Shown here: piece by piece, positions 1 to 64,000 of the stretch
How the letters are laid out: every line of letters begins with the position of its first letter
Position numbering within the stretch: position 1 is the stretch's first letter
From: Nostoc sp. LPT
Lineage (GTDB): Bacteria; Cyanobacteriota; Cyanobacteriia; Cyanobacteriales; Nostocaceae
Length of the DNA: 64,000 nt
NCBI RefSeq assembly: GCF_017115165.1
Contig: NZ_JABXKF010000090.1
Location: forward strand, 1 to 64,000
Direction of reading: 5' to 3'
Translations under genes and position numbers: made by a program
The notes under the pieces: generated by a model
Databases searched by the model: none
Seen by the model: only the letters and a program-made list of their open reading frames with translations
Told to the model about the DNA's origin: nothing

Positions 1-954
1 ACAAGGTTAAGATTACAGGATTTCCACTCTTCTCTAGTAAGTTTTGCCACGCTAGATAATTACGGACATCTGCCCTATGAAAAACAGCAACAAATGCTAT
101 GGGAATTAGGACAAATTAAAATTGGGGTAGGAACTTTAGTAGCAACTAATGAACGAATACAACAAGCAATTGAACCGAGCGTTACTGAGTTGAGTAATTG
201 GCTAAAACAGAAACAACCTAACATTCATGTAGATGAAACACCTTGGTCGGTTAAAGGAATCAAAGAATGGTTATGGGTAGTTGCCAATTCTGATTTCTGC
301 CTGTTTACTGCGGCTGATACTCGCTCTAGAACTGAATTAGAAGCAATTTTAGGGACTAAATATACAGGTGTACTCAGCAGTGACGATTTTAGTGTTTACA
401 ATGGCTATCAAGCTGTTGCTCAACAGAAATGTTTGGCTCATCTACGTCGTCACTTCAAAAAATTAATTCAACTTCCAGGTCTTCACAACCAAGCTATTGG
501 TGAAGTATTTGTTGATTTAATTGATGAAGCTTTTAGAAATTACGCCCAATGGTTTGAGACTCTTGACTGCGCCAGTTACAACCATTGGGTCAATCAATTC
601 AAGTCCAAGTTGCAATCCTCTGTCGAGCAATGGATTAACAAGGCTTGCGCTATGGCTGGAAACCTTTTACGTTCTTTGCGCGATAAAGCAAGCCAATGGT
701 GGTATTTCCTTGATCATCCGGAAGTTCCTCCTGATAATAATCAGGCCGAACGATCGCTGCGTTTGGCTGTGACAAAACGTAAGGTAAGTGGTGGTTCTGG
801 TTCGATGGAGCGGTTTTGTCATACTGCCAATTTGTTGACGGTGGTTCAAACCTGTCGTCGTCAAGGTAGGAAGGCAATTGATTTTTTTGCACAAGCTCTA
901 ATTGCTGACTCTAATAATTATCAGTCTCGTCCTTCTTTGCTTCTGCAATTTTAG
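1..954 (+). CDS. IS66-family transposase (TnpC), 5'-truncated by window edge
   Basis: Frame is open to base 1 (…NYGHLPYEKQQQMLWELGQIKIGVGTL…). IS66-like motifs HVDETPW, SSDDFSVYNGY, PPDNNQAERSLRLAVTKRKVSGGS. Confidence 0.9.
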   Translation, partial: TRLRLQDFHSSLVSFATLDNYGHLPYEKQQQMLWELGQIKIGVGTLVATNERIQQAIEPSVTELSNWLKQKQPNIHVDETPWSVKGIKEWLWVVANSDFCLFTAADTRSRTELEAILGTKYTGVLSSDDFSVYNGYQAVAQQKCLAHLRRHFKKLIQLPGLHNQAIGEVFVDLIDEAFRNYAQWFETLDCASYNHWVNQFKSKLQSSVEQWINKACAMAGNLLRSLRDKASQWWYFLDHPEVPPDNNQAERSLRLAVTKRKVSGGSGSMERFCHTANLLTVVQTCRRQGRKAIDFFAQALIADSNNYQSRPSLLLQF

Positions 955-964
955 ACCTGAATCC

Positions 965-2023
965 TTACCATGGAACAACGCCATTGTTAACTATTTTAAC
1001 TCCTTCAATAATGCTGAAATCCCATTCTGTTGGGCAAACTTTGCTGAGTTTAAACCCTGAAGATTCAAACAAGTCTTTGTATTGGGCTTCAGTTCGCTCC
1101 CTTCCACCAGAGCACATGGCTAACATATTAACATCTCCAAACTTGGTCCAAGAAAACTCATTTCCAGGAGATATTATGCACTCTATGACTAGCAATCGCC
1201 CTTGTTCTTTCATGGCTTGATAACAGCACTTAAGAATGGCGATCGCCTGCTCATCATCCCAATTATGAATAACATGCTTAAGTAAATAAGCATCTCCACC
1301 TGACGGAATAGCCTCAAAAAAGCTGCCCCCTATCAGTTGACAGCGATCGCTAACAGATGCTGTTTCGGGTGAATTTTTGGTCTCATCAATCACTTCTGGG
1401 AGATCGAATAACACCCCGGTCATGGTGGGGTTAGCTTCGAGAATAGCAGCAAGAAAGCTACCTGTGCCACCACCAACGTCAACCAGCTTTGTAATTGACG
1501 AAAAATCATAAGCCGACAATTGTGGAATATGTGCCTCTTTAGCGATCGAAGCGACACCCTGATGGAAGATTTCTGCTGCAACAGGATTTTGCTTGTTGTA
1601 CTGAAACAAATCCATACCATACAAATCTTCAAAGGCACTTTCCCCTGTCTGCACACTATGCATCAAATTTCCCCAGGATTTGTAGTAATGCTCCTCGCCC
1701 CGCATGATTGCCTCATTATGTATAGAGTTAGGCACATTGCTCTGCAAACAATCTGCTAGTGGAGTAAGCTCAAAACATCGCGGTTGTCTCTCAGCAAAAA
1801 TTCCGAGAGCAGCAAGAGCTCGTAACACTCGATAAAGAGAATCACTGTGGGTGTTTGTTGCAGCAGCTAAAGCATCGCAGTGTTGGGAACCATCTTTGAG
1901 CAAATCAGCAATGCCAAGTTTAGCAACAACATAGATACATCGTGAAACCCAGTAGGCGTATACCCATTGTTCCACAGTCAAGGGAGATTGAAACGTGCTA
2001 GGCTTGTAGTCTAATAAAACCAT
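965..2023 (-). CDS. SAM-dependent O-methyltransferase (Methyltransf_2 / acetylserotonin-OMT-like, with N-terminal dimerisation region)
   Basis: LVDVGGGTGSFLAAIL SAM motif; LKHVIHNWDDEQAIAILKCC; N-terminal winged-helix-like region. Confidence 0.9.
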   Translation of the reverse strand: MVLLDYKPSTFQSPLTVEQWVYAYWVSRCIYVVAKLGIADLLKDGSQHCDALAAATNTHSDSLYRVLRALAALGIFAERQPRCFELTPLADCLQSNVPNSIHNEAIMRGEEHYYKSWGNLMHSVQTGESAFEDLYGMDLFQYNKQNPVAAEIFHQGVASIAKEAHIPQLSAYDFSSITKLVDVGGGTGSFLAAILEANPTMTGVLFDLPEVIDETKNSPETASVSDRCQLIGGSFFEAIPSGGDAYLLKHVIHNWDDEQAIAILKCCYQAMKEQGRLLVIECIISPGNEFSWTKFGDVNMLAMCSGGRERTEAQYKDLFESSGFKLSKVCPTEWDFSIIEGVKIVNNGVVPW

Positions 2024-2125
2024 GATTTTTCTTTAAATTTATTGAGTGTTGCTATTCTCAAAGCATTGCAATTGAATTTACCTTGGCTTCAAGTATTCAG
2101 TTGGGTACAATACAAAGAGATAGCT

Positions 2126-3022
2126 TCAATTCTGATTTTTTAACTTCCAACCTTTTAATATTCTTGCATCAAAACTACGATCGGGAATCAATTTTTTTAG
2201 CATTAAATTAAGTACTAGAAATATCTGTCCTTTAGACAAGAAATAACGTGTTTTGGGTTTACTAGCTTCCAGAGCCTCTAGAATTGCACTTGCAACTTGT
2301 TCAGGTGGCATTCCTGTGCGATTTGATGTAATCAAACCCTCGACAAAAAATTTGTAGGCATCACCATACATAGCTTTAGCTTCAGGTGACATATTGGCAA
2401 AATTTTTCTGAAAGCTTTCTTCCACTTTATCAGGGGCAGCTGAAGCAATCGAGCCTGGTTCAACCAAAATAACTTCAATTCCCCAAGGTTCTAACTCCAT
2501 TCTGAGAGCGTCTGTAAATGCTCCCAATGCAAACTTGGAAGCACACAAGGCAGAGATAAATGGTAGAGAAATCTGACTGCCGACTGAGCCAATGTTGACT
2601 ATCCGACCTTTGGCTTTTCGGATTAATGGTAAAAATGCCTGTGTAACTGCTATTTGCCCGAAAACATTAACTTCAAATTGCCATCTCAGGTCGTCAATTG
2701 AAACATACTCAATAGGCCCGTCCACCAATAAACCCGCATTGTTCACTAATCCAACCAATCCTCGATTGCCAACAGATTTTGAAACAATGTCGGCGGCAAA
2801 TTTAATTTCTTCTGCTTTAGTAACATCCATCAAGATAGGTGTCAAACTTCCAGATTTATACTCCTGTCTCAGTGATTCAGCATCCTTCTCCTGACGAACT
2901 GTAGCAAAGACCTGATATCCTTGTTTCTCAAGTAGGCTCGCTGCTGCTCGACCTACTCCTGTCGATGTTCCTGTAATCAAAACAGCACCTTTTTCTCCCT
3001 GAACCATTTTTGTGACCCTCAT
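2126..3022 (-). CDS. Short-chain dehydrogenase/reductase (SDR)-family protein
   Basis: Rossmann TGTSTGVG, NNAG, ASKFAL. The catalytic Tyr position of YxASK reads Leu (LCASK). Confidence 0.88.
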   Translation of the reverse strand: MRVTKMVQGEKGAVLITGTSTGVGRAAASLLEKQGYQVFATVRQEKDAESLRQEYKSGSLTPILMDVTKAEEIKFAADIVSKSVGNRGLVGLVNNAGLLVDGPIEYVSIDDLRWQFEVNVFGQIAVTQAFLPLIRKAKGRIVNIGSVGSQISLPFISALCASKFALGAFTDALRMELEPWGIEVILVEPGSIASAAPDKVEESFQKNFANMSPEAKAMYGDAYKFFVEGLITSNRTGMPPEQVASAILEALEASKPKTRYFLSKGQIFLVLNLMLKKLIPDRSFDARILKGWKLKNQN

Positions 3023-3081
3023 AATTGGTAGGACATTTATTTATTTGCAAGATAAAAATTCAAAAAAATCATTATATTTTT

Positions 3082-4500
3082 TCATATAATTGTATTTATG
3101 GTATTTTTTATTTGCATTTTAGTAAAGTAATTAAACTCTTTTGCTGTTAATTTAAGTGCAATTAATATAATTAGAGTGTCTGTCAATATTATTCCATAAT
3201 ATATACCACTTAAACCCATTAAAATTGAGAATATTGTTACACTTGGAATAAATAAAATTAAACTTCTTAAAATAACTATTACAGCAACTATTTTCCCTTT
3301 ACCTATAGATTGAAAGAGAACTACACCATAGGAAATGAATGGCATTAATGGTATCAATAAATTAAAAATACGAAAGTGAAGTAAATCATCATTAGTAAAA
3401 GTAAGGTTTGGCAACAGCAAGCCTAGAAACGTTTGTGGAAATAATTGTAGAGGCAGCCAAAATAATGTTAACAAAGCAATGACACCAATTATAAAAGTTA
3501 AATAAGCTTTTTTAAGCCTATCGTAATTTATGGCTCCATAATTTATGCCTATCACAGGTTGTAAGGCTTGCGTAAAACCATTTAAGGGAATGAATGCTAA
3601 TAAAGTTAATGTCTGTGTAGCTCCGAACAAGGCTATATCATTCTGTGTTCCATAATGAGAGATGGATTGAAAAACTACAAAACTTTGAATTAAGCTCATA
3701 AATGGAGTCAGTAGTTCTGAGATTCCTACTGATAAAATATCGGGTAGTAAATCTCTTGCTAGAACCAATTTTATCGGATGAACTGGGATAGAACTTTTCC
3801 CAGAAATAAAATAGGTTAATATGAGAACACAGTAAACAAACATTGCAATAACTGTAGCGAGGGCTAATCCCCGAATTCCCCAGTGAAATATACTAATAAA
3901 TATGCTATTTAAGATAATATTAATGATAAGAAAAATAGCAGCAAATATCATACATAGTTTTAGTTTACCTTCAGATTTGATCAGATGGTTAGCAGAAACC
4001 CCTATGATACAAAACACTGAACCAAGCATATAAGTCTTAAAAAATTCTGCTCCATCTGAGGCAACTTCACCACTTCCTCCCATGAATACAACTAATTTTT
4101 CACCAAAACTGTAGCCAATGATTGTCAGCGCAAAGGAGATAACAACACCCATTACTATTAAGTTGCCAAATATTTTGGACTGAGTTTTGATATCTCCAGA
4201 ACCAATAGCTCGACTGAGAACAGAAGCAGAACCTACTCCAACTAAATAAGCAGAACCAGCCATAAGAGAAGTTAGTGGTAAAGCAAGAGATATACCAGCG
4301 ACAGCAGTTTCACCAATCAGTCGTCCTGCAAATAAAGCATCAACAAAAGTGCTTGAGCTTAGTAGCACCGTTCCTAAAATACCAGGAGTTGATAACTTGA
4401 ACATCAGTTTAATGAGATTGCCTTGGAGGATCTCATTTGTCACTTGAGATTGTTTTTGGGAAGTCATTTTTAGGTTCTTAGCTTGATGCTGTTGACTCAA
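3082..4500 (-). CDS. MATE-family multidrug/oligosaccharide-type efflux transporter (start may be the internal Met at about 4467)
   Basis: About 12 hydrophobic segments; N-terminal LSTPGILGTVLLSSSTFVDALFAGRLIGETAVAGISLALP typical of MATE. Confidence 0.9.
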   Translation of the reverse strand: MSQQHQAKNLKMTSQKQSQVTNEILQGNLIKLMFKLSTPGILGTVLLSSSTFVDALFAGRLIGETAVAGISLALPLTSLMAGSAYLVGVGSASVLSRAIGSGDIKTQSKIFGNLIVMGVVISFALTIIGYSFGEKLVVFMGGSGEVASDGAEFFKTYMLGSVFCIIGVSANHLIKSEGKLKLCMIFAAIFLIINIILNSIFISIFHWGIRGLALATVIAMFVYCVLILTYFISGKSSIPVHPIKLVLARDLLPDILSVGISELLTPFMSLIQSFVVFQSISHYGTQNDIALFGATQTLTLLAFIPLNGFTQALQPVIGINYGAINYDRLKKAYLTFIIGVIALLTLFWLPLQLFPQTFLGLLLPNLTFTNDDLLHFRIFNLLIPLMPFISYGVVLFQSIGKGKIVAVIVILRSLILFIPSVTIFSILMGLSGIYYGIILTDTLIILIALKLTAKEFNYFTKMQIKNTINTII

Positions 4501-5524
4501 CTTTGACCAAACGGCTAACGCAATACTGCTTCACCGCTTTCAACTCCATTTCTTTTCCAGAGTTAAGTGTGCTGATGACCTCACCACTGGCTTCAACTCT
4601 GGCTTCATAGGCACCAGATACGCTGCCATCTGGGACAGCAAAATCAATACGAACTTCTGCCCAATCGACCTCTTGTCCTTGAGCAACTTCTTCAATAGCA
4701 AGTACTTTGCCAGTTTTCAAGTAGTCAAGCCAAGTCCAACCCAATTGTGTCCAGATTTCGCGCTCGGCAATTTGCTCAAACTTGGTTAAACCCGTCCATC
4801 CTCGGTAGAATTTATGCAAGTCTGCAACTAAACCATTTCTATTTACCAGTAAATCAAGGGTTTCAGGTTCTAAATGTCCCCACAAGCATCCTTGGGGTAA
4901 ATCAACTAAGGTGGGGGCGAATTGATGACCGCCAAAGTGAGTTGTTTGCCATACTCTTAAATTTCCGTTGGCAGCAGGAGCATATTCCTTTCGTAATCGG
5001 CGATATAGGGGAGTCCCAAATCTGCCACAAGCAAGATCAACTTGAGCATGTGTGCAAACCATCAGTTCGCGAATGTGACTGGTTTGTTGCTGATACTGCT
5101 GAAATTCTGATACATTGTTGGGCTGTTGTATCAACTGTTTCAATATTGCCGTTACTAAAGTAATTGCTTGTTCCTCTGGGAGAACAAACTCTTGTTTCTC
5201 AAACTGAGAAAAGAGTTTGGCAGGACGATAGTAGTACAGCACGCGGGTAAAGCCTGGGCGAGAGTACTCGCGATCGGGAGCAATTAGCATTGGTCTGATG
5301 TTAATTCTATGCTTGACGATGACCTCTTCAAAAAAATCTATTAATGCCTTGATTGTTAGATTTTTATCAAAAATATCTTCCGGCCAAGGTTGGGGAATTT
5401 CCATAATCAACCAGTGGTCACAAGTACCTGCTGTACCAATGGGGTCTTCTCCGTTAGCTTTGGAAACCTGTGAACAAAAACGACAATCTTTGATGGGTAG
5501 TTGATCGGTCTGTTGAGTTTGCAA
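4478..5524 (-). CDS. Sucrase/ferredoxin-like (Suc_Fer) family protein, thioredoxin-like [2Fe-2S]
   Basis: CRFCSQVSKANGEDPIGTAGTCDHWLIMEIPQPW; VCTHAQVDLACGRFGTPLYRRL; HFGGHQFAPTLVDLPQGCLWGHL. Confidence 0.85.
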   Translation of the reverse strand: MQTQQTDQLPIKDCRFCSQVSKANGEDPIGTAGTCDHWLIMEIPQPWPEDIFDKNLTIKALIDFFEEVIVKHRINIRPMLIAPDREYSRPGFTRVLYYYRPAKLFSQFEKQEFVLPEEQAITLVTAILKQLIQQPNNVSEFQQYQQQTSHIRELMVCTHAQVDLACGRFGTPLYRRLRKEYAPAANGNLRVWQTTHFGGHQFAPTLVDLPQGCLWGHLEPETLDLLVNRNGLVADLHKFYRGWTGLTKFEQIAEREIWTQLGWTWLDYLKTGKVLAIEEVAQGQEVDWAEVRIDFAVPDGSVSGAYEARVEASGEVISTLNSGKEMELKAVKQYCVSRLVKVESTASS

Positions 5525-5686
5525 TTTAATCGCTCCTGAAAAAAGATTGGGGCATGTTTCTTAAATCCAAGCCCTGATAATTAATCATTCATAATTCCCA
5601 AAAAATTATGCGTTCAATCAAACTAAATCTATTTCTTAATCAAGTCCTAATTTCTTTTGCAAACGACTATAAGAAAGAAGGATGAA

Positions 5687-6416
5687 TTAGTCTAAAATCT
5701 TAGCTATGGTAGTGAATACCTGCCGTCGATTATCTTTGAATTCGCGGCGACCGTGCATAAATCTCGAATTATCGATCATAGCTAGATCGCCTGCTTGCCA
5801 CGATATTTCTTGGGTAAATTTGTCGTAAAGTTTCTCAAGTTCATCGGCAACTTCCTCATGAAGCTTTGAACCATCTTCAAAAATTTCCATCCAAAACTTG
5901 CTTACAATCATCAATGGTTTCACCACCGTCAATCCATTGATTTAACATATCTAATGGCAAATGTTCAAAAGTAAATTTTAGTTTTTTCTCAACAAATAAC
6001 TGTTTCAGATGTTGGCTCATTTCCTTCCATAGTTGCACACCGTCCCAAAATAGAGTTTCGCCTCCTTCTTGTGCAGGCGTTTTACAGCAAAACCAAATAA
6101 CATCAGGTTGATGAGGACTAGAACCATGCTCGGTATGAGCAGGACTAGCACCCATTCCGTTATCTACTGAATTAACAAAATCAACCGAGTCAATACTTGT
6201 TTTCGTAGGATCTTTAAGGTAGCTATAACTGAATTTTTCAGAAAATTCTTTCATCAGCATGGGAGTTACCCCAAAACCTCGAAAAAGAACAACTCCAGAT
6301 GACTTGAATAGCTCAAGAATTTCCGCTTTAGAAAGACGTAAAATATCTTCACAATCGTTAGTACTGTATACTATTTTTCCTGTTCCTGTTCCTAATGACT
6401 CGATTTTACTAATCAT
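5687..6416 (-). pseudogene. TauD/TfdA-family Fe(II)/2OG dioxygenase split by a frameshift
   Basis: ORF 5877-6416 has HTEHGSSPHQPDVIWFCC and QEGGETLFWDG. ORF 5687-5932 continues the fold in another frame (WQAGDLAMIDNSRFMHGRREF). The switch lies near a 4-A run at 5893-5896. Confidence 0.8.
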
Positions 6417-6478
6417 GGGTTTTATTTAGTATTTTTTGAGATTAACATTGTAATTTCTTACCGCAAGACAAACGCATC

Positions 6479-7861
6479 TTACGCTGAATTAGCAACGAAC
6501 TGCTGTGGCTTTGTTGAGCGTGGACGTTCACCAAGCAGAATCATTTTTAAGCCACTAGCAGGGGGATAGTTAACACCTATAGCCTTGGGTTTTTCTACTC
6601 TTTTTTCATGGGCTAGTGCTAGTTGATAACGACAGAGAATTGTTGCTAAGACTAGCTTCATTTCAAAAAGTGCTAACACCTCACCCGGACAGCGGCGAGC
6701 ACCACCCCCAAATGGGAGAAATTCATAGGGAGAGTATTGTCTCTCCAGAAACCGTTCTGGTTTGAATTCCTTCGGTTGTGGGTATAAGTCCTCACGCTGA
6801 TGTGTCAGATAGATACAGCCTCTGGTGACTGTATCTGGACTCAATTCATAGCCCATCACCTCAATTGGTGCTTCTACCAGCCGTGGAAATGTGACTACCT
6901 GAGTCGGGTAAATTCGTAGTGCTTCATGACAGACAGCACTGAGGTAGGGTAGCGCAGCAATAGCCATAGGATCTGCGGATTGACCAAGAGTATCAAGTTC
7001 TGCTAGCAATCGATCGCGAACATCTTTTGAACGGTGAATCCAGTACAATGACCAAGTTATGGCAGTGGCTGACGCATCCTGACCACCCAGTAATAATGAT
7101 GGAAACAAATCCCGTATATCCTCATCGGTCATTGGTTGACCCGTTTCATCACGGGCAAAGAGTAGTTCTGAGAGGACATCGGTGCGAGTAGGATCTACTT
7201 GCGATCGCCTTTGTGCAATTTCAGCATAGAGTAGTTTATCAAACTGTTGTTGCAGATCAAGCCAATATCCCCAAGGAGTCCAACGACCTAAATCTTTTTG
7301 CAGAAAGGGATAGGACAGAGATAACCCCAGCCAGCGAGACCGGGAAAAACTTAATAAATTGGAAAGTAGTTGCCGAAATTGTTCATAACGCTCTCCCTCA
7401 GATAAACCAAACAAAGCTTGCAGTATTACCTCTAGGGTAATTTTTTGCACAGTCGGGTAGGCAACAAAAGCTTGGCCTCGCGCCAGATCATTGATGATTT
7501 TTTCTGTCACTTGACAGATACGCTGCCCGTATAGCTGTACCCGAGTCCCATGCATGGGAGGCATCAACAACTGACGGCGATGCTTATGGCGCAAGCCATC
7601 AAGCATAAGTAACCCATTGTTTCCCACTAGAGCCGCACCGCCTTGGTTCAACTTCCCAGAAGCTTTAATCTCTTTGGCACTGGTAAAAATCTGTTTTATC
7701 CCCTGTGGGTTACTGACGATAACTAAAGGTGTAGAACCAGCCATAATAGTGAAAATATCACCATAGCGATCGCTCATAGCATCCATGAAGCCAAGGGGAT
7801 CGGTCTTAAATTGACGATTCAGCAACCGGGGAGAAGTTTTTGGTCCATCTGGTAGTTTCAT
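6479..7861 (-). CDS. Cytochrome P450 (CYP110-like)
   Basis: Heme loop FLPFGGGARRCPGEVLALFEMKLVLATIL; EALRIYPTQ (ExxR). Confidence 0.93.
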   Translation of the reverse strand: MKLPDGPKTSPRLLNRQFKTDPLGFMDAMSDRYGDIFTIMAGSTPLVIVSNPQGIKQIFTSAKEIKASGKLNQGGAALVGNNGLLMLDGLRHKHRRQLLMPPMHGTRVQLYGQRICQVTEKIINDLARGQAFVAYPTVQKITLEVILQALFGLSEGERYEQFRQLLSNLLSFSRSRWLGLSLSYPFLQKDLGRWTPWGYWLDLQQQFDKLLYAEIAQRRSQVDPTRTDVLSELLFARDETGQPMTDEDIRDLFPSLLLGGQDASATAITWSLYWIHRSKDVRDRLLAELDTLGQSADPMAIAALPYLSAVCHEALRIYPTQVVTFPRLVEAPIEVMGYELSPDTVTRGCIYLTHQREDLYPQPKEFKPERFLERQYSPYEFLPFGGGARRCPGEVLALFEMKLVLATILCRYQLALAHEKRVEKPKAIGVNYPPASGLKMILLGERPRSTKPQQFVANSA

Positions 7862-7894
7862 TAGTATTTTTAGGTAAATGTTAAAATATCGCTG

Positions 7895-9271
7895 TTAAAC
7901 TGAACCAACAACGAATGTCTGCGACTGTCCTTGATGTTGACGCCGATCGCACATAACCATCTTCACGCCACTAGCTGGGTAACAAATCAGACCTCCAAAT
8001 TTGGGACGTTCTGGACGCTTACTAACTAGCTCCAATTGATAACGTGAAAGAATAGTTGCTAATATAAGTTTCATTTCAAATAAGGCAAAAGTTCCGCCAA
8101 TACAGACACGAGAACCACCGCCAAAAGGTAAAAATTCGTAGGGGGAAAATTGTTTTTCTAAAAAGCGCTCTGGCTGAAATTCTTTTCGAGCAGGGTATAA
8201 ATCTTCACGTTGATGTGTCGAATAAATATTAGCAATAAGTACTGTACCGGGATTCAACTCGTAACCCATGACCTCAACAGTCGATTCTACCAACCTGGGA
8301 AATGCAAACAACTGAGTTGGGTAAATTCGCAAAGCTTCATTACAAACGGCACTTAGGTAGGGTAGTGCGACAATACTCATAGGGTCTGGATTTTCACCAA
8401 GGCTGTCGAGTTCTGATAAAAGGCGGGAGCGAACATTAGGTAAACGGTGAATCCAATATAAAGACCAAGCGATCGCAGTTCCTGAAGCATCACCAGCTGC
8501 AAATATAGGCGATAATAATAGGTCACGCACCTCTTCATTGCTTAACGGTTGACCTGTTTCATCTTTAGCAAATATCAGATCGGAAAGCATATCAGGGCGT
8601 GAAAAATTTGCTTGCGATCGTCGTTCTTCAACCTCAGTGTATAGCAATTGAAAAAGTTCTTGCCGCAGGTGAAGAAGGTATCCCTCTGGACTCCACTTAC
8701 CTAAATCCCGTTGTCCAAAAATACTCCTAAGAATCTTATCTATAGGAGATTTTCCATCTCTAAGCAAAGACACAAATAAATGTTTGATTTTGTCAGAACA
8801 TTCTCCTTTTTGCAAACCCATTACAACTTCTATACCCACTCGTAAGGTGATATCTTCAATTGTCGGGTATGCAACAAAAGGTTTTCCAATCACCTGCTTA
8901 CTCATAATCTTTTCTGTGAGTTCACAGATACGTTGCCCACAGGCTTGCATTCGCGCTCCGTGAAAAGATTGCATTAAGAGTTTGCGTCGATTTTTGTGAA
9001 CTAAGCCATCTAGTTGAAGAACTCCTTGATTTCCTGTCCCTAAGGCAAAATTTTGGTTTAATGCACCTTTAGCTGCAATTTCCTTGGTATTTGTGAAAAC
9101 CTCCTTTATTCCTAAGGGATTGCTAACATAAACAATTGGTGTAGAACCAGACATTAGAGTGACAATATCACCATAACGTTTGGAAATAGCATCCATGTAA
9201 CCAAAGGGGTCAGCCTCGAATTGCAGATTTAGCAACCAGAAAGGTGTTTTCGGTCCTGGGGGTACTTTCAT
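7895..9271 (-). CDS. Cytochrome P450 (CYP110-like), paralogue of the adjacent gene
   Basis: Heme loop FLPFGGGSRVCIGGTFALFEMKLILATIL; EALRIYPTQ; colinear similarity with 6479-7861. Confidence 0.93.
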   Translation of the reverse strand: MKVPPGPKTPFWLLNLQFEADPFGYMDAISKRYGDIVTLMSGSTPIVYVSNPLGIKEVFTNTKEIAAKGALNQNFALGTGNQGVLQLDGLVHKNRRKLLMQSFHGARMQACGQRICELTEKIMSKQVIGKPFVAYPTIEDITLRVGIEVVMGLQKGECSDKIKHLFVSLLRDGKSPIDKILRSIFGQRDLGKWSPEGYLLHLRQELFQLLYTEVEERRSQANFSRPDMLSDLIFAKDETGQPLSNEEVRDLLLSPIFAAGDASGTAIAWSLYWIHRLPNVRSRLLSELDSLGENPDPMSIVALPYLSAVCNEALRIYPTQLFAFPRLVESTVEVMGYELNPGTVLIANIYSTHQREDLYPARKEFQPERFLEKQFSPYEFLPFGGGSRVCIGGTFALFEMKLILATILSRYQLELVSKRPERPKFGGLICYPASGVKMVMCDRRQHQGQSQTFVVGSV

Positions 9272-9289
9272 GAATCTCTTTTACTCCCA

Positions 9290-12200
9290 TTATTGATTGA
9301 TATTACACACAGAATTATCGATACAAATTCTCAGATGTTTAGTTAATTCTTGAATATGAGGTTCAACGAAAATCGAGAAATGATCGCCAGGAACTTCAAT
9401 TACTTGAATAGGTTGACTAGAATATTTACCCCAGCCTAGTAAGGGGTCCTCAGTACTCCATTCGGGATTGTCAAAGTCATGAATAATCTCGTCCTTAGCT
9501 CGAAATAGAGTGATGGATTGAGGATAAACCTGGGGAACATAATCTCGCATAGCTTGGACATGCGCTCTGAAAAGTTTGTAATAATTGAGAAAATCTTCAA
9601 CTTCTGTATGGCTAAAGATAAAGTTTGCTTTTTTATTTACTAAATGAAATTGCTCATTTAGTGGTAAAACTCGAAGTTCCTCAAAAGGAATTGAAAAATC
9701 TATATTATTATTGGTTTTTATCGATTCTGCCATGCGGAGTAAGAATTTTGCATCGTCATCTTTTGTAGATTCAATACGTGTTTCTGGTACTATGTTATCG
9801 ATAACAACTAACAAACCTACTGTTTGACCTTGCCTTTGCAATTGCTGCGCCATTTCAAAAGCAATTACACCGCCGTAACAATGACCGCCTAAAAAATAAG
9901 GGCCATTTGGTTGTACTTGACGAATTTCTTGGAGGTAGCGAGTTGCCGTTTCCTCGACTGAAATAATTTTAGGTAGGTCTTGCTCTAGAGTATGTTCCAA
10001 GGCATAAAATGGATAGTCCTCACCAAGCCTTCTGGACAATCCAAAGTAGTTATTAATACCTCCGCCAGCGCCGTGCATACAGAAGAAAGGTATCTTGTCA
10101 CCAGAAGAGTTAATTGCTACTAAAGGAGAATTAGAACTCTCACGGGATGGCTGACTAAGAATAATCGCTAATTTTTCAATTGTTGGGTTTTCAAAAAGAG
10201 TAGATAGGGTAAGATTATGCCCAAATTTGTCCTGAACTTGAGCCATTAAGCGTACAGCTAAAAATGAGTGACCACCCAAGTCAAAGAAGTTATCTTTTAC
10301 CCCGATAGGGTTAGTATTTAGGAGATTTTCCCAAAGTTTTACTAATGATAATTCTGTAAAATTACGAGGAGCAAGGAAGGATTGAGTAGTATTTGGTCGA
10401 ATAACTTCATCAGTTGTCAAAAAGCGCTTATCTACTTTCCCATTAGGTGTCAGTGGGAGCGCATCCAGTACAACGAAACTAGACGGTAGCATGTAATTAG
10501 GCAATTTCTGTTGCAAATCTGGCAAGATTTCTACAGCTATATCCTGTTTCTTTGTGACAATATATGCAATCAAACGCTGATTTTCTTGAGCATCATCGCT
10601 AGCAATTACAACAGATTCTTGCACATCTGGATGTTGGGCAATAACAGTTGCAATTTCAGCCAATTCTACTCGGAATCCTCGGATTTTTACTTGTTCATCA
10701 TAGCGACCAAAATATTCAAGATTACCATCTTTGAGATATCGGACTAAATCGCCTGTTTTGTAAAGTTTAGTTCCTGGAATAAAGGGATTATCAATAAATC
10801 TTTCTTGAGTTAATTCCGGACGATGCAAATATCCCCTCGCTAATCCGTCACCACCAATATAAAATTCACCAATAACTCCTACAGGTGTTGGTTGTAAATT
10901 GCGATTCAAAACATAAACCTGAGTATTATCGATAGGACGACCGATGGAGATACTGCTTGCTTGTTCTGGCAATAAACTGGTGTCATAATAAGTGGCGTTA
11001 GCGGAAGTTTCCGATGAGCCGTAAAGGTTAATTAGTTTGGCAAATGGTATCAATTCTTGAAAAGTTTGAGCTAACTTAACAGATAGTGCTTCCCCGCTAG
11101 TTATCCATAATTTCAGTTGCAATAATTTCTTGGTTAGATGACTGTAATTATCTAGAAGTAAGCGCAGTAGTGAAGGTACAAGTATAATACGGGTAATTTT
11201 GTGATGTGCTAAAGCTTCTATAAATAGCTGCGGGTCTAGTAGAGTTTCATTCTTGATAATTACTGTCGGAATTCCTTTAAGTAAAGGAGCAAAAATTTCC
11301 CACACAGAATCTACAAAGCTAATAGCTGTTTTCTGACAACAAACTTCTCCTTGGGTAAAAGGATAGGTTTTCCATAACCAGTGTAAGCCGTTTACCGTAC
11401 CGCGATGTGTGCCAAGAACACCTTTAGGAGTTCCAGTTGAGCCAGAAGTATAGATAACATAGGCGAGATTATCAGATGAAGAGATGTTAATGGGATTTTC
11501 AGAACTTTCTTCAGCAATTTCCTTTTTGTGGATATCCAAGCAAACGGTTTTAGCTGAAGATAATGAGAGTTTTTCTAATATCTTTTGTTGGCTAATTAAT
11601 ACCGATGCTTGAGAATCAGAGAGCATAAAATTTAAACGCTCAACTGGATAACTTGGGTCAAGGGGAATGTATGCACCGCCAGCTTTGAGGATAGCTAAAA
11701 TTCCCACTACCATCTCTGTAGAGCGTTCCAGACATAGAGCAACGAGAGTTTCCTTTGTTACACCCTGTTTTTGTAAATAATGTGTAAGTTGATTAACTCT
11801 ATGGTTAAGTTGACGATAAGTCAGTTCCTCAGACTGGCTAATTAATGCTAAAGAGTCAGGTGTTAGTTCAACTTGCTGCTCAAATAATTGATGGAGAGAT
11901 GCATCTTGAGGATAATCTGCACGAGTTTGATTAAACTTAAATAATAGTTGCTCTTGCTCAGAAGTAGTTAGTAACGATAACTGACTAAGGCGTTGCTCTG
12001 GATTAGTAACGATCTTTTCTAATAAAGTCTGGAAGTTGTTGATAAATTGGGTAATCGTTGTTGAATCAAAAATATCTGTATTGTACTCCAAATACCCTGT
12101 TAATCCCTCTTGGGATTCAGACATCGATAGGAAAATATCTAATTGAGCTGTACCGCTATCAAACTCTAAAGTACGCAAGGTTAAACCAGAAACTTCCTGC

Positions 12201-13387
12201 ACAGACACTGGACTGTTTTGCAGGACAAACATGACTTCATAAAGTGGATTTCGACTTAAGTCTCGTTCGGGTTGCAATTCTTCTACAAGCATCTCGAAAG
12301 GTAAATCTTGATGTGCATAAGCATCAAGAGTCACCTCACGTACTCGATGTAGAAGTTGGCGAAAGCTAGGATTTGCACTGAGATTATTACGTAACACCAA
12401 AGTGTTAACAAATAAACCCAACATTCCTTCTAATTCGGCTCGGTTTCGGTTGGCAATTGGAGAACCAATTAAGATGTCTTCTTGGTCTGTGTAGCGATAT
12501 AATAATATGTTAAATGCCGCCAGCAAACTCATAAATAAAGTAGCGTCTGCTTGCTGGCTTAATTGTCTCAATGCATCAGTCAGAGCTTTCGAGAATGTAA
12601 AGTATTGCTTGGCACCAGTGAAAGTAGTAACATTAGGTCGCGGACGGTCTGTGGGTAATTGTAGTACAGGTAACTCACCCTTGAGTTGTTGCTTCCAATA
12701 ATTTAATTGGGTTGCGAGGAATTCACCTTGGATGCGATCGCGTTGCCAAATGGTAAAATCTGCATACTGAATGGGGAGTTCGGGTAAGGGGGAAGGTTGA
12801 TTTGAAAAGAAAGCAGCGTATAGCGTTGACAGCTCGCGCAGGAACACACCACAAGACCATCCATCTGTGATAATGTGGTGCATCGTCACAAGCAAAATGT
12901 GTTCTTCTTCACTCAAGCGAAGTAAAGTTGCTCTGACTAAAAGTCCTTTACCTAAATTAAAAGGTTTTTTCGCTGACTCTGCTACAAGTTGTTTAACCTC
13001 AGACTCCCAATCTTTACCAGACAAATGCTCAAGATTAATAATGGGTAAATCCCAAGTTAATTGGGGTGCAATCTCCTGTACTGGCTCTCCATTTACAACG
13101 GGAAAAGTTGTGCGCCAAACTTCATAACGCTTGAGAATTTCATTCAGAGTTTGCTGAAGTACTGTAATATTCAGCTTTCCTTTGATATGAAAAGCGATGG
13201 GAATATTGTAGAAGGAACTGCCGTGATAAAGTTGGTCAATAAACCATAGTCTTTGTTGGGAGAAAGATAAGGGAATGTTCTCAGAAATTTGACGTTTGGG
13301 AATAGTATCAGCTTTAAATTTTCCTCCCTTCCATTTTTCTAGAAGAGCTTTTTTCGCAGGTGATAAATTAGAGTGTTGTTTATTCAT
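9290..13387 (-). CDS. NRPS, C-A-PCP-TE; A code read as VDWIISLANK (beta-Ala-like); terminal thioesterase with Cys nucleophile
   Basis: C: HHIITDGWS. A: YVIYTSGSTGTPKG, FVDSVWEIF, NLYGSSE. PCP: DNFFDLGGHSF. TE: GGHCYGGVIAFEMA and C-terminal PGDHFS. Confidence 0.95.
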   Translation of the reverse strand: MNKQHSNLSPAKKALLEKWKGGKFKADTIPKRQISENIPLSFSQQRLWFIDQLYHGSSFYNIPIAFHIKGKLNITVLQQTLNEILKRYEVWRTTFPVVNGEPVQEIAPQLTWDLPIINLEHLSGKDWESEVKQLVAESAKKPFNLGKGLLVRATLLRLSEEEHILLVTMHHIITDGWSCGVFLRELSTLYAAFFSNQPSPLPELPIQYADFTIWQRDRIQGEFLATQLNYWKQQLKGELPVLQLPTDRPRPNVTTFTGAKQYFTFSKALTDALRQLSQQADATLFMSLLAAFNILLYRYTDQEDILIGSPIANRNRAELEGMLGLFVNTLVLRNNLSANPSFRQLLHRVREVTLDAYAHQDLPFEMLVEELQPERDLSRNPLYEVMFVLQNSPVSVQEVSGLTLRTLEFDSGTAQLDIFLSMSESQEGLTGYLEYNTDIFDSTTITQFINNFQTLLEKIVTNPEQRLSQLSLLTTSEQEQLLFKFNQTRADYPQDASLHQLFEQQVELTPDSLALISQSEELTYRQLNHRVNQLTHYLQKQGVTKETLVALCLERSTEMVVGILAILKAGGAYIPLDPSYPVERLNFMLSDSQASVLISQQKILEKLSLSSAKTVCLDIHKKEIAEESSENPINISSSDNLAYVIYTSGSTGTPKGVLGTHRGTVNGLHWLWKTYPFTQGEVCCQKTAISFVDSVWEIFAPLLKGIPTVIIKNETLLDPQLFIEALAHHKITRIILVPSLLRLLLDNYSHLTKKLLQLKLWITSGEALSVKLAQTFQELIPFAKLINLYGSSETSANATYYDTSLLPEQASSISIGRPIDNTQVYVLNRNLQPTPVGVIGEFYIGGDGLARGYLHRPELTQERFIDNPFIPGTKLYKTGDLVRYLKDGNLEYFGRYDEQVKIRGFRVELAEIATVIAQHPDVQESVVIASDDAQENQRLIAYIVTKKQDIAVEILPDLQQKLPNYMLPSSFVVLDALPLTPNGKVDKRFLTTDEVIRPNTTQSFLAPRNFTELSLVKLWENLLNTNPIGVKDNFFDLGGHSFLAVRLMAQVQDKFGHNLTLSTLFENPTIEKLAIILSQPSRESSNSPLVAINSSGDKIPFFCMHGAGGGINNYFGLSRRLGEDYPFYALEHTLEQDLPKIISVEETATRYLQEIRQVQPNGPYFLGGHCYGGVIAFEMAQQLQRQGQTVGLLVVIDNIVPETRIESTKDDDAKFLLRMAESIKTNNNIDFSIPFEELRVLPLNEQFHLVNKKANFIFSHTEVEDFLNYYKLFRAHVQAMRDYVPQVYPQSITLFRAKDEIIHDFDNPEWSTEDPLLGWGKYSSQPIQVIEVPGDHFSIFVEPHIQELTKHLRICIDNSVCNINQ

Positions 13388-13510
13388 TGTTAAAAGTTAT
13401 CTGAAGACTCACTAACTGCAACTTTTACTTTTTTAGCTAGATAATTCTAAATAATAATTGAAGTGCCGTAACCTCATTTCTCAATAAGTAACTTCCGCGA
13501 ATTGATTAAC

Positions 13511-13603
13511 AGGACTTACGCACAGGTAACGGAAAATCGAACCACAGAGGACGCAGAGGACACCGAGGAATAAGAGTTTCAGAGAGTTCTTGCGTAAGTC
13601 CTA
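13511..13603. repeat. MITE-like element with 12-bp terminal inverted repeats
   Basis: AGGACTTACGCA (13511-13522) … TGCGTAAGTCCT (13591-13602), flanked by ATTAAC direct repeats (13505-13510, 13604-13609). Confidence 0.75.
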
Positions 13604-13647
13604 ATTAACTCCGACTACAGCAAAAACTTTGTCATTTTACCATCGTA

Positions 13648-14415
13648 CTAGAGATGTTTACGACAAACAAAGCAAGCACTACCTGTTCCCTCTCCAAGTT
13701 CAAAATGACTAATTTCTGTGAAGCCCACATTTTCTAAAGCTAACTGAACATCTGTTAATAAGTGATCTTTTCTTAGCCAAGTAGTGTCTGAACGCTTCCA
13801 AGTTTTGTCTACCAATTCAAACCCAGTGACTTTGATTTCCCACATCCTTTCTTCCGGTTTGTAGTAGAATAACTCAAGAAAAGCGCATTCATCATTGACA
13901 TAGATATGATTAAAATATCTTTCTTCAGCAAGCTTATGCATCAATTCTATTAACGTTATCGTGAACACGAACAGACCATTGTCCTGTAGTGCTGCATATG
14001 CGTTTCGGAAGACGGTTGTCAAGTCTTCATTGTTTAGGATGAAAAGTAAAAGATCCATTGAAACAATAGCATTGAAGGTGGATGGCAACTCTAAGTTGCG
14101 TATATCACCAAAAATAAATTCACTTTCAGGTGCGTTTGTTCGGGCATAGCGCAATAGTCCTTCAGAAGCATCAAGCCCAGTCATTTGATACCCTTTAAGG
14201 TGAAGCTGTTGCACTAAATCTCCACAACCGCAACCAAGGTCGAGAATACGCGCTTCTTTAGAAAGATATGGAAACAGTATTTGCTCTAAACAAGGTATTA
14301 CATCCTCCACTATAAATTGACTTTTATTTTTGAATTCGTTCTGTAAGCGAGCAATCGGATCATAATTTGGAGGATTGCTGGTTAAAGACATAAGAGGATT
14401 ACTTGCTAAAGACAT
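13648..14415 (-). CDS. Class I SAM-dependent methyltransferase
   Basis: ARILDLGCGCGDLVQQL … TGLDASEGLLRYAR … FGDIRNLELP. Confidence 0.9.
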   Translation of the reverse strand: MSLASNPLMSLTSNPPNYDPIARLQNEFKNKSQFIVEDVIPCLEQILFPYLSKEARILDLGCGCGDLVQQLHLKGYQMTGLDASEGLLRYARTNAPESEFIFGDIRNLELPSTFNAIVSMDLLLFILNNEDLTTVFRNAYAALQDNGLFVFTITLIELMHKLAEERYFNHIYVNDECAFLELFYYKPEERMWEIKVTGFELVDKTWKRSDTTWLRKDHLLTDVQLALENVGFTEISHFELGEGTGSACFVCRKHL

Positions 14416-14556
14416 AAACTGTTTTTCCTGTTTCTAAGTAAAGGTTTCAAATCAATTCATTTGGGAAAGTGAGAAGAAAAGCAATGTTTTTTATCCCGCT
14501 TATAACTCGTATACAAGCTCATAAGAATTCGAGGAGTGCCTTGCCTTTTAAAGTCT

Positions 14557-17500
14557 CTAGAGCTCAATATCTGCACGATTAGCCAAAAGCAGTTCTACCT
14601 CTTCCTCAGATAACTCTTCAATTTTTTCCAACAGAAGTTGCTCAATCATTTCTGCCTGTTTGACTGGTATCATTGCTTCCAATAAAAGGTCGCGCAGTGG
14701 TAGCTCTACAGGAAATCTTCCTCGCAATCGAGAAACTAGTTGAGTTGCAATGAGGGAGTCTCCTCCTAACTCATAGAAGTTGTCGTAAATACCAATTTCT
14801 GCAATTCCAAGTACCTCTTGCCATATTTCCGTAATTTGTTTTTCCAACTCATTTGTCGAAGCAACATAGGAATTACTAAGGTTAGGTCTGGAGTAGCGCG
14901 AGGATGAGTCTATTTGAGAAGAAGATTTTGAATCTGGTAGAGAGTCGAGGTCAAATGTGCGCTCGCACCTAGCTTTGAGATCTACTGTCGAAACAACAAC
15001 CTGAGTTCCTTTATCTAGAGAAAATATTCGTTTAAATACTTCTACAATTTCTACTGGAGTAATGGCTAATTCCACCCCAGATACTTGTTCCAGTGCTTTT
15101 TGTTCTTGGGTCGTATTGATCTGTAATTTGTCCCAATTTAGAGTGTACCACGGTAAAGAATGAGTTCGGTTGTGTCGGTTAGTAAAGGTATCTATGAAAT
15201 GATTCGCTGCTGAATATAAACCTAACCCAAATCCTCCTAAAATGGAAGACAAAGAAGAAAAAACGACACAAAAATCTAATTTTATATTCTGTAAGATTTG
15301 TTCTAATAGAGTAATCTGATCATGTTGGGAGTAAAATAGGTTTTCCAATTCTATATTACCAATTTCTGGAATCGAACTAAATATATTTTCACGCTTGATT
15401 CCAGTCGAATAGATAACCCCATGAATTTGACCAATATTCTCAGGTGCAAGACTGTGGTGGATTTGTTCATAATTAGTTATATCTGAACGCACCACCAAAA
15501 CTTTTGCACCTAATTCCTCTAATGCTAGTAATTTTTGGATTTTGCAACTCACTTCATCTTCTGGAGTGTGAGCTTCGAGCCATTGCGAGAAATCATCCTT
15601 TTCTGGAAAATCTAAATCCTCGATAAATATGAGTTGTGCTTGTAGAGATTTTGCTAAATATTCTGCAAGCACAACTTCAATACTTTCTAATCCACTAGGA
15701 AACAGGTAAACACCCTGTTTTCTTAACGGTGTTTTTTCTTCAACTACTGACTCTAAGCAAACTGGTTCAAATGTTTGTACCCAACGGTAGAAATCACGAT
15801 AAGCAACAATCAAGTCTGAGGATAGAGCCATGAACTCGCTTAAAAGTTGGTCAATAATATTACTGTTATAATTTCCCTCTCTATCCTCAGATCCTTGGCG
15901 ATTTGTTAAGGCAACATCAATACACCGACAGGTAATATTAGGATATTCTTGAGGAATAACTTTACATAAACCTAATATTGTTGCTTTTTCTGGGTCTAGT
16001 TTTTCATTACCATTGACCTCTTGAATGTTGTTCGATATAACCCAAAGTTGTAAGCGATTTTCCGTAAGAGTGCGATCGCTATTTTTGAGTTTACTAAGGC
16101 TCTGCGTTAAAAACAGCAGACTGTTGAATTCTAAATATTTTCTAGATTGACGATTTTCTGGTTTGTTGATGCTCCATAAATAAGCAATATTTTGGGGAAG
16201 TTTACCGAATAAAATTAATTTTTGAAACAAAGCATCATAGTCTTCGCATCTATATGGATTAATTGTATATACACCATCACTTAGTTTACTAAACTGCTCT
16301 CCCTGCTTAACCGTAATGATATTTTTACCTTGATTGCTCAACGCATTAATTAATTTTTCACCAACTCCCAAGTCATCAATAAAAAATAGCCACTCGTTTT
16401 GTGTAGATTCTATTTGAGCAGAGGATGAATTAGGCAGCAAAGAGCGTTTCCATGAAGGGACATAAAACCAGTTGGCAATATCTTGTTTATTATCTAATTT
16501 TACTGACTTACTATTTAAAGAAGGCGATGGGGGTTTAGCATCAATCCAGTATCTTTGTCGCTCAAAAGGATAGGTAGGCAAAGGTAAACGATGACGCTGC
16601 TCGTGAGTATAAAATCCTGACCAGTCAATCTCGACACCAGAAAGCCACAACCGACCTAATGTCTGCAACAAAAAGTTAACATCAGATTGTTGATCTTGAA
16701 CATGGCGTAATGAAGTTAATACCTGTTGTTTAGCATTTTTATCTAAATGCTGTGTCGTAATCGTGCTTAAAGTTCGTCCCGGTCCCACCTCCAGAAAAAC
16801 ACCTTCAAACTGCTTTAACAGTAGAGATATTCCATCTGAAAATCTCACAGTTTGTCGCAAATGTTGACACCAATAATCGGGATTTGTGGCTTGTGCATCT
16901 GTAATCCAAGTACCAGTGACATTGGAAATAAAGCGAATGCGTGGTGGATTCAGTTTGACTTTTTTTACAGCCTCAATAAATGCTTCTAGTATTGGTTCCA
17001 TCATTTGTGAATGAAACGCATGAGATGTATGCAACAGCCGACATTCAATTTCTTCAGAGGATAATTGATTTTGTAGTGTAGCAACTGCCTCGTTTGTACC
17101 AGACACTACGCAGGAAGATGAACTGTTAATTGCTGCTATTTCGAGAGAATTTTTATACAACGTCTCTGATTCCAACAGCGATCGCACTTCTTTTTCTGCA
17201 AGCCTGATTGCCAGCATACTTCCTGTGGGTACTTGTTGCATTAACTCTCCCCTTTTTGCCACAATCAATAGGGCATCTTCTAGGGAAAATACACCTGCAA
17301 CAGTCGCGGCGACATATTCCCCGATGCTGTGACCGATCATCGCTTCTGGTTGTACTCTCCATGACATCAATAACTGAGCTAGGGCGTACTCTGTAACAAA
17401 TAACGCGCTTTGGGTGAGGGCTGTTTGTTGTAGTTGCTTTGCAGCAGTTTCGGTATCTTGTTCACTGGGGTAAAGTAGGGAGCGGATATCAAGACCGAGG

Positions 17501-19212
17501 TGGGGTTGCAAAATCAGAGCGCAAGTATCTACATGTTTTTTAAACGTCGGTTCTACTTCATATAGTTCCCGACCCATGTTTGCATATTGTGACCCTTGTC
17601 CTGAAAACATGAAGATGACTGGCTGTTCTCTATGCTCCTGATATGCACTAAAAACCCGTTGTTGGTCTTGTGTTTCCAGAGCAATTACAGCATCTTTAAT
17701 GTTCTGGCACACCAACATTTTGCGATGGTTAAAAGCTCTACGACCCACTTGTAGAGTATGAGCCACATTAGCTAGATTTATATCTGGATATTGTTTGAAA
17801 TAATCAACCAGATTTGTAGCCGCAGTTTCAACCGCAGAAGTAGTTTTAGCTGATAATAAGAGTAACTGCCAAGGTCTAGAGCCATCAAAATATTTAATTT
17901 CAGGAGCTTCTTCCAGAATTATATGGGCATTAGTTCCACCAAAACCTAAGGAACTAATTCCTGCTCGGCGGGGAGTATTATTAGCTTTCCACTCGGTAAG
18001 TTTCGTATTGACGTAGAAGGGACTATTTGCAAAATCAATTTCAGGATTGGGAGCTTCAAAATTTAAGCTAGGAGGTATTTGTTTATATTTCAATGCTAAA
18101 ACGGTTTTGATAAGACTCGCTACACCAGATGCTATATCTAGATGTCCGATGTTTGGTTTTACTGAACCGATGGCGCAGAAGCTATTTCTTTGTGTAAAAG
18201 CACGAAAAGCCTTGGTGAGCGCAGCAACTTCGACTGGGTCACCAGTTGCTGTTCCAGTTCCATGAGTCTCTATATAAGAAATATCATCAGCATTAATTCC
18301 AGAATTTGCCAGAGCCTCTACAACAACTTCAGCCTGACCATTTACACTAGGTGCTGTATAGCTAACTTTTAAGGAACCGTCATTATTGATTGCTGAACCT
18401 TTAATAACTGCATGAATATAATCTTTATCTGCAATAGCATCTTTTAATCTTTTTAAGATAACTATTCCAAGTCCACTGCCAAAAATAGTACCCTGTGCTT
18501 TAGCATCGAAAGCTCGACAATGACCATCAGGCGACAAAATTCCGTCTTCTTGATAGAAGTAACCTGACTTTTGTGGAACTACAATCGTCACCCCACCTGC
18601 TAAAGCAATATCACACTCTTCATCAAGTAGACTTTTGCAGGCTAAATGTACAGCAACTAATGAAGTAGAACAATAAGTTTGGATACCTACACTTGGGCCT
18701 TTTAAATTTAATTTATACGAAATATTTGTGGACAAAAAATCTTTATTCAGAGTATAGTTAGTAGAAATATTTATTAAATTAACGTTTTCATATATATTGT
18801 GAAAAAAGTAACTATTTGTACTTACACCAGCGTAAACCCCAATCAAACCTTTATAAGTTTCTGGATCATATCCAGCGTTTTCAAGAGCTGACCAGGCACA
18901 TTCCATGAAGAGGCGATTTTGGGGGTCCATTACTTCAGATTCTCTAGGGCTGCAACCAAAGAACCTAGCATCAAAATACTCAATATCTTCTAGTACAGGT
19001 GCTGCTTTAACATAATTGGGGTTGTTTATAACTTCCTCTTCCAGATTTAAATCTACTAAGTCATGATTGGAGAAAAATGAAATAGACTCAACACCATTTT
19101 GAAGATTATGCCAAAAATCATCAAGGTTTTTGGCACCAGGGAACCGACCGGACATTCCCACTATTGCTATATCTAGATTTGCTGTTTGTTCTTGTTTTAT
19201 TTGGGTGCTCAT
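14557..19212 (-). CDS. Type I modular PKS, KS-AT-KR(inactive)-ACP
   Basis: KS: YCSTSLVAVH, ETHGTGT, KPNIGHLD. AT: GHSIGEY…HAFH (malonyl type). KR nucleotide site reads FPSGLESIE. ACP: DNFYELGGDSL. Confidence 0.95.
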   Translation of the reverse strand: MSTQIKQEQTANLDIAIVGMSGRFPGAKNLDDFWHNLQNGVESISFFSNHDLVDLNLEEEVINNPNYVKAAPVLEDIEYFDARFFGCSPRESEVMDPQNRLFMECAWSALENAGYDPETYKGLIGVYAGVSTNSYFFHNIYENVNLINISTNYTLNKDFLSTNISYKLNLKGPSVGIQTYCSTSLVAVHLACKSLLDEECDIALAGGVTIVVPQKSGYFYQEDGILSPDGHCRAFDAKAQGTIFGSGLGIVILKRLKDAIADKDYIHAVIKGSAINNDGSLKVSYTAPSVNGQAEVVVEALANSGINADDISYIETHGTGTATGDPVEVAALTKAFRAFTQRNSFCAIGSVKPNIGHLDIASGVASLIKTVLALKYKQIPPSLNFEAPNPEIDFANSPFYVNTKLTEWKANNTPRRAGISSLGFGGTNAHIILEEAPEIKYFDGSRPWQLLLLSAKTTSAVETAATNLVDYFKQYPDINLANVAHTLQVGRRAFNHRKMLVCQNIKDAVIALETQDQQRVFSAYQEHREQPVIFMFSGQGSQYANMGRELYEVEPTFKKHVDTCALILQPHLGLDIRSLLYPSEQDTETAAKQLQQTALTQSALFVTEYALAQLLMSWRVQPEAMIGHSIGEYVAATVAGVFSLEDALLIVAKRGELMQQVPTGSMLAIRLAEKEVRSLLESETLYKNSLEIAAINSSSSCVVSGTNEAVATLQNQLSSEEIECRLLHTSHAFHSQMMEPILEAFIEAVKKVKLNPPRIRFISNVTGTWITDAQATNPDYWCQHLRQTVRFSDGISLLLKQFEGVFLEVGPGRTLSTITTQHLDKNAKQQVLTSLRHVQDQQSDVNFLLQTLGRLWLSGVEIDWSGFYTHEQRHRLPLPTYPFERQRYWIDAKPPSPSLNSKSVKLDNKQDIANWFYVPSWKRSLLPNSSSAQIESTQNEWLFFIDDLGVGEKLINALSNQGKNIITVKQGEQFSKLSDGVYTINPYRCEDYDALFQKLILFGKLPQNIAYLWSINKPENRQSRKYLEFNSLLFLTQSLSKLKNSDRTLTENRLQLWVISNNIQEVNGNEKLDPEKATILGLCKVIPQEYPNITCRCIDVALTNRQGSEDREGNYNSNIIDQLLSEFMALSSDLIVAYRDFYRWVQTFEPVCLESVVEEKTPLRKQGVYLFPSGLESIEVVLAEYLAKSLQAQLIFIEDLDFPEKDDFSQWLEAHTPEDEVSCKIQKLLALEELGAKVLVVRSDITNYEQIHHSLAPENIGQIHGVIYSTGIKRENIFSSIPEIGNIELENLFYSQHDQITLLEQILQNIKLDFCVVFSSLSSILGGFGLGLYSAANHFIDTFTNRHNRTHSLPWYTLNWDKLQINTTQEQKALEQVSGVELAITPVEIVEVFKRIFSLDKGTQVVVSTVDLKARCERTFDLDSLPDSKSSSQIDSSSRYSRPNLSNSYVASTNELEKQITEIWQEVLGIAEIGIYDNFYELGGDSLIATQLVSRLRGRFPVELPLRDLLLEAMIPVKQAEMIEQLLLEKIEELSEEEVELLLANRADIEL

Positions 19213-19247
19213 AATTTACTGAACCAGATAAATTAAATTAACATTTT

Positions 19248-22200
19248 TTAGTTACTTTGCATTTTTATCTGCCTTCTTCTCTGTCCTCGGCTTAGTCTTT
19301 GTTCAAAAGTATTTTCCTGGGGTTCTTCAGGACTAAAAGTCTTTGCCATAGAGCCGATGTTCGGACATTCATAAAGTTTGGCAACAGAAATCTTTGAATT
19401 AAATTCCTTATTTAAGGTTGCAATAACTTGAATCCCTATAAGAGAATCACCACCAACTTCAAAGAAGTTATCATAGATTCCTATCAGTTCAATTCCCAGA
19501 AGATTTTGCCAGATATTGGCAATCTTTTGCTCAATTTCATTTCGAGGAGCAACATAATCATTACTTAGTTCAGGTCGGGGATATTTGGAGTACGATGGAT
19601 TGACAGTCTCTAAAAATTCTAGGACTTGTGTTTCGTTGTAAGAATTGTACTGTTTGAGTGTATCCAAGAAGTCAGAGGTAGATACTACAATTTGAGGTAT
19701 TGTGCTTCCTAAAATGCGTAGAAAAGCATCTATACCTTCATTAGGCAATATACCTTGTTGAAGATTTTCTATTCGCAATTGTTGGAGTCGTTGGGGCAAC
19801 TCTGTGTTCGCCGCCATCCCAACTTCTTGCCAAGCATCCCAGTTGATACTTGTAGTAAATCTGCCCTTTTTGGAAGCATTACAATGAGCAAAGGCATCAA
19901 GAAAAGAATTTGCTCCACAATAGTCTACCTGTCCAAATTCCCCTAAAATTGAGCTTTTTGATGATGCTAGAATCAAGAAATCTAACTGAATGTCTTTGAC
20001 AATTGTATCAATAACTATTGTCCCCTTGACTTTGGGAGCCAGAATACTTTCTGCTTCTGCTTGAGTTTTTCGCTGAATTATACCGCCTCCAGAAACTCCA
20101 GCAGCGTGAATAACACCATTGAGTTGACCAAACTGCTGTTGAGCTTGAGCAATAGCACTTCGCATTTGTTCTATGTTGCTCACATCAGCACTCATCATCA
20201 AAACTTCTGCACCTAAGTCTTCGAGTTCTTGAACTTTGCGAATTTTGCAGCTAGTGCTATCAGTCTCATCATGAGTAGTGAGCCATTTTTCCCACTCATC
20301 TTTTTTTGGCAAACCAGAACGTCCTATCAACACTAGTTTTGCTTGTACACTTCGAGCTAAGTGTTCTGCCAAAACAAGTCCGATACCTCCGAGTCCACCT
20401 GTAATTAAATAAACTCCTTTTTCTCTTAGTCGAGGCTTTTCGATTTTAGCTTGATCAAAGCGCACTGGTTCAAAAGTTTGCACCCAACGATTCAAACCTC
20501 GATAAGCAATTAGCTTTTGGGAATCAGAAACCGTTAGTTCTGCCAGTATTTTTTCTACAAGTGTTTCTTCTTGCCAACTGCCTTCGGGGGGTAGGACAAC
20601 ATCAATACTACGACAATTAATATTTGAATATTCTTGGGAAATAACTTTAATTGGTCCGAGCAAAGTGGCTTTCTCTGGACAAAGTATTTCAGTTCCAGTC
20701 ACTGAGTGTAGGTCGTTAGAAATAACTGTGATTTGTACTTCATCAGTAGTTTCTTGTCTTCCCAAAGCTTGGGCAAGAAATAGGAGACTGTAAAATCCTG
20801 TTGTTTGAGCTTTATCAACTTGCTCAATTGCTAATTCTTGGTCACTACTACGTGTGACACTCCATAAATGAACAATCGTTTTTGGGAACTTATTTTGTTT
20901 AAAAAGCTCCTGGATTAAAAGATCGTAATCATGATTATTTTCCGGATTAATAGTATATTGAGACTTATTTAGTAGGGTAAAGTTTTCCCCAACTTTTACA
21001 GTAATTACATCCTGATTTTGTGTTTCTAATTGTTTGACTAACTTGCTACCCAAGCCACACTCATCGATAAACACCAAAGTGCAGAATTTTTGAGTTGCTA
21101 ATTCTTGATGTCCGATTTGTACAGGGGGTAAAGAAGGTTTCCAAAAAGGAATATAAAACCAGTCAGCTATATCAGGTTTTTTAGCCAGTGATGCTGGAGT
21201 GTGACGATCGCCTTGTCCTTGCTTGTTGGGTTCAATCCAGTACTTTTGTCGTTCAAAGGGGTAAGTCGGCAAAGGTAGACGATGACGCTGCTCGTGGGTA
21301 TAAAATCCCGACCAATCTATTTCTACACCAGAAAGCCACAACCGACCTAATGTCTGTAATAAAAAGCTAACATCCGATTGTTGGTCTTTAACATGACTTA
21401 ATGAACTTAGTACTTGTTGTTTGGTATTTTTATCTAAATGCTGTGTTGTTAATGTACTTAGTGTCCGCCCCGGTCCCACCTCCAAAAAAACGCCTTCAAA
21501 CTGCCCTAACAGTTGCGAGATCCCATCTGAAAACCTCACAGTTTCTCGTAAATGTTGACTCCAGTAGTTAGGATTTATGGCTTGCTCATCCGTAATCCAA
21601 CTACCAGTTACATTAGAAATAAAGCGTATGCGTGGTGGATTCAGTTTGACTGTTTTGATAGCCTGAATAAATGCTTCTAGTATTGGTTCCATCATTTGGG
21701 AATGGAACGCATGAGATGTATGCAACAGTTGACATTCAACTTGTTGAGAGGATAATTGATTTTTTAGTATAGCAACTGCCTCGTCTGTTCCAGAAACAAC
21801 ACAGGACGATGGGCTGTTAATAACTGCAATTTGTAGATATTTTTTATACAACATCTGTGCAGACACCAGCAACTGCACATCTTTTTCTGGAAGCCTAATT
21901 GCCAGCATACTTCCTCTGGGTACTTGTTGCATTAACTGTCCCCTTTTTGCCACAATGAATAAGGCATCTTCTAGGGAAAATACATTTGCGATCACAGCTG
22001 CGACATATTCCCCAATACTATGACCAATCATTGCTTCTGGATGTATCCCCCATGACATCAATAACTGAGCTAAGGCGTACTCTGTAACAAATAACGCGCT
22101 TTGGGTGAGGGCTGTTTGTTGTAGTTGCTTTGCAGCAGTTTCGGTATCTTGTTCACTGGGGTAAAGTAGGGAGCGGATATCAAGACCGAGGTGGGGTTGC

Positions 22201-23927
22201 AAAATCAGAGCGCAAGTATCTACATGTTTTTTAAACGTCGGTTCTACTTCATATAGTTCCCGACCCATGTTTGCATATTGTGACCCTTGTCCTGAAAACA
22301 TGAAGATAACTGGACAGTGACCTAGCTCATAGTAGTGACTAAAAATGCGTTGTGGGTCTTTGCTATTAAGCGATTTCACGGTATCATCTAGGTCTTGGCA
22401 AACTACCATGCGGCGATAGTCAAAAGCTCGACGACCTACTTGTAGGGTGTAAGAGACATCTGGTAGGGGAATATCGGGGTTTTGCTCTAAATAATCACGC
22501 AGTTGTGCTGTTGCAGTGTCTAAAGCCGTGCTGGTTTTGCCTGAGAGCAGTAACAATTGCCAAGGACGCGAGGGACTCGAAGCTTCAATCACTGGAGCTT
22601 CTTGCAAAATAACATGGGCATTAGTCCCACCAATGGCTAAAGAACTTACACCTGCTCTGCGTGGTGTTCCGTTGGTTTCCCACTCTGATAATTTGGTGTT
22701 GACATAAAAGGGACTATTGGCAAAGTCTATCTGTGGATTTGGCTCCTGAAAGTGCAAACTAGGAGGTATTTGTTTATGTTTTAGTGCAAGGACTGTTTTA
22801 ATGAATCCTGTCACACCTGCTGCTATATTCAAATGCCCGACATTGGTCTTTACTGAACCAATAGCACAAAAGCCTTTTTTATTTGTGCTGGCACCAAAAG
22901 CTTGTGTGAGAGCTTTGATTTCAATCGGATCTCCCAAAATGGTTCCTGTACCGTGTGCTTCTACATAAGTAACAGTCTCAGGTTCGACTTCAGCTAAGGC
23001 TAAAGCTTCTAAAATTACATCCCTTTGACCCTCAATACTAGGGGCTGTATATCCAATCTTTAAAGAACCATCGTTATTAACAGCTGAACCCTTGATTACT
23101 GCATGGATAAAGTCACCATCAGCAATGGCATCCTCTAATCTTTTCAAGACAACTATACCTAAACCATTACCACCATTAGTTCCTTTAGATTTTGCGTCAA
23201 AAGCTCGACAATGACCGTCAGGAGAATGAATTCCTCCTTGTTGATAGTGATAACCTATTTTTTGTACCGTTGTAGTAGAAACACCGCCTGCTAAAGCAAT
23301 ATCACTTTCACCATTTAGTAAACTTTGGCAAGCTATGTGGATAGCAACTAATGATGTGGAACAAGCAGTTTGAATATTGATACTTGGTCCTCTCAAGTTC
23401 AATTTGTAAGAAATTTGTGTGGGCAAGAAATCCTTTTCGTTTCTATGCAAAATTTGATAGCTGTCTACTGATTCCATCAAATCTCGATTGGAATATAAGT
23501 TTAAAAGTAGGTACATATTTGGAGATGCACCAGCGAAAAGACTTATTTGACCGCTATAAGTTTCAGAGTTGTAGCCAGCATTTTCTAAAGCTTCCCAAAC
23601 ACATTCCATGAAAAGGCGGTGTTGTGGATCTGTAATTTCAGCTTCTCTAGGTGAAAAGCCAAAAAATGAAGCGTCGAATAACTCTATATCTTCTAATACA
23701 CCGCTTGCCTTCACGTAATTGGGATCGTTGAGTAATGATGGATCTACCCCAGCAGATATTAGTTCCTCATCCGTGAAAAAAGAAATTGACTCTACACCAT
23801 CCCGCAGGTTTTGCCAAAAAATATCAATGTTTTTTGAACCAGGAAAACGCCCTGCCATACCGATAACAGCTATTTCATCTTCGCCAATTAAGTTCTCAGA
23901 TTGATTTAATTTATTCATTTCCATCAT
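19248..23927 (-). CDS. Type I modular PKS, KS-AT-KR-ACP
   Basis: KS: ACSTSLVAIH, EAHGTGT, KTNVGHLN. AT: GHSIGEY…HAFH. KR: LITGGLGGIG, DYCGANSFLDAF. ACP: DNFFEVGGDSL. Confidence 0.96.
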   Translation of the reverse strand: MMEMNKLNQSENLIGEDEIAVIGMAGRFPGSKNIDIFWQNLRDGVESISFFTDEELISAGVDPSLLNDPNYVKASGVLEDIELFDASFFGFSPREAEITDPQHRLFMECVWEALENAGYNSETYSGQISLFAGASPNMYLLLNLYSNRDLMESVDSYQILHRNEKDFLPTQISYKLNLRGPSINIQTACSTSLVAIHIACQSLLNGESDIALAGGVSTTTVQKIGYHYQQGGIHSPDGHCRAFDAKSKGTNGGNGLGIVVLKRLEDAIADGDFIHAVIKGSAVNNDGSLKIGYTAPSIEGQRDVILEALALAEVEPETVTYVEAHGTGTILGDPIEIKALTQAFGASTNKKGFCAIGSVKTNVGHLNIAAGVTGFIKTVLALKHKQIPPSLHFQEPNPQIDFANSPFYVNTKLSEWETNGTPRRAGVSSLAIGGTNAHVILQEAPVIEASSPSRPWQLLLLSGKTSTALDTATAQLRDYLEQNPDIPLPDVSYTLQVGRRAFDYRRMVVCQDLDDTVKSLNSKDPQRIFSHYYELGHCPVIFMFSGQGSQYANMGRELYEVEPTFKKHVDTCALILQPHLGLDIRSLLYPSEQDTETAAKQLQQTALTQSALFVTEYALAQLLMSWGIHPEAMIGHSIGEYVAAVIANVFSLEDALFIVAKRGQLMQQVPRGSMLAIRLPEKDVQLLVSAQMLYKKYLQIAVINSPSSCVVSGTDEAVAILKNQLSSQQVECQLLHTSHAFHSQMMEPILEAFIQAIKTVKLNPPRIRFISNVTGSWITDEQAINPNYWSQHLRETVRFSDGISQLLGQFEGVFLEVGPGRTLSTLTTQHLDKNTKQQVLSSLSHVKDQQSDVSFLLQTLGRLWLSGVEIDWSGFYTHEQRHRLPLPTYPFERQKYWIEPNKQGQGDRHTPASLAKKPDIADWFYIPFWKPSLPPVQIGHQELATQKFCTLVFIDECGLGSKLVKQLETQNQDVITVKVGENFTLLNKSQYTINPENNHDYDLLIQELFKQNKFPKTIVHLWSVTRSSDQELAIEQVDKAQTTGFYSLLFLAQALGRQETTDEVQITVISNDLHSVTGTEILCPEKATLLGPIKVISQEYSNINCRSIDVVLPPEGSWQEETLVEKILAELTVSDSQKLIAYRGLNRWVQTFEPVRFDQAKIEKPRLREKGVYLITGGLGGIGLVLAEHLARSVQAKLVLIGRSGLPKKDEWEKWLTTHDETDSTSCKIRKVQELEDLGAEVLMMSADVSNIEQMRSAIAQAQQQFGQLNGVIHAAGVSGGGIIQRKTQAEAESILAPKVKGTIVIDTIVKDIQLDFLILASSKSSILGEFGQVDYCGANSFLDAFAHCNASKKGRFTTSINWDAWQEVGMAANTELPQRLQQLRIENLQQGILPNEGIDAFLRILGSTIPQIVVSTSDFLDTLKQYNSYNETQVLEFLETVNPSYSKYPRPELSNDYVAPRNEIEQKIANIWQNLLGIELIGIYDNFFEVGGDSLIGIQVIATLNKEFNSKISVAKLYECPNIGSMAKTFSPEEPQENTFEQRLSRGQRRRQIKMQSN

Positions 23928-23983
23928 GTTACTTTATTAAACATCAACGTAATCAAATATTGATTTTAACTTATATCGAATAT

Positions 23984-24066
23984 TAGACCTCTTGAATAAA
24001 TATTTTTTTGTTTCACGCAGAGGCGCAGAGAAGAGAACGCAAAGAAAGACTTTTGCAAGAGGTCTA
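23984..24066. repeat. MITE-like element with terminal inverted repeats, abutting the stop codon of the decarboxylase gene
   Basis: TAGACCTCTTG (23984-23994) … CAAGAGGTCTA (24056-24066); outer TATTA direct repeats at 23981-23985 and 24065-24069. Confidence 0.75.
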
Positions 24067-25707
24067 TTAAATTGATATTTTTGCAGCCATTTGGATTTGG
24101 TCATTTAAAACCGCTTTAATATCTTCTTCTGTCGTTAACGGATTAGCAATCACTGCACGCATAGCAATTATAGGAATTCCACTGCCAAAAAGGATATCTT
24201 TTTTTGTCGTTCGGGAAATAAAAGTATGACCAATTTGACGCTGATTTTTTTGTAAGCATTCATTAAATCTATTGATAATTTGATTATCTATCTCTGTCAA
24301 TTTATTTTTAGCACGCGCCTCTCTAAATTGTTTTGGAATATAGCGATAAGTTAACAAATTCGTATCAGGTTCTGCCAGCAATTCAAATTCAGGCATAGCC
24401 GAAATACAAGCAGCCATGTATTGAGTTTTTCGGATTCCTTCATTAATCAAAAACTCATATCCCTTAACTCCAATTAGCTTTAAACCCGCGTGTAAAAATA
24501 AAGCCATGCCTGGTCGAGAACCTTCTAAAGCGCGTTTACCTAAATCAAACGATCCCTTACGCATGGTATAACTAGCGTGTTTTTCGATCGCCCCAGGCAG
24601 ATATGGATCACGGAAAAAGACCATACCAATGCCCATTGGTAGATATAGTTGTTTATGTCCATCAATAGTGACTGAATCAGCTTTTTCTATACCAGCAATC
24701 TTATGCCGATATTGCTCAGAAAAAATCAGCGGACCACCCCAAGCAGCATCTACGTGAAAATGAGCATTAGCTTCCTGTGCAATTTCTGCAATATCTGTAA
24801 GGGAATCAACTCCACCAGAGTCTGTTGTACCAGCAACTCCCACAATTGCAATAATTAGCAAGTTTTTGGCACGACAATTTGCAACAGTTTGGCGCAGTGC
24901 TTCTATATCAACTCGATTATTACAGTCAGCAGGGATTCTGATCAAACTATGCGTACCAATGCCCATTAAATCCGCAGCTTTATCAAAAGAGAAATGCATC
25001 AAGTCAGAGCCAATAATCACTGCTCCTTTATAGCCATAGAAATCTAGAGCAGCTGCTAAACCTTCTTTTTCTACACCAAGAAATCCATCTTTCGGTCCTA
25101 GTAAAGCATTTCGCGCACACCAAACTGCTGTGATATTTGCCACTGTTCCACCAGAAACCAAGATTCCAAGTGTACTCAAATTGTTTTGAATATGTTGAGT
25201 ATAAAAACCATCAGAGAAACTATAAATTTGTCGATGCAACATAGCCAAAGCTTCACGTTCGCAAAAGCTTAGGGCTTTAGCTGTCTCTATTTTGACGGCA
25301 TTTTGGTTCATCGCCGTCATTAGTTTAGCCAAAGGGCGTACAAAACTAGGAAGTGCCGAGGTCATGTGACCTATAAATCGTGGCGAAGATGTATGTATTG
25401 AATGAGCAACAACATTGTTGCCTATGTATTTGAGATAGTTCTCAAAATTAGTCGGCTGAAGAGGAATTTTACTATCAGAAAATTTTTCTAATAGTGACTC
25501 TAAATCAATGTTGGTATTAGAATCACTTGTGCTTAAAAAATCTTGCGATAAGCTATCAGTTATTTCATCGATTCGTTTCTCTATAGAGTTTGCTTGATTG
25601 CATGAAGCAAACAATTGCATTACTTGTTCTTCTATCTCATTATCTAATGTTTGCTCAGATTCCAAAAAAGAATTTTTGTTTAGCATTTCTTGTTTGCTTG
25701 ATGTCAT
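24067..25707 (-). CDS. PLP-dependent decarboxylase, PanP-like (putative aspartate 1-decarboxylase)
   Basis: AHSIHTSSPRFIGHMTSALP, SGGTVANITAVWCARN, HVDAAWGGPL, SVTIDGHKQLYLPMG (PLP Lys). Overall resembles the PanP-type group II decarboxylases as I recall them. Confidence 0.82.
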   Translation of the reverse strand: MTSSKQEMLNKNSFLESEQTLDNEIEEQVMQLFASCNQANSIEKRIDEITDSLSQDFLSTSDSNTNIDLESLLEKFSDSKIPLQPTNFENYLKYIGNNVVAHSIHTSSPRFIGHMTSALPSFVRPLAKLMTAMNQNAVKIETAKALSFCEREALAMLHRQIYSFSDGFYTQHIQNNLSTLGILVSGGTVANITAVWCARNALLGPKDGFLGVEKEGLAAALDFYGYKGAVIIGSDLMHFSFDKAADLMGIGTHSLIRIPADCNNRVDIEALRQTVANCRAKNLLIIAIVGVAGTTDSGGVDSLTDIAEIAQEANAHFHVDAAWGGPLIFSEQYRHKIAGIEKADSVTIDGHKQLYLPMGIGMVFFRDPYLPGAIEKHASYTMRKGSFDLGKRALEGSRPGMALFLHAGLKLIGVKGYEFLINEGIRKTQYMAACISAMPEFELLAEPDTNLLTYRYIPKQFREARAKNKLTEIDNQIINRFNECLQKNQRQIGHTFISRTTKKDILFGSGIPIIAMRAVIANPLTTEEDIKAVLNDQIQMAAKISI

Positions 25708-25847
25708 ATTGTGTTGGTGGCAATTTTTTTATTTCATTTTTGCAGGAAGAATCTTTTGCCTGCTTTTCTCTAAAATCTTCGATTCTACAGTTACAGCGAA
25801 GCGATCGCCCTTCTTCTTCAATCGCCTTGTTGAGACTAAACATCTTG

Positions 25848-28800
25848 TTACTGTGTTGCTGCTCGGCGCTCTTTCCTAACTTGTTTTCGCCTCTGTACTG
25901 AAGCTGTTCTGCTCTCCGAGTGATGAGCAGGTCGTAAAACAGATGTTTCTTCACTAGATTCCTGACTAAAATATTTAACCAGGTGACTGATAGTCGGATA
26001 TTGAAACATCTCAACCAAGCTGAAATCTCGCTGAAATACTTTTTGCAACTTGCTAGGAACTTGAATTAAGAGCAATGAATTACCACCAAGTTCAAAGAAA
26101 TTGTCATGGATTCCCACTCTTTCTACTTGAAGTAATTCTTGCCAAATAGATGCAATCACTTTTTCAACTTCGGTCTTCGGCGCCACATAGGATACCTCTA
26201 ATTCTGGTCTTGAAGCCTCTGGTGCAGGTAATGCACTGCGGTCTATTTTGCCGTTGGGTGTTAGAGGTAGGGCGTTCAGCGTTACAAAGCTTGAGGGTAC
26301 CATATACTCAGGTAATCTTTCTTTGATAAACGCTCGTAAGTCGCCGATCGAAAGGGTGGGTTTGTTTGCTATTATTTCGTCAGCCAGTAGGTGTGTTTTT
26401 TCTGTGGGTGTGACTTGTGTCCCTTCTGCTTGTTGTATCGGAACAACATAGGCTACTAGGCGTTTATCTCCTGGTTGCTCCTCTCGTGAGACAACTACAG
26501 CCTCCACTACTCCCGGATGTTGACTCAAGATAGTTTCTATCTCACTTAATTCGATCCGATATCCCTGGAATTTCACTTGATGATCTACACGACCCAGAAA
26601 CTCAATGTTACCGTTGGGTAGATATTGTGCCAAGTCTCCAGTTTTATACAGTTTGTTGTTTGGGTTTGTCCCAAAGGGATTGGAGATGAAACGCTCTATG
26701 GTTAACTGTGGTTGGTTTAAGTAGCCACGCACCACGCCTTCGCCACCAATGTAGAGTTCACCAGGAATACCAACAGGTACTGGTTGTAGATGGCGATCGA
26801 GAATATAAATTTCTGTGTTGGCAATGGGGCGTCCGATTGGTATCGTATTGCCGACTTCTTGCAGGGGATAGGTTGTAGACCAAATAGTCGTCTCGGTGGG
26901 GCCATACATGTTATAAATTTCTGCCGAGAGTTGAGTCCGCAACTGTTCTGCTAGAGAAACGGGTAACGCCTCACCACCAAGCATCAATTTGCGGAGTGAA
27001 CCCATCGCACTCAGCGCCTTATTATCCTGAATTAATATTCTTGCAAGAGACGGAGTGCATTGCAGATGTGTCACATTGTGCCTGGCAATTTGAGCAGGTA
27101 GGGAATAGTCAGTGTCATCTTTGTCTATTTTTTTGTTGCTCAATTCTCTGACTGTATTTAGGTGATGTAAACTAGACAACACCGATTCCACATCCACACC
27201 AAAATCGATCAGACATGCAACCTCATCCACCCCGATCGCCTTGAGTCGGTTAATCATCCGCAAACAAGTGCTGGGTGTGCCTAACAAACTGCTTCTTTCA
27301 AAGTACCGATTAAAGGCGTAATTCAGCAGTTGCTCTTGCTCTTGTGCAGTAAAATTCTCTGCATTAATATCGTGACCTAAGCTTTTTCCTAAGTTATTCA
27401 ACAGACTCAGAGAACTTTTCAAGTACTGGTAAAAAGGTTGCCGCACCTTTTCTCGCACAACATCAATGTCCTCACCCACGAAGGTGTGAATCATCAACGT
27501 CACGTGACCTGCTCCCAGTCCATGTCCGTGTTCCTGCCAGGATTGGCGATAAACCGCAATTTTTTCCTCTAGTTCCTCTACATTCTGATCGAGTAAATGG
27601 GTAAGCAAGTTGGCACCAATTTCACCCGCCCGACGAAAAGTTTCTGGACTACCAGCTGCTGTAACCCAAATCGGCACTTCCGGCTGAATCGGTTGGGGAT
27701 GAATCTTCACTTCTACTTCTTTGCCACTACCTCCTGGCAGAGTTATCGATTCTCCGCGCCAAAGTTGGCGGACAGTTTCGATGTCACGAAACATGATTTG
27801 GAAGCGATCGCTATACTTGTCTGGTGCTAGGACAAAATCATTGGCGTGCCAACCGGAAGCAAAGGAGATACCAACCCGGCCTCGCGAAAGGTTATCAACT
27901 ACAGACCATTCTTCAGCAACTCGGATCGGATTTTGTAAGGGTAAAACAATACTACCAGCACGAATTTGAATACGCTCTGTAATTGTGGCGATCGCTGCAC
28001 TGACAACGGAGGGATTTGGGTATAGACCGCCAAATTCATGGAAGTGTCGCTCTGGAGTCCAGATGGCTGCAAAGGCGTGTTTGTCGGCAAATTTAGCACC
28101 TTCAAGTAGTAAGTGATACTTATCTGTGCCTGCCTGTACCTCGTCACTAGCAAAATAGAAAAGGCTAAATGCCATTTCTTTATCTGTGATTTTTTGGTCT
28201 ACTTCAGTAGTAAAAGTAGTAGGTCTTGGATCACCATTAATCACAACTTGAAAACCGCGTGTCAGCGTCCACAACAACTCTAACACTGAGATATCAAAGG
28301 AAATGCTGGTAACTGCTAGCCAAGTACCTGGATGATCGTTTCCAATACTACCGTCCATTCCTGTAAAGAAATTGACAACGTTGCGATGACTGACCATCAC
28401 TCCCTTTGGTTTACCTGTGGAGCCGGAAGTGTAGATCGTATATGCTAAGTTGTCAGTTGACAAGGCTGTTGGGGGATTCTGATCACTAGCGCTTTGAATT
28501 ATCTGCCAATCTCTATTTAGGCAAACCACCGATGCGCCAGAATTTGGAAGTTTTTCCAGTAATTGTTGTTGAGTCAACAGCACTGGCACTTGAGCATCTG
28601 CCAACATAAAAGTTAGGCGTTCCTGCGGGTATGCTGGGTCTAGCGGTAGATATGCACCACCTGCTTTGAGGATGGCTAATAGTCCGACGATCATATCGAG
28701 CGATCGCTCTACACAAATCCCTACCAATACTTCTGATTTTACTCCCAGCGATCGCAAGTAATGCGCCAATTGGTTAGCTTTCGTGTTGAGTTCGCGGTAA

Positions 28801-30278
28801 GTTAACTGCTCATCTTTAAACACCACTGCGACTGCATTAGGTGTGCGTTCTACTTGCGCCTCAAATAATTGATGAATGCATTGTTCTTGAGGATACTCAA
28901 TTTCTGTATCATTCCACTCCCGCAGCAATTGAGATTTTTCTTGTCCAGTCAGTAACGACAAATCTCGAAGTTGTTGTTCAGGATTGGCAACTATACTTTC
29001 TAACAAAGTCTTTAAATGCCCTAATATCCGATTAATCGTCGCACTATCAAAACGACGGGTATCATACCCAATCGACAGTAATGAATCTGAACCAGGATAT
29101 ACCTGTAGGGTAAGAGGATAATTCGTCTTTTCAAATATCCGAGTTTCCCCTATTACCATGCTTTGAGCTAGCTTTTCTCCAGTATCATCTACTAAATAGT
29201 TATTAAAAACTAGAAGACTCTCAAATAGTGGCAACCCACGAGGAATTTGACTCCATTGTTGAATCTGTATTAGTGGACTATACTCATACTGACGCATTTC
29301 CACTTCTTGAATTTGCAGCTTTTTCAACCAAGGTATAAGCAAATCATCAGCAGGGACTTGTACCCGTAGCGGCAATGTGTTGGCGAAAAGTCCCATCATG
29401 GATTCTGCTTCTGCCAATTCAGTCGGTCGGCCTGAAGATGTGGCGCCAAAAACTATATCTGACTCACCGCTATATCGGCTTAAAAGTATAGCCCAGGCTC
29501 CCTTGAGTAGAATATTTAGGGTAAGATGATACTTTCGTGCCAGGGAATTCAAGGCATCTGTCGTTGTTACCGAAAGTCGGGTTTGTTGACAATCATGGTC
29601 TTCGTCTTCGCTAGAGAAAGTACCGACAGCTTTGTCCATCATTAGTGATGTCGGTATCGTAAATCCTTCAAGCATTTCGCGCCAGTAAATTTCAGCCTTT
29701 GATATATCTTGCTGCTGTAGCCAAGAAATGTATTCTTTAAAGGGACGAGGACTTTCTAAATGTAAATCTTCACCTTTGCAAAAGGCATTATAGAATTCAT
29801 AAAATTCTTTCCATAGCCATGTTAAAGACCACCCTTCCATCAATATATGGTTATAGCTGAAGACAAATTGATAAGCGTTATCAGCCACCTGAATTAATGC
29901 CAAACGCATCAGTGGAACTTGGGAAAGTGTAAAGCCTCGTTTGCGATCTGCTGCTAAAAAAATTTCTAACTGCTTTTCTTGTTCCGGCAAAGAAAGTTCG
30001 CGCCAGTCTTGAAAATCCCAAGGCAAGTCTACTTGTCGATATACCACTTGATATGGCTTATCAAGATTTTCCCAGTAGAAGGAGGTACGCAAAATTGGAT
30101 GCCGATCTAAAACTTGCTGCCATGCTTTTTGGAAAGCTGGAACATCAACTTGAGTTTGTAAGGCGTAGCAAAACTGCTCAAAGTACATCCCCGAATTAGG
30201 TGTAACCAGCGTGTGAAAAAGCATACCCTGCTGTAAGGGTGAAAGTTCGTATATATCTTCAATATTATTTTGGTTCAT
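25848..30278 (-). CDS. NRPS, C-A-PCP with a luciferase-like monooxygenase domain inserted in the A domain; A code DILQMGMIWK (Gly-like)
   Basis: C: [35 protein letters not shown]. Insert: [12 protein letters not shown]…[17 protein letters not shown]…[10 protein letters not shown]. A resumes at [14 protein letters not shown]…[24 protein letters not shown]. Confidence 0.95.
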   Translation of the reverse strand: [1476 protein letters not shown]

Positions 30279-30295
30279 GGAAAATTTCTCCTATA

Positions 30296-33200
30296 TCACT
30301 GACCAATCTGAGCCAGCAAGTTACTCAAATTTTCTTGATTGATGTTTGCTGCCGAAAAGTCTGAAGGGGTATACTCTATTGCTTCTAGGGAGCGAGAATA
30401 GGTGATGAGAGATTTGAGGGCTTCGACAAAACTATGAGATAGTTTCTCTATAGTCTCGCGTCTATGCACATTTGTGCTGTAGCTAAATTCCAGTCTTAAC
30501 TGACCTTCTTCATTAACCCATGCGGTCACGCCTAGCAAATGAGAACTAGTTCCTTTTGGACTGTACATTGATCCAGTGGATTCTTCAGTCGGTCTGAGCA
30601 TAGAAGATTGATCAAAGCTTTTACCAAATTGACCAAGGTAGAGAAAAAATACCTCTGCTTGAGGAAGCGATCGCATTTTCTCTGTCAGTGTTGTATCCTC
30701 ACTAAGGTAGCGTAGCGCTCCATGATCAATGGTTCTACTAGAAATGCAACGAAACTGCTCTTTTACGGCTTTCAATGCCTCCCCTGGATTCTCAGCACCC
30801 TCTAAATCCAAAAGCACAGGATAAAGAGTAGTCAGCCAACCTACTGTCCGTGATATATCCACATTATCTATAGTTGTACTTGCATCTCGCGCATCTTCTT
30901 CGGTATTAAACAGTAAACATTTTATGCCTGTCCATTCTGTAAAAGCTTGTACAAGAGCAGTCAACAAAACTTCTTGTGTATTAGTTCGATAAACTGCTAG
31001 AACCTCCTGAAGTAATGCCTGAGTTTCTGTTTCGCTTAACGCTACTGAGACACTTTCACCTGATGCTACAGTGTTAATGCCTCCTGGATAATCGATTGGT
31101 AAGGGATAAACCTGTTCGTAACCTTTGCTGAGACAGGAATTTAGGTTTTTTTGCAACTCTACTGATTGAGCGTATTCCTTTAGTCGCTCAGACCACTGTT
31201 TGAAAGAGGTTGTTTTCTGCGGCAGTTGAATTGCTTTACCAAGTCTGAGCTGTTGATAAGTAGTCTGAAGATCCTCTATTAAGATTCGCCAAGAACCAAA
31301 ATCTACTGCCAAGTGGTGGATGATGATGAGCAAGCGGCTTGACTTATTGACACCCAAATCAAAAAGCACACCCCGCACAATTGGCCCATCTGATAAATTC
31401 AAACTAGCTTGTAGTTCCGTGGCGGTTGCTTCCATCAAAGATTTTTGAACATCAGGCGAAAACGCTGATAAATCTGTATGTGTAAGATTCACCTGTTTTT
31501 CTAAGTCAGTGCTCACCTGCTGCCAGCCATACTCAGAGGGGATAAACCGCAAGCGAAGTGCATCGTGATGTATAAATAAATGCTGCCATGCTTGTTCAAA
31601 CAAAGCCCGATCGAGAACTTGCATTACCTCTACAAAGAATGCCATGTTCCAGTGGTGTGGTTCTGATAAATTCTGTTCAAAGAACCAGTGCTGGATAGGT
31701 GTAAGAGGAAGCGAACCAGTTACTAAGCCTTGTTCAGCCTGGACAACTTGTTTTGTGGTGGTTACCTCTGCCAGTTCGGCGATTGTCTGATGCTCAAACA
31801 ATTGCTGAGGGGCAAGCCGATAACCTGCTTTAGCAGCTCTAGCACTGACTTGAATGCCAAGTACAGAATCTCCCCCTAACTCAAAAAAGTTATCGTCAAT
31901 ACCTACTTGCTCAATACCAAGGAGTTCTTGCCAGATATTGGCAATGGTTTGCTCTACCTCATTTCTAGGAGCAACATAGTCATTATCTAAATTAGGTCTT
32001 AAATAAAGTGAGGCGGAACTGGCTTTTTGTGCAACTTTAGAACCTTGACTAAATTCAAGTTGAATCCATCTTTTGATACTAACTTGTAAGTTTACTGTTG
32101 ATGTGACTAACTGACTAAATTTTCTCAAGGATAAGGCACGTTTAAAAACCTCCAGACCTTCTTGCTTTGTCATCATCGAATCTGCACCTTTGAGTGAGGT
32201 TACTGATTTTGAGGATTCTTGAGTAATCCAATCCCCATAATTGATACTCTGCCAGGAGAAAAGACTTGTTTGGTTATGTTTATGTACAAAAGCATCAGTA
32301 AATAGATGCGCTGCTGGATAAGCAGCCATGCCCATTACCCCTAAAACAGATGCTAATGACGATATTATTACGCAGAAATCTAGCTCTTTTCCTTGGAGGA
32401 TATTTTCTAATACAAATAATCCATAGCCTGTTGAGCTGAATTGACTTTCACACTCAGTTTTACTTATCTGTTGAATATTACTAAACAACTTTATCCCTGC
32501 TGCATGAATGACACCATCAATTTCACCAAAGCGGTTTGATGCTTGAGTCATTACTGCTTGCATTTGTTCGAGATTCGCAACATCGGCGCGGCAAATTAGA
32601 ACTTCACTACCCAATGTTTCTAATGCTTGCACTTTCTTGATTTTGCGACTGATATCATCGTTATCATCATGAATTGCTAGCCATTGCGACCAATCTTGTT
32701 TTGCAGGGAAACTGGAACGCAATGTCAGAATTAGCTTGGCGTGTGCTGTTTGGGCGAGATATTCTGCCAGCACTAAGCCAATATCTCCCAAACCACCAAC
32801 AATTAAGTAAACTCCTTCATCCCTGATGGGAATTGTTTCTTGATTTGGCTCTTCAATTTGTATTGGTTCAAAAGTTTGCACCCAACGATGTTTGCCACGG
32901 TAGGCAATCATATTCTCAGATGTTGTTTGAGTCAGTTCTGTTACGAGATGGTCTATGAGTTGACTGTTTTGGGATGTTATTGATTCAGGAATAACCACAT
33001 CAATGTTACGACAGGTGATGTTCGTATACTCTTGGGGAATCACTTTACAGATTCCCATGATAGTTGCCTTTTGCGGGCACAAGTTTTCGTCGCCGTTTAC
33101 CTCTTGCACATTGTTGGTAACAACTGAAATTTGGATAGTATCGGTAACTTCTTGTCTTCCCAACGCTTGTGCTAAGAAAAGTAGACTATAAAAACCATTA

Positions 33201-36200
33201 TTTTGACATTCTTCAAAGAACTGATGGGATGATTCTGGTTGTGGGTTGGGGATGAGACTCCAAAAATGAGCGAAATGCCATCCGGCACGCTCCGCGATCG
33301 CATTTGGTTGAAAATCCCATAGTTTCTTCAGCAAGGCATCATAGTCACTACTTGCTTGGGGATTTATTGCGTAAGAGCGATCGCCTAGTTGTGTAAACTG
33401 CTCTCCAACAGTCACACTAATCACATCATGTCCTGCTAATTGCAACTGTTTGACAACTTGTAAACCTACTGCATCAGTATCAATAAAGACTAAATAATTT
33501 AATTTTTGTGGTGATTTCGCTCCTATCTGTGGAGAACGTTTCCAAGAAGGAATGTAAAACCAGTCAGCAATATCCGGTTTTTTCTGTAATGCTTGCGGCG
33601 ATCGCATTGCCAAATTAGCTTCAGGATTAGCATCAATCCAGTAACGCTGAGGTTCAAAAGGATATGTGGGTAAGGGAAGGCGATCGCGTTGTTCATTAGC
33701 ATAAAAACCAGACCAGTCTACCTTTACCCCTGCCAGCCAAAGGCGACCCAATGTATTCATTAAAAAGGCGACATCTGACTGTTGCTCATAGGAATGCCGC
33801 AAGGAAGGGAGCATCACTGATTTGGCTCTCTCGTCACTTTCTAGACATTGCAGTGCGAAACTACTCAATGCCTGACCAGCGCCAACCTCCAATAAAATCG
33901 GATGATCTTTTTTCCACAACTCTTGCACCCCCGAAGCAAAGCGTACTGCTTGGCACAAATGCTTCACCCAATAACTGGGATCTGTTGCTTGGTCTGCTGT
34001 AATCCAAGTTCCCGTGACGTTGGATAAATAGGGAATTTTCGGTGGTTTAAGAGTGAATGTTTGCACTAAATTGTCAAAGGTAGGTGCGATCGCCTCCATC
34101 ATCACCGAATGAAAAGCATGAGAACTCTGTAAACGCTTCCCAACTAAACCTCTTTCACTCAATCGTCGTTCTACTTCCTCGATAGCATTTGTAGCACCTG
34201 CAATCACACACAACGATGAGCCGTTGATTGCAGATAGAGAAATCTTCTCATTCAAGAAGGGCTGTATTTCCTCCTCGGAAAGCCCAATTGCCAACATTGC
34301 TCCTTCAGGCAGATATTGAATCATTTGCGCTCTTTTCGCTACCAAAGTTAAAGTGTCTTCCAAAGACAAAACCTCGGCCAGACACGCTGCTACATATTCA
34401 CCGATGCTGTAGCCAATCATTGCCGTCGGACGAATCCCCCACGATATCCACAATTGAGCTAAAGCGTATTCAATAACGAAGATAGCTGGTTGGGTGAGAA
34501 AGGTTTGATTCAGCTTTTGAGTGGCGACATCTAACTGTTCTGTTCCCCGACCTAACATTTTTCGCAAATCTAGCCCAGCAGAGAGAGTGCTTGGTTTATT
34601 TCCATTCTCACTGTTTCTATTGGTATACAGAACATCTCGCAAATCAGTACCAAGGTGGGGTTTGAGGAGTTCGCAACATTGGTCAACACAGGCGCGAAAT
34701 GTTGGCTCAGTTTGGTAAAGTTCAAGAGCCATATTAATGTAGTGAGTTCCTAGTCCAGAAAACATGAAGGCAACAGGACGTTGTTGAGTTTTTTCAGTAC
34801 TGGTGAGAACTCGCTTTGGCTCTTGAAGTGCGTTGATAGCATCTTGAATATCCCGACAGACAACTGTGCGCCGATAGTCGAAAGTTCTCCGTCCAACCTG
34901 CAATGTGTAAGCCACATCGGCAAGGTTTGAATCGGGATATTCTTGGAAATAATTAGCTAGATTTGTGGTAGCCGTTTCCAGTGCTGAATCAGTTTTGGCA
35001 GATAGCATCAACAACTGCCAAGGACGAGAGGAACTAGAAGCTTCGACAACTGGGGCTTCTTCAACAATCAGATGGGCATTGGTTCCTCCAAGTCCAAAGG
35101 AACTAACTCCTGCACGTCGAGGAGTGCCATGCGTCTCCCATTCCGAAAGTGTGGTATTGACGTAGAAAGGACTGTTAGCAAAGTCAATTTCGGGATTAGG
35201 CGAAGTAAAGTGTAAGCTGGGTGGTATCTGTTTGTGCTTGAGGGCTAAGACGGTTTTGATTAATCCCGTCACACCAGCCGCAGTGTCCAAATGCCCAATA
35301 TTGGTTTTGACGGAACCAATGGCGCAGAATCCTTTCTTCTGGGTACTAGAGCGAAAAGCTTGTGTGAGGGCAGCAATTTCAATGGGATCTCCTAAGACTG
35401 TTCCTGTACCATGAGCCTCAATGTAAGTAATTGTCTCTGGTTCTACTTCGGCTATTACTTGGGCTGTTCTAATTACTTTTGCTTGGGTATCGATACGGGG
35501 TGCTGTGTAGCTGACCTTGAGTGAACCATCGTTATTGATGGCTGATCCTTTGATTACAGCATGAATCGTATCGCGATCGCTAAGAGCATCTTCTAATCGT
35601 TTCAATACCACAATGCCCACACCCTCACCGCCCACAGATCCTTTTGCTCTAGCATCAAAGGTACGGCAATGTCCGTCAGGAGACGCTATTCCTCCTTCTG
35701 TATACATGTATCCAGTTTTTCTAGTTGCACTGATAGCAACTCCACCAGCCAATGCCATATCACATTCACCATTGAGTAAGCTTTGGCAGGCTAAATGCAC
35801 AGCAACTAATGAAGTTGAGCAGGCAGTTTGCACAGCATAACTGGGACCTTCTAAGTTGAGTTTGTAAGAAACACGCGTGGTTAAATAGTCTTTATTACCT
35901 GCTATTGTGAGTTGCTGAGGATCGATAAAATTTCTGATATTTTGATTTAGATAAATATTAAGTAAGTAGCTGCTCAAACTAGAGCCACCATAAACACCAA
36001 CAGCACCTTTATAAGTTTGTGAATCGTATCCAGCACTTTCCAGCGCTGACCAAGCACACTCTAGAAAAATTCTGTGTTGCGGATCGGTAACTTCTGCTTC
36101 TCTAGGATTAAAGCCAAAAAATGAAGCGTCAAATAATTCTGCGTCTTCTAATATAGCGTGTGCTTTTACATAGTTAGGGTCATTTAATATCGATGAACTT

Positions 36201-36370
36201 ATACCTGATGACAATAATTCTTCATCACTGAAAAAAGAGATTGACTCTCTTCCCTGTTGGATATTTTCCCAAAATTCATCAATGTTTTTAGCTTTCGGGA
36301 AACGTCCTGTTAAACCTATAATTGCGATTTCTGAACCATTTATTGAATTTGTCACTGTTGGAATACTCAT
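30296..36370 (-). CDS. Hybrid PKS, KS-AT-KR(atypical)-T-E-like
   Basis: KS: [34 protein letters not shown]…HAFH. [10 protein letters not shown]. Carrier: [41 protein letters not shown]. C-terminal E-type domain: [11 protein letters not shown]…[13 protein letters not shown]…[13 protein letters not shown]. Confidence 0.94.
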   Translation of the reverse strand: [2024 protein letters not shown]

Positions 36371-36576
36371 AATTTTGCTGATTCCTTGAATATTTTCATT
36401 TACTTTTTTTAAGGAATTGTTTCATTTAATCTATATGTAACTTAATAACCAATTTTTATATTTTGAATTTAACGCCTTATGCGAGTTGAAACTCCAAACG
36501 TATATCAAAGAAAAATTTTTGCTCTAAAAATAGATTTATTTTTTTACAGAGGAATAGATTATGTTTAGGCATGGGT

Positions 36577-37584
36577 TTATGAAGTGTTAACTAAGTACTT
36601 AAATAAGTCATCAATGACTGCGTTCATTGCTAAAACATCAAAAGCGGACCAATAGTCTAAATCTACAATATAGACTTGATTTTGTTGAACTACCTTCAGT
36701 TTTTGCCACAAAGGAGATTGTTGCAGCTTTTCTAAAGCCTGTTCATAAGCATTATTTTTCCGAGTACAAAGGAATAAAATATCACCATCGATTTCGGATA
36801 AACGCTCGTAGGAAATATTAGGCATTACCCAAAAATCTCCCCTCTGTGCAGGTGGGCGTTTTAGTCCGATATCATCTAGAACTACGCTAGTAGAAAACTT
36901 TTTCCCATAAGTATACACTCCTCCAATTTCTGGATACGAAGTAGCAATAGATACTTGTATCTGATGGCGGCGATCGCCCAAGGCTTGTTTAAGTTGTTCA
37001 ATTCGTTGCCAATATTCGTCGATTAACTGTTTTTTCTCCTGTTCCTTATCGAAGATCTTGGCAACATCTTCTAAATGTTTTTGCCAGGGAGGAGGTGGAG
37101 CAGAAACATCGATGACAACTGTGGGTGCTATCTTAGATAGCTGCGTATAGATATCCTGAAATTGGAACCGCTTAATCGACAAAATTAAATCGGGTTTTAA
37201 TAGGAGAATCTTTTCTAAACTTGGTTGCTCGTAGGTTCCAACAGATTCAACTCCATCTGCTTTGCTTTGAAGATATTCTGGGAAAGATTTATCTAGACTC
37301 CGTGTATATCCAATGGGTTTGATACCCAATGCTAAGGTGCTACAGAAAGTACCCTTCCATAGAGTCACAACTCGTTGAGGGTTGAGAGGAATGCACGTTT
37401 CACCCATTGCATGTTGCACGATTCTGCAAGAGGCTTGAGATGCTTCTGATGAAGCAGGCGTTGTACCCCGCTCAATCGCCCTGCTACTACACGCTGAGAC
37501 GATCGCGATTATGAGTAGTGATAACAATAGCTGTTGCTTTACCCCCCTCAATCTCGCCTGATAAGGGTGTGGGGAAGTTGGCAT
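36577..37584 (-). CDS. Iron-siderophore ABC transporter substrate-binding lipoprotein (FecB/FepB-like)
   Basis: Lipobox-like LLLSLLIIAIVSACSS; NPQRVVTLWKGTFCSTLALGIKPIGYTRS; PDLILSIKRFQ. The listed ORF starts at 37698, but the first ~38 aa are out-of-frame remnant/repeat sequence, so Met at 37584 is a better start. Confidence 0.85.
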   Translation of the reverse strand: MPTSPHPYQARLRGVKQQLLLSLLIIAIVSACSSRAIERGTTPASSEASQASCRIVQHAMGETCIPLNPQRVVTLWKGTFCSTLALGIKPIGYTRSLDKSFPEYLQSKADGVESVGTYEQPSLEKILLLKPDLILSIKRFQFQDIYTQLSKIAPTVVIDVSAPPPPWQKHLEDVAKIFDKEQEKKQLIDEYWQRIEQLKQALGDRRHQIQVSIATSYPEIGGVYTYGKKFSTSVVLDDIGLKRPPAQRGDFWVMPNISYERLSEIDGDILFLCTRKNNAYEQALEKLQQSPLWQKLKVVQQNQVYIVDLDYWSAFDVLAMNAVIDDLFKYLVNTS

Positions 37585-37612
37585 CGATTCCCTCCCCTTA
37601 CCAAGGGTAGGG

Positions 37613-37726
37613 CTAGGGTGGGGTCGATTGACGCAACTGACGAATCGTCTCAGGGATCGCCTCCAATAACTCATCCAGTTGTTGATCCACCTGCTCATTC
37701 GTAAACCTCACTACACAAATTCCCTT
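37613..37726 (-). pseudogene. C-terminal remnant of a DUF559 endonuclease-like protein
   Basis: Minus strand reads KGICVVRFTNEQVDQQLDELLEAIPETIRQLRQSTPP*, like DUF559 C-termini (GIxVxRFTNEQV), flanked by C/G-rich repeat-like sequence. Confidence 0.55.
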
Positions 37727-37750
37727 TGCAAGGGCAGGGCTGGGGAGGGG

Positions 37751-40426
37751 TCAAAGCTCAAAGGAAATCGTCCCCTGCACCGTCAACGGATCACCCCGAA
37801 AAACTCGAAACCTATTGAAAGAAGTATCAAAGTAATCGACATCAAATAAATTCCTAAAATTAAGGGCAGCGCGAAACCGATGGCGCTTGTAAAAAATCGC
37901 AGCATCTGTCCTCAGATAGCTGGGTAGTTGAAAAGTATTTAATGTATCCCCTGGCCGTTCTCCGACAAAGAATAATCCCACGCCAGCGCCGAACCCTTGC
38001 AAAGTACCCCGTTGAAATTCATAGCTTGTCCACAGGTTAAAGGTATTTGCAGGGACATTACGAAAAGGAAGACCTATGGGAAGCGTGTTGTCCTCAGTAA
38101 CTTTTGCATCGTTATAGGCATAGCCCGCAATGATGTTCCATCCCGGCAAAATCTCTCCTTCAAGGGTCAGTTCAACACCTCGGCTGCGCTGCTCACCCGT
38201 CTGAATCGAAAAGCCTGGTGGTACATTGGGTCTCTCGTCAGCCGTCAAAACATTGGTACGGGTCAGATCGTAGAGAGCCAGAGTTGCTGAAAATCGGTCA
38301 TTCAAATCTGCCTTGACCCCAACTTCATATTGGGTGCCGCGCTCCGGTTGAAATACACCATCATCAAAGCTGGTGCCAATCGTTGGGGTAAATGAGCGAC
38401 TGTAGCTGGCATAGAGTGAAATTGGCTTAACTGGCTGATAGACAATACCGACACGAGGGCTAAATGCATTGCCAGACTGACTTGTTTGTGTATTAGCGAG
38501 CCGATCCTCGTCAGTTTGACTAAAAGTATCAAACCGCACGCCCAGCAGCAGCTTTAAATTTTCAGCCAGTGTTATCTGGTCTTGAACATAAATGCCCAGT
38601 GCATCTATTGTGCTAAAATCATCAGTACTGAAAGGATCATCACCAATAGGCTGACCATATACAGGATTGAATAGGTCAATTGGAGATGCCTGAAAAGTAG
38701 ACCTAGCTTGTCCGAGTTGCCTCCTAGTGAGATTAATGCCTGTTACCAATTGATGACCAATGCTACCCGTAGAAAACTTACCAACAGCATAGGTGTCAGA
38801 GTTCAAAAATCCGCCGTAATAGTCATCATTATCAGAAAAGCTTCGGCTCAGAGTCCGGTTATCGTCAGCTAAGGCGGTACCGAAGGTAAATCTCCTATGT
38901 TGCCCAGTTTGCGTAAATCTCAAGGCATTTCGTAGCTGCCAATTTTCGCTAAAGCGATGTTCGAGGTCATAGCCAAGTCGAATCGAATACGAACTTTCGA
39001 TATCATCCCGCTCACCCACATTCCGGTTACGTGGTATTTCTCCATTTGGATTTGGCAACACTGTTCCCACAAGCGGGAGACCAGAGGATTGATCGGCAGA
39101 TTGTGGTCGATCAACATATTCGGCTGCTAGAGTTAATTTTGTGCGATCGCTAATCTGCCAAGTGAAAGTAGGTGCCACAAAGTATCTCTGTGCGTCGTAG
39201 AAATCAAAGAAACTTTCTGTAGTTTGAGCTGCCAGGTTCAGTCTGTACAGTACAGTTCGGCTGTCATTGAGCGGTCCGGAAAGGTCAATAGCACCGCGAT
39301 AAAAGTTGAAACTACCCGCAGAAGCTGACAACGAATAGTAGGGTTCACTCAATGGCTGTTTGGTTACATAGTTAACAGATCCTCCTGGCGCAGCTTCACC
39401 ATAGAGAACGGAGGAGGGTCCTCTGAAAACCTCAATCCGTTCGATCCCTGCCGTCTCAAAGCCAATTATACTATCACCTGTACTTTCGCTCAACCCATTC
39501 CTCAAGACATTATTGCCAGAAGAAAAACCTCGGAGGAAAACAGTTGAATCAAACACTGATTTGGAGGTAGTTCCAAATCCTACACCAGGTACATTTCTGA
39601 GTGCTTCAACTACACTAGTGACGTTTTGATCCCGTAGCACCTGTTGAGGTATAACCTGAATCGATTGGGGAATATCGCGCAGGGGTGTGTCGGTTCGGGT
39701 ACCTACACTGGTATTAGGTACACGATACCCATCTTCCTCACCCGTCACGACTAATTCAATCGGGTCATCCGCTTGTGCCGATGGTGTTTCCTGGGGTGTT
39801 TCATTCGCTGGCTGCTCAGGTTTCGGCTGTTGTGGTGGCTGCATTGCAGTTGTAGCAGCTGTAAAACCAATAATCAGCCCTTCATCCCCATCAAACAACT
39901 CCACAACTGGCAATCCCGCCTCACCCGCCACTGTCACCCGAATAGTATTGGCATCCAGATTTATGACAGTTATCTCAGTAATACCCTCAACTGGGTTTTG
40001 GGAACGGAATGTGAACGAATCACCACTGGGTAAACGCAATTGAGCATTAGGAATATCAGCAATAAAGTTATTATCAGCACTGCGATTGGTGATTTGGAGT
40101 TGTTGTCCTTGAGTTGTCTGTAAAATCACCTCCACACCTTTATCAGTGGGATTAGCTTTCACCCCAGTCACCTGGATAACATCTCCTTGGGAAGGGGGAT
40201 TAGTTGGTGTTGGCGATTGCACTAGCATTTGGGCGCTAGTGCTGGGACGCTCGATCTCACTGAGTTGGCGAATCTCTCTAATTGAATGGGAATTACGTAG
40301 TACCGATGCCACAGATTTACTCTGTATTTCTGACTTGGGTAGTTCTTGAGCAGTTGCGCTCATTGCATACCACAACCAAACAGAACTCGTCACTAATAAA
40401 ATTTTCGATAACTTCTTTGTTCCCAT
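37751..40426 (-). CDS. TonB-dependent siderophore receptor with N-terminal AMIN domain
   Basis: AMIN-like GVEVILQTTQGQQLQI…; plug RDIPQSIQVIPQQVLRDQNVTSVVEALRNVPGV; barrel ending GTISFEL. Confidence 0.95.
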   Translation of the reverse strand: MGTKKLSKILLVTSSVWLWYAMSATAQELPKSEIQSKSVASVLRNSHSIREIRQLSEIERPSTSAQMLVQSPTPTNPPSQGDVIQVTGVKANPTDKGVEVILQTTQGQQLQITNRSADNNFIADIPNAQLRLPSGDSFTFRSQNPVEGITEITVINLDANTIRVTVAGEAGLPVVELFDGDEGLIIGFTAATTAMQPPQQPKPEQPANETPQETPSAQADDPIELVVTGEEDGYRVPNTSVGTRTDTPLRDIPQSIQVIPQQVLRDQNVTSVVEALRNVPGVGFGTTSKSVFDSTVFLRGFSSGNNVLRNGLSESTGDSIIGFETAGIERIEVFRGPSSVLYGEAAPGGSVNYVTKQPLSEPYYSLSASAGSFNFYRGAIDLSGPLNDSRTVLYRLNLAAQTTESFFDFYDAQRYFVAPTFTWQISDRTKLTLAAEYVDRPQSADQSSGLPLVGTVLPNPNGEIPRNRNVGERDDIESSYSIRLGYDLEHRFSENWQLRNALRFTQTGQHRRFTFGTALADDNRTLSRSFSDNDDYYGGFLNSDTYAVGKFSTGSIGHQLVTGINLTRRQLGQARSTFQASPIDLFNPVYGQPIGDDPFSTDDFSTIDALGIYVQDQITLAENLKLLLGVRFDTFSQTDEDRLANTQTSQSGNAFSPRVGIVYQPVKPISLYASYSRSFTPTIGTSFDDGVFQPERGTQYEVGVKADLNDRFSATLALYDLTRTNVLTADERPNVPPGFSIQTGEQRSRGVELTLEGEILPGWNIIAGYAYNDAKVTEDNTLPIGLPFRNVPANTFNLWTSYEFQRGTLQGFGAGVGLFFVGERPGDTLNTFQLPSYLRTDAAIFYKRHRFRAALNFRNLFDVDYFDTSFNRFRVFRGDPLTVQGTISFEL

Positions 40427-40593
40427 TGGCTACTCTACACACCTGGCTCTACTATGCTGACTAAAGAAAATTAATCTTAGTAGCATATGAGTTATTTACT
40501 ATGATTTCAAAAATAATCTTACAGGAAATGGTTCAGCAATTGCAAGTCTTTATCAGTTGTAATTTACAAAACTAGTTACATAACGATCCATCC

Positions 40594-43500
40594 TTAAATA
40601 TTTTCAAGTGATTTCATTTTTTGCAGACGCTTTCTTTGTTGAGCTTTACCATCAGCAATTTTTTCTGTGACAACATCTACTACACCAGAAAATAGTTTTC
40701 CATTTTTGACTTGATTAAAATAATCTACTAAAGAGCTTATGGTCGGATATCTAAACAGGTCGAGGATAGATAAATCACTCTGAAATACTTCACGCAATTT
40801 GCTATGAACCTGAACCAAAAGCAGCGAATGACCACCCAGTTCAAAGAAGTTATCATGAATTCCTACGTTCTCAACATTCAGCACTTCTTGCCAAATATTG
40901 GCAATAGTTTTTTCTACATCAGTTTGGGGTGGCTGATAAATTGCCTCCAATTGTGGACGTGCTGTATCAGGTGCTGGTAAAGCTTTGCGGTCAACCTTAC
41001 CATTAGGCGTGAGTGGTAGTGTCTCCAATGTGACAAAAGCTGCTGGCACCATATAGTTTGGTAGTTTCGATTCTAAGAAGTGACGCAGTTCCGTAATTGC
41101 CAATGTTTGTTCATGTTGTGGAACTACATAAGCTACTAAACTTTGAGTATGTGCTGTCACGACCGTTTCTCGAACTACTGGGTGTTGGCTAATGAGTGCT
41201 TCAATTTCTCCCAACTCAATGCGGAAACCACGGAGTTTAACTTGGTGGTCAATTCGACCAATGTATTCTATTTCTCCACTTGTTAAATAGCGTGCTAGGT
41301 CTCCTGTTTTATAAAGACGCGCAGATGGTTTATCACTAAAGGGATTAGGAATGAATTTCTCTGCTGTTAAGTCGGGACGGTTTAAATAACCTCTACCTAT
41401 TCCCACACCACCAATATAAAGTTCACCTGGTACGCCGAAAGCAACAGGATTAAGATACTTATCAAGCAAATAAATCTGGATGTTTGCAATTGGGTGACCA
41501 ATGGGAACTGTCTTTTGGTTATTAACACGATCTTGACACTGCCAAAAAGTCACATCTACAGCCGCTTCTGTTGGACCGTAGAGATTATGCAGTTGGGCAT
41601 CAAGTCGATTAAAAAAGCGCTGTTGAAGTTGAACTGGCAATGCCTCACCACTTACTATTACCCGCACTAGAGACTGACATTTTTCTAACCCTTCTGTTTC
41701 AACAAACACTTGCAGCATTGATGGAACAAAATGTAAGGTTGTAATTTGTTGCTGTAAAATCAAGTTGACTAAATAGTTGGGTTCTCGATGACCTTCTGGT
41801 TGAGCTACTACTAAACGCGCACCTGTCATCAACGGCCAGAAAAATTCCCAGACTGACACGTCGAAACTGAAGGGGGTTTTCTGCAAAACACTATCTGCTG
41901 TTGTTAATTGGTAAGTGTCTTGCATCCACAGTAAACGATTGCAGATTCCCCGATGGGTATTCATTGCACCTTTTGGTTTACCTGTAGAACCGGAGGTGTA
42001 GATGACGTAAGCTAGGTGATCGACTGTGATCTTGCACGCCGGATTTCTTGGGTTTTCATTGGCGATTAGTTCCCAATTGCTATTGATGCAAATTACTTGA
42101 GCTTTGTGATTTGGTAGACTTTCTACTAGATATTGTTGTGTTAACAATACGCCTGGTTGGGAGTCTGCTAACATATAAGCCAAGCGTTCTTTGGGATAAC
42201 TAGGGTCTAGTGGCACATATGCACCACCTGCTTTCAGGATGGCTAATAGTCCGATGACCATAGAGAGCGATCGCTCTACACAAATTCCCACCAATACCTC
42301 TGGTTTTACTCCCAATGAACGCAAGTAATGTGCCAATTGGTTAGCTTTCGTGTTGAGTTCACAGTAGGTTAATTGTTCCGATTCAAATACTACTGCTACT
42401 GCATCAGGTGTGCGTTCTACTTGCGCCTCGAATAACTGATGAATGCAGTGTTCTTGAGGATATTCAACTTCTGTATTATTCCACTCCAGCAGCAACTGAT
42501 GCTGCTCAGAGTTACTTAAGAGTGCTAACTCTGACAACCGCTGCTGTGGATTAGCAACAATTCCAGAGAGCAACGTTTGCAAATGACCCACCATCCGGCT
42601 GATTGTGCTTTGCTCAAATAAATCAGTATTGTATTCTATACTTCCAACTAACTTAGAGTCTATTTCACTCATGTTTAGGGTCAAATCAAACTTAGCACTA
42701 TCACTATTGCTTTGTAAAGAAGTTAAAGTCAAACCAGGCAACTCTAAGGCAGACATCGGTGCATTCTGAAGCACAAACATCACTTGAAACAGTGGTGTAT
42801 GGCTTAAGTTTCGCTGTGGTTGCAGTTGCTCAACTAACAACTCAAAGGGCAAATCCTGATGTGCATAAGCTCCTAATGCTACTTCCCGTACCCGTTTTAG
42901 TAGTTCCTGAAAGCTGGGATTTCCTGCTAAGTTAGTTCTCAGTACTAAAGTATTGACAAAAAATCCAATTAACCCTTCTATCTCCGCTCGGTTCCGATTG
43001 GCGATGGGTGAACCAACTACAATATCTTCTTGCCCTGTGTAACTCCATAGCAGTGTTTGGAAACCTGCCAGCAACGTCATAAATAAAGTACTTCCCTGCT
43101 CCTGGCTTAATTTATTCAGAGCAACAGAGAGTTGCTTGGATAACTCAAATGAGTAAGTTGCACCCCGGAATTTCTGAATTGCTGGTCTGGGATGGTCAGT
43201 GGGTAACTCTAATACTTCTGGCGCATTTTCTAAGTGCTTTCGCCAATAAGATATCTGAGTTTCGAGTACTTCTGTTTGCAACCATTGTCGTTGCCAAACC
43301 GCGAAGTCAACATACTGTATTGGCAGTTCAGTTAAGGGTGAGGGTTGTTCATTACAAAAGGCTTGATAAAGTGTTGCCAACTCTTGCACCAGCACACCGA
43401 TTGACCAACCGTCAGAGACGATGTGGTGCATTGTCAGTAGTACGATGTGTTCTTGGTCATTAAGACGTAATAGTTTTACTCTCAGCAGCAAGTCGCTCTT

Positions 43501-46500
43501 GAGATCAAAGGGTTGTTGTGCTTCTTGTGTAGCCTGTTGTTTAATTTCGGCTTCTTGTTGGTCTGAAGGTAGTTCGCTAATATCGAATATTGACAAGGTT
43601 AGGGGCTTTTTTTCAGAGATGACAGCTATTGCTTGCCCTTGTGTTGTTTGGAAATTGGTTCGCAGCGTTTCATGACGACTGATAATTTCGTTAAAACTTT
43701 GTTGTAATGCTTCTACATTTAATTTTCCTTGTAGGCGAACAGCAGCAGGAATATTGTAAAATGGGCTGTCTGGTTCTAATTGGGCTAGGAACCATAATCT
43801 TTGTTGGGCAAATGATAACGGTAATTCTGGCGATCGCTTAATCCACTCAATCTTCGTCGATTCAATTCCTGAGTCTACCTTAATTGCTTTTTCAATTTCT
43901 TTTGCTAATCCAGCTATTGTTGGTTTTTCAAATAAGTAACGTAAAGGAAGTTCGATTTGAAATACTTGTCGGATTTGGGAAATCACGCGAGTTGCGATTA
44001 ACGAGTGCCCTCCTAATTCAAAGAAATTATTATTAATACCTACTTTGTCTATACCAAGTATTTCTGCCCAAACACCTGTTAATAAATTCTCAATTGGTGT
44101 GGAAGGAGCAAGCATCTGAGATGATGATACCTGTGTCAAGTCAGGTATAGGTAGCGCTTTACGGTCAACTTTCCCATTGGGTGTAAGTGGTAGTGCCTCC
44201 AATGTCACAAAAGCCGATGGCACCATGTAGTTTGGTAGCTTTGACTCCAGAAAGCACCGCACTTCAGAAATTGCCAATGTTTGCTCTTTTTGGGGGATTA
44301 CATAAGCGACTATTTGTTGAGAATCTGCTTGTGAACAATGAACTGTAACTACGCTTTCTTGGACTCCTGGGTATTGGCTAATCAGTGTTTCAATTTCTCC
44401 CAACTCAATGCGGAAACCACGGAGTTTAACTTGGTGGTCAATTCGACCAATGTATTCTATTTCTCCACTTGGTAAATAGCGTGCTTTATCTCCTGTTTTA
44501 TAAAGACGCGCAGATGGTTTGTCACTAAAGGGATTGGGGATAAATTTCTCTGCTGTTAGTTCAGGACGGTTTAAGTAACCTCGCGCTAGTTGGTCACCAC
44601 TTACATATATCTCACCAGGTACACCTACAGGAACAGGTCGCTGGTTATCATCCAGTATGTATATCTGCGTATTAGCAATTGGATGACCAATTAAGACAGA
44701 TGTTGATAGAGCTGCTTGCGGGCTAATGCTATAACAAGTGACATCCGCAGATACCTCTGACGAACCGTAAAGATTTAATAAGGTACTATCAGGCAAACTC
44801 TGCCGAAATTGCACTGGCAGATCAGTAGATAGTGCTTCACCACTGCTAATCCACAATTTTAACTTGGGTAACTGTAGCTGTAAAATCTCACACGTACTCA
44901 ACAGTACACGTAGTAATGAAGGAACAAGGACTACCCGTGTAACATGATTGTGGGAAAGAGTGGTGATAAACTGTTGTGGGTCTTTAACAACAATATCGGG
45001 GACAATTACTGTAGTTACCCCTTGTAGTAATGGTCCAAAGATTTCCCATACTGAATCCACAAAGTTTAAAGATGTTTTCTGGCAACAAATTTCTTGCTCT
45101 ACAAAAGGATAATTCTGCCACATCCACTCAAAGCGATTGATAGCACCCTTATGCAAACCAAAAACTCCCTTTGGTTCTCCTGTAGAACCAGAAGTGTAGA
45201 TAACATAAGCTAAATTGTCAGCTTCCGAACTACTGATAGGGTTGTCTTGCTTTTGCTGGGTAATGATGTCGAAGTCGTTGTCTAGGCAAACTACCTGTGC
45301 TTTGTGTTCAGGAAGTTTCTCTATGAGGTGTTGGTGCGTTAGTAATACTGATACTTGAGTATCCTGCAATATAAAGGATAGACGTTTTTGGGGATAATTA
45401 GGGTCTAGTGGGATGTATGCACCACCTGCTTTGAGGATAGCTAATAGACCAATGACCATAGAGAGCGATCGCTCTACACAAATGCCCACCAACACCTCTG
45501 GTTTTACTCCTAGCTTTTGCAAGTAATGCGCTAGTTGATTTGCTCTGGTGTTAAGCTCCCAATAAGTTAGCTGTTCATCTTCAAAGATTACGGCAACAGC
45601 ATCAGGTGTGCGTTCTACTTGAGCCTCAAACAACTGATGAATAGATTGTTGTTGGGGATACTCAACCAACTGATGAATAGATTGTTGTTGGGAATACTCA
45701 ACAGAGGTATCATTCCAGTCCACCAGTAATACCTGCTGCTGGGCTGGTGTTAAAAGCGGCAAGTTCGAGAGTCTTTGGTCAGGATTAGCAACAATACCTT
45801 CTAGCAAAGTTTGAAAACAGCTCAACATTTGGGTAATGGTAACTTCATCAAATAGAGCCACATTGTACTCCATAGTTCCAATTAGCCCTTGCTCAGTTTC
45901 CACCATTTCCATAGCTAGGTCAAACCTCGCTGTTTCTTTTTCAAACTCCAAAGGACTAACGCTTAAACCTGGTAGTTCGAGAGTTGTTCTTAGGAAATTC
46001 TGAAGTTGAAACATCACCTGAAACAAAGGTGTATGGCTCAAATGCCGCTCTAGCTTGAGTTCCTCCAGGATTTGCTCGAAAGGCAGATCCTGGTGAGCAT
46101 AAGCTTCTGAAGCAACTTGACGCACTCTTGCCAAAAGCTCCCGAAAACTGGGATTGCCTCCAAAGTAGGTACGTATTACCAAGGTATTGACAAAAAATCC
46201 AATTAACCCCTCAGTTTCAACCCGATTGCGCCCGGAGACAGTAGTGCCAACTAGGATGTCTTCATGCTCAGCATAACGGTGAAGCAACGTCTTAAACGCC
46301 GCTAGCAACGTCATGAATAGTGTCACTCTCTCCTGCTGACTAAGAGCCTTAAGGGCCTCGGTTAGGCTTTTAGAAAGTTGCAAAAACTGCGTTGCACCTT
46401 GGTAGGTCTGAATAACCGGACGTGGATGGTCAGTAGGTAATTCTGTCACGGAGGGAGCACTAGCCAACTGCTGCTTCCAATAAGCTAGTTGCGTCTCTCG

Positions 46501-47193
46501 TCCCTCTTGTTGGAACCACTGGCGCTGCCAAAGAGCAAAGTCCACATACTGAATGGGGAGTTCCGGAAGCAAAACAGGGCGATCGCTGTTAAAATCTTTG
46601 TAAAGTGCTGACAGTTCCTGAATCAATATACTAAGCGACCAGCCATCACAAACAATGTGGTGGATTACGAACAGCATCACATACTCAGTTTTGCCCAATT
46701 GCAGTAGCATCACTCGCAGTAACGGACCTTTAGTTAAATCAAAGGGACGCTGAGCTTCCTCGGTAGCCAGTTGCTGAACTTTACGTTCCCGCATCGTTGG
46801 CGGCAACTCTTGGATATCTACCACTGGTATTGTCAAGGTTAAAGTTGGGGCAATTACTTGCAGCGATTGACCATCGACTGTAACAAATGTAGTGCGTAAG
46901 GCTTCGTGACGCCTGACGATTTCGTTGATGCTACGCTCCCACGTTGACACGTTGAGTTGACCCTTCAGGCGCATGGCTTGAGCAATGTTATAGGCAGCGT
47001 TATCAGGGTTTAATTGGTAGAGCAACCACAGTCGCTTCTGGGCAAACGATAGGGGAAACGAATTGGATTCTCGACTTTGGGGTGCGATCGCTATTGGTGA
47101 GAAGGGATTTCCTTTTTTTTCATTCAACTTTTGCAGCAGAAGCTTGCGTTTTTCTGGAGAAAGATTGGCGATGCGTTGAGAAAGTTCACTCAT
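40594..47193 (-). CDS. NRPS, C-A(beta-Ala)-PCP-C-A(Ser)-PCP; codes VDWVISLADK and DVWHISLVDK
   Basis: C: HHIVCDGWS and HHIVSDGWS. A1: FVDSVWEIF, VTRVVLVPS, NLYGSSEVSADV. A2: FDVSVWEFF, ITTLHFVPS, NLYGPTEAAVDV. PCPs: NNFFELGGHSL, DNFFELGGHSL. Start taken as MSELSQR. Confidence 0.96.
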   Translation of the reverse strand: MSELSQRIANLSPEKRKLLLQKLNEKKGNPFSPIAIAPQSRESNSFPLSFAQKRLWLLYQLNPDNAAYNIAQAMRLKGQLNVSTWERSINEIVRRHEALRTTFVTVDGQSLQVIAPTLTLTIPVVDIQELPPTMRERKVQQLATEEAQRPFDLTKGPLLRVMLLQLGKTEYVMLFVIHHIVCDGWSLSILIQELSALYKDFNSDRPVLLPELPIQYVDFALWQRQWFQQEGRETQLAYWKQQLASAPSVTELPTDHPRPVIQTYQGATQFLQLSKSLTEALKALSQQERVTLFMTLLAAFKTLLHRYAEHEDILVGTTVSGRNRVETEGLIGFFVNTLVIRTYFGGNPSFRELLARVRQVASEAYAHQDLPFEQILEELKLERHLSHTPLFQVMFQLQNFLRTTLELPGLSVSPLEFEKETARFDLAMEMVETEQGLIGTMEYNVALFDEVTITQMLSCFQTLLEGIVANPDQRLSNLPLLTPAQQQVLLVDWNDTSVEYSQQQSIHQLVEYPQQQSIHQLFEAQVERTPDAVAVIFEDEQLTYWELNTRANQLAHYLQKLGVKPEVLVGICVERSLSMVIGLLAILKAGGAYIPLDPNYPQKRLSFILQDTQVSVLLTHQHLIEKLPEHKAQVVCLDNDFDIITQQKQDNPISSSEADNLAYVIYTSGSTGEPKGVFGLHKGAINRFEWMWQNYPFVEQEICCQKTSLNFVDSVWEIFGPLLQGVTTVIVPDIVVKDPQQFITTLSHNHVTRVVLVPSLLRVLLSTCEILQLQLPKLKLWISSGEALSTDLPVQFRQSLPDSTLLNLYGSSEVSADVTCYSISPQAALSTSVLIGHPIANTQIYILDDNQRPVPVGVPGEIYVSGDQLARGYLNRPELTAEKFIPNPFSDKPSARLYKTGDKARYLPSGEIEYIGRIDHQVKLRGFRIELGEIETLISQYPGVQESVVTVHCSQADSQQIVAYVIPQKEQTLAISEVRCFLESKLPNYMVPSAFVTLEALPLTPNGKVDRKALPIPDLTQVSSSQMLAPSTPIENLLTGVWAEILGIDKVGINNNFFELGGHSLIATRVISQIRQVFQIELPLRYLFEKPTIAGLAKEIEKAIKVDSGIESTKIEWIKRSPELPLSFAQQRLWFLAQLEPDSPFYNIPAAVRLQGKLNVEALQQSFNEIISRHETLRTNFQTTQGQAIAVISEKKPLTLSIFDISELPSDQQEAEIKQQATQEAQQPFDLKSDLLLRVKLLRLNDQEHIVLLTMHHIVSDGWSIGVLVQELATLYQAFCNEQPSPLTELPIQYVDFAVWQRQWLQTEVLETQISYWRKHLENAPEVLELPTDHPRPAIQKFRGATYSFELSKQLSVALNKLSQEQGSTLFMTLLAGFQTLLWSYTGQEDIVVGSPIANRNRAEIEGLIGFFVNTLVLRTNLAGNPSFQELLKRVREVALGAYAHQDLPFELLVEQLQPQRNLSHTPLFQVMFVLQNAPMSALELPGLTLTSLQSNSDSAKFDLTLNMSEIDSKLVGSIEYNTDLFEQSTISRMVGHLQTLLSGIVANPQQRLSELALLSNSEQHQLLLEWNNTEVEYPQEHCIHQLFEAQVERTPDAVAVVFESEQLTYCELNTKANQLAHYLRSLGVKPEVLVGICVERSLSMVIGLLAILKAGGAYVPLDPSYPKERLAYMLADSQPGVLLTQQYLVESLPNHKAQVICINSNWELIANENPRNPACKITVDHLAYVIYTSGSTGKPKGAMNTHRGICNRLLWMQDTYQLTTADSVLQKTPFSFDVSVWEFFWPLMTGARLVVAQPEGHREPNYLVNLILQQQITTLHFVPSMLQVFVETEGLEKCQSLVRVIVSGEALPVQLQQRFFNRLDAQLHNLYGPTEAAVDVTFWQCQDRVNNQKTVPIGHPIANIQIYLLDKYLNPVAFGVPGELYIGGVGIGRGYLNRPDLTAEKFIPNPFSDKPSARLYKTGDLARYLTSGEIEYIGRIDHQVKLRGFRIELGEIEALISQHPVVRETVVTAHTQSLVAYVVPQHEQTLAITELRHFLESKLPNYMVPAAFVTLETLPLTPNGKVDRKALPAPDTARPQLEAIYQPPQTDVEKTIANIWQEVLNVENVGIHDNFFELGGHSLLLVQVHSKLREVFQSDLSILDLFRYPTISSLVDYFNQVKNGKLFSGVVDVVTEKIADGKAQQRKRLQKMKSLENI
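45631..45702. repeat. Tandem 36-bp direct duplication inside the NRPS
   Basis: CAACTGATGAATAGATTGTTGTTGGG[G/A]ATACTCAAC twice; gives VEYSQQQSIHQL-VEYPQQQSIHQL. Confidence 0.95.
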
Positions 47194-50100
47194 TTGACCC
47201 CTTGACCTCAATTAAACGCTTCTCTGAAACAAGTAGTGTTTGTACATCATCCTCTGATAGTTGTTCTATGTCTGCTAAGGCTGCAACTAACACGTCGCGA
47301 TCGCTTTGGTCAGTTAGTTTTTGGATCAGCACCTCAGCTAACTGGGCTATAGTGGGTGCTTTAAAAAAGCTCTGATAAGGCAGTTCTACCTCAAAGGTTT
47401 TGCACAGTCGAGAAACAAGCATAGTAGCAAATAAAGAATCTCCTCCTAACTCAAAAAAGTTGTCATAGATACCCACTTGTCCAATACCCAAGAGTTGTTG
47501 CCAGATGTCAGCAAGGGTTTGTTCGACCTCGTTACGAGGAGCAACATAAGCATTTCCCAGATTGGGACGGGGGTAAGTTTGTTTGGCTTGACTCAGCTGC
47601 GCTAATTCCTCTGACAAAGACTTGACAGAATCCTGCGGCTGAATTAAGCCCTGAAAATCTTGTGTTGATACAATGACTTGAGAAACTGTATTACTACATA
47701 GAATACGTCTAAATGCCTCAATGCCTTCTGAAGTCGTCATTCCTGCCGTCAAAGCTTCTCCTGTTATCTGCTGATGTCGTGCTTCGACAGCAGTTGCCAT
47801 TCCTAAATTGTTCCATCTATCCCAGTTAATAGATATGGTGAACCTGTTATGTTGATAAACGCTATAGTGAGCGAAAGCGTCAAGGAAGGTGTTTTCAGCA
47901 GTATAGTCTACCATCCCTGGTGTGCCCCGAAATGAACTTTGTGATGAACACAGTACAAACAAATCCAGTTTGGTATCCTGAAACAAAAGATCGAGAACTA
48001 TTGTTCCCGCAACTTTTGGTGCCAAAGCAGTTGCTGTAGCTTCTCTTGTTTTTAGTTGAATCATGCCTCCCCCAGGAACTGCTGCTGCATGGATTACCCC
48101 ATTGATCTGACCAAATTGCTGATTCACTTTTTTGATAACCACCGACATCTGTTCGGGGTTGGCAACATCAGCACTAAGCACCATCACCTCTGCGCCCAAT
48201 GCTTCTATAGCCTGCAATTTGTGGATTTTACAGCTGATGCTATCCTGTCGAGCATGAGTTGATAACCATTCTGACCACTCGTGTCGGCCAGGAAAAGCTG
48301 AACGCCCCAGGAGTATCAGTTTTGGATGTACGGTTTGTGCTATGTATTCTGCTAATACCAGACCAATGCCTCCTAGCCCACCCGTAATCAAATAGACTCC
48401 CTCTTCCCTTAATCGAGCATTTCCCTCAACTCTTCCATCTAATCGGATAGGTTGAAAGTCCTGCACCCAGCGATGATGCCCACGGTAGGCTATAACTTGG
48501 TCAGATGTTTGGGCACATAACTCGTTCAACAGTTCTTTGATAAATTGTTCCTCTTGCCAACTTTCATCTGAGGGAATAACGATATCAATATCAATGCTAC
48601 GACAAGTGATATTTGGATACTCCATTGGAATAACTTTACACGGCCCAAGAATAAGTGCCTTTTCTGGGCATAGCGTTTCTGAGCTTGTCACCTCCTGCAT
48701 ATTGTTTGAAACAATTGCAATTTCAAGCGAATGTGTCTGATTGTTTTCATTAAGTGCTTGCGTTAAAAACAGTAGGCTGTAAAAGCCTAAATATTCAAAC
48801 TTTTCCAGGGACTCAATTGATAATTCTGTGTGCAGATTTGGTGTGACACTCCATAAATGAACGATCGCATTTGGGACCTTGTTCAGTGCGAGAAGGTCTT
48901 TGAATAGTGCGTCGTAATCATCCCGTTGTCGAGGGTTAATGGTATATGCTTGTTGAGACGATTTATTCTTTCTAGCAAATTGCTCTCCAACCTTGACTGT
49001 AATCACCTCGTGACCATAAAGTTCGAGATGTTGCACCATTTTATCACCCAAGCCACACTCATCGGTAAACACTAACCAACATCTTGGTTGAGTTGCTTGA
49101 ACTTTTGAGTCCAAAGGCTGTGGTAGCATCGAGCGTTTCCATGATGGAATATAGAACCAATCAGCAATGTCGGCTTTCTTGTTTAATGAGTCTTGATGCA
49201 TCTGCTCGGCTTTTTTTTGCTCAAGCAACAGGGTGAATGCTGACGATGCCGATAAATCCGGTGATGTCGAAGCTTGAGCCACCAGAACATCGTGCCCAAA
49301 AGCTTCAGTTTCAGATAGAGCCACTACCTCAACAAACCCATGCTCGCATAGTGCTTCCTCCCACTGCTCTTTTGATAAAAACGGATTTCCTTGGCTGCGT
49401 TGTTCATCCTCAAGCGGATTCATCAGCAGACCATCAGTCATGTCGAACTCTATCTGAGGTTGTGTGATTTCCCAAATCAGGAAAAAGCCTCCAGGAGCTA
49501 ACAGAGAGCGTACATGCTCTAAGGTTTGTGCCATGTTTCGAGTAACGTGCAGCACATTGACAGCTACTACTATATCAAAGCTGTGTGTTGAGTAACCCTG
49601 CTGACTTGGAGGTTGCTCAATATTTAACAAGCGATATTCAACAAAAGGATAGGCGCTAAATTTTTGTTCAGCTAGTTGTAGGAACAAACCACCTACGTCC
49701 GTAAAGGTGTAATTAGTTTGCTTTGATGGCAAAATTGGGAGCAGAACTTCTGTAGCAATTCCTTTTCCACCCCCGATTTCCAGAATTCTCAGGTTGACAT
49801 CTGGTGGTAATAATTTCACCACTTGTTCTAGACTTGCCTGAATAATCCCTTTGTAGTACTCATATAAGGATAACTTTTGATTTAAGTCTTGTGGTGTCTG
49901 TGTTGGTCTCTTTTGAGCCAAAGCTACATACAACTCTAACGGTTCTTGTTTACCAGTTAGTATAGTTGCCAAATTTTCTCCACACTGCTCGACAACATCT
50001 ACTACTTCGGGTGTATCAGCAAATCGGACTCTTACTTCTTCTAAAAGAGTATTAATATCTGTTGAAAATGGCACAAAATTGGTAAATAATTCCCGATCTT

Positions 50101-53092
50101 GCTGTAGTTGACCTTGCTCTACAAGTACGTTCAGCCAACGACACAATAATTGGTAGTAGCGAGGAATAATTTGAGATTGCTCAAACAACTTCTCTATGGA
50201 ATACTGTTTGTTTGCATTGCTAAAAGCACCTAAACGCTTGAGACCAAGGTTGATGTAAGCAGTGCATAAATCCTCTAAGCATTGTTTGTTTGCCAGATAT
50301 AATTGCTCATCAAATTCCTTAACTCCTGCAACAGCTTGAGTCTGACCAGCCTTAACCAAAGATTTCCACAGCAGGGAATTGAGAAGCTTGTTGGTCTGTC
50401 TTGCATCCTTTGTTACGTGTCCCAAGGAAGCCTGTGGTTCAATCCAGTAACGCTGACGCTCAAATGGATATGTGGGTAAAGGCAAGCGATGACGCCGTTC
50501 ATGGGTGTAAAAACCAGACCAATCTACTTCAAATCCAGAAAGCCACAACTTACCTAAAGTATTAAGTAAAAATGCGACATCCGACTGTTGTTCGTGCGGG
50601 TGTCGCAGTGATGTCAGCACTACCAATTCCTCTTTTTGGTGTTGTTTAGCCAAACTACTCAGCGTCCGTCCTGGACCAACTTCTAAGAGTATTTGCTGTG
50701 CTTGTTTGAGCAACTCAGTGATACCTTGGCTGAAGCAGACTGGTAGTCTTGAATGCTTAGCCCAATAGTTGGGGTCTGTTGCTTGTGCTGCCGTAATCCA
50801 AGTTCCGCTGACATTAGACACAAACGGAATTTTCGGTGGATTAAGTTTTATCTTTTGTAAAGATTGGGTGAAAGTCTCGATGATGGGTTCCATCATTTGA
50901 GAATGAAAGGCGTGAGATGTATGCAAACGTCTACAGCTGGCACCTGCTTGTTGTAACTCCTGTTGCAATTGGTCTATTGCTTTTTCTGAACCTGACACCA
51001 CACAAGAAAAAGGTGCATTGCTTGCAGCCAGAGAAAGGTTTTCATCAAGACAAGATTGTATTGCTTCCTCAGAAAGCGCTACTGAAAGCATGGCACCAGG
51101 CGGGAGCTGTTGCATAAGTCGTCCACGAGTAGCAACGAGTTTTAAAGCATCTTCAAGAGAGAATACACCAGCTAAAGTTGCTGCTACATATTCCCCAATG
51201 CTATGACCAATCATTGCTACAGGAAATATACCCCACGCCATCCACAACTGAGCTAGGGCATACTCAATGACAAAAAGTGCTGGCTGAGTAATATGAGTTT
51301 GTTGCAATTGCCGTACAGCAACTTCTATCTTTTGTTCATCTGGATATAAAATAGTACGTAAATCAACGCCAAGATGAGGTTTGAGTATTTCACAGCACTC
51401 ATCTACATGTTTGCCAAATCCTGACTCAGTATCGTATAATCCTCGAGCCATATTGACATACTGTGAACCTTGACCGGGAAACATAAATACAGTCTCTCGG
51501 TTGCATGGTTGTTGAAAGTTGGTGAATATCCTCTGTGGGTCTAAGTTCTCTAAAACTGTAACTGCATCGTCAAAATTCTCACATACAAACATTCGACGAT
51601 GCTCAAAAGCTCGACGACCAACTTGTAAGGTATATGCAACATCAGCCAAGTTCAAGTCTGGATGTTGTTTAAGGTGAGTAACTAAATTTGTCGTCGCAGT
51701 TTCTAGTGCCGAATCAGTTTTTGCACAAAGCAATAACAACTGCCAAGGGCGAGAAGGACCAGAAGGTTGAGTAGGCGGAGCTTGTTCAACAATTACATGA
51801 GCGTTAGTTCCACCAATACCGAAGGAACTAACTCCAGCACGGCGAGGAGTACCGTTAGTCTTCCACTGTGAAAGTGTAGTATTAACGTAGAAAGGACTGT
51901 TGTGGAAGTCAATTTGAGGATTGGGCTGCTGAAAGTGCAAGCTAGCTGGGATCTGTCTGTGTTTGAGAGCGAGTACAGTTTTGATTAATCCAGTAACACC
52001 AGCAGCAGCGTCTAAGTGTCCAATATTGGTTTTGACTGAACCAATTGCACAGAATCCTTTGTTGTCAGTAGTAGCACGAAAAGCTTGGGTTAGTGCTGCA
52101 ATTTCAATCGGGTCTCCCAGAGGAGTTCCTGTTCCGTGTGCCTCAATATAGCTAATTGTCTCGGCATCAACTTCAGCAATTGTTTGAGCTGTTCTAATCA
52201 CCTTTGCTTGGGTATCGATACGAGGTGCTGTATAGCTAACTTTGATAGCGCCATCGTTATTGATAGCTGAACCTTTGATAACAGCATGGATGCAATCTCC
52301 ATCGGTAAGAGCATCTTCTAATCGCTTCAAAACTACAATACCTACACCGTTACCGGAAGCAATTCCTTGGGCTTGTGCATCAAAAGCACGGCAGTGTCCA
52401 TCAGGAGATAAAATACCCCCTTGTTGGTATAAATAGCCAGATTTTTGTGATGCACTGATTGCAACACCACCAGCTAAGGCAATATCACATTCGCCGCCAA
52501 GCAGACTTCGGCAGGCAAAATGTACTGCAACTAATGAAGTTGAACATGCAGTTTGAATATCTACAGAAGGTCCTTCTAGCTCTAATTTATAAGAAACTCG
52601 TGTTGTGAGAAAATCTTTATCACTGGCAAGGAGCAGTTGAGAATTATCAATAGAGTTTCTCAGATTTTGATTTGAATAAAGATTAAACATATAACTGTTC
52701 ATGCTGGAACCAGCATAAACCCCAATTAAACCTTGGTAATTTTGAGAATCATAGCCAGCGCTTTCAAGAGCCTGCCAAGCACACTCCAAAAAAAGACGCT
52801 GTTGGGGATCGGTAATTTCTGCTTCTCTAGGATTAAAGCCAAAGAACGAAGCGTCAAAAAATTCTACATCTTCTAACTTACCCGCAGATTTAACATACTG
52901 AGGATTATTCACTAAGGTAGGGTCTATTCCAGAAGATATTAGTTCTTCATCCGTGAAAGTAGTGATTGACTCCACACTATTTTGCAGATTCTGCCAAAAT
53001 TCCTCAAGATTTTTGGCACCAGGAAAACGACCTACCATGCCAATGATTGCTATTTCTAAACCATTCTGACTGAATTCTGAATGAGTGCTCAT
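47186..53092 (-). CDS. Type I modular PKS, KS-AT-cMT-KR-ACP
   Basis: KS: ACSTSLVAVH, EAHGTGT, KTNIGHLD. AT: GHSIGEY…HAFH. MT: LRILEIGGGKGIATEVLL. KR: LITGGLGGIG, DYTAENTFLDAF. ACP: DNFFELGGDSLF. Confidence 0.96.
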   Translation of the reverse strand: MSTHSEFSQNGLEIAIIGMVGRFPGAKNLEEFWQNLQNSVESITTFTDEELISSGIDPTLVNNPQYVKSAGKLEDVEFFDASFFGFNPREAEITDPQQRLFLECAWQALESAGYDSQNYQGLIGVYAGSSMNSYMFNLYSNQNLRNSIDNSQLLLASDKDFLTTRVSYKLELEGPSVDIQTACSTSLVAVHFACRSLLGGECDIALAGGVAISASQKSGYLYQQGGILSPDGHCRAFDAQAQGIASGNGVGIVVLKRLEDALTDGDCIHAVIKGSAINNDGAIKVSYTAPRIDTQAKVIRTAQTIAEVDAETISYIEAHGTGTPLGDPIEIAALTQAFRATTDNKGFCAIGSVKTNIGHLDAAAGVTGLIKTVLALKHRQIPASLHFQQPNPQIDFHNSPFYVNTTLSQWKTNGTPRRAGVSSFGIGGTNAHVIVEQAPPTQPSGPSRPWQLLLLCAKTDSALETATTNLVTHLKQHPDLNLADVAYTLQVGRRAFEHRRMFVCENFDDAVTVLENLDPQRIFTNFQQPCNRETVFMFPGQGSQYVNMARGLYDTESGFGKHVDECCEILKPHLGVDLRTILYPDEQKIEVAVRQLQQTHITQPALFVIEYALAQLWMAWGIFPVAMIGHSIGEYVAATLAGVFSLEDALKLVATRGRLMQQLPPGAMLSVALSEEAIQSCLDENLSLAASNAPFSCVVSGSEKAIDQLQQELQQAGASCRRLHTSHAFHSQMMEPIIETFTQSLQKIKLNPPKIPFVSNVSGTWITAAQATDPNYWAKHSRLPVCFSQGITELLKQAQQILLEVGPGRTLSSLAKQHQKEELVVLTSLRHPHEQQSDVAFLLNTLGKLWLSGFEVDWSGFYTHERRHRLPLPTYPFERQRYWIEPQASLGHVTKDARQTNKLLNSLLWKSLVKAGQTQAVAGVKEFDEQLYLANKQCLEDLCTAYINLGLKRLGAFSNANKQYSIEKLFEQSQIIPRYYQLLCRWLNVLVEQGQLQQDRELFTNFVPFSTDINTLLEEVRVRFADTPEVVDVVEQCGENLATILTGKQEPLELYVALAQKRPTQTPQDLNQKLSLYEYYKGIIQASLEQVVKLLPPDVNLRILEIGGGKGIATEVLLPILPSKQTNYTFTDVGGLFLQLAEQKFSAYPFVEYRLLNIEQPPSQQGYSTHSFDIVVAVNVLHVTRNMAQTLEHVRSLLAPGGFFLIWEITQPQIEFDMTDGLLMNPLEDEQRSQGNPFLSKEQWEEALCEHGFVEVVALSETEAFGHDVLVAQASTSPDLSASSAFTLLLEQKKAEQMHQDSLNKKADIADWFYIPSWKRSMLPQPLDSKVQATQPRCWLVFTDECGLGDKMVQHLELYGHEVITVKVGEQFARKNKSSQQAYTINPRQRDDYDALFKDLLALNKVPNAIVHLWSVTPNLHTELSIESLEKFEYLGFYSLLFLTQALNENNQTHSLEIAIVSNNMQEVTSSETLCPEKALILGPCKVIPMEYPNITCRSIDIDIVIPSDESWQEEQFIKELLNELCAQTSDQVIAYRGHHRWVQDFQPIRLDGRVEGNARLREEGVYLITGGLGGIGLVLAEYIAQTVHPKLILLGRSAFPGRHEWSEWLSTHARQDSISCKIHKLQAIEALGAEVMVLSADVANPEQMSVVIKKVNQQFGQINGVIHAAAVPGGGMIQLKTREATATALAPKVAGTIVLDLLFQDTKLDLFVLCSSQSSFRGTPGMVDYTAENTFLDAFAHYSVYQHNRFTISINWDRWNNLGMATAVEARHQQITGEALTAGMTTSEGIEAFRRILCSNTVSQVIVSTQDFQGLIQPQDSVKSLSEELAQLSQAKQTYPRPNLGNAYVAPRNEVEQTLADIWQQLLGIGQVGIYDNFFELGGDSLFATMLVSRLCKTFEVELPYQSFFKAPTIAQLAEVLIQKLTDQSDRDVLVAALADIEQLSEDDVQTLLVSEKRLIEVKGSNE

Positions 53093-53094
53093 TT

Positions 53095-56000
53095 TTATTT
53101 GATTTTCTTACTGATTGTTAAAAACTGTTTGATCCGATCTTTACCCTGTGTTAGTTGTTGGGTTCTAGTGTCAGTTTGATCAAAAGATAATGGTTCATTA
53201 TTGTTGGCTCGACTGAGAAAATCAGCTAATAAACTGATAGTTGGATATCTGAATAGATCGAGTATTAATAAATTAAGTGAAAAGATTTTTTGTAATTTGT
53301 TATGAACCTGAATCAAGAGTAATGAATGACCACCCAGTTCAAAGAAGTTATCATGAATTCCTAAGTTTTCGATATTAAGTACTTTTTGCCAGATATCAGC
53401 AATAGTTTGTTCTATTTCAGTTTGGGGTGGTTGATAAACTGCTTCTAAATCGGGACGTGCTGTATCAGCTGCTGGTAGCGCTTTGCGATCAAGCTTACCA
53501 TTAGGAGTGAGTGGTAGTGCCTCTAGGATGATAAAAGCTGCTGGCATCATGTAGTTTGGCAACTTTGACTCTAAAAAGGTACGTAGTTCAGGAATTGCCA
53601 GTGTTTGCTGTTTTTGAGGAACTACATAGGCCACTATTCGTTTAGAATCTACCGATTCTTCGCTGAGTACAACTACAGTTTCTCGGACTGCTGGATGTTG
53701 AGTGATGAGTGCTTCAATTTCTCCCAACTCGATGCGGAAACCACGGACTTTTACTTGATGGTCAATACGACCTAAATATTCAATATCTCCATTTGGTAAA
53801 TATCGACCTAAATCACCGGATTTATAAAGACGTGCATCTGGTTTATTACTAAAGGGATTGGGAATAAATCTAAGAGGTGTTAATTCTGGTCTATTTAAAT
53901 AACCCCGTACCACACCAGCACCACCAATATACATTTCACCTGGTACGCCAATAGGTACTGGCTGTTGATATTTATCTAGTAAGTAAACTTGTAAGTCATC
54001 AATGGGACGCCCAATCACACTGCCTGAGCGTACTTCTAAATCTACCATCCTTAGCGGACGATATGTAACATGCACGGTTGTTTCCGTAATTCCGTACATA
54101 TTGACTAATTGGGGAAACTGGTCGCCATGACGTTCAAACCAAGGTCTTAAACTCTCAAGTTGCAATGCTTCTCCACCGAAAATGACTTTTCGCAGGCTTA
54201 ATTTGTTGATATTTCCCAATGATTCTTCTACTTGTATGAGTTGGCAGAAAGCTGAAGGGGTCTGGTTAAGTATGGTCACTTGCTGTGTTAACAACAATTT
54301 GTAAAACTCTTCTGATGAACGACTCAGCCAGTATGGTACTACCACTAATTTCCCACCATATAACAAGGCACCCCAGAGTTCCCAAACCGAAAAATCAAAG
54401 GCTATGGAATGGAATAATGTCCAGACATCATCTTGGTTAAAGTTATACCAGGATTGGGTTGCTGCCAATAAACGAACAACATTGCTATGATTAACTAATA
54501 CGCCTTTAGGTTGACCTGTTGAACCGGATGTATAGATGATGTAGGCTAGGTTATCGCTTGTACACTGATTAATTAGATTTTGTGAGTTTTGCTCAGCAAT
54601 AATTGACCAATCTGTATCGAGACAAATAACCTGAGTCTGATGTTGCAGCAAATTCTCTTTGAGGTGCTGTTGCGTTAGTAATACCGATATTTGAGCATCT
54701 TTTAGTATGAAGGCTAGACGTTGTTTGAGATAGCTCGGGTCTAGTGGAATGTATGCACCACCTGCTTTGAGGATGGCTAATAGGCCAATGACCATAGAAA
54801 GCGAGCGCTCTACACAAATCCCTACCAATACCTCTGGTTTTACTCCCAATGAACGCAAGTAATGTGCCAATTGGTTAGCTTTCGTGTTGAGTTCACAGTA
54901 GGTCAATTGTTCATCTTCAAATACCACTGCTACTGCATCAGGTGTGCGTTCTACTTGCGCCTCAAATAACTGATGAATGCATTGTTCTTGAGGATATTCA
55001 ACTTCTGTATCATTCCACTCCACAAGCAACTGATGTCGTTCAGTTTCCGTTAATAGCGACAATTCACAAAGACGCTGCTGTGGATTAGTAACCATACCCT
55101 CTAGCAAAGTCTGCAAATGTCCTAGCATTTGGGTAATGGTGTCGAAGCGATCACTATCATTGTAAGTAATTTTGAGCAACAACTCCTTACCTGGAATCAC
55201 AGTTAGAGTTACAGGATAGTTAGTCCTTTCAAAGCCATGAAAATCCTCTATCTCAAAATTTATATCCCTTTCTTTTACGGAAGCATCTACAAGATAATTC
55301 TCAAAAACTACTATACTCTCGAACAGAGCAAAACCCTTAGGAACTTCACTCCATCCCTGGACTTTGACTAAGGGACTATGTTCGTATTGACGCGCCTCAA
55401 CTAGTTGAGTTTGAATTTTTTGCAACCAAGGTAAAAGAAATTCTTTAGCTGATACTTTGACTCTAACTGGTAGTGTATTAATAAACAGTCCTACCATAGA
55501 CTCGGCTTTAGCTAAGGTTGGAGGACGACCAGAAGCTACTGCTCCAAAAACTACGTCTTCCTCACCACTGTAGTGGCTTAACAGCAAAGCCCAAGCTCCT
55601 TGTACCAGAGTATTTAGTGTTAGTTGATGCTGCTGTGCTATGGATTGCAATGCTGCGGTTGTTAGTGCTGAAAGTTGAATTTTCTGTTCGGCATAGTCAT
55701 CTTCTGGAGTCAGTGATTTTCTAGTTCCTTGATCTGCCCACAGCTGTGTTGGTGTAGTAAAACTTTTGAGCGTTTCTCGCCAGAAAGTCTCAGCCTTGGA
55801 TAGGTTTTGTTGCTGTAGCCAGACAATGTAATCTCGATAAGGGCGAATAGGTTCTAAGTGTACGTCTTCACCGTTGCTGAAAACTTTGTAACAAGCAAAA
55901 ACTTCTTTAAAAATTATAGCAACAGACCAGCCATCTAGTAAGAGATGATGATGACTCCAGGTAAAGTTATAGGATGTATCTGAAAGTTGAACTAGTGTTA

Positions 56001-56382
56001 GACGCATCAATGGTGGTTGCGTAATTTCAAAGCCACCAGAGCGATCGCTCTCTAAGAAAAGTTCTAACTTTTGTTGTTGTTCATCTGAAGAGAGATGCTG
56101 CCAATTATACTCCTGCCAAGGTAGCACCACCTGTCGATGCACAACTTGCACTGGTTCTTTTAAGCCTTCCCAAACAAAGCAGGTTCGTAGAATTGAATGT
56201 CGTTCTATAATATGCTGCCATGCGCGATGGAATGCTGTAATGTTAAGTTTTCCTTGGAGAGTCCAGCTAAACTGTTCAAAATAGTTGCCAGATTTGGGGG
56301 CTGCAAGACTATGGTAGAGAATGCCCTGCTGCATGGGCGAGAGCGGATAAAAATCTTCAATATTTTTGTTTTTTACGCCCAT
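53095..56382 (-). CDS. NRPS, C-A(Thr)-PCP; code DFWNIGMVHK
   Basis: C: HHHLLLDGWS. A: AFDFSVWELW, VTILNQTPS, NMYGITETTVHV. PCP: DNFFELGGHSL. Confidence 0.96.
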   Translation of the reverse strand: MGVKNKNIEDFYPLSPMQQGILYHSLAAPKSGNYFEQFSWTLQGKLNITAFHRAWQHIIERHSILRTCFVWEGLKEPVQVVHRQVVLPWQEYNWQHLSSDEQQQKLELFLESDRSGGFEITQPPLMRLTLVQLSDTSYNFTWSHHHLLLDGWSVAIIFKEVFACYKVFSNGEDVHLEPIRPYRDYIVWLQQQNLSKAETFWRETLKSFTTPTQLWADQGTRKSLTPEDDYAEQKIQLSALTTAALQSIAQQHQLTLNTLVQGAWALLLSHYSGEEDVVFGAVASGRPPTLAKAESMVGLFINTLPVRVKVSAKEFLLPWLQKIQTQLVEARQYEHSPLVKVQGWSEVPKGFALFESIVVFENYLVDASVKERDINFEIEDFHGFERTNYPVTLTVIPGKELLLKITYNDSDRFDTITQMLGHLQTLLEGMVTNPQQRLCELSLLTETERHQLLVEWNDTEVEYPQEQCIHQLFEAQVERTPDAVAVVFEDEQLTYCELNTKANQLAHYLRSLGVKPEVLVGICVERSLSMVIGLLAILKAGGAYIPLDPSYLKQRLAFILKDAQISVLLTQQHLKENLLQHQTQVICLDTDWSIIAEQNSQNLINQCTSDNLAYIIYTSGSTGQPKGVLVNHSNVVRLLAATQSWYNFNQDDVWTLFHSIAFDFSVWELWGALLYGGKLVVVPYWLSRSSEEFYKLLLTQQVTILNQTPSAFCQLIQVEESLGNINKLSLRKVIFGGEALQLESLRPWFERHGDQFPQLVNMYGITETTVHVTYRPLRMVDLEVRSGSVIGRPIDDLQVYLLDKYQQPVPIGVPGEMYIGGAGVVRGYLNRPELTPLRFIPNPFSNKPDARLYKSGDLGRYLPNGDIEYLGRIDHQVKVRGFRIELGEIEALITQHPAVRETVVVLSEESVDSKRIVAYVVPQKQQTLAIPELRTFLESKLPNYMMPAAFIILEALPLTPNGKLDRKALPAADTARPDLEAVYQPPQTEIEQTIADIWQKVLNIENLGIHDNFFELGGHSLLLIQVHNKLQKIFSLNLLILDLFRYPTISLLADFLSRANNNEPLSFDQTDTRTQQLTQGKDRIKQFLTISKKIK

Positions 56383-56383
56383 C

Positions 56384-59300
56384 TCAAATATCTCCTATAG
56401 CTACTGTAATGGCATCAAGATCGGTTTGCTCCCATTGGCTTTGCTTAAATTCAGCAAAATCGGAAGGCGTAAAACCTCCTACATCAGGAGATTGGCAATG
56501 GGCAATCAGCGATCGCAGTGCCTCAATAAACCTTTGAGCAAGAGTTTCAACCGTGGATTGCCGATGCAACTGATTGCTATAAGTCCAGTTGATTTGCAGG
56601 CGACCTTGAGCAATACTGCTGTTAATTTCCAGCAAGTGAGTTCGTTTGCAAAGCAAACTATGACTGGGACCGCTCGATTCGGTAGCAAAGCTAAATAAAG
56701 ACGATTCTGGTAAAGCTTGGTCAAACTGTCCTAAATAATTAAAAATAACTTCCGCTTTTGGCAAGCAACTGAATTGTTCGCTAATTTCCTTCTCTAAACT
56801 GAGATAGCGCAACACTCCATAACCAATACCTCGATTTGGAATCGCCCTTAACTGCTCTTTAATTGACTTGAGGGCTTTTCCTGGCAAATCGGAAGAGTTT
56901 TTTAGACTCAGGTGTACCGGGAAGATAGTTGTGAACCAGCCTACAGTCCTCGATAAATCTACATCTTCAAACAGTTCTTCTCGACCATGCCCTTCTAAGT
57001 CAATTAGTAGAGAAGTGTCCCCCGTCCATTGGCTAAATGTTTGTACAAGTGCAGTTAACAATACATCATTAATTTGCGTCTGATAAACTGCTGGCACCTG
57101 TTGCAATAAAACTTGAGTTTCTTCTTCAGTCAACAATACAGCCACAGTACAAGCTGATTCTTCTAGATTCTTCCCATCGCTAAAATCTATCGGTATAGAC
57201 TTAACAGGTTGCTGCTGTATTGTCAGCCAGTATTCTAGCTCCGAACGCAATGTGAGCAATTGTGCATATTCTTGTAGATAGCTAGACCACTGCTGAAAAG
57301 AAGTTGTTTTAGGTGGCAGTTGTAGTGCTTTGTCCTGACAAATTTGCTCTTTAGCTGTTTGAAAATCTTCAATTAAAATTCGCCAAGAAACTCCATCAAC
57401 AATTAAGTGGTGAATCACCCAAAGTAAGCGACTTGGTTGATTTGCACCAAGATCAAAAAGAGCAACCCGGAATAATGGTCCTTCTGTCAAATTCAAGCTG
57501 GCTTGTAGCTGCGCTGAGATTGCTTCTATCTGTGCTAGTTGTTTTTCTTTGGATAATGCTGACAAATCTGAATAGGTTACGGGCACTTGATTATCAGGAC
57601 TTACTATCACTGCCTGAAAGCCAAATTCTTGTTTTATAAATCGAGAACGCAGCGCGTCATGATGTTTTTGTAAATCTTGTACCACCTTTTCTAAAGCTAC
57701 AAGGTTGATGGGCTGTTTTACTTCTAACAGCACTGCTTGATTCCAGTGGTGTAGTTCTGGTTGGTCTTGTTCAAAAAACCAATGCTGAATAGGTGTTAAC
57801 TCTAGCGAACCAGTGACTAGGTTTTGTTCTGCTTGAATTTTCTTGGTTGTGCCAGCTACAATTACTAGTTGAGCAATTGTTTGATGTTGAAATAATTGCT
57901 TAGGAGTTAATTGCAGACCCGCTTGGTTGGCTTTGGATATTACTTGAAGACTAAGGATAGAATCTCCTCCTACTTCAAAAAAGTTATCGTTTATACCTAT
58001 TTTTTCTAAACCTAATACCTCTGTCCAGATAACAGCCAATTGTTTTTCAACGGTGGTCTGAGGTGCGATGAAAGCTTTTGCGAGTTTTGAACGTGCTGTA
58101 TCGGGGGAAGGTAGTGCTTTGCGGTCAACCTTCCCATTAGGTGTCAGTGGTAGTGCCTCCAATGTGACAAAAGCTGCTGGCACCATGTAGTTTGGCAACT
58201 TTGACTCTAAAAAGCTACGTAATTCAGGAATTGCCAGTGTCTGTTCTTTTTGAGGAACTACATAGGCCACTATTTGTTTAGAATTTACCGATTCTTCGCT
58301 TACTACAACTACAGTTTCTCGGACTGCTGGGTGTTGGCTAATGAGTGTTTCAATTTCCCCCAATTCAACACGGAAACCTCGAATTTTTATTTGGTTGTCA
58401 ATTCTACCGATATACTCAATATCTCCACTTGGTAAATAGCGGGCTAAATCACTAGTTTTATAAAGGCGATCGCCTTTTTGTTTACTAAAAGGATTGGGAA
58501 TAAATTTCAGAGCTGTTAATTCAGGTTGATTTAAATAACCTCTAGCTAATCCAAGTCCGCCAATGTGCAATTCACCCGGTACTCCCATTGGTACTGGTTG
58601 CAAATATTGGTCTAAAATGTACAACTGGGTATTAGCGATCGCTTTACCAATCGGTATGGAACCTGAAGTATGTTTCCCGACTGGAACTTGATAAATACAG
58701 CAGCCTACCACTGTCTCTGTAGGTCCGTATTCGTTGACTAATATAGTCTCTGGAGCTACATCTTGCCAGAAGGTGATACTTTGGGCTAATAAATTTTCCC
58801 CACCAATAATAAAAGCTCTGGTTTTATTTGCGAGCTCTTCTTGACATAACTGTTGCTTCAGCAAATCCAAGTGAGCGGGAGTAATTTTTACCAAACTTAA
58901 ATTTGAGCTTTTACTTAAAGCTTGAGAAAGGGTTTCAATGCCTTGCTCTTCTGATAGTAATTCCACTATCCGACCAACTAATAAAGGTGACAAAAGACTG
59001 GTGATTGTTAAGTCAAAAGCTAAAGGTGAGTGAACTAAAGTTCCTACTCCTTGTTCTACTGCATATGTTTGAGTACACCAACTTAGGTAGTTAACTAATC
59101 CTTGATGGGGAATTAAAGTTCCTTTGGGTTTCCCAGTGGAACCAGAGGTGTAAATAACATAGGCTAGATTTAATTCAGTTGTCTTAGTAATTGGATTTTC
59201 AATTTTTTGTTGATTTATGGTCTGCCAATCACTATCTATACAAATTACTTGAATTTCATTTGTAGCTAAATCTGCCAATAAATGCTGTTGAGTCAGCAGC

Positions 59301-60991
59301 ACTGGCATTTGAGAATCTTTTAGGATAAAATCTTTTCTTTCTAAGGGATAGCTAGGATCAATTGGTATATAAGCACCACCTGCTTTTAAGATAGCTAAAA
59401 GTCCAATTAGCATTAAAGGTGATCGCTCGACACAAAGTCCCACCATTGCATCTGGTTTCACACCTAATTGTTGTAGATAATGAGCTAGCTGGTTAGCACG
59501 AGTGTTTAATTCTTGGTAGGTAACTTGCTGGTTTTTATAAATAACAGCAATGTTTTCTGGTGTGCGAGCTACTTGTTCTGCAAAAAGTTGATGAAAACAT
59601 TTATTTATTGGAAAAACAGTTTGTGTATTATTAAGCTCAACCAATAGTTTGTGTCGTTCATTATCGCTAAGTATTTCTAATTCGCTTAGGAATGTATGAG
59701 GATGATTAGTTGCACTTTGTAAGAGAGTGGAAAATTGTCCCGCTAAACGTTCGATATCTTCTTGTAAAAAGAACTCTGAATCATAGTGCCATTCGGCGTG
59801 AAGAGAGTCTTGTGTACGTATAAATAATAATTTTATTTTAAACTTATCAAAACAAACATATTGCTGTGATAGAGAAAACGTGACTGCATTTGTAGTCAAA
59901 AATTTAACATTTTGCTCTATAAAGTCGAAACAGAAAGGGAAGAAAGGTACATCGTTGATAGCTTTATCTAATCCGGAAATTAATTCCCAATTAAAACAAT
60001 CTTGCCATTCAGATGCTTGATTTTCAGCAAAAATAATTTGCTCTAAAACTTCGCTCAACTTTAAGCTACCTTGAAGATAACAATCTACTGGTACATATTT
60101 GGCAAGTAGTCCCAGCATTTCTTGAAGTTCTTCTTCCGATCTACCATCGCAACTAGTACCAACAACCATATTTGATACATTAGTTAAACGCCATAGTAAT
60201 ATTTGCCAACATGTTAGTAAGAATATTAATTCTGTAGTATTACATCTTTCGGCGATCGCGGTGATTTTATCTGCTAATTGACACGAAATTATCTGAGTGA
60301 AAACTTGAGGTTGAAATTTAATTTTACTAGAAAATAGATTTTCATTTGGTAGCTTCAAATTGAAAATATGGCTGATATCTTTTTGTCGCCAATATTCTTT
60401 CCCAATTTCCGCTTCTTCGGATTCCAATAATTCATTTTGCCAATCTGAAAAAACAATGTATTGTACTGGTTCATTTGTGATGCTATCATCATACAAATCT
60501 CCAGTGTAAGCACGACTTATTTCTGCTACGAAATTATTAAGTGAGGTTGCATCTGCGTATAGAGCAGGTAAGTTTAACAGCAATAGATATTTAGATGCTG
60601 ACAGAGTAGCTAGAGATATCTGTAATGAGGATGATTTCTCAAAGTGAAAAGTTTGCTGTTTAGCAGATTCAATAACTAATCCAACAGCATTTTTTTGTTC
60701 TTCAGGTTTCATCGCTCTGAAGTCGTGTTCTTCTATTAAGACATTGCCACTATTTTCAATCACTTGCAGTGGAATACTCATCCCTGGTAAGCAACGAAAA
60801 CTAGTGCCAAGAATTTCATGTCTCTTGACAACAGTTTTTAAGGCAATTTTAAATGCTTCAATATTTAAATCACCTGTAATTTCCACTGTACAAAATGAAC
60901 GATAGGCAAGGCTATGCTTATCTTGTTGTAGTAGCCATAAATGTTTTTGTTGCGGCGAAAGTTGAAAACCCTGAATTACTTTCTTATTCAT
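56384..60991 (-). CDS. NRPS, C*-A(Asn)-PCP-E; code DLTKIGEVGK; C* lacks HHxxxDG
   Basis: C-like domain with [16 protein letters not shown] at the core motif. A: [59 protein letters not shown] and [24 protein letters not shown]. Confidence 0.95.
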   Translation of the reverse strand: [1535 protein letters not shown]

Positions 60992-61072
60992 GATATATAA
61001 TTTGATAACTTGTTAATTAGTTAATAATTATTCATGCTGTTTAGTGTATGCGTCTTATGAGTGAATAATTAT

Positions 61073-63655
61073 TTAAAAATGATGTTGAAAAGGCTCACCC
61101 ATCGCAGTTAAAATTTTTCTTGAACCAGAGTAAGGATTGCGTCCGTGAGCTGTCAACATATTATCTAACATTAATATATTCCCTTTCTGCCAAGGGTAAA
61201 CAATCGTTTCTTGTTGATAAGCTTCACGAATTTCTGCAATAACTGAGTCTTCAATAGGAGAACCATCACCATAAAAAGTGTTGTAGGGTAAATCTTCTTC
61301 TGTAAACTCGTTGAAAAATTTTTCTCGAAATTGTGTTGGTAAACTCGAAACATGCCAAAAAACAACATGATTAAACCAAACCATTTCACCCGTTTTTGGA
61401 TGTTGTGCTATGGCTGGACGAACTTGACGAGTTCTTAAACGATCGCTATCTTTCCACTCAACCTGAATGCAAGCGTTATAACAATACTCTTCCATCACAG
61501 CTTTGTCTGTTGTGTGAAAGGCTTTTTGCCAAGGTAAACCAAAGCCATCACCATAGTTGCGAACTAACATCCACCCTTTTTCTTGAAAGCGTTCTCTAAT
61601 CTGAGGGTGAATATGTTGAAATACTTTTCTCACATCAGCAATTGGAGTTTCTCCTCCTTGATTTGCAGGTTCAATGCAGCAAAACCATATCTTCATCGGA
61701 TAGGTACTGGCATAGGATGACTCATTATGTAAAGCAATGGTTTGGTCAGCTGGAAATTCGGTAGATGTATAAACTTTTTCGCTTAACTTAGTACGAGGTG
61801 TGGAAGATTCTATGTAAGGCATTAATTCAGGACATACGGCACTAACGAATTGCTCAAAATCCTCTTTTTGATTAATAGCAAAGCCTCTAAATAAAATTCC
61901 TCCATATTTCAACAATTTATTGATAATGAATTGTTGATTGTTCTCAGCCCAGATTTGTAAATTAATATCACTGACTTTAGGCGTAATAACTAAAGGTAAA
62001 TTTACTTCAGGTTGCAAAAATTTTTCTGTTATTAATTCTTGTTCAGATAAATTGATTACTGTAGGTTTGGGTTGTGATTTAAAGGCTTTAAATTTTTGGC
62101 GACGAGCTTGTTGAAATTCCTGTTGCTTTGTCTCGTGTCTTTGCTTATCTGCTGTTTTCAGTATTTCTTTGATAGCTGTAAATTTAATATTAGGTTGAGC
62201 AACAACTGCACGCAAAATTATTGCATAATCTGTAATAAATTTAGCAATTTTGGAAGCATTAAATAAGTCTGTGCTGTATTCCAACCTACCACTCAACCCT
62301 TGTTTGCTTTCCCACATATTAAGTAGTAAATCAAATTTAGCCGTACCATTGTCAATATCTTCAAAAACTTTCAATTTCAAACCCTCTAGTTCCAGTCGCG
62401 ATGTTGGGGCATTTTGCAGGACAAACTTGGATTGGAACAGAGGTGTATGAGCCAAATCTCGCTCTGGCTTCAGAGCTAATACTAACTTGTCAAACGGCAT
62501 ATCCTGATGTTCATAAGCGGCCAAAGTTACCTCACGAACACGTTTCAACAATTCCTGAAAAGTTGGGTTACCAGATAAATCAGTACGTAATACTAGCTGA
62601 TTAACAAAAAAACCAATAATCTTCTCTGTTTCTGGAAAATTACGATTAGCAACATCAGTACCTACAACAATATCATCCTGCTTCGTGCAGTAATGGATCA
62701 AGGTCTTGAATGCTGCCATTAGAGTCATAAATAGAGTTACTCCCTCCCGATGGCTAAGTGCTTTAATTTCTTCACAAAGTTCTTTTGGCAGTTCTACATG
62801 TTGCCTGGCACCGCGAAAAGTTTGGATTTCAGGACGGGGATAGTCGGTAGGCAATTCCAGCACAGGTAAGTTAGCAAGTTGCTGTTTCCAGTAAGATAAG
62901 TGCTTCTCCATTACTTCTCCTTGCAGCCAGTGATTTTGCCAATAGGCGAAGTCTGCATATTGAATTGGCAACTCTGGCAAAAGTGTTCGCGTAGCGTCTG
63001 TCTGCGACACGCTGCGCGAACGCAGAGAAGGTTCTCCTTTACTGAAAGCTGCATAAAGGGTGGAAAATTCACGAAAAAATATACCAGTTGACCAACCATC
63101 AACGGCAATATGGTGGATTGTGAATAGCAGCAAGTATTCCTGCAAACTTGTTTGTAGGAGTATTAGTCGCAGCAAGGGACCAGTTGCTAAATCAAAAGGT
63201 TTTTGAGCTATCTCTGTTGTTAGTCGGTTGACTTGTGCTTGCCGTTTAACTTCTGGTATAGAGAGCAAGTTCACCACTGGTAGGGTCACAGTTACAGTAG
63301 GATGAATAACCTGAACTGCTTGTTCCTCAACTACCTCAAAAGTAGTACGTAACGCTTCATGGCGTCGCACAATTTCCTTGAGACTTTGTTCTAGGGCATC
63401 TACGTTAAGCGCACCTGTTAGCTGTACACACACTAGTTCACTGTAGGAAGCATTGCCGGGATCTAACTGTTGAAGAAACCATAGCCGATGCTGAGCAAAA
63501 GACAGAGGAACAGAACCTTGGTGGGTGCGACGAGGAATAACTATTTGTTGAGTATTAGGCTCATGCTGACCCCGTAAGCGCTTTTCTAAAATTGCTTGTT
63601 TAGCAGGTGAGAGCTTAGAACGTCGTTTAATAATTTCATCTGTTTTGCTATCCAT
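61073..63655 (-). CDS. Stand-alone condensation domain fused to a TauD/SyrP-like Fe(II)/2OG dioxygenase
   Basis: C: HHIAVDGWSTGIFF. TauD: GGILFRGFAI, IALHNESSYASTYPMKIWFCC, QGGETPIADVRKV, MLDNMLTAHGRNPYSGSRKIL. ATG at 63655 preferred over the TTG at 63697. Confidence 0.92.
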   Translation of the reverse strand: MDSKTDEIIKRRSKLSPAKQAILEKRLRGQHEPNTQQIVIPRRTHQGSVPLSFAQHRLWFLQQLDPGNASYSELVCVQLTGALNVDALEQSLKEIVRRHEALRTTFEVVEEQAVQVIHPTVTVTLPVVNLLSIPEVKRQAQVNRLTTEIAQKPFDLATGPLLRLILLQTSLQEYLLLFTIHHIAVDGWSTGIFFREFSTLYAAFSKGEPSLRSRSVSQTDATRTLLPELPIQYADFAYWQNHWLQGEVMEKHLSYWKQQLANLPVLELPTDYPRPEIQTFRGARQHVELPKELCEEIKALSHREGVTLFMTLMAAFKTLIHYCTKQDDIVVGTDVANRNFPETEKIIGFFVNQLVLRTDLSGNPTFQELLKRVREVTLAAYEHQDMPFDKLVLALKPERDLAHTPLFQSKFVLQNAPTSRLELEGLKLKVFEDIDNGTAKFDLLLNMWESKQGLSGRLEYSTDLFNASKIAKFITDYAIILRAVVAQPNIKFTAIKEILKTADKQRHETKQQEFQQARRQKFKAFKSQPKPTVINLSEQELITEKFLQPEVNLPLVITPKVSDINLQIWAENNQQFIINKLLKYGGILFRGFAINQKEDFEQFVSAVCPELMPYIESSTPRTKLSEKVYTSTEFPADQTIALHNESSYASTYPMKIWFCCIEPANQGGETPIADVRKVFQHIHPQIRERFQEKGWMLVRNYGDGFGLPWQKAFHTTDKAVMEEYCYNACIQVEWKDSDRLRTRQVRPAIAQHPKTGEMVWFNHVVFWHVSSLPTQFREKFFNEFTEEDLPYNTFYGDGSPIEDSVIAEIREAYQQETIVYPWQKGNILMLDNMLTAHGRNPYSGSRKILTAMGEPFQHHF
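62985..63021. repeat. Short palindromic dispersed-repeat-like insertion within the C-domain coding sequence
   Basis: GTTCGCGTAGCGT-CTGTCTGCGAC-ACGCTGCGCGAAC: 13-nt arms with one mismatch. Encodes the extra RSRSVSQTDATRT absent from sibling C domains. Confidence 0.8.
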
Positions 63656-63697
63656 AATATTATCCTTATAATTTATGAATTTTTTATGACTAATCAA

Positions 63698-64000
63698 CTA
63701 AGTAATTACTTGAAAATTTACATAAGAAGGTACAGGCTGAATCCGACTTAAATCATTTTCAAAAGTCACTGAATTGCCATTCTGATCAATTTCCTTAAAC
63801 CCTGCAAATTTATAAGATATGTACATCATTCGATTGCGATCGTTTGGTACAAACTCTGCTAAAAGACGAACATTACTGCTTTGAGCCAGACCCATAATAT
63901 GATTTAACATAATTGTCCCGACTCCCCTCGACATAACACGACAAGACATCAGCAAAAGCTTGACTGTCCATGACTTAGGCTGACATTCAATCAGAACTAA
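63698..64000 (-). CDS. FkbH-family HAD-type protein, C-terminal part only (start lies outside window)
   Basis: Frame open to 64000: LVLIECQPKSWTVKLLLMSCRVMSRGVGTIMLNHIMGLAQSSNVRLLAEFVPNDRNRMMYISYKFAGF, like FkbH C-termini. Confidence 0.75.
   Translation of the reverse strand, partial: LVLIECQPKSWTVKLLLMSCRVMSRGVGTIMLNHIMGLAQSSNVRLLAEFVPNDRNRMMYISYKFAGFKEIDQNGNSVTFENDLSRIQPVPSYVNFQVIT

Follow-up and report, generated by a model that had tools for sequence, protein, structure and literature searches.

A two-domain condensation-TauD protein of Nostoc sp. LPT as the putative front half of a split, asparagine-coded NRPS module

What is the function of a protein that carries a condensation (C) domain and a TauD-type Fe/2OG hydroxylase domain, with no adenylation (A) or carrier (T, PCP) domain beside them? 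Such a protein, P0001, is encoded in a 64,000-nucleotide stretch of DNA from Nostoc sp. LPT (contig NZ_JABXKF010000090.1, positions 1 to 64,000), which was analysed as a whole and is called the window here. The first-pass annotation of the window regarded this fusion as an unusual format, which might beta-hydroxylate in trans the Asn bound to the carrier of the following protein and might also acylate that residue with an upstream starter. In the present study, the gene and its partner are compared with their counterparts in 198 genomes (the window's own and its relatives), in each of which four candidates were scored; the counts of places are lower bounds.

The coordinates first given for the gene, 61073-63655, were right, and the gene lies on the minus strand, with its ATG at 63655 and its stop codon at 61073; the plus strand of the same interval holds many stops. 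On P0001, Pfam detects a Condensation domain (residues 46-496, E = 2.6e-107) and a TauD domain (PF02668, residues 563-849, E = 1.7e-48) but neither A nor PP-binding domains, which confirms the annotated fusion of an intact C domain with an Fe/2OG enzyme. The motif HHIAVDG occupies residues 181-187, and the domain has the features of an active, LCL-like C domain; in the tree it clusters with ordinary C domains and not with the interface domains described below. The TauD domain is joined to C and forms the C-terminal end of the protein. Its Fe/2OG residues H643, E645, H837 and R846 are all present, and they are invariant across 14 aligned C-TauD proteins. The AlphaFold model of P0001 is poor (mean pLDDT 62.6, pTM 0.41) and gives the reading no structural support. 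The single PHROGs match covers the C domain; it is to a family with no known function and is uninformative.

This two-domain gene, with products 75-87% identical to P0001, recurs in three relatives, namely Nostoc CCCryo 231-06 (87% identity), Fischerella muscicola and Nostoc CHAB 5715 (L014, L015, L017); therefore, the two-domain form is no sequencing accident. These data also make it scarcely credible that P0001 is a decayed remnant without function. A second TauD-like gene near the cluster end (window 5708-6416, minus strand) is indeed broken, with a 179-aa N-terminal part that carries HxE and the distal-His part in another frame, but P0001 retains all of its catalytic residues and is conserved in the three relatives. 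The features of the gene and its surroundings are collected in Table 1.

Table 1. Features of the C-TauD gene, its partner gene and the siderophore uptake genes in the window
Feature	Position	Strand	Remarks
FkbH-like gene, C-terminal end, just upstream of C-TauD	63698..64000	minus	rest on contig C10 beyond the window
C-TauD gene (P0001), putative front half of split module	61073..63655	minus	860 aa
Condensation domain of P0001	62168..63520	minus	active motif HHIAVDG at 63095-63115; Pfam, motif, tree
TauD/Fe-2OG beta-hydroxylase domain of P0001	61109..61969	minus	HNE 61721-61729, distal His 61145-61147, Arg 61118-61120
Partner gene P0002	56384..60991	minus	interface-like C, A (Asn code), T, E; 1535 aa
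Degenerate condensation (interface) domain of P0002	59642..60967	minus	PALYADA replacing HHxxxDG at 60548-60568
Adenylation domain of P0002	58112..59584	minus	code DLTKIGEVG (nine readable positions, Asn type)
Carrier (T/PCP) domain of P0002	57863..58042	minus	Pfam
Epimerization domain of P0002	56483..57808	minus	TIGR01720 match at its end; clusters with E domains
TonB-dependent siderophore receptor	37751..40426	minus	
Iron-siderophore type periplasmic binding protein	36577..37698	minus	

In the partner gene P0002, Pfam finds two Condensation stretches that flank A and T. The second is an epimerization (E) domain, as indicated by the TIGR01720 match and by its place among E domains in the tree. 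The first shares 26% identity with the C domain of C-TauD, carries PALYADA where HHIAVDG is expected and clusters with interface domains; P0002 as a normal C-A-T-E module was ruled out, its C-like domain lacking the motif. Since this domain is degenerate, the Asn module can draw on no condensing domain other than the C of C-TauD. The two genes are best read as one module, with C-TauD as its front half and interface-A-T-E as the remainder. In 2019, Reitz and co-workers reportedly described siderophore beta-hydroxylases (IbH_Asp, IbH_His) that have an inactive, condensation-like "interface" domain. The degenerate domain of P0002 appears to fit this type of domain, the family being compared by description, and the window module shares with the IbH type an Fe/2OG TauD domain, the C-terminal position of the hydroxylase and a partner that opens with a domain lacking HHxxxDG.

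The constancy of this pairing was followed over the fetched loci, one set of 44 being annotated completely. Domains were assigned with the window's own and the cyanochelin B domains as queries; the cyanochelin B sequences served as the reference for the interface and hydroxylase classes, and 15 of the 30 listed sequence records were taken in (AP017310 as two stretches). Only TauD-bearing loci entered the TauD counts, which cover TauD domains of at least 150 bits with the own-genome matches (L001-L010) set aside. On this basis, 64 of the 86 distinct TauD domains are fused behind a C domain, and an interface-led gene follows 63 of these 64 in the fetched loci. At the remaining one, from Azospirillum oryzae (L068), the interface HMM matches the start of the next frame at 126.8 bits, and the profile of active C domains has no match there. 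Conversely, TauD precedes 80 of the 81 interface domains with context, and the exception (L111) lies behind a truncated frame. The two kinds of condensation-type domain are clearly distinct in their motifs: HHxxxD is retained in 73 of the 74 C domains before TauD, whereas the second His is found in none of the 78 interface domains (one of them, cut by a contig end, gives no data). A control search for HHxxx[DE][GAS] recovered 164/186 ordinary C domains, 69/74 C domains before TauD and 1/78 interface domains. The HxE/H/R residues are retained in all 82 TauD domains of at least 250 aa, the window's included. Furthermore, in a tree of 80 condensation-type domains, some chosen and some randomly drawn, all 25 interface domains fall on one side of a branch (SH-aLRT 95), although they span Cyanobacteria, Proteobacteria and one Acidobacteriota MAG.

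These counts bear on the idea that C-TauD is an independent enzyme, that is, a free hydroxylase acting in trans that is not tied to the interface domain and whose C domain goes unused for chain building. P0001 is a separate protein, and among the 72 TauD domains that have C before and an interface domain after them, TauD and C are separate genes in nine. Nevertheless, the idea is improbable in view of the nearly universal retention of the C active site, the near-invariant pairing and a partner that has no other active C domain.

The junction between the two halves has a regular form. The gene border before C varies between loci, but the TauD/interface border is constant: in none of 78 pairs do TauD and the interface domain share a frame, and the boundary always falls between two genes. 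A natural TauD-interface fusion, which would be proof of contact, was thus not obtained from these pairs, and a long-frame candidate in G086 was ruled out because its TauD is encoded by a gene of its own (358 aa, L103). The distance from the first Met to the shared motif has a median of 10 residues in interface-led frames (n = 66; 10 without motif or Met) and of 38 residues in C-led frames (n = 96; 18 without). After the last domain, a median of 6 residues remains in TauD-ended proteins (n = 90), compared with 39 in T-ended (n = 141) and 30 in E-ended ones (n = 42). Because the frames have almost no tail on either side, the sequences suggest that TauD and the interface domain meet directly.

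The divergence of TauD was compared with that of its neighbors by a mirror-tree analysis of 62 rows in which all four domains were long enough. The correlation was highest with the A domain of the next protein (r = 0.86), followed by the interface domain (0.79) and the preceding C domain (0.72), although the latter is fused to TauD in most rows; only 0.2% of half-samples failed to place A above C. Among the 39 fused Asp-coded rows, the values were 0.88 for C, 0.87 for the interface domain and 0.84 for A. Since the excess of A is gone within the Asp-coded set, the overall r stems from substrate classes and common descent. It reflects substrate switching, as would be expected for an enzyme matched to the residue of the next A domain. 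The mirror-tree was rejected as proof of contact, neither the interface domain nor A showing an excess within the Asp-coded set.

The residue that the module loads was read from the A domain of P0002, whose code positions were placed by eye using motifs that we take to be those of the GrsA literature. The resulting code is predicted to be of the Asn type, which agrees with the first-pass annotation that C-TauD precedes an Asn-type A domain in the direction of transcription. In one survey, DLTKIGEVGK is given among Asn-type codes and is said to suit the Asn-derived cyanoalanine unit of albicidin as well, and DLTKVGHVGK is common to Asp and Asn domains (PMC12283262). The code DLTKIGHV has been described for pyoverdine Asp modules (PMC3207962). 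At the seventh code place, E stands in each of the 12 A domains with a readable code that partner the window's TauD clade, and H stands in both cyanochelin B modules (DLTKIGHVG, Asp) and in most others.

The TauD tree, built from 82 of 86 rows with TauD domains below 250 aa left out, leads in the same direction. The window's TauD falls in a clade of 13 rows (100/99), 12 of them Asn-coded and one without a code, and together with three Gln-coded rows these form a 16-row clade (100/99). The latter is apart from a 47-row clade (100/99) of mostly fused Asp-coded enzymes, which includes the fused cyanochelin B TauD, and the window's clade is also apart from that of the stand-alone CcsK. By both the partner A code and the TauD clade, the window's enzyme does not belong to the Asp-specific subtype (IbH_Asp / CyanoBH_Asp). 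Many positions differ cleanly between the 12 Asn-coded and the 41 fused Asp-coded TauD domains, for example Y648 instead of H after the metal motif and W767 instead of H. Four more Asn-coded rows (L060, L061, L063 and L070) lie elsewhere in the tree; therefore, this code has evolved or been acquired repeatedly. Relatives also have TauD/interface modules with Gln-like (L027, L103, L113) and His-like (L066, L110) A codes, DAWQFGLID and DSALIAEVW being presumably the Gln and His codes. No name for the Asn-coded TauD branch was found in the literature searched. A genome-mining study of 2026 reports two cyanobacterial Asp hydroxylase clades and further unassigned hydroxylase clades near transporters (PMC12971057), and by its description the window's clade may be one of the unassigned ones.

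The surrounding genes place the module within a longer assembly line. The window ends inside the FkbH-like gene, and contig C10, which holds the remainder of this gene, carries acyl-CoA dehydrogenase, 3HCDH and ACP genes. FkbH, acyl-CoA dehydrogenase, ACP and 3-hydroxyacyl-CoA dehydrogenase directly upstream of C-TauD (L011 1-3375 and window 63698-64000) are the usual set for a glycerate-derived PKS extender, and the same order of this cassette before C-TauD was observed in L014, L015 and L060. Farther upstream on C10 are a carbamoyltransferase, a PKS module, a cupin and a FAAL-T-C-A-MT-T starter protein. Such FAAL- and PKS-type genes would suit a starter or branch function, in which the C domain takes the upstream starter alone and C-TauD is the loading protein for a separate chain. 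This is very improbable, since the starter protein and the PKS module stand before C-TauD, which therefore has a position in mid-chain, and close relatives (L016, L018-L022) have this C-TauD attached to the end of whole C-A-T modules.

Downstream, the cluster continues with NRPS and PKS modules, the siderophore receptor, the binding protein and a C-A-T-TE end, so that the receptor and uptake genes that mark a siderophore cluster lie inside it. In 9 of the 12 Asn-clade genomes searched, a TonB receptor also lies no farther than 28.5 kb from C-TauD; the contigs of the remaining three (G005, G028, G108) end too close by, on one side or both, to allow a judgement. The window's own genome (G000) has 33 matches to the cluster's TonB siderophore receptor, which is unusually many. 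Receptors are frequent in these genomes, and therefore TonB proximity is support and not proof.

This context is compatible with another substrate. A rival reading is that Asp is the residue loaded, contrary to the A-domain code, and that the product carries beta-OH-Asp as in the cyanochelins. The receptor and binding protein in the cluster and the TonB receptors near the other Asn-clade genes would suit beta-OH-Asp, which is the classic iron ligand and the usual ligand of this format. On general chemical grounds, the alpha-hydroxy-amide of beta-OH-Asn would be a poorer iron ligand than beta-OH-Asp, and therefore Asp stays viable as the real substrate. It is nevertheless unlikely, because the readable partner A domains of the clade have E and not H at the seventh place without exception, and the TauD clade is separate, with fixed differences such as Y648 and W767. 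The titles of papers naming "hydroxyasparagine" together with "siderophore" do not indicate a beta-OH-Asn siderophore, a search at the level of titles that does not prove absence.

Several further genes of the cluster deserve mention. An NRPS A domain with a Gly-like code (window 25848-30278, minus strand) is interrupted by a luciferase-like monooxygenase of the MupA/Atu3671 family (TIGR04020) and occupies a non-terminal place in the assembly line. A PanP-like pyridoxal aspartate decarboxylase gene (24067-25707, minus strand) lies between PKS and NRPS genes, and a similar gene adjoins another C-TauD cluster in L132. A sucrase/ferredoxin-like protein (PF06999) is encoded at 4478-5524 (minus strand). 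In L062, L109 and L116, genes of the PF06999 type likewise neighbor those for a siderophore receptor and a binding protein; the protein may therefore be a siderophore-linked redox protein.

Taken as a whole, we hold with good confidence that C-TauD and interface-A-T-E form a single module, which would hydroxylate, condense and epimerize Asn for a siderophore-type product. From these comparisons we infer the following course for the hydroxylation, its timing, the docking of TauD and the product. The A domain of P0002 would load L-Asn on its own T domain, and TauD, held by the inactive interface domain of P0002, would use Fe(II), O2 and 2-oxoglutarate to hydroxylate Asn-S-T at the beta carbon. 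As the module's only active condensing domain, the C of C-TauD would join the upstream polyketide/peptide chain to the Asn residue, which the E domain would then convert to its D form. A siderophore-type lipopeptide is the probable product. The role proposed in the first-pass annotation, in-trans hydroxylation of the Asn that the following protein holds on its carrier, is likely, and the second proposal is supported in so far as the C domain could attach an upstream chain to the Asn residue. Fused hydroxylases are cited as following a rule of S at the beta carbon (as cited in PMC12628792). If it applied to P0001, the epimerized residue would be (2R,3S), to which we give little weight because the window's TauD lies outside the clades behind the rule.

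A wider proposal is put forward as a real possibility, though tentatively. A separate branch of interface-partnered hydroxylases would make D-beta-hydroxy-Asn, and its Gln-coded sisters beta-hydroxy-Gln, in cyanobacterial siderophore lines, and the resulting metallophores would bear an alpha-hydroxy-amide where an alpha-hydroxy-acid is usual; everywhere, hydroxylase and interface domain would form a subunit junction, never one polypeptide, without appended docking tails. If the Asn branch is true, beta-OH-Asn joins the residues made by this machinery, and the TauD clade together with E or H in the A code becomes a sequence test for Asn versus Asp siderophores. The TauD/interface boundary would be a natural cut point for engineering.

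The format itself is widespread. C-TauD was found at no fewer than 76 places in at least 70 of the 198 genomes, which rules out that it is rare, and the two-domain form (frames of up to 900 residues) makes up at least 13 of the 76 places among the matches listed. In Trichormus variabilis ATCC 29413 (L064 9462-13159) and Nostoc carneum NIES-2107 (L065), the carrier before the two-domain C-TauD is a separate gene, and therefore the module is split even further. The supposed unusual format is not supported, because it recurs in the genomes searched and the same order has been published for potashchelin, variochelin and cyanochelin B. The first-pass annotation had also stated that its proposal would fall if the architecture proved common and already characterised; this is largely so for Asp and not for Asn. 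An orphan-looking fusion thereby becomes a rule, C-TauD plus an interface-led gene being one module, and genome miners can place the beta-hydroxy residue correctly, with the partner A code telling which residue it is.

Several known systems are close to the window module. As in IbH_Asp and IbH_His, a C-terminal TauD-type hydroxylase is followed by a protein with an inactive condensation-like domain and then A and T, in a siderophore-type cluster. However, the code is Asn and not Asp or His, TauD belongs to a clade of its own, and C is the only other NRPS domain on the protein. In the cyanochelin B system, an NRPS-fused hydroxylase stands before an Asp module and the product contains beta-OH-Asp (PMC12628792). 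Its synthetase in Leptolyngbya NIES-3755 (AP017310; CcsFGH/CcsI and CcsK/CcsL) likewise has C-TauD followed by an interface-A-T gene 17 bp on; BAU16013 and BAU16012 were taken, by position, as the end of CcsFGH and as CcsI, and CcsL is BAU16061 (PMC12628792). In contrast to the window, C-TauD there lies behind two full modules, the code is DLTKIGHVG (Asp), and both TauD domains belong to other clades.

Potashchelin is described with the domain order FAAL-ACP-C-TauD-C-A(Asp)-PCP (PMC7100376), in which PtcB likewise has C-TauD at the protein end and C-A(Asp)-PCP after it. For the variochelins, the account includes a TauD domain embedded in VarG and a varG null mutant (PMC10999976). Compared by description, PtcB and VarG differ from the window in being proteobacterial, Asp-specific and not two-domain proteins. 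SyrP is likewise a TauD-family beta-hydroxylase for an NRPS Asp residue, but it is stand-alone and has no C domain, whereas P0001 is not a single-domain protein. For 3-OH-Asn in the cyanobacterial scytocyclamides, cupin 8 enzymes have been proposed (PMC7524897; PMC8471579). These enzymes, LxaF/LxaG, share with the window the proposed residue, D-3-OH-Asn, and a cyanobacterial host, but they belong to an unrelated family and are proposed to act after peptide bond formation. Against this background, the window module appears to be of a known kind, and what is less ordinary is its separate, well-supported clade of Asn-coded TauD domains with Gln-coded sisters.
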